A stretch of DNA of 45,504 nucleotides, from positions 1 to 45,504 of the forward strand of contig SXID01000113.1 of NCBI GenBank assembly GCA_005772955.1. Direction: 5' to 3'. Made by a program: the position numbers and the translations under genes. Position 1 is the stretch's first letter; each line of letters starts with the position of its first letter. This document shows, one piece after another, positions 1 to 45,504 of the stretch. The DNA comes from Planctomycetia bacterium. Its GTDB lineage: Bacteria > Planctomycetota > Planctomycetia > Gemmatales > Gemmataceae. The notes below the pieces were generated by a model. The model saw nothing but the letters and a program-made list of their open reading frames with translations. It was not told the DNA's origin and searched no databases.

Positions 1-376
1 GCGTGTGGCGTGGGGCGGGTGGTAGGTCGCGGTCGTGGCGGCTTTGCGACGCGGCCCGACGGCCAGACACCACTGCGGTTCTGCGAAGCCGCGCGGCGCA
101 AGCGAGAATCGCGTGTGCCGGAGTTCGTCGGGCCTCGTCGCAAAGCCTCCTCGACCACGACCTACGATACGACGATAGGCGTTCCGGTCGTTCGGCCGTG
201 TCGGGTGTGGTTAGCTCGCTGTTTTGCAGCAGGGCGATGTTGCGTTGCCTGAGCTTCTGCCAGCACGTGCGTCGCGAGGAAGGCTGTTCCAGCACCGCTT
301 TCGGTGCCGTGAGCCTTGCACGCCACAGGTTAAGAAGTAGCCACACCCGGCACGGTCGAACGGTCGGAACGCGAAT
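1..376. other. Gene-free left edge
   Basis: No reading frame here looks like a protein I recognise. The frames that stay open are arginine-rich and lack a signal peptide, domain or convincing ribosome binding site. A small hairpin lies at 292-307 (GCACCG, loop CTTT, CGGTGC), downstream of the kinase stop on the minus strand, and could help end that transcript. The left edge might hold the end of a gene that begins outside the window, but I cannot show it. Confidence 0.4.
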
Positions 377-2833
377 TCAGTTCTTCTTTGGGCCGCCCGG
401 ACCGTCTTTCTTCCCGCCTGGTCCGCTGTCTTTCTTCCCGCCCGGCCCAAATCCGCCGCCGAACGGTGGGCGACCAGCCGGTCCGCCGAATCCGCCGCCC
501 GGTCCGCCGGGGGGAAACCCGAAGCCGGGGAGGAGCTGCGCGACAGCCTTGTTCGCTTGCTCCACGGCGTAGTTGTCGTTCAGGGCCTTGCACACGGTTG
601 CCAAAGCTCCGTAAGTCATCGCCAAATACTCGTGAGCGGGCCGGGGCAGGCCATCCAGTTTCTCCCCGATTTTGACAAACGGGCGCAGTTCTTCGGCCGA
701 CTTCTCCAGCGTCTTGCGCGCGGTCCGGTAGTCGCCTCGCTCGGAGAGAACCCACGCGAGTCGGAGCCGGACCAGCGCGAGTTCGAGGTGCCCGTGCGGC
801 GGCCGTTGGCCCACGGGAACGGAGGCGAACGCGGTCGCCGCGTCGCCGTAGGCGGTTGCGGCACCGACGCGGTCTTTCGCTTGCTCGCGCAACCAGCCGA
901 GGCGGAACTGCACCGAGCCGCCGAGCCAGGTGTTGCCACGTGCGAGTTCGGCGGCGCGGCGGAAGGGAAGTTCGCGGTCCGCTGGGAATGCTTCCGGTGG
1001 CGCGGTCAGGTACGCGAGGACAAGTTCGGTCCGCATCTCGTTGTCGTTCGGGGTCGTCTCCACCAGCGGTCCGAGGAGCGCGACGGCGCGGTTGAACGCG
1101 GCGACCGCTTTTTCGGGTCGTTTGAGCCACACGTTTGCCTCGCACACGCGACGCGATGCCTTCGCCGCTTCAAACTGGACCTGCTGGTTCGGCGCGTTCT
1201 GCTCGGCAAACTTGTCGTAAAACGCGAGGACCGCTTCGAGGATCGCTGCCTTGCCCGAAGCGAGTTCGGTGCCCGGACCGGGTGGCGTGCCCACCGGATT
1301 GGGGCCGCCCGGCCCGCGCGGGGGCGTCGGCCCACCGAACCCCGGCTGCCCGCTCCCGCCAGCGACCTCGAACACCTCCTCGAACGTTTCCAGCGACAGT
1401 TTCAGGTTCGCCTCCAGCCGGCTCGACAGTTCGCGGGCCTCGTTCGTCGCGCGGTCCGCATCGGCCTTCGCCACCTCCGCGGCGCGTTTTGCGTTCTCGG
1501 CGTCCTTGCGCCGGTCCTCTTCACGCGCGAAACCCGCCTCGGCGTCCTTGCGCCGGTCCTCTTCACGCGCGAAACCCACCCACCCCGTGACCGCCGCGAG
1601 AACGAGAGCCGCGGCCGTGCTGAACGCGAGCGACGCGATCGCCGGGTTCCGCCGGCACGTGCGCCACGCCCGCGACAGCATTGTCGTACGCCGTGCCTTG
1701 ATGGGCCGGTCGTCGAGGAACGCTTCGAGGTCGTGGGCCAGGTCGTGCGCGCTCGCATACCGGGCCGACGGCTCGCGCGCCATCGCTTTCAGCACGATTG
1801 TTTCCAGATCGCGCGGGATGTTCGGGTTCAGCGCCCGCGGCGCGGGCGGGTCCGCGTCGGCCAGTTTCTTGATGAGCCTGGCCGGGCTGTCGGCACTGTA
1901 AGGTGGTTCGAGCGTGAGCAGTTCGTAGAGCGTCGCGCCGAGACCGTACACGTCCGATCGCGGGTCGGCGGTTCCCGTGAGGCACTCGGGCGGAAGGTAC
2001 TGGAGCGTGCCGAGGATGTCGCCGGTTGCCGTGAGACCTTCCGTGTTCATCATCTTCGCGAGGCCGAAGTCGGTGACCCAGACAATTTCGCCGTCGAGGA
2101 TGAGGTTGGCCGGTTTCACGTCGCGGTGAAGGACGCCTTGCTTGTGCGCGTACCGGATCGCGTCCGCGGCCTGAAGCCCGATCTCCGCGACGAACTGCCA
2201 GTTACCGAACTCCGGGCCCGTGAGTTCCGACTCGGCCGCTTCAAACGGCGGAGGCGTGTTCGCGGGCTTCGTGTCCGGGCGGAGCGCGAGCGTCTCGTCC
2301 TTCGCCTGATCACCCTTGCGCAGCCGCTTGCGCCACTGCCGCACGAGTGAGTGAAGCCCGATGCCGGGTATGAGTTGCATCACGTAGTACGGCAGCCCGT
2401 CCTGCTCGCCGACGCCGAACACCGGGACGATGTTGGTGTGGTGGAGTTTCGCAGCGGCCTGCGCTTCGCGCACGAACCGCTCGCGCTGGGTCGGGTCGAG
2501 TTGTGCATGGCGTGCAAGCACCTTGAGCGCAACGGGTCGGCCGAGCGATTCCTGCACCGCCTCGAAGACAACTCCCATTCCGCCGCGACCGAGTTCGCGC
2601 ACGATGCGAAAGTCGCCAAGCCGGTCCGGAAGCGATTTGTCCGCGGTAGCCGGCGCCCGGAACCGCTTGAGCAACTCCATCTGCGCGACAGCGGGCAGCA
2701 GTTCCTTGAGTTGCTCCGCGTGTTCGGGGTGCGCCGCGGCGTAGACGTTCACGGAGGGGTGCTCGCCGCGACGCAGCAGGTCGGCGAACTCTTCGGCCAG
2801 CACATCTACCGGGTCGCGGTCGTCGGAGTGCAT
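377..2833 (-). CDS. Membrane Ser/Thr protein kinase with C-terminal TPR-like region
   Basis: An 818-residue Hanks-type kinase. The glycine loop GRGGMG is near residue 82, the ATP lysine is K104 (VALKVL), the catalytic loop HRDVKPAN starts at 236, and DFG is at 255-257. A long charged insert (about 165-215) separates the lobes. One hydrophobic segment (about 398-420) should anchor it in the membrane, with the kinase in the cytoplasm. It is followed by a coiled-coil stretch that contains a 14-residue duplication, an alpha-helical TPR-like region, and a Gly/Pro/Lys-rich tail. The N-terminal 60 residues form a helical segment common before planctomycete kinases. I chose the ATG at 2833 because AGAAGG lies about 10 bases upstream; a longer frame from 2908 would translate part of an inverted repeat. 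It sits downstream of an ECF sigma gene on the same strand, which suggests the kinase controls that sigma factor. Substrate unknown. Confidence 0.93.
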   Translation of the reverse strand: MHSDDRDPVDVLAEEFADLLRRGEHPSVNVYAAAHPEHAEQLKELLPAVAQMELLKRFRAPATADKSLPDRLGDFRIVRELGRGGMGVVFEAVQESLGRPVALKVLARHAQLDPTQRERFVREAQAAAKLHHTNIVPVFGVGEQDGLPYYVMQLIPGIGLHSLVRQWRKRLRKGDQAKDETLALRPDTKPANTPPPFEAAESELTGPEFGNWQFVAEIGLQAADAIRYAHKQGVLHRDVKPANLILDGEIVWVTDFGLAKMMNTEGLTATGDILGTLQYLPPECLTGTADPRSDVYGLGATLYELLTLEPPYSADSPARLIKKLADADPPAPRALNPNIPRDLETIVLKAMAREPSARYASAHDLAHDLEAFLDDRPIKARRTTMLSRAWRTCRRNPAIASLAFSTAAALVLAAVTGWVGFAREEDRRKDAEAGFAREEDRRKDAENAKRAAEVAKADADRATNEARELSSRLEANLKLSLETFEEVFEVAGGSGQPGFGGPTPPRGPGGPNPVGTPPGPGTELASGKAAILEAVLAFYDKFAEQNAPNQQVQFEAAKASRRVCEANVWLKRPEKAVAAFNRAVALLGPLVETTPNDNEMRTELVLAYLTAPPEAFPADRELPFRRAAELARGNTWLGGSVQFRLGWLREQAKDRVGAATAYGDAATAFASVPVGQRPPHGHLELALVRLRLAWVLSERGDYRTARKTLEKSAEELRPFVKIGEKLDGLPRPAHEYLAMTYGALATVCKALNDNYAVEQANKAVAQLLPGFGFPPGGPGGGFGGPAGRPPFGGGFGPGGKKDSGPGGKKDGPGGPKKN
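1496..1579 (-). repeat. Tandem 42-bp duplication inside the kinase gene
   Basis: Two nearly identical 42-bp units (1496-1537 and 1538-1579) lie head to tail. They encode GFAREEDRRKDAEA followed by a near-identical copy, directly after the transmembrane segment. The duplication is in frame and lengthens the charged juxtamembrane helix by 14 residues (two heptads). The near identity at DNA level suggests a recent event. Confidence 0.9.
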
Positions 2834-2848
2834 GGAGGTTGCCTTCTC

Positions 2849-3029
2849 TTCACCCCGAAGGGGTGGGACAATGTAGCCTGGGGCAACGCCCCAAGTTCGC
2901 AGTATCACTGTTTTCCAGGCTGAAGGCCCGGGACAGCGAGCGTGTCGCAGACCTTCAGCCTGCCGATCCTTGTGGACCGCGTCCTGGGGCGTTGCCCCAG
3001 GCTACGTTATCCCACCCCTTTCGGGGTGA
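2849..3029. repeat. Large inverted repeat between sigma factor and kinase genes
   Basis: The left arm (2849-2893) and right arm (2984-3029) are about 45 bases each and complementary with only a few mismatches. Each arm carries the motif GCCTGGGGCAACGCCCCA and an outer TTCACCCCGAA end. A second, inner pair (CAGGCTGAAGG near 2916 and CCTTCAGCCTG near 2952) stacks within the loop. The whole region could fold into a long cruciform or RNA hairpin in the sigma-kinase intergenic space. A related element occurs at 38626-38793, so this is a dispersed family. It does not look like a simple rho-independent terminator because no U run follows. Confidence 0.85.
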
Positions 3030-3041
3030 AATCCGAGAAAG

Positions 3042-3671
3042 TCACCCACCAAACCCCGGGATCGTTTCGAGGATCTGCTTCAGGCGGGCCAGCGCCCGCA
3101 CGTAGCGCTTGCTCGCGGCGGCGGGTTGCACGCCCAACAGCGCCGCGGTTTCGGCGTTGCTCAGTTCCTCAAAGTGCCGCAGCGCGAGCACCTCGCGGTC
3201 GAGCGAGTCCATGCTGTTGAGCGCCTCTTCCAGACGAACGAACGATTCCGTGCGTGCCGCCGCGTGACTGGGGCTGCTGCCGGCGCCGAGCAGACATGCC
3301 GCGAGACACGCCGAGTCCGCAGTCGTCGCGCCGCGGTCAATCGAGACTTCTTGCCCCACATCTCGCTTCTGCGCGAGGTGTTCGCGGTGAACGTCCACGA
3401 GTCGCTGCCCGACAATCAGCCGCAGCCACCCGAAAAACGGTTGGTCTGGCTTCTCGAAGTAGTGCTCGATGCGCTTCAGCGCGTCGATGTACGCCTCTTG
3501 AAGCACGTCCGATGGCGACACGCGGCCCGCGAGTCGATGGTCGAGCCGGAGTTGCACCATACGGCGCAGTTTGTCGCGGTGCCGTGCGAAGAGTTCCGCC
3601 AGCGCCGGCTGGTCACCGGCCCGCACTCGCTCCAACAATTCCGCGATTTCTCGTTCCGCTTCGACGGCCAT
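3042..3671 (-). CDS. ECF-subfamily RNA polymerase sigma factor
   Basis: A 209-residue sigma-70 family protein of the extracytoplasmic-function type. The region-2 signature (SPSDVLQEAYIDALKRI and the following FFGWLRLIVGQRLVDVHR) lies at about 50-95. Region 4 with its helix-turn-helix (LSNAETAALLGVQPAAASKRYVRALARLK) lies at about 165-200. Regions 3 and 1 are absent, as expected for the subfamily. A start at 3671 is supported by GGGGAG about 6 bases upstream. No anti-sigma factor is adjacent; instead a membrane Ser/Thr kinase follows on the same strand after about 208 bases filled by an inverted repeat. In planctomycetes this ECF-kinase arrangement is common and is thought to replace anti-sigma control by phosphorylation; that link is inferred here. 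Confidence 0.92.
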   Translation of the reverse strand: MAVEAEREIAELLERVRAGDQPALAELFARHRDKLRRMVQLRLDHRLAGRVSPSDVLQEAYIDALKRIEHYFEKPDQPFFGWLRLIVGQRLVDVHREHLAQKRDVGQEVSIDRGATTADSACLAACLLGAGSSPSHAAARTESFVRLEEALNSMDSLDREVLALRHFEELSNAETAALLGVQPAAASKRYVRALARLKQILETIPGFGG

Positions 3672-3870
3672 CGTGCTCCCCGTATCCGTACCCTAAGAGG
3701 ATAAACGGAACGACACCGCCCACCGCGACCGCAGTGGATGAGTCATGAAAACCGTCTGAGCAGGGTCGCGGTTGCGGAAGGATACCGTTTCCCATTATGA
3801 CAGAGAACACGATGCGATGGGCGTTTGTTTCGCCCGTGTCGAACCTCTCCACATTGCGGAGGAACGCGAA

Positions 3871-4662
3871 ATGTTCTGGGTAACGAAGGTGCTAATCCCG
3901 GCGCTGCTCGTGCTGGGTGCGGGAACGGCGGTAGTGATGGCCGAAGCGGACGGCAACCAACCGCCGTTCGGGAGGTTCCAGCCCGGCAAGGGCGACGACA
4001 AGAAGCCGGAGGACAGGAAGAAGGACGACAAGAAGGTTGAAGAGAAGAAGGGTCAACCGGGCGACAGGAAGGGTCAACCGGGCAGCGAGAAGGGGCAGCC
4101 GGGTGACAAGAGAGGTCCGGGACCGAAGCCCGACGCGACGGTTGACGCGTGGGTCAAGACGCTGATCGAGAAAATCACTGACCCACACGACACGGTGCGA
4201 GAGAGCGCCCGCGGCGCGCTGGTGGGCGTTGGCCCGGCGGCACTGCCGGCGCTTCAGAGACTCGCCGAAGGTGACGACTCGGCGAAGGCGATCGCGGCCC
4301 GCAAACTGATCAACGCGATCACGCGCGGCGGTCCGCAGGGCGGTCCGGGTCAACCCGGTCAGCCGGGCGGCAACCGGCCAGGCGGTGGTGGCGGTCCCGG
4401 CGGACCGGGCATGGGTCCGATGGGTGGTCCGGGGTTCCCTGGGCCGGGCGGAATGGGTCCGATGGGTCCGGGTGGCGGGTTCCCTGGCGGTCAACCCGGC
4501 ATGAACCCAGGTGGCGGTGGTCGCGGCGGGTTCCCCGGCGGTCAACCGGGCATGAATCCGGGTGGCGGCGGGCGCGGCGGCTTCGGCGGCTTCGGTGGTT
4601 GGCGCGGCGGGCGCGAGGCGAGCGACATCGAGGTCGCACCAATGCCGCGCAACGCACGCTGA
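3871..4662 (+). CDS. Secreted collagen-like Gly/Pro-rich protein with a HEAT-like helical core
   Basis: A 263-residue protein of unknown function. It begins with a hydrophobic leader (MFWVTKVLIPALLVLGAGTA) that looks like a signal peptide. Next comes a Lys/Asp/Gly-rich segment with three GQPGD-type repeats (about 45-90), then a short alpha-helical segment (about 92-150) resembling one or two HEAT repeats. The final 110 residues are almost all Gly, Pro, Met, Asn and Arg, with a near-duplicated block GGFPGGQPGMNPGGGGRG. I chose the start at 3871 because GGAGG lies about 9 bases upstream; the frame is open for 33 more codons. It is divergent from the ECF sigma gene, about 200 bases away. The kinase encoded on the other side of that sigma gene also ends in a Gly/Pro/Lys-rich tail. 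Confidence 0.75.
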   Translation: MFWVTKVLIPALLVLGAGTAVVMAEADGNQPPFGRFQPGKGDDKKPEDRKKDDKKVEEKKGQPGDRKGQPGSEKGQPGDKRGPGPKPDATVDAWVKTLIEKITDPHDTVRESARGALVGVGPAALPALQRLAEGDDSAKAIAARKLINAITRGGPQGGPGQPGQPGGNRPGGGGGPGGPGMGPMGGPGFPGPGGMGPMGPGGGFPGGQPGMNPGGGGRGGFPGGQPGMNPGGGGRGGFGGFGGWRGGREASDIEVAPMPRNAR

Positions 4663-4687
4663 ATGTGCGTCTGGGTTGAGTGCAAAA

Positions 4688-4746
4688 AGCCGCTTGCGGC
4701 TTCGCGAGTCGCGCCGGTGGTGCCACTCGCGAAGCCGCAAGCGGCT
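4688..4746. terminator. Perfect 22-bp inverted repeat at convergent gene ends
   Basis: The arms 4688-4709 and 4725-4746 match perfectly over 22 bp with a 15-base loop. The element lies between two converging stop codons (4662 plus strand, 4749 minus strand), so it can act as a terminator for both. The right end reads GCGGCTCGTTA, close to the GACGAGCCG edge shared by other hairpins in this window. A short A run precedes the left arm. Confidence 0.75.
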
Positions 4747-4748
4747 CG

Positions 4749-7094
4749 TTACTTCGTCAACTCCTCAAACGTCTTGTTCAGGATGGGGTACTTCTTCCAG
4801 TCCTTGTAGTCGAAGTGCCACCACTCCTCTTCGTACACGCTGAAGCCTTCCGCCTGCATCGCGGAGCGGAGCAGGTCGCGGTGCCAGCGCTGACGCGACG
4901 TGCCGCCCATGTAGTCCGGGAACGAGCGGTCGGAGAACTCGTCGTAGCCGCTCACCGTCTCGATGACCTTGCCGGTCTTCAGGTCGTACAGCGTGAGATC
5001 GACCGCACACCCGCGATTGTGACGCGATCCCTTCGACGGGTCCGCGACGAAGTTGTGGAACTTGTCCGGGGTCGCGTCCCAGAACATCTTCGTGACGTGC
5101 CACGGTCGGTACGCGTCGAACACAAGTAAGCCGCAGCCTTGCGCCTTCAGGTTCTTGTGAACGCGCGCAAGTGCTTCGGCCGCAGGGCGCTGCATGTACG
5201 CCTTCGCGCTCGTGTAGAACGGCGTGTCGAGGAAGTTGTTGCGTGTCGCATAACGAATGTCGAACTTCACGCCGTCGATGGTCGCGAGATCGACCAGGTC
5301 CGGCTTCAGGAACTCGCCTTTCTCTTCCGGCGGCCTCGCGGCCAGCGCACCTTTGCGAATCTCTTCGATGGCCTTCACCGGCTTGATCTTGAACGTCTCG
5401 CCATTCTCGCCGTCGATCTTGCGGCGATCCATCGGCACGCTCGCGGCCACCACTTTGGTAGCGCGCCCGGTCTTGTCGCGTGTGAATACCAGCTTCTCGC
5501 CGTGGTACATTCCGCCGTTCTTCGGGAACGCGAACACGTTCTCGCTTTCCTCCGTGAGTACGTCGATCTCGGTGTGTTCGATGAGCGCGTGCAGCTTGCC
5601 GTTGCGCTCGTAGACGATGAGCGGCAGGTGTTCGTAGCCGTACTCACCGATCAGCCCCTTGTACTTCGCGGGCGCGTCGGCCGGCGGCGTGAGCGACGGC
5701 TTTTCCTTCGTCTGGACGAAACATGCCACGACGATATCGTTGCCGTCTCGCACAAATCCGCTGCCCGTCGCCAAAGCGTCGTCGAGAACGTAGAGGGTGC
5801 CCTGCTTGCGGACACGCACGCGGTCGAGGCGATCCGACGACTCGAAGTACATGTTGCCGAAGCTTTCGGTAATCTCAATGGTCGCGCTGCCCCGATAGCG
5901 CCCGGTGAGCGCGCGAATCGCGTCCGCTGTCAGCGGTTCGGTCGTCTCGATCGTCGGCAGTGGCTTGCCGGCTTTGGCCGCCAGCATCTGCCGCAGCGCG
6001 TCGTTCGCGATGCGCCCGGTGACCGCGTTCGACACGTCGCGTGACGACACCACGATCACGCCGAGCTTCTCGCCCGGCAGCGCGACGAAGCTGGTCGCGA
6101 ACCCGTAGATCGCGCCGCCGTGCCCGACGCGCTGCTTGCCGTCCATCTCGCCCACGGAGAAGCCGAGGCCGAACCCGCTCCTCTCACCCTTCTTCGCGAA
6201 CTGCGGCTTGAACATCTCCGCGAGCGTGTCGGCCTTCAGGAACTGCTCGTCGCCGATCTTGCCGCCCGCGAACAGACACGACTGGAACTTCGCGAGGTCG
6301 AGTACCGTCGAGTACATGCAACCGGGCGGGGCCATTCCTAACTCGAACGTCGGGGCCGGGAACTCCTTGCCGTGATACGTCCACATCACCGCGTCCGCGA
6401 GCCGCTTCTTCACTTCGGGTGTCGGCACGAACGAACTCGACTTCATGCCGAGCGCGTCAACGACACGACGCTGAACGTACTTCTCGAACTTCTCCTTCTG
6501 CGAGACTTCGAGGGCGTACCCAACAACGCCGATCGCGGCGTTGGAATACTTGATGCGCGACTCCGGCGGGTAGATGAGACCGATCCCGTTCAGGCTCTCG
6601 ATGCTCTTCGCGAGCGTCGGTTCGGTCGGGTCGAAGTAGTTGCCGACCGGTGGCTCGCGGATCAGCCCGGAGCGGTGCGCCATCAGCATCCGCAGCGTGA
6701 TCGGTTTCTCGCCCTCCTTGTACACCGGCTTGAAGTCGGGAAGGTACTTCGCGACCGGCGCGTCGATGTCGATCTTTCCTTTCTCGACCAACTGCATGAT
6801 CGCGACATCGGTGAACAGCTTCGACACGGACCCGACACGGTACACGGTCTCGGCGGTCGCGGGGATCTTCCGGTCGCGGTCCTGGAAGCCGTAGCCTGCC
6901 GCCCACACCACTTTCTGATCGTCCACGAGTGCGATTGAAAGGGCGGGCAGTTTCTTGTCGTCCACTTCGTGTTTGATGAGCTTCTCAAGTTCCGCGACCG
7001 CGGCCTTGTACGGCTCCGCGGCCGGAACCGTTGGCTGCGCGAACACCGGTGCGCCGATGAGGAAGAACGTGACGGCAACCACAAAGTAGCGCAT
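4749..7094 (-). CDS. Secreted serine beta-lactamase-like hydrolase fused to VanX-type D-Ala-D-Ala dipeptidase
   Basis: A 781-residue two-enzyme protein with a signal peptide (residues 1-19, cleavage near VFA-Q). The first half is a class C beta-lactamase/penicillin-binding-protein fold: S89-x-x-K92 (SVSK), Y183-S-N185, and HGG at 325-327 in place of KTG. A linker domain (about 390-575) follows, resembling C-terminal domains found after such hydrolases. The last 190 residues are a peptidase M15D (VanX/DdpX) domain: the zinc ligands are probably H692 and D699 in SRHNRGCAVD and H760 in EEWWHFD, with E757 as catalytic base. Both parts act on D-Ala-containing peptides in known families, so a role in envelope peptide recycling or attack on foreign peptidoglycan is plausible. 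It is divergent from the PSD1 gene with only 90 bases between them. No vanHA genes are nearby, so I do not infer glycopeptide resistance. Confidence 0.9.
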   Translation of the reverse strand: MRYFVVAVTFFLIGAPVFAQPTVPAAEPYKAAVAELEKLIKHEVDDKKLPALSIALVDDQKVVWAAGYGFQDRDRKIPATAETVYRVGSVSKLFTDVAIMQLVEKGKIDIDAPVAKYLPDFKPVYKEGEKPITLRMLMAHRSGLIREPPVGNYFDPTEPTLAKSIESLNGIGLIYPPESRIKYSNAAIGVVGYALEVSQKEKFEKYVQRRVVDALGMKSSSFVPTPEVKKRLADAVMWTYHGKEFPAPTFELGMAPPGCMYSTVLDLAKFQSCLFAGGKIGDEQFLKADTLAEMFKPQFAKKGERSGFGLGFSVGEMDGKQRVGHGGAIYGFATSFVALPGEKLGVIVVSSRDVSNAVTGRIANDALRQMLAAKAGKPLPTIETTEPLTADAIRALTGRYRGSATIEITESFGNMYFESSDRLDRVRVRKQGTLYVLDDALATGSGFVRDGNDIVVACFVQTKEKPSLTPPADAPAKYKGLIGEYGYEHLPLIVYERNGKLHALIEHTEIDVLTEESENVFAFPKNGGMYHGEKLVFTRDKTGRATKVVAASVPMDRRKIDGENGETFKIKPVKAIEEIRKGALAARPPEEKGEFLKPDLVDLATIDGVKFDIRYATRNNFLDTPFYTSAKAYMQRPAAEALARVHKNLKAQGCGLLVFDAYRPWHVTKMFWDATPDKFHNFVADPSKGSRHNRGCAVDLTLYDLKTGKVIETVSGYDEFSDRSFPDYMGGTSRQRWHRDLLRSAMQAEGFSVYEEEWWHFDYKDWKKYPILNKTFEELTK

Positions 7095-7139
7095 GGCTTA
7101 TCCTCAGAACAAGTCTCGCGTCTGGGCGTCTCGCCTCGA

Positions 7140-7145
7140 TATAAT
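7140..7145 (+). promoter_or_regulatory. Possible -10 box upstream of the PSD1 gene
   Basis: TATAAT stands 40 bases before the ATG of the plus-strand gene, in the 90-base gap between two divergent genes. No good -35 box stands at the usual distance, so this is only a candidate. Confidence 0.35.
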
Positions 7146-7184
7146 ACCCACCTCACCGAACCACTCCCACCCAAGACGTAACCC

Positions 7185-9755
7185 ATGCGAACCTTCTTCA
7201 CTCTCGCATGCGCGCTGTTGCTCGCAGCCCTCGTTCGACCCACGGACGGGTTCGGCGTGCCGCCGCTTACGACACCGGTCGCGCAACCGGCCGCGGCGGA
7301 AGCCCCGGTGGACTTCGCGCGCGACGTGCGGCCCATCCTGTCGAGCCATTGCTTCCAGTGTCACGGACCCGATGAGAAGGTCCGCAAGGCGAAACTGCGG
7401 CTCGACATTCGCGACGACGCGATCAAGGCGGGCGCGTTCGTCCCCGGGAAGCCGGAGGCGAGCGAGCTGTTCAAGCGGGTCTGCGCCACCGAGCCGGAAC
7501 TGCGGATGCCGCCAGCGAAGTCCAAGAAGCCCCCGCTCACGGAAGCGCAAATCGCGACTCTCAAGCGGTGGATCGCAAACGGCGCGACGTACTCCGAACA
7601 CTGGTCCTTCACCCCTTTGAAGCGCCCGGAAGTGCCGAAGCCGAAGGCCCAAATCGCGAACCCGATCGACGCATTCATCCTCGCGCGGCTGGAGAAGGAA
7701 GGCGTCACGCCATCAAAGGAAACGGATCGCGTCACGCTCATTCGGCGGTTATCGTTCGACCTCACGGGACTGCCGCCGAAGCCGGAAGACGTGCGCGCGT
7801 TCGTGGCGGACAAGGATCCGAAAGCCTACGAAAACCTCATCGAGAAACTGCTCGCGTCGCCGCACTATGGCGAGCGTATGGCGGTGTGGTGGCTCGACCT
7901 CGTCCGCTACGCCGACAGCGCCGGCTATCACAGCGACAACCCCATCAACGTCTCGCCGTATCGCGATTACGTGATCCAATCGTTCAACGCGAACAAGCCG
8001 TTCGACACCTTCACGATTGAGCAACTCGCGGGGGATCTCCTGCCGAACGCGACGCGCACGCAGAAGATCGCGAGCGCGTACAACCGGTTGCTACAGACCA
8101 CGGAAGAGGGCGGGGCGCAGGCGAAGGAGTACATCGCGAAGTATTCCGCGGACCGCGTGCGAAACTACGGGCAGGTGTGGCTCGGCGGTACGATCATGTG
8201 CGCCGAGTGCCACAACCACAAGTTCGACCCGTATACGCACGCCGACTTCTACTCGGTGGCCGCGTTCTTCGCCGACATTCAGGAACCGTCGATCGGGAAC
8301 CGCGGACCCGGCACACCGGTGCCCGCCACACCCGAACAGGAAGTGGAACTGAATCGCGTCACCGACGCGGTGCCCACTCTTCAGGCGAAGCTTGAAGAGG
8401 CGGCGAAGAAGTACGCCGAGGGCGTGAAGGCGTTCGAGGACGCGGAGAAGTGGCCGAACCCGGCGCCAGGCAAGAAGGGGCCGGCGACGGTCGTCGTTCC
8501 CGCCGACGTGAAGGCGATCCTCGCGAAGCCTGCCGACAAGCGGACACCCGCCGAGGTTACGCGTCTCGTCGCGTTCGCACGCGACAACGCGCCCGGTCTG
8601 AAGGCCGAGCGCGACGCGGTCGTCACTGCGACGAAGGCCAAGACCGATTACGAACTCGCGCTGCCGCGAGTGCTGATGACCGTGAGCGGCCCGCCGCGAA
8701 CGGTGCGCATCCTGCCGCGCGGCAACTGGCTGGACGAAACCGGCCCGATAATGACCCCGAAGACGCCGGTGTTCTTGCCTCCGCTCCCGCCACTCGCGGG
8801 CGGTGGCGGGCGCTACAACCGGCTCGACCTCGCGAAGTGGACGATGTCGCCCGAAAACCCACTGGTCGCTCGCGCCACCGCGAACCGGCTGTGGAAGCTG
8901 TTCTTCGGCTCCGGCATCGCGCGTTCGCTCGAAGAAACCGGCGTTCAAGGCGAACAGCCGACGCACCCGGAACTGCTCGACTGGCTCGCGACCGAGTACC
9001 AGACCAAATGGGACACGAAGCAACTCATTCGCCTGATGGTTACCTCTTCGACGTATCGGCAAGCGTCGGTGGAGACAAACGCGATCCGCGAGCGCGACCC
9101 GATGAACAAGCTGTTCGCGCGCCAGACGCGCGCCCGCCTCGACGCCGAGTTCATTCGCGACACGGCGCTCTCCGTCAGTGGGTTGCTGAATCCCACCATC
9201 GGCGGTGCAAGCGTGAAGCCTTATCAGCCGCTGGGGTACTGGGCGGCACTGAACTTTCCCGTGCGCGAGTGGCAGAAGGACATCGGCGACAAGGTGTACC
9301 GTCGCGGGATGTACACGCACTGGCAGCGCACGTTCCCGCACCCCGCGATGGTCGCGTTCGACGCGCCGAGCCGCGAGGAATGCACCTGCGACCGACCCAA
9401 GTCGAATATCCCGCAGCAGGCACTTGTGTTGCTCAACGACCCGGAGTTCGTGGAAGCCGCGAAGGGATTCGCTTCCAGGGCACTGAAGGACGGTGGCGTG
9501 ACCGATGGCGCACGCGTGACGTGGGCGTTCGAGCGAGCCACTGGACGCACCGCGAAGCCCGCGGAACTGGAGGTACTCACGGACGTACTGAACAAACACC
9601 GCAAGCAGTTCGCGGACAAGCCCGACGACGCGAAGAAACTGCTGGGCGTCGGCGACGTGGCGACTCCGAAGGACGTGAAGCCGGAGGAACTCGCGGCGTG
9701 GGTGAGCGTGTGCCGCGTCATCCTGAATCTGCACGAAACGATCACTCGGCAGTGA
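7185..9755 (+). CDS. PSCyt1-DUF1549-DUF1553 (PSD1) cytochrome-type protein
   Basis: An 856-residue exported protein of the planctomycete-specific cytochrome family. A signal peptide spans about 1-23. The PSCyt1 domain (about 42-125) holds a haem-binding CFQCH at 56-60. The DUF1549 domain (about 150-370) carries a second CxxCH, CAECH at 339-343, and the conserved CHNHKFDP. The DUF1553 domain fills the C-terminal half (about 530-850). A helical charged insert, rich in Lys and Ala, lies between the two DUFs (about 400-500). Members are thought to be periplasmic redox proteins, perhaps tied to carbohydrate breakdown, but no reaction is established. The usual partner, a DUF1501 protein, does not follow; a small membrane protein starts 13 bases after the stop. 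No clear ribosome binding site precedes the ATG. Confidence 0.93.
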   Translation: MRTFFTLACALLLAALVRPTDGFGVPPLTTPVAQPAAAEAPVDFARDVRPILSSHCFQCHGPDEKVRKAKLRLDIRDDAIKAGAFVPGKPEASELFKRVCATEPELRMPPAKSKKPPLTEAQIATLKRWIANGATYSEHWSFTPLKRPEVPKPKAQIANPIDAFILARLEKEGVTPSKETDRVTLIRRLSFDLTGLPPKPEDVRAFVADKDPKAYENLIEKLLASPHYGERMAVWWLDLVRYADSAGYHSDNPINVSPYRDYVIQSFNANKPFDTFTIEQLAGDLLPNATRTQKIASAYNRLLQTTEEGGAQAKEYIAKYSADRVRNYGQVWLGGTIMCAECHNHKFDPYTHADFYSVAAFFADIQEPSIGNRGPGTPVPATPEQEVELNRVTDAVPTLQAKLEEAAKKYAEGVKAFEDAEKWPNPAPGKKGPATVVVPADVKAILAKPADKRTPAEVTRLVAFARDNAPGLKAERDAVVTATKAKTDYELALPRVLMTVSGPPRTVRILPRGNWLDETGPIMTPKTPVFLPPLPPLAGGGGRYNRLDLAKWTMSPENPLVARATANRLWKLFFGSGIARSLEETGVQGEQPTHPELLDWLATEYQTKWDTKQLIRLMVTSSTYRQASVETNAIRERDPMNKLFARQTRARLDAEFIRDTALSVSGLLNPTIGGASVKPYQPLGYWAALNFPVREWQKDIGDKVYRRGMYTHWQRTFPHPAMVAFDAPSREECTCDRPKSNIPQQALVLLNDPEFVEAAKGFASRALKDGGVTDGARVTWAFERATGRTAKPAELEVLTDVLNKHRKQFADKPDDAKKLLGVGDVATPKDVKPEELAAWVSVCRVILNLHETITRQ

Positions 9756-9768
9756 GCGGGGCATCGCG

Positions 9769-10176
9769 ATGAGCGCACTGCCGGAACGAACTCGCACGCG
9801 GGCGAACGGCCTCGCCGTTGTGGGAACCGGGCTGCACGTGGTCCTGGGACTGGCTCTCTTCGCGGGCTACGTCTACTACGTTCCCGCCGCGAAGAAGGTG
9901 TTCAACGAGTTTGGCCTGACGCTTCCCTGGATCACCCAGAGCGTTCTTCGCCTCTCGAGTTGGGTCGCGGAACACCAGTTGGCGCTGGTTCTCGTGATCG
10001 GCCTGCTGGCGGTCATCGACTTCCTCGTGATCTGGGCGCTCGGACGCCGCGGGATGTTTTCCCTCCCCGTGCTGTGGATCGTCGTCGTCGCGTTGCTACT
10101 CTTCGGCATCGGGGCGCTCACCACCTACGCAATCGAGTCGACCATGACGAACCTCCGGGAAGGACTGGCCGGCTGA
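9769..10176 (+). CDS. Small membrane protein, possibly related to the GspF membrane core
   Basis: A 135-residue protein with three hydrophobic segments (about 17-40, 68-90 and 97-121) and a positively charged N-terminus. The loop FNEFGLTLPWITQSVLRLSSWVAEH resembles the conserved stretch of type II secretion F proteins, where a similar LP-x(3)-R/S pattern precedes a membrane helix. The protein is far shorter than GspF (about 400), so it cannot be a complete secretion subunit. It starts 13 bases after the PSD1 stop and is probably co-transcribed with it. Function unknown; the GspF likeness is inferred from pattern only. Confidence 0.72.
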   Translation: MSALPERTRTRANGLAVVGTGLHVVLGLALFAGYVYYVPAAKKVFNEFGLTLPWITQSVLRLSSWVAEHQLALVLVIGLLAVIDFLVIWALGRRGMFSLPVLWIVVVALLLFGIGALTTYAIESTMTNLREGLAG

Positions 10177-10474
10177 ATCCGTTGCGTTCAGACGATTCAT
10201 TTCCTGGGACCGTGGGCGTCCCGTCCGCTGCTCCCGACTCCTGTCGCTCAATGGATATCGTTTAGGATTTCGCGTGGTGCGAAGTGCAGGCGAGACACCC
10301 GCGCCATATGCGGAGACGGACTGCCCATTAAATCGCCACGTTCCGCGTGCACGGCGCAAATCCCCGCGTTTCACGCGAACTCGTCCCCTCCACAACTGGC
10401 GGCGAGCATTGCGAAGGCGTAAAATCGGCGCTTTAGGTAAGATCGGCCGCCGAATAATCCACGAGAGCCGCACC
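10177..10474. other. Intergenic region with no clear gene
   Basis: These 298 bases lie between the small membrane protein and the VPS10-like gene. The plus-strand frame that runs through most of it continues into the downstream gene but encodes an arginine-rich stretch with no leader; I treat it as untranslated. The stretch around 10277-10315, read on the minus strand, encodes GVSPA-like words, which I recall from dispersed repeats in related genomes; this is a weak impression. The tail, around 10450-10460, has AATAATCC but no -35 box. Confidence 0.4.
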
Positions 10475-13400
10475 GTGAAACCCACACTCTTTACTGGGCG
10501 CCGCACCGCGTTCGCGATCCTCGCCGCGCTCATCTTCGCCTTCCCTGGCGTCGCCAGGTCCGACGAGGAAGACGACAAGATCAAGAAGGAAATCGCGGAG
10601 GTCGAGCGGCAGATTCTCGAACTTAAGAAGAAGCTCGACGAACTGCGGAAAGGCCCGACGACACCGCCCGCGCCGAACACGGTGCCCGAGAGTGCGCTCG
10701 CCAAAATGAACTGGCGCAGCATCGGCCCGGCCAACATGGGCGGGCGCGTCACCGCGCTGGCAGTCGTCGAGAGCGACCCCACGACCTACTACGTCGCCAC
10801 CGCCAGCGGCGGGTTGCTCAAGACCACCAACAACGGCACCACGTTCAGCTTCGTGTTCGAGAAGGAAGCGACCATTTCTATCGGGGATGTCGCGGTCGCG
10901 CCGAGCGACCCGAACGTCGTGTGGGTCGGCACCGGGGAGAACAACCCGCGAAACTCCGCGTCCTACGGCGACGGCGTTTACAAGTCCACCGACGGCGGCA
11001 AGAACTGGCTAAACATGGGCCTCAAGAAGACGTTTAGCATCGGGAAGATCCTCATTCACCCCAAAGACCCGAACACGGTGTACGTCGCGGCGCTCGGCCG
11101 CACGTACGGGCCGAACGAGGAGCGCGGGGTCTTCAAAACCGAGGACGGCGGGAAGACGTGGAAGAAGGTGCTGTACGTCGATGACAAGACTGGCGCGATC
11201 GAACTGCGCATGGACCCGAATGATTCCAACGTGCTGTTCGCGGGGCTGTGGGAACGGAAACGCGACGAGTTCGACGGGTTCTTTGGACAAGGGCCGTGGC
11301 CCGGTCCCGACCAGTACGGCCCGATCACCGCGCACGGCTCAGGCGGCGGGTTGTTCAAGACCGCTGATGGCGGCAAGAACTGGAAGAAGCTCACGGGCGA
11401 GAAGGCCGCGGCCGGCTTGCCCACCGTGAAGACCGGGCGCATCGGTCTCGACTACTCACGCAAGACGAAGGGTCTGCTGTACGCGATCATCGACACGGAG
11501 GACATCGGCAAGGGGCGCCCGGCGCTCACGGTGATGCTCGGCGTTTCCGGCGAGGGTGAGAAGGACGGCGCGAAGATCACCGCTGTTGTCGAGGACGGCC
11601 CCGCCGCGAAAGCCGGACTGAAAGCCGGCGACCTCATCACCGCGGTCGACGGCAAGAAGATCACCAGTTACGACGACCTGCTCGACTTCATGGTGACGAA
11701 GAAACCCGACGATGTGGTGAAGCTCACCGTCGTTCGCGGCAAGGAGAAGGACAAGAAAGGAACGCTGACGCTTGAGTTGAAACTCGCGCCGCGCCCGGCC
11801 GCGACGGAACCGAAGGGCAAGGGGCAGACAAGTCTCTCGCCGGGCGGGATCGTACTCACCATCACCAGCTTTGAAGACCCGGTGAAGGTCGCGGAGGTGC
11901 CCAAAGGCGGCGCCGCCGAGAAAGCGGGCGTGAAGGCCGGCATGACCGTCGTCGCGGTCGAGGGCAAGGACACCGCGAACTATCGTGACTTCCGCACCGA
12001 ACTGCGCGTGTCACCGAAGTTGGAGAACCCGCGCAAGGACGGCGAGAAGGTGAAGGTGTCCTTCAAGGAGGGCGACAAGAAGGCGTTCGAGGTAACGCTC
12101 CCGCTCGCGATGGCGGAAGTGCGGTTTGCGGGTGCGCCGCGGCCGGTGTCCACGCGTCCGTTCTTGATGAGCAATGTCGTCGGCGGGCAGCAGCAAAACG
12201 TCCAGGGCAACCAGGGCAAGGACGGCTTCCAGACCGGCGGCGTGTACATGTCGAAGGACAACGGCGACACGTGGACCCGCGTCAACAGCGTGAACCCGCG
12301 GCCGTTCTACTTCTCGAACGTCAGGGTCGATCCGACCGACGACATGACGATTTACGTTCTCGGTGACACGGTGTTGTGGAAGAGCACCGACGGCGGGGCG
12401 CGGTTCGTCAGTGCGCAAGCCGGCAGCGTTCACCCGGACCACCACGCGCTCTGGATCGACCCGAAGGACGCTCGTCACATGCTCCTCGGCTGCGACGGCG
12501 GGTTCTACAAGACCTACGACCGCGGCACCACCTGGGACCACCTGAACGTGCTGGCGCTGGGCCAGTTCTATCACGTCGCGGTGGACAACCGGCGCCCGTA
12601 CCGGGTGTACGGCGGGCTGCAGGACAACGGCAGTTGGGGCGGCCCATCGCGCACGCTGCGCGGCACCGGTCCCGCGAACGAAGACTGGCAGTTCCTTCGC
12701 GGCGGTGACGGGTTCGTGTGTCGCGTGGACCCGAACGACCCGAACTGGATCTACGCCGAAAGTCAGAACGGGGGCATGGGTCGGCTGAATCTGAAGACCG
12801 GCGAGAGCGCCGGCATCGGCCCGCGTCCGGTGAAGGCCGGCGAGCAACTTCGCTTCAACTGGAACACGCCGTTCATCCTCTCCGGGCACAACTCGCACAT
12901 CTTCTATTGCGGGGCGCAGTACGTGTTCCGCTCGGTGTCTCGCGGCGACAACCTCAAGGCGATCAGCCCGGACCTGACGCGAACCAAACAAGGTTCGATG
13001 ACCGCGATCGCGGAAAGCCCGAAGAGCGCCGACGTGCTGTGGGCCGGCACCGACGACGGCTTCCTTTGGGTGACGAAGGACGGCGGCACGAACTGGTCGA
13101 ACGTGACCGACAAGTTGAAGACCGCCGGCGCGCCGGGGCCTCGCTGGGTGAGCACCATCGAGCCGAGTCGCACGAAAGAGGGACGCTGCTACGTCTGCCT
13201 CGACGGGCACCGCTCCGACGATGACAAGCCGTATCTCTTCGTGACGGAAGACTTCGGCCAGACGTGGAAGAGCATCGCGAACAACCTTCCTGCGTTCGGC
13301 TCGACGCGTATGCTCCGCGAGGACATCACCACGTCGGAGATTCTGTACTGCGGCACCGAGTTCGGTATCTGGGCGTCGGTCAACCGCGGCGTGACGTGGG

Positions 13401-13987
13401 CGAAGTTGAACAACAACCTGCCGACGGTCGCGGTGCATGAAGTGGCGCAGCCTACGACGGCGAGCGAGATCGTGATCGCGACGCACGGGCGCAGCGTGTG
13501 GGTTCTGGACGTGGCGAGCCTGCGGCAGATGACACCGGAGGCGCTCGCGGCCCCGGCCACGCTGTTCGCACCCGCAGTGGTAACGCGGTGGCAGTTCACA
13601 CCGGGGAGTTTCCCGTACTCGCGCGACGTGCGCAAGTTCTACGGCACCAACCCGGCGTCTGGCGGCGCCATCGAGTACCTGCTCACGAAGCCCGCGAAAG
13701 AGGTGTCGTTGAAGATTCTGGACGTGAACGGCAAGTCGGTGCGCGACTTCAAAGGCCCGCCCACGACCGCGGGCTTCCACCGCCTTCAGTGGAGTCCGCC
13801 GCGGGCCGGCGGCTATCGCGTCGTGTTGACCGTGGACGGAAAAGAGTTGCCGCAGATGGCGATTGTGGAGAACGACCCGAACGCGACTTCCGGCGCGGTC
13901 ATCACCGACGCCCCGCTGCCGGTCCCCGGTACCGAAGAGGAAGAGGACAATGACGTGACGCCGTTCATCCCGAAGGCCGAGGATTAA
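10475..13987 (+). CDS. VPS10/sortilin-like beta-propeller protein with two inserted PDZ domains
   Basis: A 1170-residue exported protein. I chose the GTG at 10475 because it opens a signal peptide (VKPTLFTGRRTAFAILAALIFAFPGVARS); the preceding codons are Arg-rich and unlike a leader. After a coiled-coil stretch (about 33-60) comes a propeller built of BNR/sortilin repeats with Asp-box motifs such as STDGGKNW, TEDGGKTW, TADGGKNW, SKDNGDTW, TKDGGTNW and TEDFGQTW. Between repeats, at about 350-440 and 455-550, sit two PDZ domains (GPAAKAGLKAGDLITAVDG and GGAAEKAGVKAGMTVVAVEG). The C-terminus holds a FlgD/Ig-like domain (about 1065-1135) and an acidic tail. Relatives are annotated as glycosyl hydrolases, but no catalytic residues are evident; a protein-binding scaffold outside the cytoplasm is more likely. 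Confidence 0.88.
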   Translation: MKPTLFTGRRTAFAILAALIFAFPGVARSDEEDDKIKKEIAEVERQILELKKKLDELRKGPTTPPAPNTVPESALAKMNWRSIGPANMGGRVTALAVVESDPTTYYVATASGGLLKTTNNGTTFSFVFEKEATISIGDVAVAPSDPNVVWVGTGENNPRNSASYGDGVYKSTDGGKNWLNMGLKKTFSIGKILIHPKDPNTVYVAALGRTYGPNEERGVFKTEDGGKTWKKVLYVDDKTGAIELRMDPNDSNVLFAGLWERKRDEFDGFFGQGPWPGPDQYGPITAHGSGGGLFKTADGGKNWKKLTGEKAAAGLPTVKTGRIGLDYSRKTKGLLYAIIDTEDIGKGRPALTVMLGVSGEGEKDGAKITAVVEDGPAAKAGLKAGDLITAVDGKKITSYDDLLDFMVTKKPDDVVKLTVVRGKEKDKKGTLTLELKLAPRPAATEPKGKGQTSLSPGGIVLTITSFEDPVKVAEVPKGGAAEKAGVKAGMTVVAVEGKDTANYRDFRTELRVSPKLENPRKDGEKVKVSFKEGDKKAFEVTLPLAMAEVRFAGAPRPVSTRPFLMSNVVGGQQQNVQGNQGKDGFQTGGVYMSKDNGDTWTRVNSVNPRPFYFSNVRVDPTDDMTIYVLGDTVLWKSTDGGARFVSAQAGSVHPDHHALWIDPKDARHMLLGCDGGFYKTYDRGTTWDHLNVLALGQFYHVAVDNRRPYRVYGGLQDNGSWGGPSRTLRGTGPANEDWQFLRGGDGFVCRVDPNDPNWIYAESQNGGMGRLNLKTGESAGIGPRPVKAGEQLRFNWNTPFILSGHNSHIFYCGAQYVFRSVSRGDNLKAISPDLTRTKQGSMTAIAESPKSADVLWAGTDDGFLWVTKDGGTNWSNVTDKLKTAGAPGPRWVSTIEPSRTKEGRCYVCLDGHRSDDDKPYLFVTEDFGQTWKSIANNLPAFGSTRMLREDITTSEILYCGTEFGIWASVNRGVTWAKLNNNLPTVAVHEVAQPTTASEIVIATHGRSVWVLDVASLRQMTPEALAAPATLFAPAVVTRWQFTPGSFPYSRDVRKFYGTNPASGGAIEYLLTKPAKEVSLKILDVNGKSVRDFKGPPTTAGFHRLQWSPPRAGGYRVVLTVDGKELPQMAIVENDPNATSGAVITDAPLPVPGTEEEEDNDVTPFIPKAED

Positions 13988-14085
13988 AGGCGAACTCCGC
14001 CTGCAAGGGCGGGGTGGCGCCACCACACGCGCGACCAATAACCGCACTGCACAACACCCCCGCCCTTGCGGGCGGAGTTCGCCTT
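13987..14085. terminator. 28-bp inverted repeat at convergent gene ends
   Basis: The arms 13987-14014 and 14058-14085 pair with one mismatch over about 28 bases, around a 43-base loop. Each outer end reads AAGGCGAACTCCGCC. It lies exactly between the stop of the VPS10-like gene and the stop of yebC, whose TAA is inside the right arm. It probably terminates both transcripts. Confidence 0.75.
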
Positions 14086-14830
14086 ACTCCGAAGCGGTCA
14101 TCTCTTCGGTGAGCATCGCGTCGGTGTAGACGTTCTGCACGTCGTCGTGGTCGTCGAGCGCCTCCATGAACTTGATCACCTTCTTGCCGGTCTCCACGTC
14201 GATGTCTTTTTGCATCTTCGAGAGGTACTTCACTTCCGCTTCGGTGGTCTCGATGTTCGCGGCCTTGATCGCCTCGAACACGGCGGTGAAACTGGACGGG
14301 TCGCACGTGATCTCGAACACGTCGCCCTCGCGTTTCAGATCCTCGGCGCCGGCTTCGAGCGCGATCGCCAACAGCGCGTCCTCGTCGGTGTACTTGGTGG
14401 CATCGACGGCGAAGAACCCCTTGCGGTCGAACATGTAGCCGACGCTGCCGGGGACGCCGACGGTCGCGTTGGCACGCTCGAAGATCTTCTTGACCTCGCC
14501 GTTGGTTCGGTTCCGGTTGTCAGTCAGCACGTCGACGAGCACCGCGACCCCGCCGGGGCCGAAGCCCTCATACATGATCTCGTCGAAGTTGGCGCCTTCC
14601 GTGTCGCCGGTGCCGCGCTTGATGGCTCGTTCGATGTTCTCTTTGGGCATGGAGACGGAGCGTGCCTTGTCGATGGCGTAGCGCAGGCGGAGGTTCATCG
14701 TCGGGTCGCCACCGCCGCTGCGGGCCGCGATGATGATGTACCGGCTGAGCTTGCTGAACACCTTGCCCCGCTTGGCGTCCACCACGTTCTTGTGGCGCAC
14801 CATGTTCTTGTAGTGGCTGTGGCCTGCCAT
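14084..14830 (-). CDS. yebC: YebC/TACO1-family protein
   Basis: A 248-residue protein with the family's N-terminal signature MAGHSHYKNMVRHKNVVDAKRGKVFSKL and the conserved NLRLRYAIDKARSVSMPKENIERAIKRGTG at about 46-75. Length and architecture match the usual 240-250 residues. The family was long called a transcriptional regulator; work on bacterial YebC proteins and on the mitochondrial member TACO1 supports a role in translation, helping ribosomes through proline-rich stretches. It acts in the cytoplasm. GAGAGG about 9 bases upstream supports the start. The gene sits downstream of hutH on the same strand but is separated by a strong hairpin, so it probably has its own promoter. The usual ruvC neighbour is absent. 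Confidence 0.97.
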   Translation of the reverse strand: MAGHSHYKNMVRHKNVVDAKRGKVFSKLSRYIIIAARSGGGDPTMNLRLRYAIDKARSVSMPKENIERAIKRGTGDTEGANFDEIMYEGFGPGGVAVLVDVLTDNRNRTNGEVKKIFERANATVGVPGSVGYMFDRKGFFAVDATKYTDEDALLAIALEAGAEDLKREGDVFEITCDPSSFTAVFEAIKAANIETTEAEVKYLSKMQKDIDVETGKKVIKFMEALDDHDDVQNVYTDAMLTEEMTASE

Positions 14831-14862
14831 TTCTCAAACCTCTCGGTGACCTTGATCGAATC

Positions 14863-14868
14863 AGTATA
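14863..14868 (-). promoter_or_regulatory. Possible -10 box of yebC
   Basis: On the minus strand TATACT stands 33 bases before the yebC start, just after the hairpin at 14875-14934. No -35 box is recognisable; the -35 position falls inside the hairpin arm. Confidence 0.35.
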
Positions 14869-14874
14869 GCACCT

Positions 14875-14934
14875 GACGAGCCGGAAGCGTAAGCGACGGA
14901 CTTGCTTGTCCGTCGCTTACGCTTCCGGCTCGTC
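14875..14934. terminator. Perfect 27-bp inverted repeat, GACGAGCCG family
   Basis: The arms 14875-14901 and 14908-14934 are perfectly complementary over 27 bp around a 6-base loop (TTGCTT). The outer ends read GACGAGCCGGAAGCG. It lies 10 bases past the hutH stop and before yebC, so it should terminate hutH. Its closest relative is the hairpin at 21196-21261. The two differ at base pairs where both arms have changed together. Confidence 0.85.
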
Positions 14935-14943
14935 GAAACAACC

Positions 14944-16434
14944 TTACAACCCGGCTGCGTCGAGCAGCGCGCGGCCGTCGAGCAACTCCGCGATGCGCCG
15001 CAAATCGTCCTGGAACAGGTAGTCGGCTTCGTGGTGCACGGTGACGGCCCGCACGCGTCGGTGCGCCGCTTCCACACCGCGACCCGGGCGCAGCGGCAAC
15101 CGGTAATCGAGCGCCTGCGCCGAGGTCAGCAGCTCGATCGCCAATACCGTTTCCACGTTCTTCAGCACCATCAACAGCTTCACCGCCGAAATGCTCCCCA
15201 TGCTCACGTGGTCTTCCTGACCCAGACTCGTCGGGATCGAATCGACGCTCGCCGGGTGGCACAACACCTTGTTCTCGCTCACCAAAGCCGCGGCCGTGTA
15301 CTGCGGAATCATGAACCCGGAGTTGAGGCCGGTTTCACGCATCAACAACTTCGGTAAGCCGTCGTGACCTTCAAGCATGAGGTAGATGCGTCGCTCGGAG
15401 ATGCTCGCGTACTCGGCCAGCGCAATCGCGGCGAAGTCGAGCGCCAGCGCGAGCGGTTGGCCGTGGAAGTTCCCGCCGCTCACGATGTCGCCGTTCTCGA
15501 ACACCAACGGGTTGTCGGTCACACTGTTGATCTCGGTTTCGAGTACGCCGGTTGCGTATGCAAGCGCGTCGCGGCTCGCACCGTGAACCTGTGGCACGCA
15601 CCGCAGGCAGTACGGATCTTGCACCTTCCCGCAGTTCCGGTGTGATTCCAGAATCGCGCTTTCCTGTAACAAGAATCGCACATTGGTCGCGACCACACCG
15701 TGGCCGGGGTGTGGCCGGATCGCGTGGATGCGCGCGTCGAACGGCTTGATGCTCCCTTGCATCGCTTCGAGCGACATCGCCGCCGCGATGTCGAAGAGGT
15801 CAACGAGCCGCGAACAGCGTTCCAGAATCCACGCCCCGTAAGCGGCCATGAGCTGCGTGCCGTTGATGAGCGCCAGCCCGTCTTTCGCCGCGAGCGCGAC
15901 CGGCGGAAGCTCGTGCGCGCGGAGCACGTCGGCCGCGGGAGTTTTTCCTTTCCGGTCGTCGTTCCAGAACTCGCCGAGACCGATGAGCGGCAGACACAGG
16001 TGCGCGAGCGGGGCCAGATCGCCGCTCGCGCCGACGCTTCCGCGACTCGGAACCACGGGCACCAGGTTCGCGCGGTCGAACTCGATGAGCCGCCGGAACA
16101 CCGGCAGCGACACACCGGAGTAGCCCAGTCCCAACGCGTGAACCTTCAGCCGCAGCATGAGCCGCGAAATCTCCGGCGGCACCGGTTCGCCGACGCCGAC
16201 CGCGTGACTCAGCAGTAAGTTCCGCTGTAGGGTCGCGAGGTGTTCGTCGGGCACGCGCTTGTTCGCGAGCGCGCCGAACCCGGTGTTGATGCCGTAGTGC
16301 GGCAGCCCGTCCGCGATCGCCGCCTCCACGCGCGTACGGCTCGCTTCGACCGCGGACGTATCGCGGGCAAAATGTTCGACGCTCTTCGCGAGGTCGGCGT
16401 GTAAGTTACGAACGGTGATGTGCGGCGCGCTCAT
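14944..16434 (-). CDS. hutH: Histidine ammonia-lyase
   Basis: A 496-residue member of the MIO-dependent aromatic amino acid lyases. It would convert L-histidine to urocanate and ammonia in the cytoplasm. The MIO cofactor forms from A136-S137-G138 (GSVGASGDLAPLAHL). The catalytic tyrosine is Y47 in YGINTGFG. LLLSHAVGVG carries the Ser-His pair typical of histidine rather than tyrosine or phenylalanine lyases. Length fits the family (about 500). The start at 16434 is preferred by alignment to the usual N-terminus; ATG at 16449 is also possible, adding five residues. hutU and hutI are not in the window; a secreted N-formylglutamate-amidohydrolase-like gene lies 5 kb away on the same strand, with unrelated genes between. 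It is divergent from the TIGR01777 gene. Confidence 0.94.
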   Translation of the reverse strand: MSAPHITVRNLHADLAKSVEHFARDTSAVEASRTRVEAAIADGLPHYGINTGFGALANKRVPDEHLATLQRNLLLSHAVGVGEPVPPEISRLMLRLKVHALGLGYSGVSLPVFRRLIEFDRANLVPVVPSRGSVGASGDLAPLAHLCLPLIGLGEFWNDDRKGKTPAADVLRAHELPPVALAAKDGLALINGTQLMAAYGAWILERCSRLVDLFDIAAAMSLEAMQGSIKPFDARIHAIRPHPGHGVVATNVRFLLQESAILESHRNCGKVQDPYCLRCVPQVHGASRDALAYATGVLETEINSVTDNPLVFENGDIVSGGNFHGQPLALALDFAAIALAEYASISERRIYLMLEGHDGLPKLLMRETGLNSGFMIPQYTAAALVSENKVLCHPASVDSIPTSLGQEDHVSMGSISAVKLLMVLKNVETVLAIELLTSAQALDYRLPLRPGRGVEAAHRRVRAVTVHHEADYLFQDDLRRIAELLDGRALLDAAGL

Positions 16435-16528
16435 TGCGGTTGATCCCATGTTAAGCGTCCGCCCCGGAGGGGCGGTTGCGACACGCGCCGTTGTAGCGTC
16501 GCGCGAAAACCCCTCACGAGCTACCAGA

Positions 16529-17923
16529 ATGCCCAACGCGACGTTCACGCTGCGGTCGCCGATGCCGGCGTCGGCCGAAGAATTGTATGCGTGGCACGCG
16601 CGCCCGCTCGCGTTCCGCCGGCTCACGCCACCGTGGGAAGACACGCGGGTCGTGACGCAGGAAGGCACGTTCGGCACGGACGGCTTCCGAGCCACGGTGC
16701 GAACGCACGTCGTAGGCCCGCTCAACGGAACGTGGGTCGCGGAAATGTACGACTTCCAACCCGGTCGCCGGTTTCAGGATCGCGAGTTGAAAGGACCATT
16801 CGCGTTCTTCAACCACACGCACGACTTCATTCCCAACCCGCCAACGACTTCGTTCCTCGAAGACCATATCGAATACCGGGCGCCGTTCGGAATACCGGGG
16901 CGCGTGTTCGGGAACGGCATCGTTCGCAAGCGACTCACGAAGGTGTTCGCGTACCGGCACTTTATTACGGCAAGCGACCTCGCAAGGCACGCGAAGTTCG
17001 CCCACAAGCCGCGGCTCACGGTCGCGGTCACCGGCTCGCGCGGGCTGATCGGCTCCGAACTCGTGCCGTTCCTCACAACCGGTGGGCACAAGGTCGTTCG
17101 CCTGCTCACCGGCAACGCGACGCCGCCCTACGACGACGGTACGAAGTGGGTAGGGTGGAACCCGAATGCACCGATTGATCCCGCAACGCTCGAAGGTGTG
17201 GACGCGGTGATTCACCTCGCAGGTGACGGCGTGGCCGGAAGTCGGTGGAACGCTGCGAAGAAACAAAAAATACTCGCCAGCCGCACCGGACCGACGCGAG
17301 CCGTCGCGCAGTCGATCGCATCGCTCCCTGTGGAGCGAAGACCGAAGGTGTTCGTGTGCGCGTCCGCGATCGGCTTCTACGGGAATCGCGGCGCCGAAGA
17401 ACTGACCGAGGATTCGGCCGCGGGCACAGGGTTCTTCCCGGACGTGGTGAAGGCATGGGAGGACGCGTGCGCCCCGGCACGCGACGCGGGTGTTCGCACC
17501 GCGAACATGCGGCTCGGGATCGTACTCACGCCGAAGGGCGGCGCGCTCGGCAAGCAACTTTTCGCGTTCAAGGCGGGTCTGGGCGCAACCCTCGGAAGCG
17601 GCGAACAGTGGACGCCGTGGATCACAATCCACGACACGGTCGGCGCGATCTATCAGGCGCTGATGTCGGACGCGGTCAGCGGCCCGGTGAACACCGTGGG
17701 GCCGAACCCGGTGACGAACCACGCGTTCACGAAGGCACTGGGTCGCGTGTTGCGGCGTCCGGCTTTCATGTGGCTCCCGCGAACTGCGCTGCGCGTCATG
17801 TTGGGCGAGATCGCGGACGAGGCGATACTCGCGAGCATGAAGGTGCGCCCCGCGAAGTTGCTCGCGACCGGCTTCGCGTTCGACCACGCGGACCTGGAAC
17901 CCGCGTTGCGGTTCTTGACTTGA
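16529..17923 (+). CDS. SRPBCC domain fused to TIGR01777-family NAD(P)-dependent epimerase
   Basis: A 464-residue cytoplasmic protein. Residues 1-150 look like an SRPBCC/cyclase-dehydrase ligand-binding fold (FTLRSPMPASAEELYAWHARP at the start, then a conserved FxDRELKGPFAFFNHTHDF). Residues from about 165 form a Rossmann SDR domain with the NAD(P) motif VTGSRGLIGSELV. CASAIGFYGNRG holds the tyrosine of the active site region. The last 50 residues match the DUF1731 end of this family (RPAFMWLPRTALRVMLGEIADE). The family includes plant and cyanobacterial cell-division or lipid-related proteins, but its substrate is not known. The fused front end is found in several phyla and is thought to bring a hydrophobic ligand. 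The start at 16529 is the first ATG before the SRPBCC fold. Confidence 0.9.
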   Translation: MPNATFTLRSPMPASAEELYAWHARPLAFRRLTPPWEDTRVVTQEGTFGTDGFRATVRTHVVGPLNGTWVAEMYDFQPGRRFQDRELKGPFAFFNHTHDFIPNPPTTSFLEDHIEYRAPFGIPGRVFGNGIVRKRLTKVFAYRHFITASDLARHAKFAHKPRLTVAVTGSRGLIGSELVPFLTTGGHKVVRLLTGNATPPYDDGTKWVGWNPNAPIDPATLEGVDAVIHLAGDGVAGSRWNAAKKQKILASRTGPTRAVAQSIASLPVERRPKVFVCASAIGFYGNRGAEELTEDSAAGTGFFPDVVKAWEDACAPARDAGVRTANMRLGIVLTPKGGALGKQLFAFKAGLGATLGSGEQWTPWITIHDTVGAIYQALMSDAVSGPVNTVGPNPVTNHAFTKALGRVLRRPAFMWLPRTALRVMLGEIADEAILASMKVRPAKLLATGFAFDHADLEPALRFLT

Positions 17924-17976
17924 GTCGCTTTCGCGCTCCGCTGCGCGTTGCGGCTACGCGACATTTCACTGGCCCG

Positions 17977-18005
17977 TTGCTTCCACACGTCGCTCGCCGC
18001 ATAAT
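17977..18005 (+). promoter_or_regulatory. Probable sigma-70-type promoter of the FG-GAP gene
   Basis: TTGCTT (17977-17982) and CATAAT (18000-18005) are separated by exactly 17 bases. The start codon follows 41 bases later. This is a good match to the vegetative consensus. Confidence 0.55.
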
Positions 18006-18046
18006 CCACATCACTGCCCACTCTCCTCGTAAGGAACCTCTCTACC

Positions 18047-19339
18047 ATGCGCCGCCTCGTACCCGTCGGATTACTCATCGCGTTCGGCTTCGCAATCGCG
18101 ATCTCGCCCTCAACGGCCGCGGCGCCCAAGGCCGATGACGTGAAAATCACCTGGAAGAAGACCGTTCTCGACACGAAGTTCCGCTCCGAAGGCGTGGCCA
18201 TCGCGGACGTGAACAAGGACGGCAAGATCGACGTGCTCAACGGCGAGTACTGGTACGAGGCGCCCGACTGGAAGGCGCACGAACTGCAACCGTACAAGGA
18301 CCACAAAGACGGTCTCAGCAACTACAGCCGCGTGTTCGCGTGCTGGACCGATGACTTCAACGCCGATGGCTTCCTCGATCTCATCGTGATCGACTTCCCC
18401 GGCGCGCCGTGCTACTGGATGGAAAACCCCAAAGGCAAATCGACCGGTGAGGACGGCAAACCGCTGCACTGGAAGAAGCACATCATCTGGCACTCGGCCT
18501 GCAACGAAACGCCGATCTACACGGACCTCGTCGAGAAGGGCAAGCGAGTCCTGTTGATGGGCTTCCAGCCGCAGGGCAAGGGAAATGAAGGCCAGATGGC
18601 GTACTTCACCCCGAACCCGAAAGACCCGACGGCCCTTTGGGAGATGCACCCGATCAGCGTGCCGAGTACGCCAGCCAAACTGGAGAACGGTAAGGAAGTG
18701 CCCGGCACCCGCAAAGAGATTCCTGGCACGCAACGGTTCAGCCACGGCCTCGGCACCGGTGACATCAACGGCGACGGCAAGGCCGACGTCATCAGCACCG
18801 GCGGTTGGTGGGAACAACCGGCGAAGGCCGACGGCAAGACCGCGTGGAAGTTCCACCCGGCCAACCTCGGCGAAGCGGCGGCCGATATGTACGCCTACGA
18901 CATGGACGGCGACGGCAAGGCCGACGTCATCAGTTCTTCGGCGCACAAGTTCGGCATCTGGTATCACAAGCAGCGCCCGGCCGACAAGGACGGGAACCCG
19001 ACGTTTCAGAAGGTCGATCTGTTCCCGAAGTTGGTGAGCGAATCGCACGCGGCGCACTTCAAGGACATCGACGGTGACGGCCGCCCGGACTTCATCACCG
19101 GCAAGCGCTGGTGGAGCCACGGTAAATCCGAACCGGGTTCCGACGGCCCGGCCGCGATCTACTGGCTCAAGAACACGAAGGGCGCCGACGGCATCGTGAC
19201 GTTCACGCCGACGACCATCGACGAGGACAGCGGCATCGGCACGCAGTTCGAGGTCGCGGACATCAACGGCGACGGACTGCTCGACGTGATCTCGTCGAAC
19301 AAGAAGGGCGTTCGCGTCATCGTGCAGCAGCGGAAGTGA
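18047..19339 (+). CDS. Secreted FG-GAP/VCBS calcium-binding propeller protein
   Basis: A 430-residue exported protein with a signal peptide (about 1-25, cleavage near AAA). It carries six calcium-binding loops of the DxDxDGxxD type: DVNKDGKID (54-62), DFNADGFLD, DINGDGKAD, DMDGDGKAD, DIDGDGRPD and DINGDGLLD. Spaced along the chain, these indicate an integrin-like beta-propeller of FG-GAP repeats. Proteins of this kind bind calcium and act at the cell surface or in the periplasm; a partner or ligand is unknown. It has its own promoter candidate and is followed by a hairpin at 19364-19392. Confidence 0.9.
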   Translation: MRRLVPVGLLIAFGFAIAISPSTAAAPKADDVKITWKKTVLDTKFRSEGVAIADVNKDGKIDVLNGEYWYEAPDWKAHELQPYKDHKDGLSNYSRVFACWTDDFNADGFLDLIVIDFPGAPCYWMENPKGKSTGEDGKPLHWKKHIIWHSACNETPIYTDLVEKGKRVLLMGFQPQGKGNEGQMAYFTPNPKDPTALWEMHPISVPSTPAKLENGKEVPGTRKEIPGTQRFSHGLGTGDINGDGKADVISTGGWWEQPAKADGKTAWKFHPANLGEAAADMYAYDMDGDGKADVISSSAHKFGIWYHKQRPADKDGNPTFQKVDLFPKLVSESHAAHFKDIDGDGRPDFITGKRWWSHGKSEPGSDGPAAIYWLKNTKGADGIVTFTPTTIDEDSGIGTQFEVADINGDGLLDVISSNKKGVRVIVQQRK

Positions 19340-19363
19340 GGTTCGCGCGGCAGTTTTGACGAA

Positions 19364-19392
19364 CGGCGCGAGTCCGCAGCGGGCTCGCGCCG
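19364..19392 (+). terminator. Hairpin after the FG-GAP gene
   Basis: CGGCGCGAG at 19364-19372 pairs with CTCGCGCCG at 19384-19392 around an 11-base loop. It lies 25 bases after the stop. A short T run follows a few bases later. Confidence 0.55.
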
Positions 19393-19414
19393 TGCCGTTT
19401 GCCCCGGAGGTTCC

Positions 19415-20305
19415 ATGAGTCACACGTTTTCCGTCGCAGCGCCGAAACCCCCTGATTACAAGAAGTTGATGAAGGCGCTGCCCTTTGATGACGTGCTCCC
19501 GGAAGGCGATCAGGAGGAACCCACCCGCGGGCCGTGGCCGGAGGGCATCCGCCACTATTACCGCGACGGCCTCTCCACGCGCGGCGCCGAGGTGAGCTGG
19601 GAAGATAAGGTGTTCGCTGTGCGGATCAACACGCTCGCGGCACCGGAAGACTACGACCTGGCCATGCACTTCATCGAACAGGCCGCGAAACTCCTCAAAG
19701 TCCCGATCGACCCCGAAGGCGGAGAAACCATCCCGGCCGACCAACTCCGTGACGAGTACGACACGGAGTGGGTGCGGCAGACCAACGAGGTCGGGCTGGC
19801 AACCGTCGGCGCACTGATCGCCGGCGACGACCACGATTCGATTCAGCTCGGCGGCGTGATTCGCTCCGTTCACATCGGCCCACGCGTCTGGGGCGAACTA
19901 ACCAAGGCCGGGCCGAAAGGCAAGATGCTCGACCGGTTGGTGGAGTTCATGCGACGCGTGCAGTACGTGAACGCGGAGGAAGATTACTTCGCCGCCAATG
20001 TCATGACCCTGAATCGCCAGAACAAGGGCAAAGGCAAGGGCAAAGATAAGGACAAGGAAGTCACGGTCGCGGCCTTCGGACCGGGTGTACGCTACCTGTT
20101 CCCCTCGGTGGAGTACCTCGTGGTCGTGGGTCAGGAGGAGGGCGATCCAATCTTGTTCGTTCCGTCCAAGAAGTTGCCCGAACTGCTCAAGAGCTACGAG
20201 TGGGAATGGCTGGACGAGGAACAGACGCTCGTCGAACCGGTGCCCGAAGCAGAGTGGGGAAAGTTCCGCAAGCGAGCCCAGAAACTGTCCGTTCCGGCGC
20301 CGTGA
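19415..20305 (+). CDS. Conserved-looking protein of unknown function
   Basis: A 296-residue cytoplasmic protein that I do not recognise. No signal peptide or membrane segment is visible. It is acidic overall, with many aromatic residues (SYEWEWLDEEQTL near the end) and a Gly/Lys-rich linker (about 202-214) that separates two halves. The codon use, a strong GGAGG six bases before the ATG, and the lack of internal disorder elsewhere make it a real gene. It lies between the FG-GAP gene and ilvN on the same strand, but the 72-base gap before ilvN and the hairpin before it argue for separate expression. Confidence 0.8.
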   Translation: MSHTFSVAAPKPPDYKKLMKALPFDDVLPEGDQEEPTRGPWPEGIRHYYRDGLSTRGAEVSWEDKVFAVRINTLAAPEDYDLAMHFIEQAAKLLKVPIDPEGGETIPADQLRDEYDTEWVRQTNEVGLATVGALIAGDDHDSIQLGGVIRSVHIGPRVWGELTKAGPKGKMLDRLVEFMRRVQYVNAEEDYFAANVMTLNRQNKGKGKGKDKDKEVTVAAFGPGVRYLFPSVEYLVVVGQEEGDPILFVPSKKLPELLKSYEWEWLDEEQTLVEPVPEAEWGKFRKRAQKLSVPAP

Positions 20306-20348
20306 CCGTGCGCACGTTGAACCGGCCCGGCCTGTCCCTATCATCAAC

Positions 20349-20368
20349 CCCGATCCTTCCTGATCGGG
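20349..20368 (+). promoter_or_regulatory. Hairpin in the ilvN leader
   Basis: CCCGATC (20349-20355) pairs with GATCGGG (20362-20368) around a 6-base loop, ending 9 bases before the ilvN ATG. The usual Shine-Dalgarno position is taken by the hairpin and no other is visible. It could end the upstream transcript or affect ilvN translation. Confidence 0.45.
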
Positions 20369-20377
20369 TATTCACCA

Positions 20378-20884
20378 ATGCGGCATGTGCTTTCCGCTCT
20401 CGTGCAGAACCAACCGGGCGTCCTGGCGACCGTCGCCGGGATGCTCCATTCACGCGGGTTCAACATCGACAGTCTTGCCGTCGGCGAGACCGAGACACAC
20501 AACCTCTCGCGCATGACGTTCGTCGTCAACGGCGACGACACCGTTCTCGATCAGGTGCGGAAGCAACTCGACAAGATCGTCACCGTTGTTCGCGTGGACG
20601 ACATCAGCTCGGAGAACTTCGTCGAACGCGACCTGATGATTATCAAGGTGAGGTGCGCGTCTGCGCAGCGCCCGGAGGTGTTCCAACTGTCCGAGAGCTT
20701 CCGCGGTCGGGTGGTGGACATCCAGCACGACAACGTGATGATCGAAATCAGCGGTACCGAGGGGAAGGTCGAAGCGTTCATCGAACTGATGCGGCCCTAC
20801 GGCATCCTGGAACTGGCCCGCACGGGGCGCATCGCGCTGGTCCGCGGCGCGGCGAAGCCGGCGGTCGCGGCGGAGGGCACCTGA
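20378..20884 (+). CDS. ilvN: Acetolactate synthase small (regulatory) subunit
   Basis: A 168-residue protein with the ACT domain of acetolactate synthase regulatory subunits at the N-terminus (VQNQPGVLATVAGMLHSRGFNIDSLAVGETE, residues 9-39) and the C-terminal ALS_ss_C region. The ACT domain binds valine to give feedback control; the protein joins the catalytic subunit (IlvB) in the first step of branched-chain amino acid synthesis. Length matches the usual 160-170. ilvB and ilvC are not in the window, although they often flank it in other bacteria. Its stop overlaps the start of the next gene (ATGA), so the two are translationally coupled. Confidence 0.96.
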   Translation: MRHVLSALVQNQPGVLATVAGMLHSRGFNIDSLAVGETETHNLSRMTFVVNGDDTVLDQVRKQLDKIVTVVRVDDISSENFVERDLMIIKVRCASAQRPEVFQLSESFRGRVVDIQHDNVMIEISGTEGKVEAFIELMRPYGILELARTGRIALVRGAAKPAVAAEGT

Positions 20885-21189
20885 TGAGTACCGCGCCCGA
20901 GAAGATTGTGCTACCCACGCGCCGGCTCGACCCGGCCGTGGTGGAACTGCTCCGCGCGCTGAAGCCCGGCGACAAGGTCAAGATCACGCAGACGGTGCGT
21001 GTGGGTGCGAAGAAGTGGACCGCCGAAGCGACGGGCGAGTTCCGCGGCCTCGCGTATCTGCAAACTGGCGTCACTACGGAACGTGTCAAGGAAGACGATC
21101 TGGTGGTGCCCGTCGTCCGCTTCACCAAGCCCAACGGCGAACTCACCTCGATCAGCCTCGACGAGCACACCAAGGTCGAACGCGGTTGA
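20884..21189 (+). CDS. Small protein coupled to ilvN, unknown function
   Basis: A 101-residue protein that overlaps the ilvN stop by one base (TGATG). No known domain is recognised. The sequence is beta-rich (DKVKITQTVRVGAKKWTAEATGEF, then TKPNGELTSISLDEHTKVE), suggesting a small barrel or SH3-like fold. It has no signal peptide or membrane segment. GGAGG lies about 10 bases before its ATG. The overlap implies co-translation with ilvN, so a link to branched-chain amino acid synthesis is possible, but this is only context. Confidence 0.8.
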   Translation: MSTAPEKIVLPTRRLDPAVVELLRALKPGDKVKITQTVRVGAKKWTAEATGEFRGLAYLQTGVTTERVKEDDLVVPVVRFTKPNGELTSISLDEHTKVERG

Positions 21190-21195
21190 AGTGTA

Positions 21196-21261
21196 TTTGA
21201 CGAGCCGGAAGCGAAAGTGACGGACAACCTCGTCCGTCACTTTCGCTTCCGGCTCGTCAAA
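21196..21261. terminator. Perfect 30-bp inverted repeat, GACGAGCCG family
   Basis: The arms 21196-21225 and 21232-21261 are perfectly complementary over 30 bp around the loop AACCTC. It lies between the plus-strand stop at 21189 and the minus-strand stop at 21273, so it can serve both. Its edge TTTGACGAGCCGGAAGCG matches the hairpin at 14875-14934, with two internal differences changed in both arms. Confidence 0.85.
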
Positions 21262-21272
21262 TGTAACCAACC

Positions 21273-21688
21273 TTACTTCGCTTTGATCGGTTCCGTGCGG
21301 AACGGCTTCTTGGCCTTGTAGAGTTGCAACCGCTTCTGGGCGTCGTCGCCGTACTTCTCCGCGACGGCAAAGAAGCAGTGCGCCTCGCGGAACGCGGCGT
21401 TCGGGCGCGTCGCCCGCAGCCCCGCCGAGTTGTTCAGCGCCAGCACATCGTTCGGGTACATTGCGAGCAGCGCCGCGTAACCGGCTTGCCGTCATCGCCC
21501 GGCGGGGCGTCGAACGGCTTTTCGCCGTACACCCCGAACGGGTCCGACTTCTTCGGCAGCACGGTCTTGCCGACCCACGGCTTGTTGTCGCCCTTGGGCA
21601 CCGGTGCGGCCGATGCACCGAGCAACCCGGTGGTGACGGCCAGTCCGGTGGCGATCGCCGCGCGGCGCGAGAGCGGTGGCGTGGGCAT
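21273..21688 (-). pseudogene. Decayed gene for a Tat-type secreted protein with TPR-like end
   Basis: Two frames on the minus strand look like parts of one gene. The first (from ATG at 21688) encodes a twin-arginine-like leader (MPTPPLSRRAAIATGLAVTT) and then a short polar stretch (VGKTVLPKKSDPFGVYGEKP). It runs out of frame near 21480. The second frame, open up to the stop at 21273, starts with RQAGYAALLAMYPNDVLALNN, a TPR helix pair, and ends with KRLQLYKAKKPFRTE. The total length (416 bases) is not a multiple of three. Proteins I recall with these two ends are several hundred residues longer, so internal deletion as well as frameshift is likely. A sequencing error alone would not explain the missing middle. 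Confidence 0.6.
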
Positions 21689-21730
21689 TCTCCTACGGTG
21701 TTGTTCTTCTCTCACTCGCACTCACGCCCG

Positions 21731-22555
21731 CTATTTCTTCTCGTCTTTCAGGTACGCATCGTGGAACGTGCGAATCGCATCCGCGAGGTCTGTCGCCGTG
21801 GTCGTGTACTTGTCCTTCGCACGCAGGTTGGAGCCGAGTTCGACCTGGATCGTGTCGATCGCGAACGCGGTGTGGCTGCCGTAGGTCGCGACGATGTACC
21901 CGCCGGTAAACTGCGCCTCTTCCTTCGCGGTTTCAGCCGCGTCAGTCGGCGGCATGATTTTGTACCCGAGTTTCTCCATGCGGCCGAGGATGCTGTTCTG
22001 TCCGCGGATCGCGGGCATCCCGTTGCGGTCCTTGAGCAACTTCACGGTCTTGAGGTTCTGCGTACCGCGACAGATCGCGCCCGTGAACGCGGCCTGCCCG
22101 TGGATGTCGAGGAGGATGCCGCGTCCGTGCTTCTCCTTGACGGCCTTGCAGGCGGCCGCGAGCGGGTCGTGGTACGCGTCATAGTAGGGCTTGGCCTTGT
22201 CGCTCTCGTAGCCCTGTTCGCGCGACCGGTTCACGTCGAGGTACTTGCGCTCAAACCGCGCGATGACGACCCACGGCTTGGCACCAAGCAACTTCTCGAT
22301 CTCGGTCACGAGCTTTTCGACGAGTTCGGCGGTGTTCTCGTCGCGCACAGTTTGGAAATTGGTGAGGCCAGTGCCGACGCGTTCGGGCACATCGGGGACT
22401 TTCTTGCGCCCGCCGTGGGGAGCCGAGATGATGATCGGCAGCGTGCCCTTCTGCACCGTGACGAAGTCTTCAGGCTTGGGCGCATCCGGCGCCGCAGGTG
22501 CGAGTGCGATGAACGCGAAGAAGACGAAAGCGAGCGCGACGAACGGCCGGGGCAT
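21731..22555 (-). CDS. Secreted N-formylglutamate amidohydrolase-like protein
   Basis: A 274-residue member of the FGase (HutG-type) superfamily with a signal peptide (about 1-21). Motifs of this fold are present: SAPHGG with H47, YLDVNR (N109, R110), and LLDIHG with D150 and H152, plus QVELGS near the end. Zinc-dependent N-formylglutamate amidohydrolases release formate and glutamate at the end of one histidine degradation route. That enzyme is cytoplasmic, while this one should be exported, so its substrate is probably something else, perhaps a peptide or peptidoglycan fragment. hutH is in the window but not adjacent. AAAGG about 9 bases upstream supports the start. Confidence 0.85.
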   Translation of the reverse strand: MPRPFVALAFVFFAFIALAPAAPDAPKPEDFVTVQKGTLPIIISAPHGGRKKVPDVPERVGTGLTNFQTVRDENTAELVEKLVTEIEKLLGAKPWVVIARFERKYLDVNRSREQGYESDKAKPYYDAYHDPLAAACKAVKEKHGRGILLDIHGQAAFTGAICRGTQNLKTVKLLKDRNGMPAIRGQNSILGRMEKLGYKIMPPTDAAETAKEEAQFTGGYIVATYGSHTAFAIDTIQVELGSNLRAKDKYTTTATDLADAIRTFHDAYLKDEKK

Positions 22556-22570
22556 GGGAATGCCTTTCGG

Positions 22571-22849
22571 TCAGTTACCGGTCACGGCCGGGCGACCGGT
22601 CGCGGTACTCCAACAGGTCAGTACTCGTACCTGCTGGTCGGCAGCGATCACCTCAAACTCGACGCCGAGCGGAGGGCGAATGTACTCGTACACCGTGTCG
22701 AACAGCGGCGCTCCGGCGGTGTGCGGGCGGGCCGCGAGTTCCGGATCGATCGCGCGCGCGGCGGTCATCGGGCCGCGAATCGAAGCCGCCAGCCAAAGGG
22801 TGTTCAACTGCACGACCGCCAGCGGCGTCCAGATGACCCGGTAGTTCAT
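22571..22849 (-). CDS. RelE/ParE-like toxin
   Basis: A 92-residue protein with the typical start of ParE/RelE-fold toxins (MNYRVIWTPLAVVQLNTLWL) and the C-terminal pattern FEVIAADQQVRVLTCW, which matches the last strands of the fold. Such toxins cleave mRNA at the ribosome or poison gyrase; which applies cannot be told from sequence. Its ATG overlaps the stop of the upstream gene by four bases (ATGA), as in many toxin-antitoxin pairs. The helical region AARAIDPELAARPHTAG is charged and fits a planctomycete subgroup of the family. Confidence 0.8.
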   Translation of the reverse strand: MNYRVIWTPLAVVQLNTLWLAASIRGPMTAARAIDPELAARPHTAGAPLFDTVYEYIRPPLGVEFEVIAADQQVRVLTCWSTATGRPAVTGN

Positions 22850-23097
22850 ACCGCGCCTTTCTGCTCGTCGAGCCGCCGGAGTCGCTCGAGGACTTCTGCT
22901 ATGGAAAGGCCTCGCTCCGAGTGCTCTCGGGCCTCGGCACGCGCGGCTTCCAGTTCCTCGCGGGTGTACGGCGAGTGCGGGAACCGGACCGGTTCGCAGA
23001 CCGCGATCACGGTTCCCTTGTCGTCCACAATGTTCACCGGGCCGTCGGCCGCAGCCAACTGCTTCGTCATCTCTTCGTTGGCGAGAATATGGGTCAT
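22846..23097 (-). CDS. Antitoxin of the RelE/ParE-like pair
   Basis: An 83-residue acidic protein encoded directly before the toxin and overlapping it by four bases. The N-terminal part (MTHILANEEMTKQLAAADGPVNIVDDKGTVIAVCEP) has a short beta-rich, Phd-like look. The C-terminal half is a charged helix (YTREELEAARAEAREHSERG) typical of the toxin-wrapping part. I chose the start at 23097, with GAGGATCG about 8 bases upstream. It begins 26 bases after the leuC stop on the same strand, so the pair may be read through from leuC. It should bind the toxin and repress its own operon. Confidence 0.78.
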   Translation of the reverse strand: MTHILANEEMTKQLAAADGPVNIVDDKGTVIAVCEPVRFPHSPYTREELEAARAEAREHSERGLSIAEVLERLRRLDEQKGAV

Positions 23098-23123
23098 CGC
23101 TCGATCCTCTTCGGTTCGTTCCA

Positions 23124-24431
23124 TCAGACCAGAAGGTCGCGGCAGTCCGCGATGGTGCCGGCCAGCGCGCTCGCGGCCACCGTCAGCGGGCTGGCGAGGA
23201 ACACTTTCGCCTCCTTGTGACCCATCCGCCCGGGGAAGTTGCGGTTCGTTGTGCTGATGCAACTGATCGGTGTGTTCAATCGGCCGAAGGTGTCCGACGG
23301 CCCGCCGAGGCATGCGGCGCAGCTCGCTTCGCCGATCTTCGCGCCCGCCGCGAGGAAGATGTCGCGAAGCGACTTCCCGCCGATTTTCTCAGTGTCCAGA
23401 CCGCGCGCAACTTCGGTCGTCGCGGGCACCACGAACGTGTCGATCTTCACCGTCTTGCCGTTGAGCAATCCCGCGGCGGCCTTGAAGTCGGTTAACTTCC
23501 CGCCGGTGCAACTGCCGATGTACGCGCGGTCCAGTTTCGTGCCCTTTACCTCGGTCACGGTCGCCTTGTTGTCCGGCGAGTGTGGTTTCGCGATCACCGG
23601 TTCCATCTTGGTAACGTCGTAGACCCTCTCGAAGTCGAACTTCGCGCCAGGGTCGGTCTTCACCGCACTGTAGGGTTTCTGCCCGGCGTTGCGCTTGTTG
23701 ACGTAGTCGAACGTGACCTGATCCGCCGCGATGATGCCGTTCTTTCCACCGGCTTCGATGGCCATGTTGCAGAGCGTCATCCGCTCTTCGATGTTGAGCG
23801 CGTACACGCCGTCGCCGTCGAATTCCATCGCGCGATAGGTGGCACCGTCCACGCCGATGTCGCCGATCACCGCGAGGATGAGGTCCTTCGCCATCAGGTA
23901 CGGCGGCATCTTCCCGTGGAACACGAACCGCATCGTGGGCGGCACCTTGAGCCACAGTTTGCCGGTGCCGAGGACGAACCCCGCGTCCGTGTTGCCGATG
24001 CCGGTGGCGAACTCGCCGAACGCGCCCGCGGTACAGGTGTGGCTATCGGTGCCGAGCAGCACCTCGCCGGGCCGCGTGTGGCCTTCTTCCGGCAGCGCGA
24101 TGTGACATACGCCCTTGTAGCTCTCGGTGCCCACGTCGTAGAAGTACTTGATGTCGTGTTCTTTTGCGAACGCGCGCAGCACGTCCACGTTGCGGTTCGC
24201 CATCGCGTCTTTGGTGAAGATGTAGTGGTCCGGGATGAGGACGAGTTTGTCCTTGTCCCACACCTTCGCGTTCGGGCCGAACTCCTTCTTGAACACGCCG
24301 AACGTGCCAGGACCGCAGACATCGTGCGTCATGAGCACGTCCACGTTGGTCCAGACGTTTTCGCCAGGGACAACGCTACTCTTGCCGCTGGAGCGGGCCA
24401 GAATCTTCTCGGTCATCGTCATCGCGGGCAT
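23124..24431 (-). CDS. leuC: 3-isopropylmalate dehydratase large subunit
   Basis: A 435-residue aconitase-family protein for the isomerisation of 2-isopropylmalate to 3-isopropylmalate in leucine synthesis. It contains the three cysteines that hold a 4Fe-4S cluster: C308 (GSCTGG), C371 and C374 (SCAACLGGP). Other signatures are LLGTDSHTCTAGAFG and the end GRMGHKEAKVFLASPLTVAASALAG. The length and sequence style match the LeuC/homoaconitase-like branch of about 420 residues rather than the longer E. coli type, so homoaconitase activity is an alternative. The partner leuD is not in the window. CGGAGC about 8 bases upstream supports the start at 24431. It is followed directly by the toxin-antitoxin pair. 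Confidence 0.95.
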   Translation of the reverse strand: MPAMTMTEKILARSSGKSSVVPGENVWTNVDVLMTHDVCGPGTFGVFKKEFGPNAKVWDKDKLVLIPDHYIFTKDAMANRNVDVLRAFAKEHDIKYFYDVGTESYKGVCHIALPEEGHTRPGEVLLGTDSHTCTAGAFGEFATGIGNTDAGFVLGTGKLWLKVPPTMRFVFHGKMPPYLMAKDLILAVIGDIGVDGATYRAMEFDGDGVYALNIEERMTLCNMAIEAGGKNGIIAADQVTFDYVNKRNAGQKPYSAVKTDPGAKFDFERVYDVTKMEPVIAKPHSPDNKATVTEVKGTKLDRAYIGSCTGGKLTDFKAAAGLLNGKTVKIDTFVVPATTEVARGLDTEKIGGKSLRDIFLAAGAKIGEASCAACLGGPSDTFGRLNTPISCISTTNRNFPGRMGHKEAKVFLASPLTVAASALAGTIADCRDLLV

Positions 24432-24467
24432 CGCGGTAAGCTCCGAAAGTTGAGATGGTCTTACCGT

Positions 24468-24473
24468 ATTGTA
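24468..24473 (-). promoter_or_regulatory. Possible -10 box of leuC
   Basis: On the minus strand TACAAT stands 37 bases before the leuC ATG. The flanking TCTTAC and GTAAGA can also pair around a 6-base loop, so the same spot could form a small leader hairpin. No clear -35 box is seen. Confidence 0.35.
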
Positions 24474-24525
24474 AGAGGGCGCGGCAGAAACCCACTCCCT
24501 TGAAGACGTGTGGACGCAGTGTCAG

Positions 24526-24972
24526 TTACTTCTTCTTGCTGGTCGGAAGTGAAAAGTCGTGCGGTTTGGCCTCGGCGGTCACGGTCGCGGTCAGTTCGGT
24601 CTTCTCGCGGTCGCTGTATTTGGACGCGAGCAGTTCGCGTGCCGACGATTCGATCGGCGGCACGTTCGGGTCCGGCACGCTGCCATCGGCGTTCCGGCGG
24701 TAACTCACGGTCACCTTGTACTCTCCGGGGGCGAGTCCTTTCTTCCCCTGCGGAGTGGTGATCTCGTACCGGCCGGTCGCGTCGGTGCTGCCGTGGCCGC
24801 CGTTGCCGGGCGTGCTGCCCGTGGGAACGAACGTCACCGCCGCCGCGTTGCCCGGTCCGCCGTCCACCGTGATTGTGCCACTGACGGGCGTGAGGCCGTC
24901 GTTTCCCTTGTCGCCGCACCCGACCGCGGCGAGGAGGGCGACCAACAGACCCGTTGCGAACGCAAAGCGCAT
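24526..24972 (-). CDS. Lipoprotein with transthyretin-like beta-sandwich fold
   Basis: A 148-residue lipoprotein. The signal ends in a lipobox, LAAVGC, with Cys19 as the lipidated residue. The rest is a single small beta-sandwich of the carboxypeptidase-regulatory type (VSGTITVDGGPGNAAAVTFVP, then TDATGRYEITTPQGKKGLAPGEYKVTVSY). Proteins of this kind are abundant in planctomycetes and nearly always follow a DUF1559 gene, as here, 29 bases after it. It is probably held at the membrane and works with the pseudopilin, in a role nobody has established. GGGGAAG about 8 bases upstream supports the start. Confidence 0.88.
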   Translation of the reverse strand: MRFAFATGLLVALLAAVGCGDKGNDGLTPVSGTITVDGGPGNAAAVTFVPTGSTPGNGGHGSTDATGRYEITTPQGKKGLAPGEYKVTVSYRRNADGSVPDPNVPPIESSARELLASKYSDREKTELTATVTAEAKPHDFSLPTSKKK

Positions 24973-25001
24973 GCTTCTTCCCCAATTCGCGGCACGAAAA
25001 G

Positions 25002-26015
25002 TTAATCGGTGGTCGCGACCGAGCCATCGGCCATCAGGGCCACCTGACGGAGTGTGGTGGAGGCGACCGACTCCCGCACGAATCGCACGGAGGCGTCGCC
25101 CATCGCGAAGTGGCACCCGGCGTTGTGGAGGCTCCCGGCACGGCCCCAACTCCCGAGCTGGCCCGGAACCGGCACCGGGAGACTGGACCAAGTCCAGTCG
25201 TTGATGCCCGCGGCCGGGTCCACCCCGGTCATCACCCACGCACGGTAGCCCCAGGAGTTTGCTTCTCCGTTGTACACCGCGACCGTGGACTCGCCGAGCA
25301 TGAACGTGTTGCTCGTCCCGTCGGTCACGTCGGTGATCTTGGCGTTACTGTTCTCGCCGAACATGTACCGTCCGCCCGCCGCCGTTCGCTTCCAGTAGTT
25401 GCAGCCGTTCCCAGTGAACGTCAGCCCGGAGTCGTTCTGCGAGGTGATGAAGTCGTAGTTCACAAGCGCGCCGGTGTGCGAGCCGCTCGGGGAGTAGAAG
25501 GAACTGACCGGCTCGACGCGGTTACCATTGTCGGTCGGACACACGAACGTGGTGATCACCGTGGACATCAGCACGCCGTTGCCGTTGGTTGCCGGATTGC
25601 TGGCGAGGGTGCCGTTCAAGTTGCCCGAACTGCAGCAGTTACTGGGGATGAAGACTTGGTTGCTGAACGCGCCCATTGTGTCGAGCCGGGCGGCCAGGCT
25701 GTTCTGTTCGATGTACGGGAGGACGAGCACCCACCCACTCATGTTCTGAATCACGGTGTCGCCGGTCCCGCCCGGCTGGCTCCCGCACCACCCGTACCCT
25801 ACCCCGGCGGGCGGGAGTTTGCCGTTGGCGTTCTCGTACCCGTGGCACGCGAGGGCAAGTTGCTTCAGGTTGTTAGCGCACTTCATGCGCGCGGCCGCCG
25901 CGCGCACCTTCTGCACCGCGGGGAGCAGCAATCCGATCAGGATTGCAATTATCGCGATCACGACCAACAGTTCGATCAGTGTGAACCCGCGAAGGCGGGA
26001 ACGTGTGGTGGGCAT
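25002..26015 (-). CDS. DUF1559 pseudopilin-like protein
   Basis: A 337-residue protein of the planctomycete DUF1559 family. It starts with a type IV prepilin-like signal: RG followed by [20 protein letters not shown], with cleavage after G10 and E15 as the conserved fifth residue. The [28 protein letters not shown] stretch that follows is the family signature. The C-terminus has the H-x9-DG motif ([18 protein letters not shown]), by which many members are recognised. These proteins are processed by prepilin peptidase and are thought to form short pseudopili or envelope filaments; their cargo is unknown. The start at 26015 is the one that places the signal at the N-terminus, though no strong ribosome binding site is seen. 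Confidence 0.93.
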
Positions 26016-26201
26016 GATGGTACCCGAAAGAATGTCCACGAAACGTGTGATGGGGAGAGCTTGATTGGAATCGACCCGCGCTCGGGACGCAAGCCGAAAA
26101 GAGAGCGTGTGATGAGGGGGCCTTGCGTTGGCCACGGCACGCGTACAAGGATAGAAACACTTACAGACGTACGCTTTGACCCACTGCCACAGGTGAACGC
26201 C

Positions 26202-27062
26202 ATGCCCCGAAACAGGCGAAGAGACGAGGACGAGTCATCATCTGGATCGGTCGTAGTGAGCTTACTGTCCGTGGCGTTCTTCGTCGCCCTCGGCATCGGC
26301 GTCGTCGTACTCAAGGCCCAGCGACGGGCCGCGCGAAACCAGGACAACGTTCAGGTCAACGACAACCGCGGCGGCGGTGGTGGCGGATTCACCGCTCCTC
26401 CGGCCCCTCAACCGGTGATCCCCCCACCAGTGAACCCCCAACCTGCCGATCCTTTGCCGCAGAACCCGGACCCGAAACCTCAACCGGTCGATCCCACTCC
26501 GCCAGACCCGCCCAACCCGCCCGTGACGCCCGAACCAAAGATTCTCAAACCCGGGGTTCGACAGACGAACCCCGCAGGCGGCGCGTTCGCGAAGAACGAC
26601 TACCGCGAGTATCGCGAAGACGGGGCGATCCTCGTTGGCTTCGAACTCGGTCTCGGGAAGGCGGGCACCACGGACGTCATCTCGGCCTTGCGCCCGATCT
26701 GGTTGACAGCCACCGGCGAGAAGGTCGGTATCGGCTATGGGTGGACGGACAATGTGATAACCGTCAAGGCGCGCGACGGCTACGCGATTGGCGGAATCGT
26801 GGTCGCGGGTGGCGGTGCGCTGGAGGGGGTCGCCTTCACGTTCATGAAGCGAGGAGCGAAGAGCCTCGTCGCGGAGGACGCTTACGTGAGCGAGTGGTAC
26901 GGCGAGCAGAGCCGCAAGCCTTCGCCCGAAGCAATGCGCAGCGGCGACGGTTCGTTCGTCATCGGCATCTACGGCAAGCGGTTCGACAGCAAGGGCGGGA
27001 GGAAATTCGACGAGAGTGGTGCGATCGCCACCGTCGGCTTCTATTTGTGGGTGAAAGAGTAA
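26202..27062 (+). CDS. Membrane-anchored protein with Pro-rich stalk, unknown beta-rich domain
   Basis: A 286-residue protein. A basic N-terminus precedes one transmembrane helix (about 17-38), so most of it should lie outside the cytoplasm. A Gly run and then a Pro/Asn/Asp-rich stalk (about 56-115) follow, with repeats of the type PxPxPVxPxPPDPP. The last 165 residues form a folded, beta-rich domain ([42 protein letters not shown]) that loosely recalls lectin-like jacalin folds; I do not claim that family. I chose the ATG at 26202 with AGGTGA a few bases before. It is divergent from the DUF1559 gene, with a 186-base gap. Confidence 0.75.
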
Positions 27063-27167
27063 CGGTAGATGCGTTCGCGCTCACTCCGCAAACGCACCGG
27101 GTTCGACAACGCATCTCCAATTCGCTCGCGGTGGTACAATGACGCCTCACTCCAGAGGCTTGTGTCA

Positions 27168-28241
27168 ATGCAGCACCCCGCGATGAGTCCGCCGCTGTTC
27201 ACCGCCGACCTCCCAGGGACGGGCGGGCGCATTCGCGCGCAGAACGAAGACTTCGAGGTCGAAGAAGTGCCGTCCTACGAGCCGTGCGGCTCAGGCGATC
27301 ACCTCTACCTGTGGATCGAGAAGCGCGGCGTCGCGCCGGAGTTCTTCGCCCAGACCATCGCGCGAAAGCTCAACACGCACCCCGGTAACGTCGGCACCGC
27401 CGGGCTGAAGGACCGACACGCGGTCACGCGGCAGTGGGTGAGCGTGCCGAAGGAGTGCGAACCACAGATCGCGAAGATCGACGGCGAAGGCGTGCAAGTT
27501 CTGAAGACCGGGCGGCACACGAACAAGCTCAAACCGGGCCACCTGCGCGGTAACCGGTTCGTCATCCTCATTCGCGACGCCGCGCGATCAGCGCCCGTTG
27601 ACGCAATCCTCGACCGTATCCGCACGCACGGGATGCCGAACTATTACGGTCCGCAGCGGTTCGGCCACGATGGCGGCACAGTGGATCTGGGTTTCGAGTG
27701 CCTCGCGGGGAAAGCACCCCGGCGCATCCGACCGTTCCTGTTCCGGTTCGCGCTCAGCGCGGTGCAGTCACTTCTCTTTAACGACTACCTTTCGCGTCGG
27801 ATGCGCGACAACCTGTTTCGCACCGTGCTCGACGGCGACGTGATGACGAAGTGGCCGTTCGGCGGGATGTTCGTTGCGAAGGACGTTCCCGCGGAGCAAG
27901 CTCGCTTCGACACGCGCGAGACGGTCACCGCTGGCCCGATGTTCGGCAAGAAGACGTTCCCCGCGGAAGGTGTCGCGGCCGAGCGCGAAGCCGTCGTGTT
28001 GAGCGACAACAAGTTGTCAACCGCGTCGTTCGCGGGGTTCGGCAAACTGGTGATGGGTACGCGGCGCCAGAACCTCGTGTACCTCGACGACCTCACTTCG
28101 GCCTGGGAGCCTGACGGCTTGCGGTTGAGCTTCACGCTCCCGGCCGGCAGCTACGCCACCGTGCTGCTCGCGGAGGTGATGAAGACCAACATCGCGGAAG
28201 ACGACGCAACACCCGACGATGACGGCGAAGGCGAGCAGTAA
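27168..28241 (+). CDS. truD: tRNA pseudouridine synthase D
   Basis: A 357-residue protein that should convert uridine 13 of tRNA to pseudouridine. The catalytic aspartate is D82 in the family motif GTAGLKDRHAVTRQWVSV. HLRGNRFVILIR, NYYGPQRFGHDGGTV and the late LPAGSYATVLLAEVMK are further TruD signatures; the TRUD insertion domain lies between about 180 and 280. The start at 27168 has AGAGG eight bases upstream. A TACAAT at 27135-27140 could be its -10 box. A small hairpin after the stop (28255-28268) may be its terminator. It belongs to no operon. Confidence 0.96.
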   Translation: MQHPAMSPPLFTADLPGTGGRIRAQNEDFEVEEVPSYEPCGSGDHLYLWIEKRGVAPEFFAQTIARKLNTHPGNVGTAGLKDRHAVTRQWVSVPKECEPQIAKIDGEGVQVLKTGRHTNKLKPGHLRGNRFVILIRDAARSAPVDAILDRIRTHGMPNYYGPQRFGHDGGTVDLGFECLAGKAPRRIRPFLFRFALSAVQSLLFNDYLSRRMRDNLFRTVLDGDVMTKWPFGGMFVAKDVPAEQARFDTRETVTAGPMFGKKTFPAEGVAAEREAVVLSDNKLSTASFAGFGKLVMGTRRQNLVYLDDLTSAWEPDGLRLSFTLPAGSYATVLLAEVMKTNIAEDDATPDDDGEGEQ

Positions 28242-28254
28242 CCAACGAAATCGG

Positions 28255-28268
28255 AGCCGCTTACGGCT
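28255..28268 (+). terminator. Short hairpin after truD
   Basis: AGCCG and CGGCT pair around CTTA, followed by TT. It is small and may only assist termination. Confidence 0.35.
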
Positions 28269-28393
28269 TTCGGCATGATTTTTCGCGCGGCACCTGAATT
28301 CGCGTTGGGGCTGAGACGGCATTTTCGACACACCGTGCCCATTCACGCCCTACACTTGCCTCAGACTCATGACCTCCTTTGCGCCAGCGTTTT

Positions 28394-30397
28394 ATGCCAC
28401 CAGTCCCGGCCGCTGAAAGCGGCACCTACCGAGCGTACACGAAACAGGCCGGCTCCGAGCCGCTGCCGGGCTACCGGTTGCTTTCCCCACTCGGGCGCGG
28501 TGGGTTCGGTGAAGTCTGGAAGTGCGAAGCACCCGGCGGGCTGCACAAGGCTATCAAGTTCGTTTCGTCCGACGCCGAAGACGGGCGCGGTGGCGAGCGG
28601 TTCGGTCAGGAACTCGCCGCGTTCGAGCAGATTAAAGCAATCCGCCACCCGTTCCTGCTCACCCTCGAACGCGTCGAACAACTCGACGGCGAACTCGTGA
28701 TGGTGATGGAACTCGCTGACCGGCAACTTCAGGACCGGTTCCGCGAGTGCCGCGCTTGCGGGCTGCCCGGGATTCCCCGAGACGAACTGCTTGCGTATTT
28801 CGCCGACGCCGCCGAAGCGCTTGACGTGATCTCCGGGAAGTTCGGCCTTCAACACCTCGATGTCAAACCGGCTAACCTGTTCCTCGTGTCCGGGCACGTG
28901 AAAGTTGGCGACTACGGTCTCATCGCACAACTCGAAGGGCCAAACACCGTGAATCGCGGGCTGACGCCCCGCTATGTCGCACCGGAAGTTCTCCACGGCA
29001 CACCGAGCAGTTGCTCCGACCAGTACAGCCTCTCGCTCGTGTACCATGAGTTGCTCACCGGCGACTTCCCGTACTTGGGGCGCACACCGCAACAGTTGAT
29101 GCTTCAGCACGTCTCGACTCAGCCGAACCTTGTGGGGTTGCCGCTGGCCGACCAGTTGGTTGTCGCGAAGGCTCTGTCGAAGAAACCGGAGGATCGGTTC
29201 CCGTCGTGCCTTGCGTTCGTGCAGGCTCTCATGGTAGCCGAGAGCGTGACTGCGATTCCGAACGTCGGGATGAACATCCGCCGCGCGCGGGTCGATCGGT
29301 CCGTGGCCGAGATGAATGTCGGCGGTCAGGATGAGCCTGCCGGTGATGCTTCGTCGGTTGTCGAGCAGTCCACGTCGATGCGCACACCCGGCCGTAGTCA
29401 CTCTGGTGTGCCGACCCAGAACTGCATGTCCCCGGCGAAGCCATACCTGACGGTGCCAGACACGAACCGCGGCGCGCTCCCGGCGCTGGTACCCGCCGTG
29501 CGCAAGAGCCAATTCCCATCCGACCCGCGGCGCGATTCTGGCCCCGTCGTCACCCCGCTCCCCCGGATGATCGAGACGCCAGCCCCGTTCATCGACGACG
29601 TTGCGGCCGGGCGGGTGCTGCTGCAACAAATCCGTTCCGTTGTCCCGGTTGGCCTGCTGCTCGGTATGGAGTCCGACGAACTGCCGCTGGACCCGCAGTC
29701 GTTTGCCGAGGCGGTGGTGGCCGCGGCCGCTGGCGGAGGGTACGTGCCGCACATTCCCGGCGACTTGGGCCGACTCGCGGACGGCGGGTGGGTGTGCCAG
29801 TTCCCTTCGACTGTGCCCGCGGCGGTGGTGCCGCTCAAGTTGAGCGTGATCGGCGAACAGTGGGGCGTGTCGGTGGAACAACCGGAGCCGACCCGGCTCC
29901 TGTTGAAGCGCAACGCGGGCGGCGGCGGGCTATTCGGCGGCAAGAAGTTTGGGTTCGAGGTGACGATCTCGCTGTCAGCGACCAGGCGTGCGGTGGGCGA
30001 GGTAACGGCGGCGGTGCGGCTGTTCGGAACTCCCGACCAGAAGTTCGCACGCGACGCGCAAGACCTGATGCCGAAGTTGTTGGCCGACGTGAGAACACAA
30101 CTGGGGAATGTGCAGGACCGACGGCGCAGTCCGCGGGTCGCGTGGAACACCGCGATCACCTTGTATCCGGTTCACAGTGACGGCAGCATTGACACCGCGG
30201 TCCCGACCTGGTGCCGCGACGTGTCGGTCGGCGGGCTTGGGTTCGTCGTCGCCGCGCCACTCCCGACCAAGTACGTGTATGTCGCGTTCCCCGGCGCCAC
30301 CGCGACCGCCGGCCAGGCAGTTCTGACGCGGCTCATGCGAGTCCGGTCTTCGATTCGCGAATCCGTCTACGGCGGCCAGTATCGCACCGACCTTTAG
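28394..30397 (+). CDS. Ser/Thr protein kinase fused to a C-terminal PilZ domain
   Basis: A 667-residue protein. The kinase domain (about 27-290) has GRGGFGEVW, K55 (KAIKF) and the catalytic motifs written as HLDVKPANL (H154, D156, N161) and DYG (173-175) instead of HRD and DFG. The catalytic aspartates are kept, so activity is likely though the HRD arginine is lost. A disordered linker follows, then an unnamed domain (about 400-570) with SxSxTRRAVGEV-type strands. The last 92 residues fit a PilZ domain: R577-x(3)-R581 (RRSPR) and D609-x-S611-x-x-G614 (DVSVGG), the signature that binds cyclic di-GMP. No membrane segment is visible, so it is cytoplasmic. A c-di-GMP-switched kinase is the natural reading. 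The ATG at 28394 is chosen; a TTG at 28379 is possible. Confidence 0.87.
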   Translation: MPPVPAAESGTYRAYTKQAGSEPLPGYRLLSPLGRGGFGEVWKCEAPGGLHKAIKFVSSDAEDGRGGERFGQELAAFEQIKAIRHPFLLTLERVEQLDGELVMVMELADRQLQDRFRECRACGLPGIPRDELLAYFADAAEALDVISGKFGLQHLDVKPANLFLVSGHVKVGDYGLIAQLEGPNTVNRGLTPRYVAPEVLHGTPSSCSDQYSLSLVYHELLTGDFPYLGRTPQQLMLQHVSTQPNLVGLPLADQLVVAKALSKKPEDRFPSCLAFVQALMVAESVTAIPNVGMNIRRARVDRSVAEMNVGGQDEPAGDASSVVEQSTSMRTPGRSHSGVPTQNCMSPAKPYLTVPDTNRGALPALVPAVRKSQFPSDPRRDSGPVVTPLPRMIETPAPFIDDVAAGRVLLQQIRSVVPVGLLLGMESDELPLDPQSFAEAVVAAAAGGGYVPHIPGDLGRLADGGWVCQFPSTVPAAVVPLKLSVIGEQWGVSVEQPEPTRLLLKRNAGGGGLFGGKKFGFEVTISLSATRRAVGEVTAAVRLFGTPDQKFARDAQDLMPKLLADVRTQLGNVQDRRRSPRVAWNTAITLYPVHSDGSIDTAVPTWCRDVSVGGLGFVVAAPLPTKYVYVAFPGATATAGQAVLTRLMRVRSSIRESVYGGQYRTDL

Positions 30398-30406
30398 ATC
30401 GTAGTT

Positions 30407-30606
30407 CTCACGCTTCGCGTGAGGAACCACTCACCTTGGCTTAGAGCGCTTTCCGGAAATGCGTAGCACCTCAACGAACCGCGACCGCAAGGGAGCGGCA
30501 AAGCTCAACCACTCCCTTGCGGTCGCGGCTCGTCGTTAAACAACGCTACACCGTTCCCAAACGCGCTCTAGCATCAGTGGCGTCTGGACCTCACGCGGAG
30601 CGTGAG
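30407..30606. repeat. Nested palindromes between convergent genes
   Basis: Two small hairpins bracket the region: CTCACGC-TTC-GCGTGAG at 30407-30423 and CTCACGC-GGA-GCGTGAG at 30590-30606. Inside them lie outer, imperfect arms (about 30438-30467 and 30545-30572, sharing TTAGAGCG/CGCTCTA and GCGTAGC/GCTAC). In the centre is a perfect 17-bp hairpin, arms 30479-30495 and 30512-30528 (CCGCGACCGCAAGGGAG), with CGGCTCGTCGTT just after the right arm. The whole sits between two converging genes (stops at 30397 and 30625) and could end both transcripts. Layers this regular suggest a composite of several repeat units. Confidence 0.75.
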
Positions 30607-30624
30607 GACTGCGAGTCCGAACCT

Positions 30625-31062
30625 CTAGCGCCACACCCCCCATCCGGTCAGCACCTCACCCAACCCGAACGAACACAGGTTTGCGAGTGTGATCGTCGCG
30701 AAGTCGCGGAGCGTCTCGCGATTTCCGGGTGGCGGTTCCCAGACTTCTTCGGCATCGTTGGTAACGGGTTGTTTCCGCAGCGTGTGTGGGCGCACGAACG
30801 CAAGCCAGAAGATCGCGCACTCCGCGACCGGTGCGAACGTCTCCGCAACGAGCAAGTAGAGCCACCGCTGGTCCGCGTGGAACAGCGGCGGTAGCACGAG
30901 CCACACGACCGGGTACGTACACGCGGTCACCCACACGCCGGCGAAGACGCGCACGCGAATCGAGTGTCGGCGCGCTAGCAACGCCACCAACACCGCCGTT
31001 TCGACGGCGATGGTGATGAGGTAGCCGACGAGCATCAACCGGAGGTATTCCGGGGCGGGCAT
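30625..31062 (-). CDS. Small membrane protein, last gene of a three-gene membrane cluster
   Basis: A 145-residue protein with three or four hydrophobic segments (about 8-30, 38-60, 70-95 and a weaker one near the C-terminus). Membrane segment 3 contains two glutamates (LLVAETFAPVAECAIFW) and segment 2 has TACTYPVVWLVLP. Buried acidic residues of this kind are unusual and may bind a metal or protons. I do not know the family. It begins 31 bases after the stop of the larger membrane protein and is surely in its operon. The chosen start drops an Arg/Cys-rich upstream stretch that lies opposite the neighbouring gene. Function unknown. Confidence 0.75.
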   Translation of the reverse strand: MPAPEYLRLMLVGYLITIAVETAVLVALLARRHSIRVRVFAGVWVTACTYPVVWLVLPPLFHADQRWLYLLVAETFAPVAECAIFWLAFVRPHTLRKQPVTNDAEEVWEPPPGNRETLRDFATITLANLCSFGLGEVLTGWGVWR

Positions 31063-31093
31063 CGCAGTTCCAGAGGACAGAAGGCAGAAGTCA

Positions 31094-32125
31094 TCACACC
31101 ATCCGCAGAAAAAACGGCACTTCCGCGAGGACGTGAAGCATCGCCACCGTGAAGTACACGCGGCGCGTCGTTTCGTAGTCGATGCCGAAACACACCCACA
31201 GCACCACCACAACCGAAAGGCCAAACAGCAGGATCGCAGCGACCGCGTGTGACCAACTCCGGCTCCGGCGCGCCGCGGGGATCGTTTTCAGTTGCCACGG
31301 CCACGATCGCATCCCGACGAGCGGAATGAGTACAACCCACACGCCATAATGCACCATCTCCAGGAATGTGTGCGCTGCGACCAGGAAGTACGGCGACACG
31401 CTGGGCATTGCCCACGCACCGGCGTGGTCGGTGAGCGTTTCGGCGCGCACCGCCCTCGGTGCGAACGCGAGCGTGACCTGATCCGTGCCCGGTAACTCCG
31501 GTGAGTCGCGAAGTTGCCACCACAATGCGAGAAGCAACAGCGGCACGCTCGCGACCGCGCGCCTGTACGCGCGGCGCCACGCGGGGTGCGATCGCGCGAG
31601 TTCGCGGTCGAGTAACCACAGCGCCATGAGTGGGTGCAGATACACGAGCGCCATCGGCAGCGCGATCGGGTTCAGCCACACGCCAGCGCATCCGAGACAC
31701 GCGACCGGCCACACCCAGCCGCCGTCGAACCGCGGGTTCGTGCGTGATCGCATCCACACGAGAATCGCGATCCAGAACAGCAACGCGGTACACCACCCGG
31801 CGTACAGGCTCATGCCGAGGTCGGAGTACGACATTGCGAACGGCAACGCCGCGTATGCACCGCTCAACCCGACGATGCCGAACGCGGAGACGAGGAAGAA
31901 GCCCCACAGTTTCCCGGTGCGTGCGGGCAATCGGCCGAGCGCGTAGCGAGCCTCAAACCAGTTGTGCGGTCCGGCGAACAGGAACACCGTCGCGAACGCG
32001 AACGCGATTGGCAGTGTGCCGGACAGCACGGCCGCGCCAACCGCCAAGCCGACGAAGCCGAGCGCGAGCGCGAGTCCCGGCACGCGGGCCACGGGTGCAT
32101 CGATGGCAGGAGCGACGACGGACAT
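31094..32125 (-). CDS. Polytopic membrane protein with intramembrane histidines, unknown function
   Basis: A 343-residue protein with about eight membrane helices. Several histidines lie at helix ends or within helices: GPHNWFEARY (about 52-61), YLHPLMALWLLDREL (about 162-177), HTFLEMVHYGVW (about 253-264) and LHVLAEVPFF near the end. The spacing recalls membrane di-iron or haem proteins, and more distantly the Brp/Blh carotene-cleaving proteins, but I see no match good enough to name. The proposal that it binds a metal is inference. It lies between a small Pro-rich protein (6 bases upstream) and a small membrane protein (31 bases downstream), all minus strand. It is a candidate for an undescribed membrane enzyme. 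Confidence 0.78.
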   Translation of the reverse strand: MSVVAPAIDAPVARVPGLALALGFVGLAVGAAVLSGTLPIAFAFATVFLFAGPHNWFEARYALGRLPARTGKLWGFFLVSAFGIVGLSGAYAALPFAMSYSDLGMSLYAGWCTALLFWIAILVWMRSRTNPRFDGGWVWPVACLGCAGVWLNPIALPMALVYLHPLMALWLLDRELARSHPAWRRAYRRAVASVPLLLLALWWQLRDSPELPGTDQVTLAFAPRAVRAETLTDHAGAWAMPSVSPYFLVAAHTFLEMVHYGVWVVLIPLVGMRSWPWQLKTIPAARRSRSWSHAVAAILLFGLSVVVVLWVCFGIDYETTRRVYFTVAMLHVLAEVPFFLRMV

Positions 32126-32131
32126 GCGCGG

Positions 32132-32338
32132 TTAGCCTTGCGGTTGCGTTCGGCGCCGCGAGCGCGCGACCCACATTCCCGCGAGTATCAACCCAGCCAC
32201 AGTCGCAACGCCCGCGACAACGCCCCCGGTTGTTTCACCCGGCGGCGGCGGCGGTGGCGGAGGCGGAGGCGGCAGGTCGGCCCGCGCCGGCGCACCGAGC
32301 AACAGGAGCAGTAGCGCGGAGAGAACGAGTCGTCTCAT
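32132..32338 (-). CDS. Small secreted or anchored protein with an eleven-proline run
   Basis: A 68-residue protein. A signal peptide (about 1-20, ending PARA) is followed by eleven consecutive prolines (23-33), then a second hydrophobic helix (about 38-58) and a basic tail (RSRRRTQPQG). The second helix, with the basic end, should anchor it in the membrane. The proline run is coded by CCG/CCT/CCA triplets, so it is not one simple CCG repeat. Such a run would stall ribosomes without EF-P or a YebC-like factor, and a yebC gene lies elsewhere in the window. It is the first gene of a three-gene membrane cluster, 6 bases before the next. Confidence 0.7.
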   Translation of the reverse strand: MRRLVLSALLLLLLGAPARADLPPPPPPPPPPPGETTGGVVAGVATVAGLILAGMWVARSRRRTQPQG

Positions 32339-32380
32339 GGGCGCACCTCGGGAAAAAGGATGTGGTGATTGTACTGACGA

Positions 32381-32419
32381 GCCGCCCGTGGCTTCGCAAT
32401 CCGCGAAGCCGCAAGCGGC
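32381..32419 (-). terminator. Imperfect hairpin after the alpha/beta hydrolase gene
   Basis: The arms 32381-32397 and 32403-32419 pair over 17 bases with three mismatches. The left arm is preceded by TGAC so that the edge reads TGACGAGCCG, as in the other family members. It stands 7 bases past the hydrolase stop. Confidence 0.6.
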
Positions 32420-32425
32420 CTGACG

Positions 32426-33511
32426 TCACTTCAGCCACCTCACGCAGAACTCGATCGCGGCTTTGCGGTCGTCATCGGTGACCTTGTGACCAACACCCGC
32501 GTTCACGCGAACCACCAATCTATCCTTCGCGCCGATTTTCGCGAAGGCGTCTTCGGCCGCCTTGATCGCGATCTTGGCACCCTCCACAGGGCAGTTTCCG
32601 TCCATGTCGCCGTTCGCGATGAACAGCGCGCGCGCGCCGGTCGCGAACAGCGGCAACAGGTTCGGGCAGTCGTAGTCGTCGAGAATGCCGGGAATTACCT
32701 TCGACCACAGTTCGCGACACACCTTCTTATTCACTACCGGTTCGCCGATGTCCTTCGCGGCGGTTTCGTGCGCGGCTTTGATGGTGTTCGCGCGGCCCTG
32801 CCATTTGTCGTTTTCGAGGCTCCACTTGAAACTCTGCACGCCAATTAGCGGGGCCGCGACGGTGACGCGATCGTCCACCGACGCCGCGAGCCACGTCTGG
32901 ATACCGCCCATGCTGATGCCCATCATGCCGATGTGCTTCGCGTCGATGTCGTCGCGCTTCGCCAGAACATCGACGAGCCGCCACAGATCCCAAACGGTGT
33001 CGTAGTAGAACGGGTGTTCCATCGGCTTGCCTGCGGGCGTCTGCCACGCTTTCGTGATGGCCGCGACGTAGGCCGTCGAACCCTTCCCCGCGTTCGCGCG
33101 CCCGCCGTGATAGCGTGCGTCGATCGCGATGCCGATCACCCCGAGCTTCGCGAAGTCTTCGAGCCACGACTGCACGCCGTCCTTGCTCCCGCCGGTGCCG
33201 TGCAGCACGATCATCACCGGTAACTTGCCCTTCGCTCCGGCGGGCGAAACCATCAGCACCGGCACGCGCTCGACCACGCCGTCTTTCTTCTCGCTCACGA
33301 ACGACCAGCGCGAGTACACCAGTTTCCCCTTCTCGACTGGCTTCGCGTCCTCGGTCACCTCGGCCGCCACTTTCGGCCGGTCGAGCAACTTGAGGAATGC
33401 GGTCTTCGCCTTTTCCGGCGTGAGCAGTTCGGCACTCTGGGCGAGCGGGGGGCATAAACCTCCTGCTAGTACGACAAAGAAAGCAACAACAAGCAGGCGA
33501 ACATGGAACAT
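32426..33511 (-). CDS. Secreted alpha/beta hydrolase
   Basis: A 361-residue exported esterase- or peptidase-like enzyme. The signal peptide is about 1-26 (ending AQSAE). The nucleophile is S200 in GISMGG; HGTGG (104-108) supplies the oxyanion hole; the acid is probably D302 or D304 in NGDMDGNCP and the base H342 in VGHKVT. This layout is that of dienelactone-hydrolase-like or acetyl-xylan-esterase-like proteins, which cleave ester bonds; the substrate is unknown. AGGAA about 8 bases upstream supports the start at 33511. It is divergent from the AsmA-like gene, across a 300-base gap with a palindromic element and a promoter. Confidence 0.88.
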   Translation of the reverse strand: MFHVRLLVVAFFVVLAGGLCPPLAQSAELLTPEKAKTAFLKLLDRPKVAAEVTEDAKPVEKGKLVYSRWSFVSEKKDGVVERVPVLMVSPAGAKGKLPVMIVLHGTGGSKDGVQSWLEDFAKLGVIGIAIDARYHGGRANAGKGSTAYVAAITKAWQTPAGKPMEHPFYYDTVWDLWRLVDVLAKRDDIDAKHIGMMGISMGGIQTWLAASVDDRVTVAAPLIGVQSFKWSLENDKWQGRANTIKAAHETAAKDIGEPVVNKKVCRELWSKVIPGILDDYDCPNLLPLFATGARALFIANGDMDGNCPVEGAKIAIKAAEDAFAKIGAKDRLVVRVNAGVGHKVTDDDRKAAIEFCVRWLK

Positions 33512-33557
33512 GGAAGATTCCTGAACGGGGTGAGGCGTTAAGCGGCAGGTGTTTTCA

Positions 33558-33620
33558 GCCCTCGGAGAGGGCGGCGGATGGTAGCCAGGGGTGGAGCGGG
33601 TCCTCGAGCGCAACCCCTGG
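33558..33620. repeat. Two-hairpin palindromic element
   Basis: The first hairpin is GCCCTC-GGA-GAGGGC (33558-33572). The second pairs CCAGGGGT (33585-33592) with ACCCCTGG (33613-33620). Together with the flanks (GTTTTCA before, GGATGGTAG between) they resemble a dispersed element I recall from other planctomycete genomes; that is memory, not a search result. Confidence 0.6.
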
Positions 33621-33717
33621 GAAACTGAACGCGCGTGCGGGTTACGCCCACGATGAATGACCGGCGCGAAAAAGGCAACTCTTATCCGTCCGCGACTTCC
33701 GGCCCCGGCACTCGGAA

Positions 33718-33746
33718 TTGACCAGAACACGAACTCTGCGTATTGT
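33718..33746 (+). promoter_or_regulatory. Probable sigma-70-type promoter of the AsmA-like gene
   Basis: TTGACC (33718-33723) and TATTGT (33741-33746) are 17 bases apart. The start codon follows 65 bases after the -10 box. This is one of the best vegetative promoter matches in the window. Confidence 0.6.
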
Positions 33747-33811
33747 CCCGCCGCTCGCGCGTTTCGGACGTTTACCGGCGGCGCGGCGGCAACACACCGG
33801 GACTGGCACGG

Positions 33812-36800
33812 ATGCGCGTTCGTAGTTGGCTTATCCGCGGGTTGATCCTCGCCGGGGTTGCGGCTCTCGCCGCGCTCGCGTGGGTTGCCAATTCGTGGAT
33901 CAGCCCCGACCGCGTGCGCGAAAAAGTTATCGCCACTCTCTCCGAACAATTCGAGGACGTGGACGTTCACGTCGGCTCCGCGCGGATGCGGATCCTCGGC
34001 GGAATTGCCGTGACCGACCTGCGACTCACTCGCCGCGGCGACGCACCCGATCAGCCTTTCCTCGTCGTACCCAACGCGATCATGTTTCACGACAAGGAAC
34101 AGTTGAACCGTGGCAAACTCGTGATCCGCAAAGTCGAACTGGAGAACCCCACGATCCGCATCGAGCGGTCCGTGGGCGGGAAGTGGAATGTCGCCGCGGT
34201 CGTGAAGACCGGACCAGCGGACAAGCCGGTTCCCACGTTTGTGGTGAAGGGCGCCACGGTCACGGTGAGCGACCGCGCAGCCGGCGGCCTGCCCCCCGCG
34301 ACTTTCACCGACGTGCAGGGGACGCTGCTCAACGACCCCCTCCCGACGCTGACCGTGCAGGCCACCGGCGCATCGCAGCCATTCGGCCCGGTCAACGTCC
34401 GCGGGCGACTTAACCGGATCAACAATCACCTGTCACTGTCGGTGGAACTGGCTGAGTTCCCGGTGGGCGAGGCGGCCATTTCGACCGCGCAGCGGTTCGC
34501 CCCGGAAGCGGCCCCACACCTTGCGAAACTCAGCGCCGTCGCCAACGTAAAAGCCGATCTCACGTACGCGCCGGAAACCGTGCCGCAGTGGCGCCACGAT
34601 GTCAAGTTTGACGTGAAGGGCGCGCGGTTTGAACACCCCGATCTGCCAGGCCCGATCGAGAAAATCGTGGCCACCGTGCGCAGCGTGGACGGGCGTGTCA
34701 AAGTGGACGACGCGACCGCGCAGATCGGCGCGGCGAAACTCCGCATCTCACTCGAAACGCGCCCCGACGCGCCGCCCGTTGCCCCGGTCGCGGGCGAAGA
34801 CCCGCTTCGGCGCATCGAGGACCGGCTCCAGAAACTCGACGTGTCCGTAACCGGTGTGCCGCTCGATGACTCGCTGTTTGAGAAGCTCCCGGAGAAAGTG
34901 AAGAAGGGCCGGCGGATGTTCAGCCCGACCGGGCAAGTCGATCTCGCGTACAAGTTCACGCGCGAGGCCGCGGGCTGGAAACGCGATCTCGAAGTGCGCC
35001 CCAAACAAGCGGGTATGACCTACGAGAAATTCCGCTTCCCGGTGTCCGACGTGCGGGGACTGGTGAAGCGCACCAGCACTAATCTCGGAGCCGAGAGCAC
35101 TACGATCGACCTGGTCGGCACAGCCGCGGGGCAGTTCGTCACGATGAAGGGCCGCATCGACGGCGACGGGCCGGACCCCGCGCTCAGTCTCCGCGTGACC
35201 GGCACGAACGTCCCGGTGGACGAGCAACTGTATACCGCATTCCCGCCCAAGTACGCCGCGATCGTGCGCGAGTTCCGTGCCAGCGGGCGTGGCGACTTCG
35301 TCGCCGAGATCACCCAGCACGCGGGCGTGAACTTGATCGAGAACGAGTTCCGCATCGACATCAAGGACGGGAAACTGAACTACACCGCGTTCCCGTATCC
35401 GCTGGAGAAACTCAAAGGCCGGCTTGTGGTGCGTACGACCTCGACAGACGCCACGCGACCACTCAGGCCCAGCGAACCGATTCGCACACCGCCGGACCGC
35501 GACGAGATCATCTTCGACGGTTTCACCGCGACTCACGCCGGCATGCCGGTGTGGATGAACGGCGCGAAGCGGCCGCTGCCGGATGGTCGCGACCGCAAGC
35601 TCGTGGTCCACGTCGGTGGGACGAACGTGCCTCTGGACGCGGACCTGCGCGCCGCGCTCGTGGCCGTGAAGGCGGATAACTTGTGGTCCGCTTTCCAGCC
35701 TAGCGGGAATCTCACGTTCGCGGCCGACGTGGAAGTGCTCGATCGCGCGCCGCCTCTCGATCGCCCCGACTTCAACCCACCGCTGGACCCGGCCACCGAC
35801 GTGAAAGTCACGTTTGGGTTCTCTGGGCCGACCGTGATACCGAAGTTCTTTCCCTACGAACTGACCGACTTTTCCGGCTGGTTGGAGTACAAGAACAACC
35901 GACTCGACGTGGCACACATGGCCGCGCGGCACGGGCCGAGTCGCGTGAAACTCGCGGCTGGCGAGGTGCGGTTCTACCCGGACGGCGCGATCTGGGCAAA
36001 CCTCGGCGGCATCGAGGTGAAACCGTGCATCGCGGACGCGGCGCTCAAGAAAGCACTGCCCGGCAAACTCGGCGCCGCGGTCGAGGAACTTCAACTCAAG
36101 GGCGGTACGGAACTGGTGGTCAGCCACCTTGTCGTGAGTTCACCGCCGGACGGGAAAGAAGGCAACCCCTCCCCAACCCCTCCCAAAAAAAGGGAGGGGC
36201 TTCAAGCAGACGGCACGCCCGTTGTCGCCCGCGCTTCTTCTCCTGGTTCTGCTCCCCCTCCCTTCTTGGGGGAGGGGGCAGGGGGGAGAGGTTCTTCACC
36301 CGATCCCGTCATCTACTGGGACGCGGAATTGAAACTGTTCGGCGCGTCGTTCGACACGGGCATCCCGTGGGAGGATGCGTTCGGGTCGATCGCGTGCCGC
36401 GGGCGGTACGAAGGAACACATCTGGGCGCGATTCGCGGCAACGTGTGGTTGGATCGCGCGCTGGTGTTGCAGTTGCCGGTCGCGGTGGCGCGGTGTCAGG
36501 TGCGTGCCGACCCGCAGTCGCCGGATCCAGCCCGACCCGGTCACTATTTGCCCACCACGCTCCAGTTCCTCAACGTGGCTGGCGACCTGTTCCACGGCTC
36601 GCTCGGCGGTCAGGCGCGTGTTGTCCTCACCGACGCGACCCGCTACGAGGTGCTGCTCACCGCGACCGACGTTCAGTTGGAAGAGGTGGCGAGGCACTAC
36701 AAGCTCGGTTCCGACGCTGACCTCAAGGGCATCGCTCAGGCGCAACTGCTGCTGTTCAACAAGCCGGACCCGAAAACCGGGCGGCTCGTGGTCGAAGGAA

Positions 36801-37249
36801 GCGGCAAGGTCGATGTGCCCACGGGCCGCATGTACAACCTGCCAGTTCTCCTCAATCTGGTCAAAGTGCTGAAACTCCAGACGCCGGACAAGACCGCGTT
36901 TGAACAGGCGCACGTTGTGTTTCGCGTTCAAGGCGATCGCGTCAAGGTCGATCAACTCGACCTGATTGGCAAAGCCATCTGCCTGGGCGGATCGGGTGAA
37001 CTCGACACCAGCGGCGACTACGTGAAATTCGAGTTCTACACGGTTTGGTCGCAGGTGTTGAAACAGATGCGGGACACACCGGTGGGCGACCTGACCGCGT
37101 TCCTGAGCAAGAACCTGTTTACGATCAAGATGGTGCGTGAGAACGGCGAGTTGAAGTACCGCCCGGAACCGGTCCCACTGATCACGGAGCCGACGAAGGC
37201 CGTGCTCGACCGGCTCAAACGCGGCGTCGGCCGGCTCACGGGGAAATAG
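33812..37249 (+). CDS. AsmA/TamB-like envelope protein
   Basis: An 1145-residue protein with one N-terminal membrane helix (about 7-27, WLIRGLILAGVAALAALAWVA). The rest should lie in the periplasm as a long chain of beta-strands, as in AsmA, TamB and YhdP. The AsmA-like opening is VREKVIATLSEQFEDVDVHVGSARMRILGG, followed by repeated strand pairs such as LVIRKVELENPTIRIE. These proteins form hydrophobic grooves that carry lipids between membranes. The C-terminal part (about 1000-1120) holds the usual GRMYNLPVLLNLVKVLKLQ-type region. An in-frame palindrome at 36164-36293 adds about 44 low-complexity residues (784-828). The LptF/G permease gene follows 122 bases later, supporting a role in lipid or lipopolysaccharide transport. 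Confidence 0.85.
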   Translation: MRVRSWLIRGLILAGVAALAALAWVANSWISPDRVREKVIATLSEQFEDVDVHVGSARMRILGGIAVTDLRLTRRGDAPDQPFLVVPNAIMFHDKEQLNRGKLVIRKVELENPTIRIERSVGGKWNVAAVVKTGPADKPVPTFVVKGATVTVSDRAAGGLPPATFTDVQGTLLNDPLPTLTVQATGASQPFGPVNVRGRLNRINNHLSLSVELAEFPVGEAAISTAQRFAPEAAPHLAKLSAVANVKADLTYAPETVPQWRHDVKFDVKGARFEHPDLPGPIEKIVATVRSVDGRVKVDDATAQIGAAKLRISLETRPDAPPVAPVAGEDPLRRIEDRLQKLDVSVTGVPLDDSLFEKLPEKVKKGRRMFSPTGQVDLAYKFTREAAGWKRDLEVRPKQAGMTYEKFRFPVSDVRGLVKRTSTNLGAESTTIDLVGTAAGQFVTMKGRIDGDGPDPALSLRVTGTNVPVDEQLYTAFPPKYAAIVREFRASGRGDFVAEITQHAGVNLIENEFRIDIKDGKLNYTAFPYPLEKLKGRLVVRTTSTDATRPLRPSEPIRTPPDRDEIIFDGFTATHAGMPVWMNGAKRPLPDGRDRKLVVHVGGTNVPLDADLRAALVAVKADNLWSAFQPSGNLTFAADVEVLDRAPPLDRPDFNPPLDPATDVKVTFGFSGPTVIPKFFPYELTDFSGWLEYKNNRLDVAHMAARHGPSRVKLAAGEVRFYPDGAIWANLGGIEVKPCIADAALKKALPGKLGAAVEELQLKGGTELVVSHLVVSSPPDGKEGNPSPTPPKKREGLQADGTPVVARASSPGSAPPPFLGEGAGGRGSSPDPVIYWDAELKLFGASFDTGIPWEDAFGSIACRGRYEGTHLGAIRGNVWLDRALVLQLPVAVARCQVRADPQSPDPARPGHYLPTTLQFLNVAGDLFHGSLGGQARVVLTDATRYEVLLTATDVQLEEVARHYKLGSDADLKGIAQAQLLLFNKPDPKTGRLVVEGSGKVDVPTGRMYNLPVLLNLVKVLKLQTPDKTAFEQAHVVFRVQGDRVKVDQLDLIGKAICLGGSGELDTSGDYVKFEFYTVWSQVLKQMRDTPVGDLTAFLSKNLFTIKMVRENGELKYRPEPVPLITEPTKAVLDRLKRGVGRLTGK
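36164..36293. repeat. In-frame palindromic element inside the AsmA-like gene
   Basis: The left arm (36164-36200) is C-rich (AACCCCTCCCCAACCCCTCC) and ends in AAAAAAAGGGAGGGG. The right arm (36252-36293) is its complement with a few changes. The loop of about 51 bases encodes QADGTPVVARASSPGSA. The element fits the reading frame and adds a Pro-, Gly- and Lys-rich stretch where the rest of the gene is beta-rich. Palindromes that enter genes in frame are known from Rickettsia; I know of no planctomycete case. Confidence 0.85.
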
Positions 37250-37252
37250 CGG

Positions 37253-37348
37253 GAGAGTTGCGAGTCGCGAGTTGCGAGTTGCGAGCCGAACACAAAGCAG
37301 CGTCTCTGTTTTCGGCTCGTCACTCGCAACTCGTCACTCGCAACTCTC
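37253..37348. repeat. Inverted repeat with GAGTTGC heptamers before the LptF/G gene
   Basis: The left arm (37253-37290) contains several near-copies of GAGTTGCGAGT, and the right arm (37311-37348) their complement, with CGGCTCGTCAC at the inner edge. Heptamer-based arms of this kind can slip, so the copy number may vary. It fills the space between the AsmA-like stop and the LptF/G gene. Confidence 0.75.
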
Positions 37349-37374
37349 CTCGCCACAGGCGAGGAGAATGCGTG
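37347..37374 (+). promoter_or_regulatory. Hairpin that covers the ribosome binding site of the LptF/G gene
   Basis: TCCTCGCC (37347-37354) pairs with GGCGAGGA (37358-37365) around ACA. The right arm contains most of the Shine-Dalgarno sequence GAGGAG (37361-37366) of the GTG start at 37372. When folded, it would hide the site from the ribosome. It could tune expression or respond to translation of the upstream gene; nothing shows a ligand or trigger. Confidence 0.5.
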
Positions 37375-38607
37375 CTAGGCAGTACCCTGAACCGGATGAT
37401 TTTCTGGGGACTGGTGCGGGTATTCCTGCTCTCGGTCGGCTCCCTCACCGGCTTGTTCCTGATCGTGGTGGCGGTGCAGCAGGCGGCGCAGCAAGGGCTG
37501 TCGCTGGCCCAGTTGATTCGCGCAATGCCGTTGCTGGTGCCGAGCATCCTGCCGATCACGATCCCAGCGACGACGCTGTTCGCGGTGTGCGTGGTGTACG
37601 GGCGGTTGTCGCACGACAACGAAGTGGTCGCGCTCAAAGCGGCTGGGGTCCACCTGTTCGGCATCGTGCGGCCGACCCTACTGCTCGGCCTACTCACCAC
37701 CGGCGCGACCGCGGGGCTGTACCACACCACGATTCCGCAGACCCAGCAGATGTTCTACGAGCAGATCCTCTCAGACCCGGAAGAGGTGCTCTACAACACG
37801 CTCCGCCGGGACCGGCGGCTGGTTCATCCGAGCCTGCCGTACGTGCTGTACGTGCGCGACGTGCAGGGGAAGCGGCTCATCGACGTGGTCATCAAGCGGC
37901 GTCTGAAGGTCAAAGACGAGCGGACCGGGGCCGAGGTGGTGAAGGGGTACGACTTCGTCGCCCGGATGCACGAGGCTCGGCTGCGCGTGGATCTGGTCAA
38001 CGGCACGATGTCGATCGAACCGGACCGGTTTGTCATCGACGGCAAGAACGCGACCGGGTCCAGCGCCACGAGCGGCGCGTTCACGATGGACCTGCCCGAC
38101 TCGGTTAGTGGCAAGGAGGCGAAGCTGAAGATCAGCACGCTGACGTGGGACCGGTTGCCGGATCGCATCGCGGTCGTGGCTGCGGAGCGCGACCAGATTG
38201 TGGCCCAGCGGGACGTGAGGCAGATCGAGATTGACCGCCTCCCCGACTCTACCTCCCGCGCCTTTGCCCAGACCGAGATGCGGGCCTACAAGTACCAGAT
38301 TGACGCGAAAAACCGCCAGGTTCGCAACCTGCAAGCGGAGGTGCACGCGCGGCCCGCGCTGGCGGTGAGTTGCCTCGTGTTCGCGCTGATCGGGTGTCCG
38401 GTCGGCATCTGGGCCAACCGCGCCGACTACCTCAGCACGTTCGTCGTGTGCTTCATCCCGACGCTGCTCGTCTACTACCCGCTGCTGTTGGCCGGGACCG
38501 ACATGGGCAAGACGGGCAAGGTGCCGCTCGTGACCGGGTGCTGGGCCGCCAACGTCGTGATGGGCAGTGCCGGCATGCTGCTGACATGGCGACTGCTTCG
38601 CCGCTGA
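37372..38607 (+). CDS. LptF/LptG-family permease
   Basis: A 411-residue member of the YjgP/YjgQ family that forms the membrane part of the lipopolysaccharide exporter. Three helices lie near the start (about 10-125), then a periplasmic beta-jellyroll domain (about 135-320), and three helices at the end (about 330-405), the classic layout. I chose GTG at 37372 because GAGGAG lies 5 bases upstream and the start LGSTLNRMIFWGLVRVFLLS matches family N-termini; ATG at 37396 would remove eight of these residues. LptF versus LptG cannot be told from one copy. The ATPase LptB and the bridge LptA/C are not here. The AsmA-like gene upstream suggests a shared envelope-lipid task. Confidence 0.9.
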   Translation: MLGSTLNRMIFWGLVRVFLLSVGSLTGLFLIVVAVQQAAQQGLSLAQLIRAMPLLVPSILPITIPATTLFAVCVVYGRLSHDNEVVALKAAGVHLFGIVRPTLLLGLLTTGATAGLYHTTIPQTQQMFYEQILSDPEEVLYNTLRRDRRLVHPSLPYVLYVRDVQGKRLIDVVIKRRLKVKDERTGAEVVKGYDFVARMHEARLRVDLVNGTMSIEPDRFVIDGKNATGSSATSGAFTMDLPDSVSGKEAKLKISTLTWDRLPDRIAVVAAERDQIVAQRDVRQIEIDRLPDSTSRAFAQTEMRAYKYQIDAKNRQVRNLQAEVHARPALAVSCLVFALIGCPVGIWANRADYLSTFVVCFIPTLLVYYPLLLAGTDMGKTGKVPLVTGCWAANVVMGSAGMLLTWRLLRR

Positions 38608-38625
38608 CGTTCGGTGATCTTGGTC

Positions 38626-38793
38626 TTCGCCCTGAAGGGGCGGGACAGCATAGCCCAGGGCAACGCCCTGGGTACGAAGATCGGGATTTGTAGGCTGAAA
38701 GCCTGCGACAGGTGGCGTTGTCGCACCCCTTCAGGGTGCCAAGACAACGACGCACGAGCCCAGGGCTAAGTTGTCCTGCCCCTTCAGGGCGAA
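38626..38793. repeat. Large inverted repeat after the LptF/G gene
   Basis: The arms 38626-38661 and 38758-38793 pair over 36 bases with a few mismatches, and begin TTCGCCCTGAAGGGGC. The inner part includes AGGCTGAAAGCCTG near 38692 and GGGCAACGCCCTGGG, as in the element at 2849-3029. It lies between the convergent LptF/G and FKBP genes (stops at 38607 and 38820) and may end both transcripts. Confidence 0.82.
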
Positions 38794-38819
38794 AACCAAA
38801 CACGAAGACGCGCTCCGCG

Positions 38820-39194
38820 TTACTTCGCGGAAATCAGTTCGACCTCGAAGATGAGGACGGAGTTCGGCGGGATGTCGCGGCCGGCGCCGGCGGCCCCGTA
38901 GCCGAGGTTCGCGGGGATCTTGAGCCGGCGCACGCCGCCAGGCTTCATGCCGGGGATGCCCTCCTGCCAGCCCTTGATGACCCGGGTAAGCGAAAACGAG
39001 ATCGTCTCGCCGCGAGCCACACTGCTGTCAAACTGCTTGCCGTTCGTGAGCCACCCGGTGTAGTGAACGGTCACGGTGCTACTGGGTTTGGCCGCGTCGC
39101 CCTCGCCCACCTTCGCGTCCCACACTTCCAGCCCGGACGACTGCTTGGTCCACTCGGCGGCGTCCACTTGCGGCATCGGAGGTACTGCTGGCAT
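38820..39194 (-). CDS. FKBP-type peptidyl-prolyl cis-trans isomerase
   Basis: A 124-residue single-domain FKBP, which helps proteins fold by turning peptide bonds before proline. The typical string is visible: VTVHYTGWLTNGKQFDSS, then VIKGWQEGIPGMKPGGVRRLKIP and the end YGAAGAGRDIPPNSVLIFEVEL. Tyr, Asp and Trp of the binding pocket are conserved. No signal peptide is present, so the enzyme is cytoplasmic, unlike the common periplasmic FkpA type. GAGGAG about 9 bases upstream supports the start at 39194. A 33-bp palindrome lies 16 bases upstream of the start, between it and the DUF4340 gene. Confidence 0.95.
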   Translation of the reverse strand: MPAVPPMPQVDAAEWTKQSSGLEVWDAKVGEGDAAKPSSTVTVHYTGWLTNGKQFDSSVARGETISFSLTRVIKGWQEGIPGMKPGGVRRLKIPANLGYGAAGAGRDIPPNSVLIFEVELISAK

Positions 39195-39209
39195 TGGTGT
39201 TCTCCTCTT

Positions 39210-39292
39210 GTAGGGTGGGTCAAGGCTTTGCGCAGGCCCACCGTGCCTTTGGTCGCGCTGGTGGGCCTGCGCAAAGCCTTGACCCACCCTAC
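39210..39292. repeat. Perfect 33-bp inverted repeat
   Basis: The arms 39210-39242 and 39260-39292 are identical in complement over all 33 bases, around a 17-base loop. The edge reads GTAGGGTGGGTCAAGG. Elements with a similar GTAGGGTGGG start are widespread in bacteria, by my recall. It lies past the DUF4340 stop (39310) and before the FKBP start, so it probably terminates the former. Confidence 0.85.
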
Positions 39293-39309
39293 AAGAATAC
39301 GGATTTCGT

Positions 39310-42300
39310 CTACTTCTTCTGCACGTAAGCGGCCCGGTCGCGCGTGAGGCGCGTCGTATCGGCCACCGATAGCACGAACACCTCGGTGCGGTTCTTGTCT
39401 ACTACCTTTGCGTACCGCTGCTTGTCAGCCGTACCGCCGACCACGCCGCCGACCGCGAGCGTTCGCGTACTGCCGTCCTTGAACGTCACCATCAGGGTGA
39501 CCTCCGGTGTCTCCAGACCGAAGAGCTTTGGGTCGCCCTTCTCGTCCACCGCGTATCGCTCCACCTGAATCGCGGTCAAGCCGCCGAGAAGTTCCGTGAG
39601 CGCGGGCACGCGGATCATGTCGCCCGGTGCCGCCGGATCGACCCACGCGGCGCCGCGCTTCTGCATGGCGAAGGTCTTGCCGCTACGCGTGATCTCCACC
39701 GTGTCCGCCTGGAAGGCGTCGATCGTCCACGGCTTCCGCACGCGGTACTCGGCCAGCACCTTCGCGGACTGCTCCTTACCCAACAGCGCGATCATGCCAC
39801 CGGTCCCGGCGCTCACATGGATGCGCCCGTCCGGGGCGGTCTTGCCGATCAGAAGCGTGAGCACCACTTTGTCGCCGTTGGACACGGTCCAGGTGGCTTC
39901 CGGGCGGTCGAGGCCGAACGGCTTCAGGTCCGCGGGCTTCTCCGCGACCCAGTCCGCCGCGCGCAGTTTGCCGAGGTCGTTCACCAGATCGTCGAGCGCG
40001 GCCTGCTCCGCGTCGGCCATCAGCGGAGCCGTCACCTTCCAGTTGCCGTTCACTTTGGAGAAGGTCACCTTGCGGTCGCCGCGATCGAGTTGGAGTTTGT
40101 CCGCGTCCACGAACTTCACGATGGTGCGGTCGCGGAACGACGCCGGCGCGGCGAGGAGTTTCTGCGTGAGCGAGCCAGGCAGCACAGCCACGGCCGCGTC
40201 CGGTGCGGCGCCTTCGACGGCAACATAGCGGTCACCGTCCGGCTTCGCGGGATCTACCGGGCGCCCCAACCGCAGCATTTTCTGTTCGGCCTTGTCGCCC
40301 ACTGTGAGCGTGAGCGTCGCTTCCGGCGGTTCGAGACCGTACTGCTTGAACACGTCTTCCTTCTTGCCGAACGCGACGACCTTCTCCGCACGCAAGCGGC
40401 CGAGCGCATCCGCGAGTTCGTCCATCAGCGGTTGGTCGGCTTTCAGCTTCGCGGGCTTCACCACGTCCCAGCCGATGGCCGCGGCCGGCGCGAGTTCGAG
40501 TTCTTCCTTGCCCTTCATCCGCGCGAAGGTCGTGAGCGTGGCCGGGTCGAACGTGAGCAGCGTGCGGTCGGCGAATTCGAGCTTGGTGCGCGCGAGCAGC
40601 GGTACCGCGAACGCGGGGATCACGCCCACCGCCTTGCCGTCGTCCACGCGCACGAACCGCCCGCCGAGCGGGTCCGGCTTGCCCAACTGAATCTTGTGCG
40701 TTAGAGGCTTGTCGCCGCTCACTGTGACCGTGAGCGTGAACTCAGGCTTCTCCAAACCGAAGTCGGCCCACTTCACTGCGTCGCCAAACGCGGCGAGCCG
40801 TTCGACCGGAAGCGGCGCGAGCAGCGAGACCAACTGCCCAGCCGCGACCGTATCGACAGTGAACGCCGCGCCCTCGGCCTTCCAGACGCCCTTGTCATCC
40901 TTCGCGAGCGCGACCGCGTTCTCGGGCTTGTCGCCGCCGATTTGCACCTTCGTGATCTTCGCCGCATCGAGGAAGAGGAGGTTGCGGTCCAGCAGCGTGA
41001 GCGGCGACGTTTGCACGCCGAACAGGTACTGCACCGGCAGCACGAACACGGGCGCGGTCGGTTCGTCGAGCTTCGCGTAGCGGTCGAACCCACCCGGTGT
41101 CACGCCGCCAATGGTGACGCTCTTCATGACGATCTTCTCTGCGTCGTTGGTCTTCTCGGTGTACGTCAACTTCACCTTCGCGAGTGGCTTGTCGAACCCG
41201 AACTTCGTCGGGTCCGGTGCGGCGATCGCTTCGTATTTCGCGGCGCCGAGGACGCCCAACCCGCTGAGCATCGGCTGCGCGTTCAGGAACGGCACCGGAG
41301 CCGTGAACGGACCGGAGAGCTTCCAGTTCGTGCCGTCCTTCGTGAGCGTGAACGTGTCGTCTTTGGTGTCGAACCGCGTGATCTCCACACCGGTGATCTT
41401 CTCCAGTGGCACGTTCCACACTTGCAGCGGGAGCAACCCGACCGGACCGGCCGCGAGTGAGTCGGTTGTGGTCGTGGCGAGGCCGAACACGTTGCCGCCG
41501 TCGAGTCTCGCGAACACCTCACCCGGCTTTCCGGGGCGTGCGCTGCCCACTTCGAGCTTGTAGGTGCGGTTGTTGCCGAACGTGAGTCGAACCGCGAACT
41601 TCGGCTTGTCGAGTCCGTACTCGGCCGGGTTCGCGGTGCTCTCCGCGAGGAACTCCGTCGCCTGAAGGTTACTCAGTTGCGCGAGCAGTCCCGCCACGGC
41701 GGCGGGGTCGGTATCAGACGCGAGGGGCGCCACGAGCTTCCACACGTCGCGGTCGCCCGCTTTTTCTTGCTTCAGCGCGAAGCCGTTGGTGCCTTCCACG
41801 GTGAGCGCGACGAGCTTCGCGTCGGCGGTGTCGAGCAACTTGCGCCCGCGATACGCGATGGCCGGGCGTGCGAAGATCGCGGAGACGCGATCCGGGAACA
41901 ACCTGGGCGTGAGCCAGCCCATGTCGGCACCGGGCGGTCCAGTCACGATGCGGTCGTCGAGGAGTGTGATGCGCGGCCACCCCGCGAGTTGCAGCGGGAG
42001 TTTCCCCTTCGCGAAGTCGGGCGCGCCGACGTACATCTTGTACTCGCGCGCTGGCGCCTCCGGTTCGTCGTCGGGTCGGTTCTCGCGCACGACCACGGTG
42101 ATGGTGGTCGCGGTCGCCGGGTCGAGTCCGCGTGTCTTCGGGTCAGTGCTGTAAAGATCGGTGGATGAATCGCCGCGGAAACTCACGAGCCGGTTGACGA
42201 GATCGTCCACGCGGGCCGTGTCCGCGAGAAGCGGGTTCGGCTTCTGGTCGATGAGCCACCGGTCCCGTTTCTCGTCTTCCTGAGTCGCCTTCGGGTTGCC

Positions 42301-43752
42301 CTTCTTCCGGGTGAGCGCGATCGGCGGCTTGCCCGGCGCCGCGATCGTGATCGTCCGCACTTCGTCTACTGCGAACCGCGCCACATTTGCCTCAACGAGA
42401 TCGCCGGCCTTCGCGAACAACCCTTCGAGCTTGTCCGCCGGAACCGTGAAAAGCTGCGGGTTCCCTTCGATCTGCGCATAGCGGTAGATGGTCGGCACCT
42501 TCCGCGTGACCGTGCGCGGCGGCATTCCGGGCGGACTGGGGAGTGTCACCTGCTCGTCGCGTTCGGTGACCTTCGCGGTGCCGCCGAACTTCACTGTCAC
42601 CGTGCTGCCGTCTTTCATGCGCACGCTCACGGATTGCTTCGACTTCTGCAGTTCTTCTCGCGGGTCGGCAAGGGTTTCAGGGTGAAGCCGCACGACCGCG
42701 GCGAAGAACGGTTCCACCGGGACCGCGAAGAGCCGCGCCATGGCGAACGGGTGTTCGGCCACGTAGCCGCCTTGCGCGGCGGGCACGAAATCTTCGACCC
42801 ACAACTCCGGCAACGCGGCGAGAACCTGCTGGAGTTTCGCCGGGTCGAGACGATCGCGAACGGGCGCGTCGAGCGCCCATACATCCGCGAGCCGGTCCGG
42901 TTGCACGACCGGTTCCGCGCCCTTCGTGGTGACCGTCGGTGCGGGCGTTGGTGCGGTGCGTTTCAGGGTGAAACTGCCGTTCGATGCCCACGGCGTCAGT
43001 CCGAGAATCTTCACGCTCTTGTTCGTGATGCGAACCTCTTCGACCGCGTTACTGGGAAGTGTAACGGTCGTGGGCACGCCGGGTTCCGGCATCCCGGACG
43101 GCCCGAACGACGGTGCGCCCGCGAAGTTTACCCGCTCCACGTTCGAGAAGAGCTGGCGGCGCCGGTAGGTTTCGGCCGGGCGGCGCAGCACGGGCATCAC
43201 GTCGGGGCCGAACTTCAGCACTTCGTTCGCGTTGTTTACGCGAACGAACGCGGAGCGCGTGAATGCGGTCTCGCCAGGACCGGCCTTCGGCTCGCCGCAC
43301 TTGAGGACGTACTCCTTGCCGCCGGCCGTCACTTTGACGGTGAGGGGCTTCTGCGCGTCCGCGAGACCGTAGACCGCGAGGTCCGCGTCTTCGGGTAGCG
43401 CGATCGGCTGGAACCGCGTGCGCAGGTTCGCGAGCGTATCGATGAGTTCGCTCACCGTGGCGGTGCTGAGCGGCCAGTTGCCGGGTTGCTTCCAGGCCTT
43501 CCGGGTTTTGCCAGGTTCGTCGGTCGGGACTTCGTAGGACTCAAAGACGGACGTTTCACCCGTCACCGGCAGCACCTCGACGCGGGTGACGGTGTCCGGG
43601 GTGAAGTCGGCTTCGAACGCCGAGATCGCGGGCGCGTCGGCGGGCGCGGTGGCTCGGCGGCCGACGTTGGGCGCCCACGTGTCGCCCTTCCACAGCCATA
43701 CGCCGACACCGGCCGCGAGGATCACAAGGGCGATGGTCGATTTCCAGTTCAT
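39310..43752 (-). CDS. Very long DUF4340 repeat protein
   Basis: A 1480-residue protein with one N-terminal membrane helix (about 6-22, STIALVILAAGVGVWLW) and a periplasmic or outer body. The DUF4340 signature, of the type FGL-x-x-P-x-x-x-L-x-V followed by a strand pair, recurs at about residues 707 (AEYGLDKPKF), 847 (TKFGFDKPLA), 995 (ADFGLEKPEF), 1135 (KQYGLEPPEA), 1276 (KPFGLDRPEA) and 1407 (KLFGLETPEV), with poorer copies near 128 and 540. The spacing of about 140 residues points to tandem duplication. Family members are usually 300-500 residues and often sit beside GldG/ABC-type gliding or export subunits; no such gene is here. GGTGAC just upstream of the start at 43752 is the only ribosome-binding candidate. 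Function unknown. Confidence 0.88.
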   Translation of the reverse strand: MNWKSTIALVILAAGVGVWLWKGDTWAPNVGRRATAPADAPAISAFEADFTPDTVTRVEVLPVTGETSVFESYEVPTDEPGKTRKAWKQPGNWPLSTATVSELIDTLANLRTRFQPIALPEDADLAVYGLADAQKPLTVKVTAGGKEYVLKCGEPKAGPGETAFTRSAFVRVNNANEVLKFGPDVMPVLRRPAETYRRRQLFSNVERVNFAGAPSFGPSGMPEPGVPTTVTLPSNAVEEVRITNKSVKILGLTPWASNGSFTLKRTAPTPAPTVTTKGAEPVVQPDRLADVWALDAPVRDRLDPAKLQQVLAALPELWVEDFVPAAQGGYVAEHPFAMARLFAVPVEPFFAAVVRLHPETLADPREELQKSKQSVSVRMKDGSTVTVKFGGTAKVTERDEQVTLPSPPGMPPRTVTRKVPTIYRYAQIEGNPQLFTVPADKLEGLFAKAGDLVEANVARFAVDEVRTITIAAPGKPPIALTRKKGNPKATQEDEKRDRWLIDQKPNPLLADTARVDDLVNRLVSFRGDSSTDLYSTDPKTRGLDPATATTITVVVRENRPDDEPEAPAREYKMYVGAPDFAKGKLPLQLAGWPRITLLDDRIVTGPPGADMGWLTPRLFPDRVSAIFARPAIAYRGRKLLDTADAKLVALTVEGTNGFALKQEKAGDRDVWKLVAPLASDTDPAAVAGLLAQLSNLQATEFLAESTANPAEYGLDKPKFAVRLTFGNNRTYKLEVGSARPGKPGEVFARLDGGNVFGLATTTTDSLAAGPVGLLPLQVWNVPLEKITGVEITRFDTKDDTFTLTKDGTNWKLSGPFTAPVPFLNAQPMLSGLGVLGAAKYEAIAAPDPTKFGFDKPLAKVKLTYTEKTNDAEKIVMKSVTIGGVTPGGFDRYAKLDEPTAPVFVLPVQYLFGVQTSPLTLLDRNLLFLDAAKITKVQIGGDKPENAVALAKDDKGVWKAEGAAFTVDTVAAGQLVSLLAPLPVERLAAFGDAVKWADFGLEKPEFTLTVTVSGDKPLTHKIQLGKPDPLGGRFVRVDDGKAVGVIPAFAVPLLARTKLEFADRTLLTFDPATLTTFARMKGKEELELAPAAAIGWDVVKPAKLKADQPLMDELADALGRLRAEKVVAFGKKEDVFKQYGLEPPEATLTLTVGDKAEQKMLRLGRPVDPAKPDGDRYVAVEGAAPDAAVAVLPGSLTQKLLAAPASFRDRTIVKFVDADKLQLDRGDRKVTFSKVNGNWKVTAPLMADAEQAALDDLVNDLGKLRAADWVAEKPADLKPFGLDRPEATWTVSNGDKVVLTLLIGKTAPDGRIHVSAGTGGMIALLGKEQSAKVLAEYRVRKPWTIDAFQADTVEITRSGKTFAMQKRGAAWVDPAAPGDMIRVPALTELLGGLTAIQVERYAVDEKGDPKLFGLETPEVTLMVTFKDGSTRTLAVGGVVGGTADKQRYAKVVDKNRTEVFVLSVADTTRLTRDRAAYVQKK

Positions 43753-43853
43753 GGGCAGTCACCAACGGGTTGCCGGTGCATTCAGCGATGGACGGGAGCA
43801 GAGACGCTACCGGAGCGTATTGTAGGGCCGGGCGCCTCGACACGGACAGCGTT

Positions 43854-43880
43854 GTCCGTCGCGGACGCTTCCGGCTCGTC
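43854..43880. repeat. Decayed half of a GACGAGCCG-family hairpin
   Basis: These 27 bases match the right arm of the hairpin at 14908-14934 with only two differences. The opposite arm is not intact; a degraded trace lies near 43825-43847. A short CGGACA-GCGT-TGTCCG hairpin (43843-43858) overlaps the start. It looks like a decayed copy with one good arm. Confidence 0.7.
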
Positions 43881-44078
43881 AGAACGTCTCACTCCTGACC
43901 ACCCGAATCAATTCCTACGCCCGGTCTGGGGTTGCCCGGCTTGCGTGGCTTCGCCACCTCGCGACGGCGGGGGAGGCGACCCGGTTTGCCCGCGTGCCGG
44001 TGACGGTTCAACTTCGCGCCGCAGGGCGGACGTAGCGTTTTTTCTTGGTGAAGGGCCGGTTTTTGGGGCGAAGATCGC

Positions 44079-44106
44079 TTGACCGGGGCGGGGCTGCCGT
44101 TATCGT
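44079..44106 (+). promoter_or_regulatory. Possible sigma-70-type promoter of the barrel gene
   Basis: TTGACC (44079-44084) and TATCGT (44101-44106) are 16 bases apart. The start codon is about 138 bases downstream, leaving a long leader. The -35 box is identical to that of the AsmA-like promoter. Confidence 0.45.
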
Positions 44107-44244
44107 CCCGCGACTTTCCGCAACAAGTGCGCGAAGTGCCGTATGCGGTTGAGCGGCCTCCCGGACAAACCGGGGCCGGGCCGGGGCGGGTTGGGGAGCC
44201 TGCCGCGGCCAGTTCATGCAGACTGTCGAAGGGGGAACTGGGTT

Positions 44245-45435
44245 ATGCGCCATCGGTACATAGGGGGAGCCGTGCTGGCGGCCGCGATCGCGGTTAGCTG
44301 GCCGGGTGAGGTCGCAGCCCAGGAGGGCGGTTTCCAAACACCCATCAACAGCGGCGATGTGATCCCGATTCCAACTGGGCGGGCCGGGGAGCCGGGGTTC
44401 TACATCTCGGCCGAGTTCATGATGCTGACGCAGACGCGGGCACTGGGCCGCCAGGACATCGCGTACCGTGGGTTTTTCGATGCTCAGGGCGCGATCACTG
44501 GCGTACCGGGCACGTTCCTCGGTACGGGGCAAGTGGGGCTCAACACCAACAACATGGGGCGGCGGGAGTTCCAGCCCGGGTATCGGGCGGAGATTGGATA
44601 CAAGTTCGACACGGGTACCCGAATCTACGCGAATTACATGCAGTTGTACGACGCCCACTACTCGTCGGGGGCGACGCAGTTCACGCGGGGGTTCCGTGCG
44701 CGGGCCGACCTGTCGGACACGTTCCTGTCGTCCCCAGTGTTCAATTTCACCGTCGCGTTTGGCGGGCCGGAACTGGACACCGCGCAGGACGTCGCCGGAG
44801 CCGGGTTCAACACAGCCGGCATCTGGAACGCGGCCGACGTGATGGACACAAAGTTCGTGCAGCGGTACCAGCAGGCGGAAGTCGGAATGCGGATTCCGAT
44901 GTTCGCCACCGAGTACAGTAGCGTTTATGGGCTGTCCGGTGCCCGGTTCGCGTGGTTCTTCGAGCGCTATACCTGGCGCACTGTGGACATCGACCAGACC
45001 GGCAACGCCCCGCCGCAAAACGTCGCGGTCTACACCAACACCCTCTCGCAGCGCATGTACGGTCTGTTCATTGGGTGCGGGCACGAGATCTACCTGGGCA
45101 ACATGTTCTCGGCCAGCCTAGACCTGACAGCGGCCGCGTACATGGACGTGGCCAAACAACGGGCCAAATACCGGCTCGGCGACGACTCCACGCAGTCGAA
45201 GTTCGGGCGTGAGTCGTTCGACGTGGTGCCCAGCGCAACCGCCGACCTCAACCTGTGGGTGTATCCGGTCGAGGGCGTGCAACTCCGTCTCGGATACAGC
45301 GGGATGACGTTCTTCAACACCCGGTACATGCGGGACCCGGTCGGGTTCAACTTCGGGAACATCGACCCGCTCTACGGCACCAAGTATTTCCGTCTGATCC
45401 ACGGGTTCAACGTCGGCATCGGGTTTTTCTTCTAA
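44245..45435 (+). CDS. BBP7-like outer-membrane beta-barrel protein
   Basis: A 396-residue exported protein. The signal peptide is about 1-25 (ending VAAQ). The chain then alternates hydrophobic strands and polar turns, as in a beta-barrel: FYISAEFMMLTQ, AEIGYKFDTGTRIYANYMQLY, FNVGIGFFF at the end. The C-terminal phenylalanine is the usual outer-membrane assembly signal. Proteins of this kind in planctomycetes are often called BBP7-family; the barrel could be a pore or an adhesin. The start at 44245 is supported by GGGGG about 9 bases upstream and by the signal peptide. A 14-base palindrome lies downstream. Confidence 0.83.
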   Translation: MRHRYIGGAVLAAAIAVSWPGEVAAQEGGFQTPINSGDVIPIPTGRAGEPGFYISAEFMMLTQTRALGRQDIAYRGFFDAQGAITGVPGTFLGTGQVGLNTNNMGRREFQPGYRAEIGYKFDTGTRIYANYMQLYDAHYSSGATQFTRGFRARADLSDTFLSSPVFNFTVAFGGPELDTAQDVAGAGFNTAGIWNAADVMDTKFVQRYQQAEVGMRIPMFATEYSSVYGLSGARFAWFFERYTWRTVDIDQTGNAPPQNVAVYTNTLSQRMYGLFIGCGHEIYLGNMFSASLDLTAAAYMDVAKQRAKYRLGDDSTQSKFGRESFDVVPSATADLNLWVYPVEGVQLRLGYSGMTFFNTRYMRDPVGFNFGNIDPLYGTKYFRLIHGFNVGIGFFF

Positions 45436-45483
45436 CCGGTGCGAGACGACCGCTCTCGCCCCGAAACGCGGTTCGCCGCGCAC

Positions 45484-45497
45484 GCCCTTCGAAGGGC
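45484..45497 (+). terminator. Short perfect palindrome after the barrel gene
   Basis: GCCCTTCGAAGGGC is self-complementary. It lies 49 bases after the barrel stop and near the window edge. A U run is not visible, so it is a weak terminator candidate. Confidence 0.35.
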
Positions 45498-45504
45498 CGC
45501 GTCA

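Follow-up and report, generated by a model that had tools for sequence, protein, structure and literature searches.

The REPINs of Pseudomonas fluorescens SBW25 carry a foot of the GTAG type. In the account of Bertels and Rainey (2011; PMC3116915), each consists of two inverted REPs and a spacer in a long hairpin with compensatory changes on both sides, and for the RAYT/REP pairs of Stenotrophomonas, Nunvar et al. (2010; PMC2817692) describe a transposase, with an NP(L/V)(R/K)xG motif, flanked by inverted REPs with a GT(A/G)G head that co-diverge with the enzyme and show complementary mutations. Di Nocera et al. (2013; PMC3733652) present GTAG REPs, CGTC REPs and TIRtrons as multi-copy palindromes situated mostly after genes (a location already known, then, for REPs); the GTAG families, with a 5' GTAG/GTGG foot, have repeat-specific transposases, and the CGTC REPs have an unpaired CGTC tag, a stem of 8-9 bp and no associated transposase; longer palindromes contain some of the REP dimers. 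Finally, the class 3 TnpA_Y1 of Quentin et al. (2018; PMC6006769), mainly from Planctomycetes, were described from a set of 10 sequences that was then extended to 24, the experimental work being left to other groups; as presented there, they combine HuH and Y----Q motifs with atypical flanking hairpins, sometimes multi-copy, whose tetranucleotide foot is CnGA. Within the collection of papers searched, a REP-associated tyrosine transposase together with Gemmata gave no paper.

Here we analyse a window of 45,504 nucleotides (positions 1 to 45,504 of contig SXID01000113.1, assembly GCA_005772955.1, from a Planctomycetia bacterium of the Gemmataceae, probably Gemmata-like), in which two hairpins belong to a dispersed repeat family, called below the GGAAGCG family. 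We think it very probable that these hairpins are REPINs, that is, non-autonomous mobile elements made of two inverted REPs in one palindrome of 27-31 bp and moved by a TnpA_Y1 of class-3 type. The REPIN family would be new but its kind known, with ties to a little-known class of transposase and probably no enzyme of its own in this genome. With the SBW25 REPINs, as described, it shares the two inverted REPs and spacer in a long hairpin and the compensatory changes on both sides (PMC3116915); unlike theirs, the foot is a different one and the transposase, by motif, is of another class. Like the GTAG and CGTC REPs and the TIRtrons, the copies are multi-copy palindromes lying mostly after genes. 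GTAG itself is absent, the foot being ACGA, which sets them apart from GTAG REPs; from the CGTC REPs, in the description available, they differ in that the terminal CGTC is paired within the 27-bp stem, in stem and loop, and in the presence of an associated transposase (PMC3733652). As in the Stenotrophomonas pairs, the transposase is flanked by inverted REPs that co-diverge with it, with complementary mutations, but the GT(A/G)G head and NP(L/V)(R/K)xG motif reported for those pairs are not seen here (PMC2817692).

Copy 1 (14875-14934) is a perfect 27-bp inverted repeat, with arms at 14875-14901 and 14908-14934 around a 6-nt spacer, its foot ACGA at 14876-14879 and its tetraloop GTAA at 14889-14892; it stands 9 nt past the stop of a called gene (14944..16434, minus strand). 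Copy 2 (21195-21262) has arms at 21199-21225 and 21232-21258 and the tetraloop GAAA at 21213-21216, and lies between two called genes that converge on it, their stops being at 21189(+) and 21273(-); neither copy is assigned a strand. With its flank extension copy 2 is a perfect 31-bp inverted repeat (21195-21225/21232-21262), one pair longer than the 30 bp given in the preliminary description, which had the 27 bp of copy 1 right. The two copies differ at stem positions 16 (T/A) and 20 (C/T), and comparison of the inverted repeats bears out the earlier observation that both changes are mirrored in the opposite arm, neither being confined to one side; the spacer differs as well. Folded as DNA, the 60-mer gives a single 27-bp hairpin (-38.3 kcal/mol).

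Each arm reads ACGA-G-CCG-GAA-GC-GTAA (or GAAA)-GC (GT)-GA-CGG, with a foot ACGA, an imperfect stem CCG-GAA-GC / GC-GA-CGG and a GTNA or GAAA loop, and fits the plan of the hairpins that flank the transposases discussed below, from which it follows that one difference between copies 1 and 2 is base 2 of the tetraloop and the other lies in the inner stem. Taken alone as DNA, such an arm folds weakly (-2.7 kcal/mol, z -0.01, no better than shuffles), and an arm of a sister family somewhat better (-7.4 kcal/mol, z -1.96).

That sister family is represented in the window by the REPIN at 30474-30533 (ACGAGCCGCGACCGCAAGGGAGCGG, tetraloop GCAA, strand unassigned), and the same repeat flanks a class-3-type transposase of its own elsewhere in the genome (L049, at G000:C89). 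It bears on the word GACGAGCCG, which the window contains nine times (100 shuffles average 2.12 and never reach 9; the occurrence at 32972-32980, within a called gene, is probably due to chance) and had been taken to mark a single family of hairpins. The word is exact at 32376, 30526-30534 and 37313, and at 4746 the sequence reads CGGCTCGTT, one base off. The hairpins at 4688-4746 (AGCCGCTTGCGGCTTCGC..., with this near-word at its edge) and 32376-32427 (with an exact edge word and the core GCGAAGCCGCAAGCGGC), both without assigned strand, share by eye the core of the repeat adjoining another transposase, L257, whose nearest relative is L043. The one-family reading therefore gives way to one in which GACGAGCCG marks several families and is largely a common foot. 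A further unstranded hairpin, at 37252-37349 (GAGTTGCGAG...), has a 46-nt arm with 87% complementarity and the word at 37313. The half copy announced at 43854-43880 is genuine: 43872-43880 is the edge of a truncated GGAAGCG-family copy (43842-43880, minus strand), which retains one full arm, the tip and the start of the other arm, with 90% identity over 40 columns (BLAST match plus 15-mer word). An Rfam scan gave a single match, away from copies 1 and 2: Acido-Lenti-1 (RF01687, 38.2 bits, cut-off 37) at 38628-38672 on the minus strand, a hairpin repeat of CAGGGC/TAGCC type also found at 2853-3025 and 33551-33620, and resembled by hairpins elsewhere in the window and inside the composites described below. 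Another perfect hairpin, of 37 bp, lies at 39206-39296 (TCTTGTAGGGTGGGTCAAGG...), with many similar places in the relative G470.

Genome-wide, the 15-mer edge GACGAGCCGGAAGCG is found at 33 places (reversed control, 1), and palindromes of the form GACGAGCC..GGCTCGTC number 11 (control, 1). A covariance model built from 11 copies detects at least 36 places at E <= 0.01 in the 278-contig assembly (70 matches on both strands), comprising 31 full hairpins and 5 cores inside composites; this is a lower bound since 150 of the 8246 first-look candidates were scored, and two of the places (C123:9391 and C15) look like other sub-families. The family is therefore real. On the 11 copies, stem covariation is 0.121 against a shuffled mean of 0.067 (0/500 shuffles as high) and 5 of 27 pairs are changed on both sides (1/500 as high), kinship of the copies being ignored in both figures; further pair types, however, show no excess (9 against 9.1). 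Among 61 genomes of the taxonomic family, the 24-nt arm is present in five, this one included.

At 11 places further palindromic repeats lie inside the stem of a family hairpin, forming composites that measure some 400 bp when both ends are visible, or some 180 bp in L022, and six of these places are within 370 bases of a contig end. Other palindromes are nested in this way in L002 (G000:C16:9128-9527), L004, L005 and L022; in L002, L004 and L022, for which both ends were matched, the interior begins 22 nt from one edge word and 52 nt from the other. We also observed an identical gene-end flank in two contigs (L003 in G000:C16 and L024 in G000:C199), with a family element at the contig end in one of them, reflecting either a strain mixture or a repeat-driven assembly break.

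Position was assessed with a home-made gene caller trained on 14 ORFs of the window. The 31 full copies fall in 19 tandem, 8 convergent and 2 divergent gaps, with 2 inside a called ORF, and 19 of the 31 have a called stop codon no more than 15 nt away, in agreement with the gene-end position first proposed. Under stricter selection 25 own copies remain (16 tandem, 8 convergent, 1 inside); the median stop-side gap of the tandem ones is 11 nt, and 13 of these 16 lie closer to their stop than to the start, as do 27 of 35 tandem copies in other genomes. The 83 copies there comprise 35 in tandem, 21 in convergent and 4 in divergent gaps, 5 inside an ORF, and 18 too close to an end to be classed.

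The genome itself contains eight Y1_Tnp places, six of them above the cut-off. Seven are RAYT-like ORFs with other hairpins nearby, and the eighth, L042, has no RAYT-like match; the five tested with NCBIfam reach 22-64 bits for REP_Tyr_transpos, all below the cut-off of 80. At C89, L049 has the sister-family repeat of 30474-30533 on both sides. None of the eight places is flanked by the GGAAGCG family; in L174, a broken gene fragment beside family arms is read in three frames of one strand, with stops. RAYT-like genes, which the preliminary description proposed to look for, are present, but the transposase cognate to the family is known only from relatives, and here the family looks like an orphan population whose dedicated enzyme is absent or unassembled. 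Many RAYT-like genes (L043-L049, L093-L100, L234-L274) have their own, mutually different long hairpins on one or both sides.

A search of 392 genomes of the phylum, this one included, found relatives of the enzyme at E <= 1e-10 in 51. The GGAAGCG arm lies in the flanks of five loci, from five other planctomycete genomes, with 0-2 mismatches (0/0 on the two sides in L275, L276 and L224; 2/2 in L256; 0, upstream only, in L223), whereas none of 413 control pieces from the same 77 loci comes within four mismatches of it. L256, L224 and L223 come from genomes chosen because they hold the repeat, and L275 and L276 from the phylum-wide search; L256 belongs to a genome of the window's own genus, G078 (= G471). 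In a quick tree the five cognate loci and L282, which lacks the repeat, form one clade of six rows (SH-aLRT 96), and L049, L259 and L093, with the sister repeat, fall in the enclosing set of 11 rows (support 95). More generally, upstream and downstream flanks share a repeat in 58 of 71 enzyme relatives (mismatched pairs, 2/139), four of 75 loci being left out of this and the loop counts for fused frames, and L047 and L281 (a duplicate of L049) being dropped from the tree, flank, loop and motif counts and kept among the 77 control loci.

Strong hairpins with a GNNA loop (a stem of at least 8/9 pairs, loop bases 1 and 4 being fixed by definition) occur at 29 of the 71 loci, with A as third loop base in 25, A as last foot base in 28 and a stem starting with GCC in 27. 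The five cognate loci are outside these 29 because their stems are imperfect; their foot is ACGA in four and CGGA in L256. By loop, 68 hairpins are GNNA; other loops account for 40 entries, a figure that includes both strands, and shuffled flanks gave six hairpins with any loop. The plan across loci is an nnnA foot, a GCC...GG stem and a GNNA loop. A regular expression finds HuH plus Y----Q in 74 of 75 relatives, at least one match being spurious (L223, which has His at the position of the catalytic Tyr), and Y---NP in none; it is by this motif that we assign the class. The reading frame of L223 ends, at its C-terminus, near RAGSVSDG, which is a translated REP arm. Solved structures gave no useful match for the enzyme.

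By HuH, Y----Q, occurrence in Planctomycetes and atypical flanking hairpins with a tetranucleotide foot, sometimes multi-copy, these enzymes resemble class 3 TnpA_Y1 (PMC6006769). The foot agrees only in part, since ACGA does not fit CnGA and L256 (CGGA) alone does; relative to the class as described there, the GNNA loop, the long double-arm palindrome, the gene-end position and a genome in which no cognate enzyme was found are features of the present case (PMC6006769).

We would explain the family as follows. A TnpA_Y1 of class-3 type, an HuH/tyrosine enzyme, would act on single-stranded DNA, recognising the small GNNA hairpin together with the foot, cutting nearby and pasting the unit elsewhere; copies would survive mainly directly after stop codons, and the arms would be kept alike at the DNA level by fold-back pairing and subsequent copying or mismatch repair. 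Here the C89 sister enzyme might serve the GGAAGCG family in trans. The sequences themselves show the repeats, a cognate transposase in relatives, the gene-end position and the coupling of arms, and the dispersed, REP-like family with paired changes, tied to REP-type Y1 transposases, has held up (at least 36 places, 29 of 31 full copies between called genes, two inverted REPs in each hairpin, five cognate loci). As for movement as a unit, orthologous gaps differ between species, and no base-level empty site of the GGAAGCG family was found. Several observations speak against this explanation: no own cognate was found, L223 lacks the tyrosine, the L275 match contains a stop, the foot is not CnGA, the lone arm folds weakly, and copy number does not track the enzyme. 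Across 17 genome handles, duplicates included (G471 = G078, G478 = G064, G473 = G068), enzyme presence did not predict copy number: G471, with the enzyme, has 232 words, G054 has 181 with none of its five Y1 places cognate, and the enzyme-bearing G361, G399, G070 and G075 have 16, 22, 9 and 3.

The alternative that survives best, which we consider possible but rather unlikely, is that mobile REPINs are retained since gene ends need a hairpin, with unrelated families swapping in the same slot. In the slot that follows the gene with its stop at 21189, 10 of 12 same-genus relatives (G472 and G474 among them) have a hairpin scoring >=12 at most 130 nt from the gene end, and G470 and G016 have none of that score; by the same measure, such hairpins are found at 37/106 convergent and 26/204 tandem gene ends of the window, G475 and G479 together. 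Of the ten best hairpins in this slot, not one belongs to the GGAAGCG family, and their sequences differ, those of G477 and G475 being alike; the G479 gap also contains the sister-family repeat. For the first nine relatives (8/9), the binomial probability at the convergent rate is 0.0014, a figure too kind because the species are related and the slot was chosen for holding the finding, and the gap is convergent in the three genomes checked (G475, G477 and G479). Against it, other orthologous gaps are empty in some relatives: at 30397, where the own REPIN scores 18, no counterpart of that score exists in G475 or G479 (best 10 and 4, with arms of 10 and 4 bp), and one further G475/G479 gap is likewise empty. 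Summed over the window, G475 and G479, gaps of 30-600 nt hold a hairpin of score >=12 in 18/34 convergent, 21/139 tandem and 1/45 divergent cases, whereas none of 213 coding pieces or of the mononucleotide-shuffled gaps does. These counts indicate that hairpins are common at gene ends and that their identity turns over. A stronger form, which we put forward tentatively, is that the post-stop slot may be occupied in turn by unrelated mobile hairpin families, each with its own single-strand transposase, interchangeable mobile DNA then forming gene 3' ends and the arms being identical through fold-back copying and not through selection on RNA.

Less probable still is that the hairpins are host RNA elements of the 3' end (terminators or stabilisers), pairing being kept by selection on RNA and mobility being incidental. 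The proximity to stops (19/31), the gap classes just given with no hairpin in coding pieces, and the 10/12 occupancy of the 21189 slot would all suit it. However, T-rich outward flanks are rare (1/50 own, 6/166 other), unlike in an intrinsic terminator with its T-tract directly behind the stem, a simple scan finds no terminator-like site at either hairpin, and identical arms surround transposase genes. RNA folding would also predict more G-U than A-C mismatches, and in mRNA sense we count 16 G-U, 19 A-C and 31 other in a small sample of 66, which does not favour a reading by RNA wobble; with the rare T-tracts, this makes the pairing look like a DNA-level affair and not like a classical terminator.

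Compensatory changes in REPINs have been reported before (PMC3116915; PMC2817692). In our data the arms differ by 1.40 within and 3.76 between own copies, and by 1.43 and 2.17 in the 83 copies of other genomes, with 0/2000 shuffles as low in either case, a result helped by sub-families and, in the 83, by the mixture of genomes. The free N of the GTNA loop is the same in both arms of 21 out of 25 own copies, where 9.0 would be expected, and of 61 out of 83 copies elsewhere, where 24.5 would be; since a lone REP leaves this base unpaired, recognition of lone REPs should not by itself keep the arms alike, and something acts on the whole palindrome. An orthologous copy from G470, whose flanks are 96% and 91% identical, has changes that by eye are unmirrored (two on the left arm and more close to the right arm's tip), so that decay looks gradual and perfect copies are probably young. 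The earlier phrase "selected for pairing" is accordingly not upheld: with no preference for G-U and with these unmirrored changes, DNA-level copying or repair accounts for the mirrored changes at least as well, and, once the single strand has folded, arm copying or mismatch repair may keep the two arms alike. Local template switching at imperfect inverted repeats, making perfect palindromes without transposition, would also yield arms that match better within a copy (1.40) than between copies (3.76), but it does not account for the recurrence of one 24-nt arm at dozens of places and beside transposase genes, and it is very improbable.

We return to the REPIN explanation for what it means. The family would be a new member of a kind that is known but has hardly been described, and the points of interest are the turnover of the slot and the GNNA loop. 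The five cognate loci, the sister enzyme with its sister repeat and the shared hairpin plan together provide a directly testable substrate for class 3 transposases. The mirroring of a free loop base allows arm-to-arm copying to be told apart from single-REP recognition and bears on how REPINs stay symmetrical; and if slot turnover proved general, gene 3' ends would routinely come from mobile repeats.
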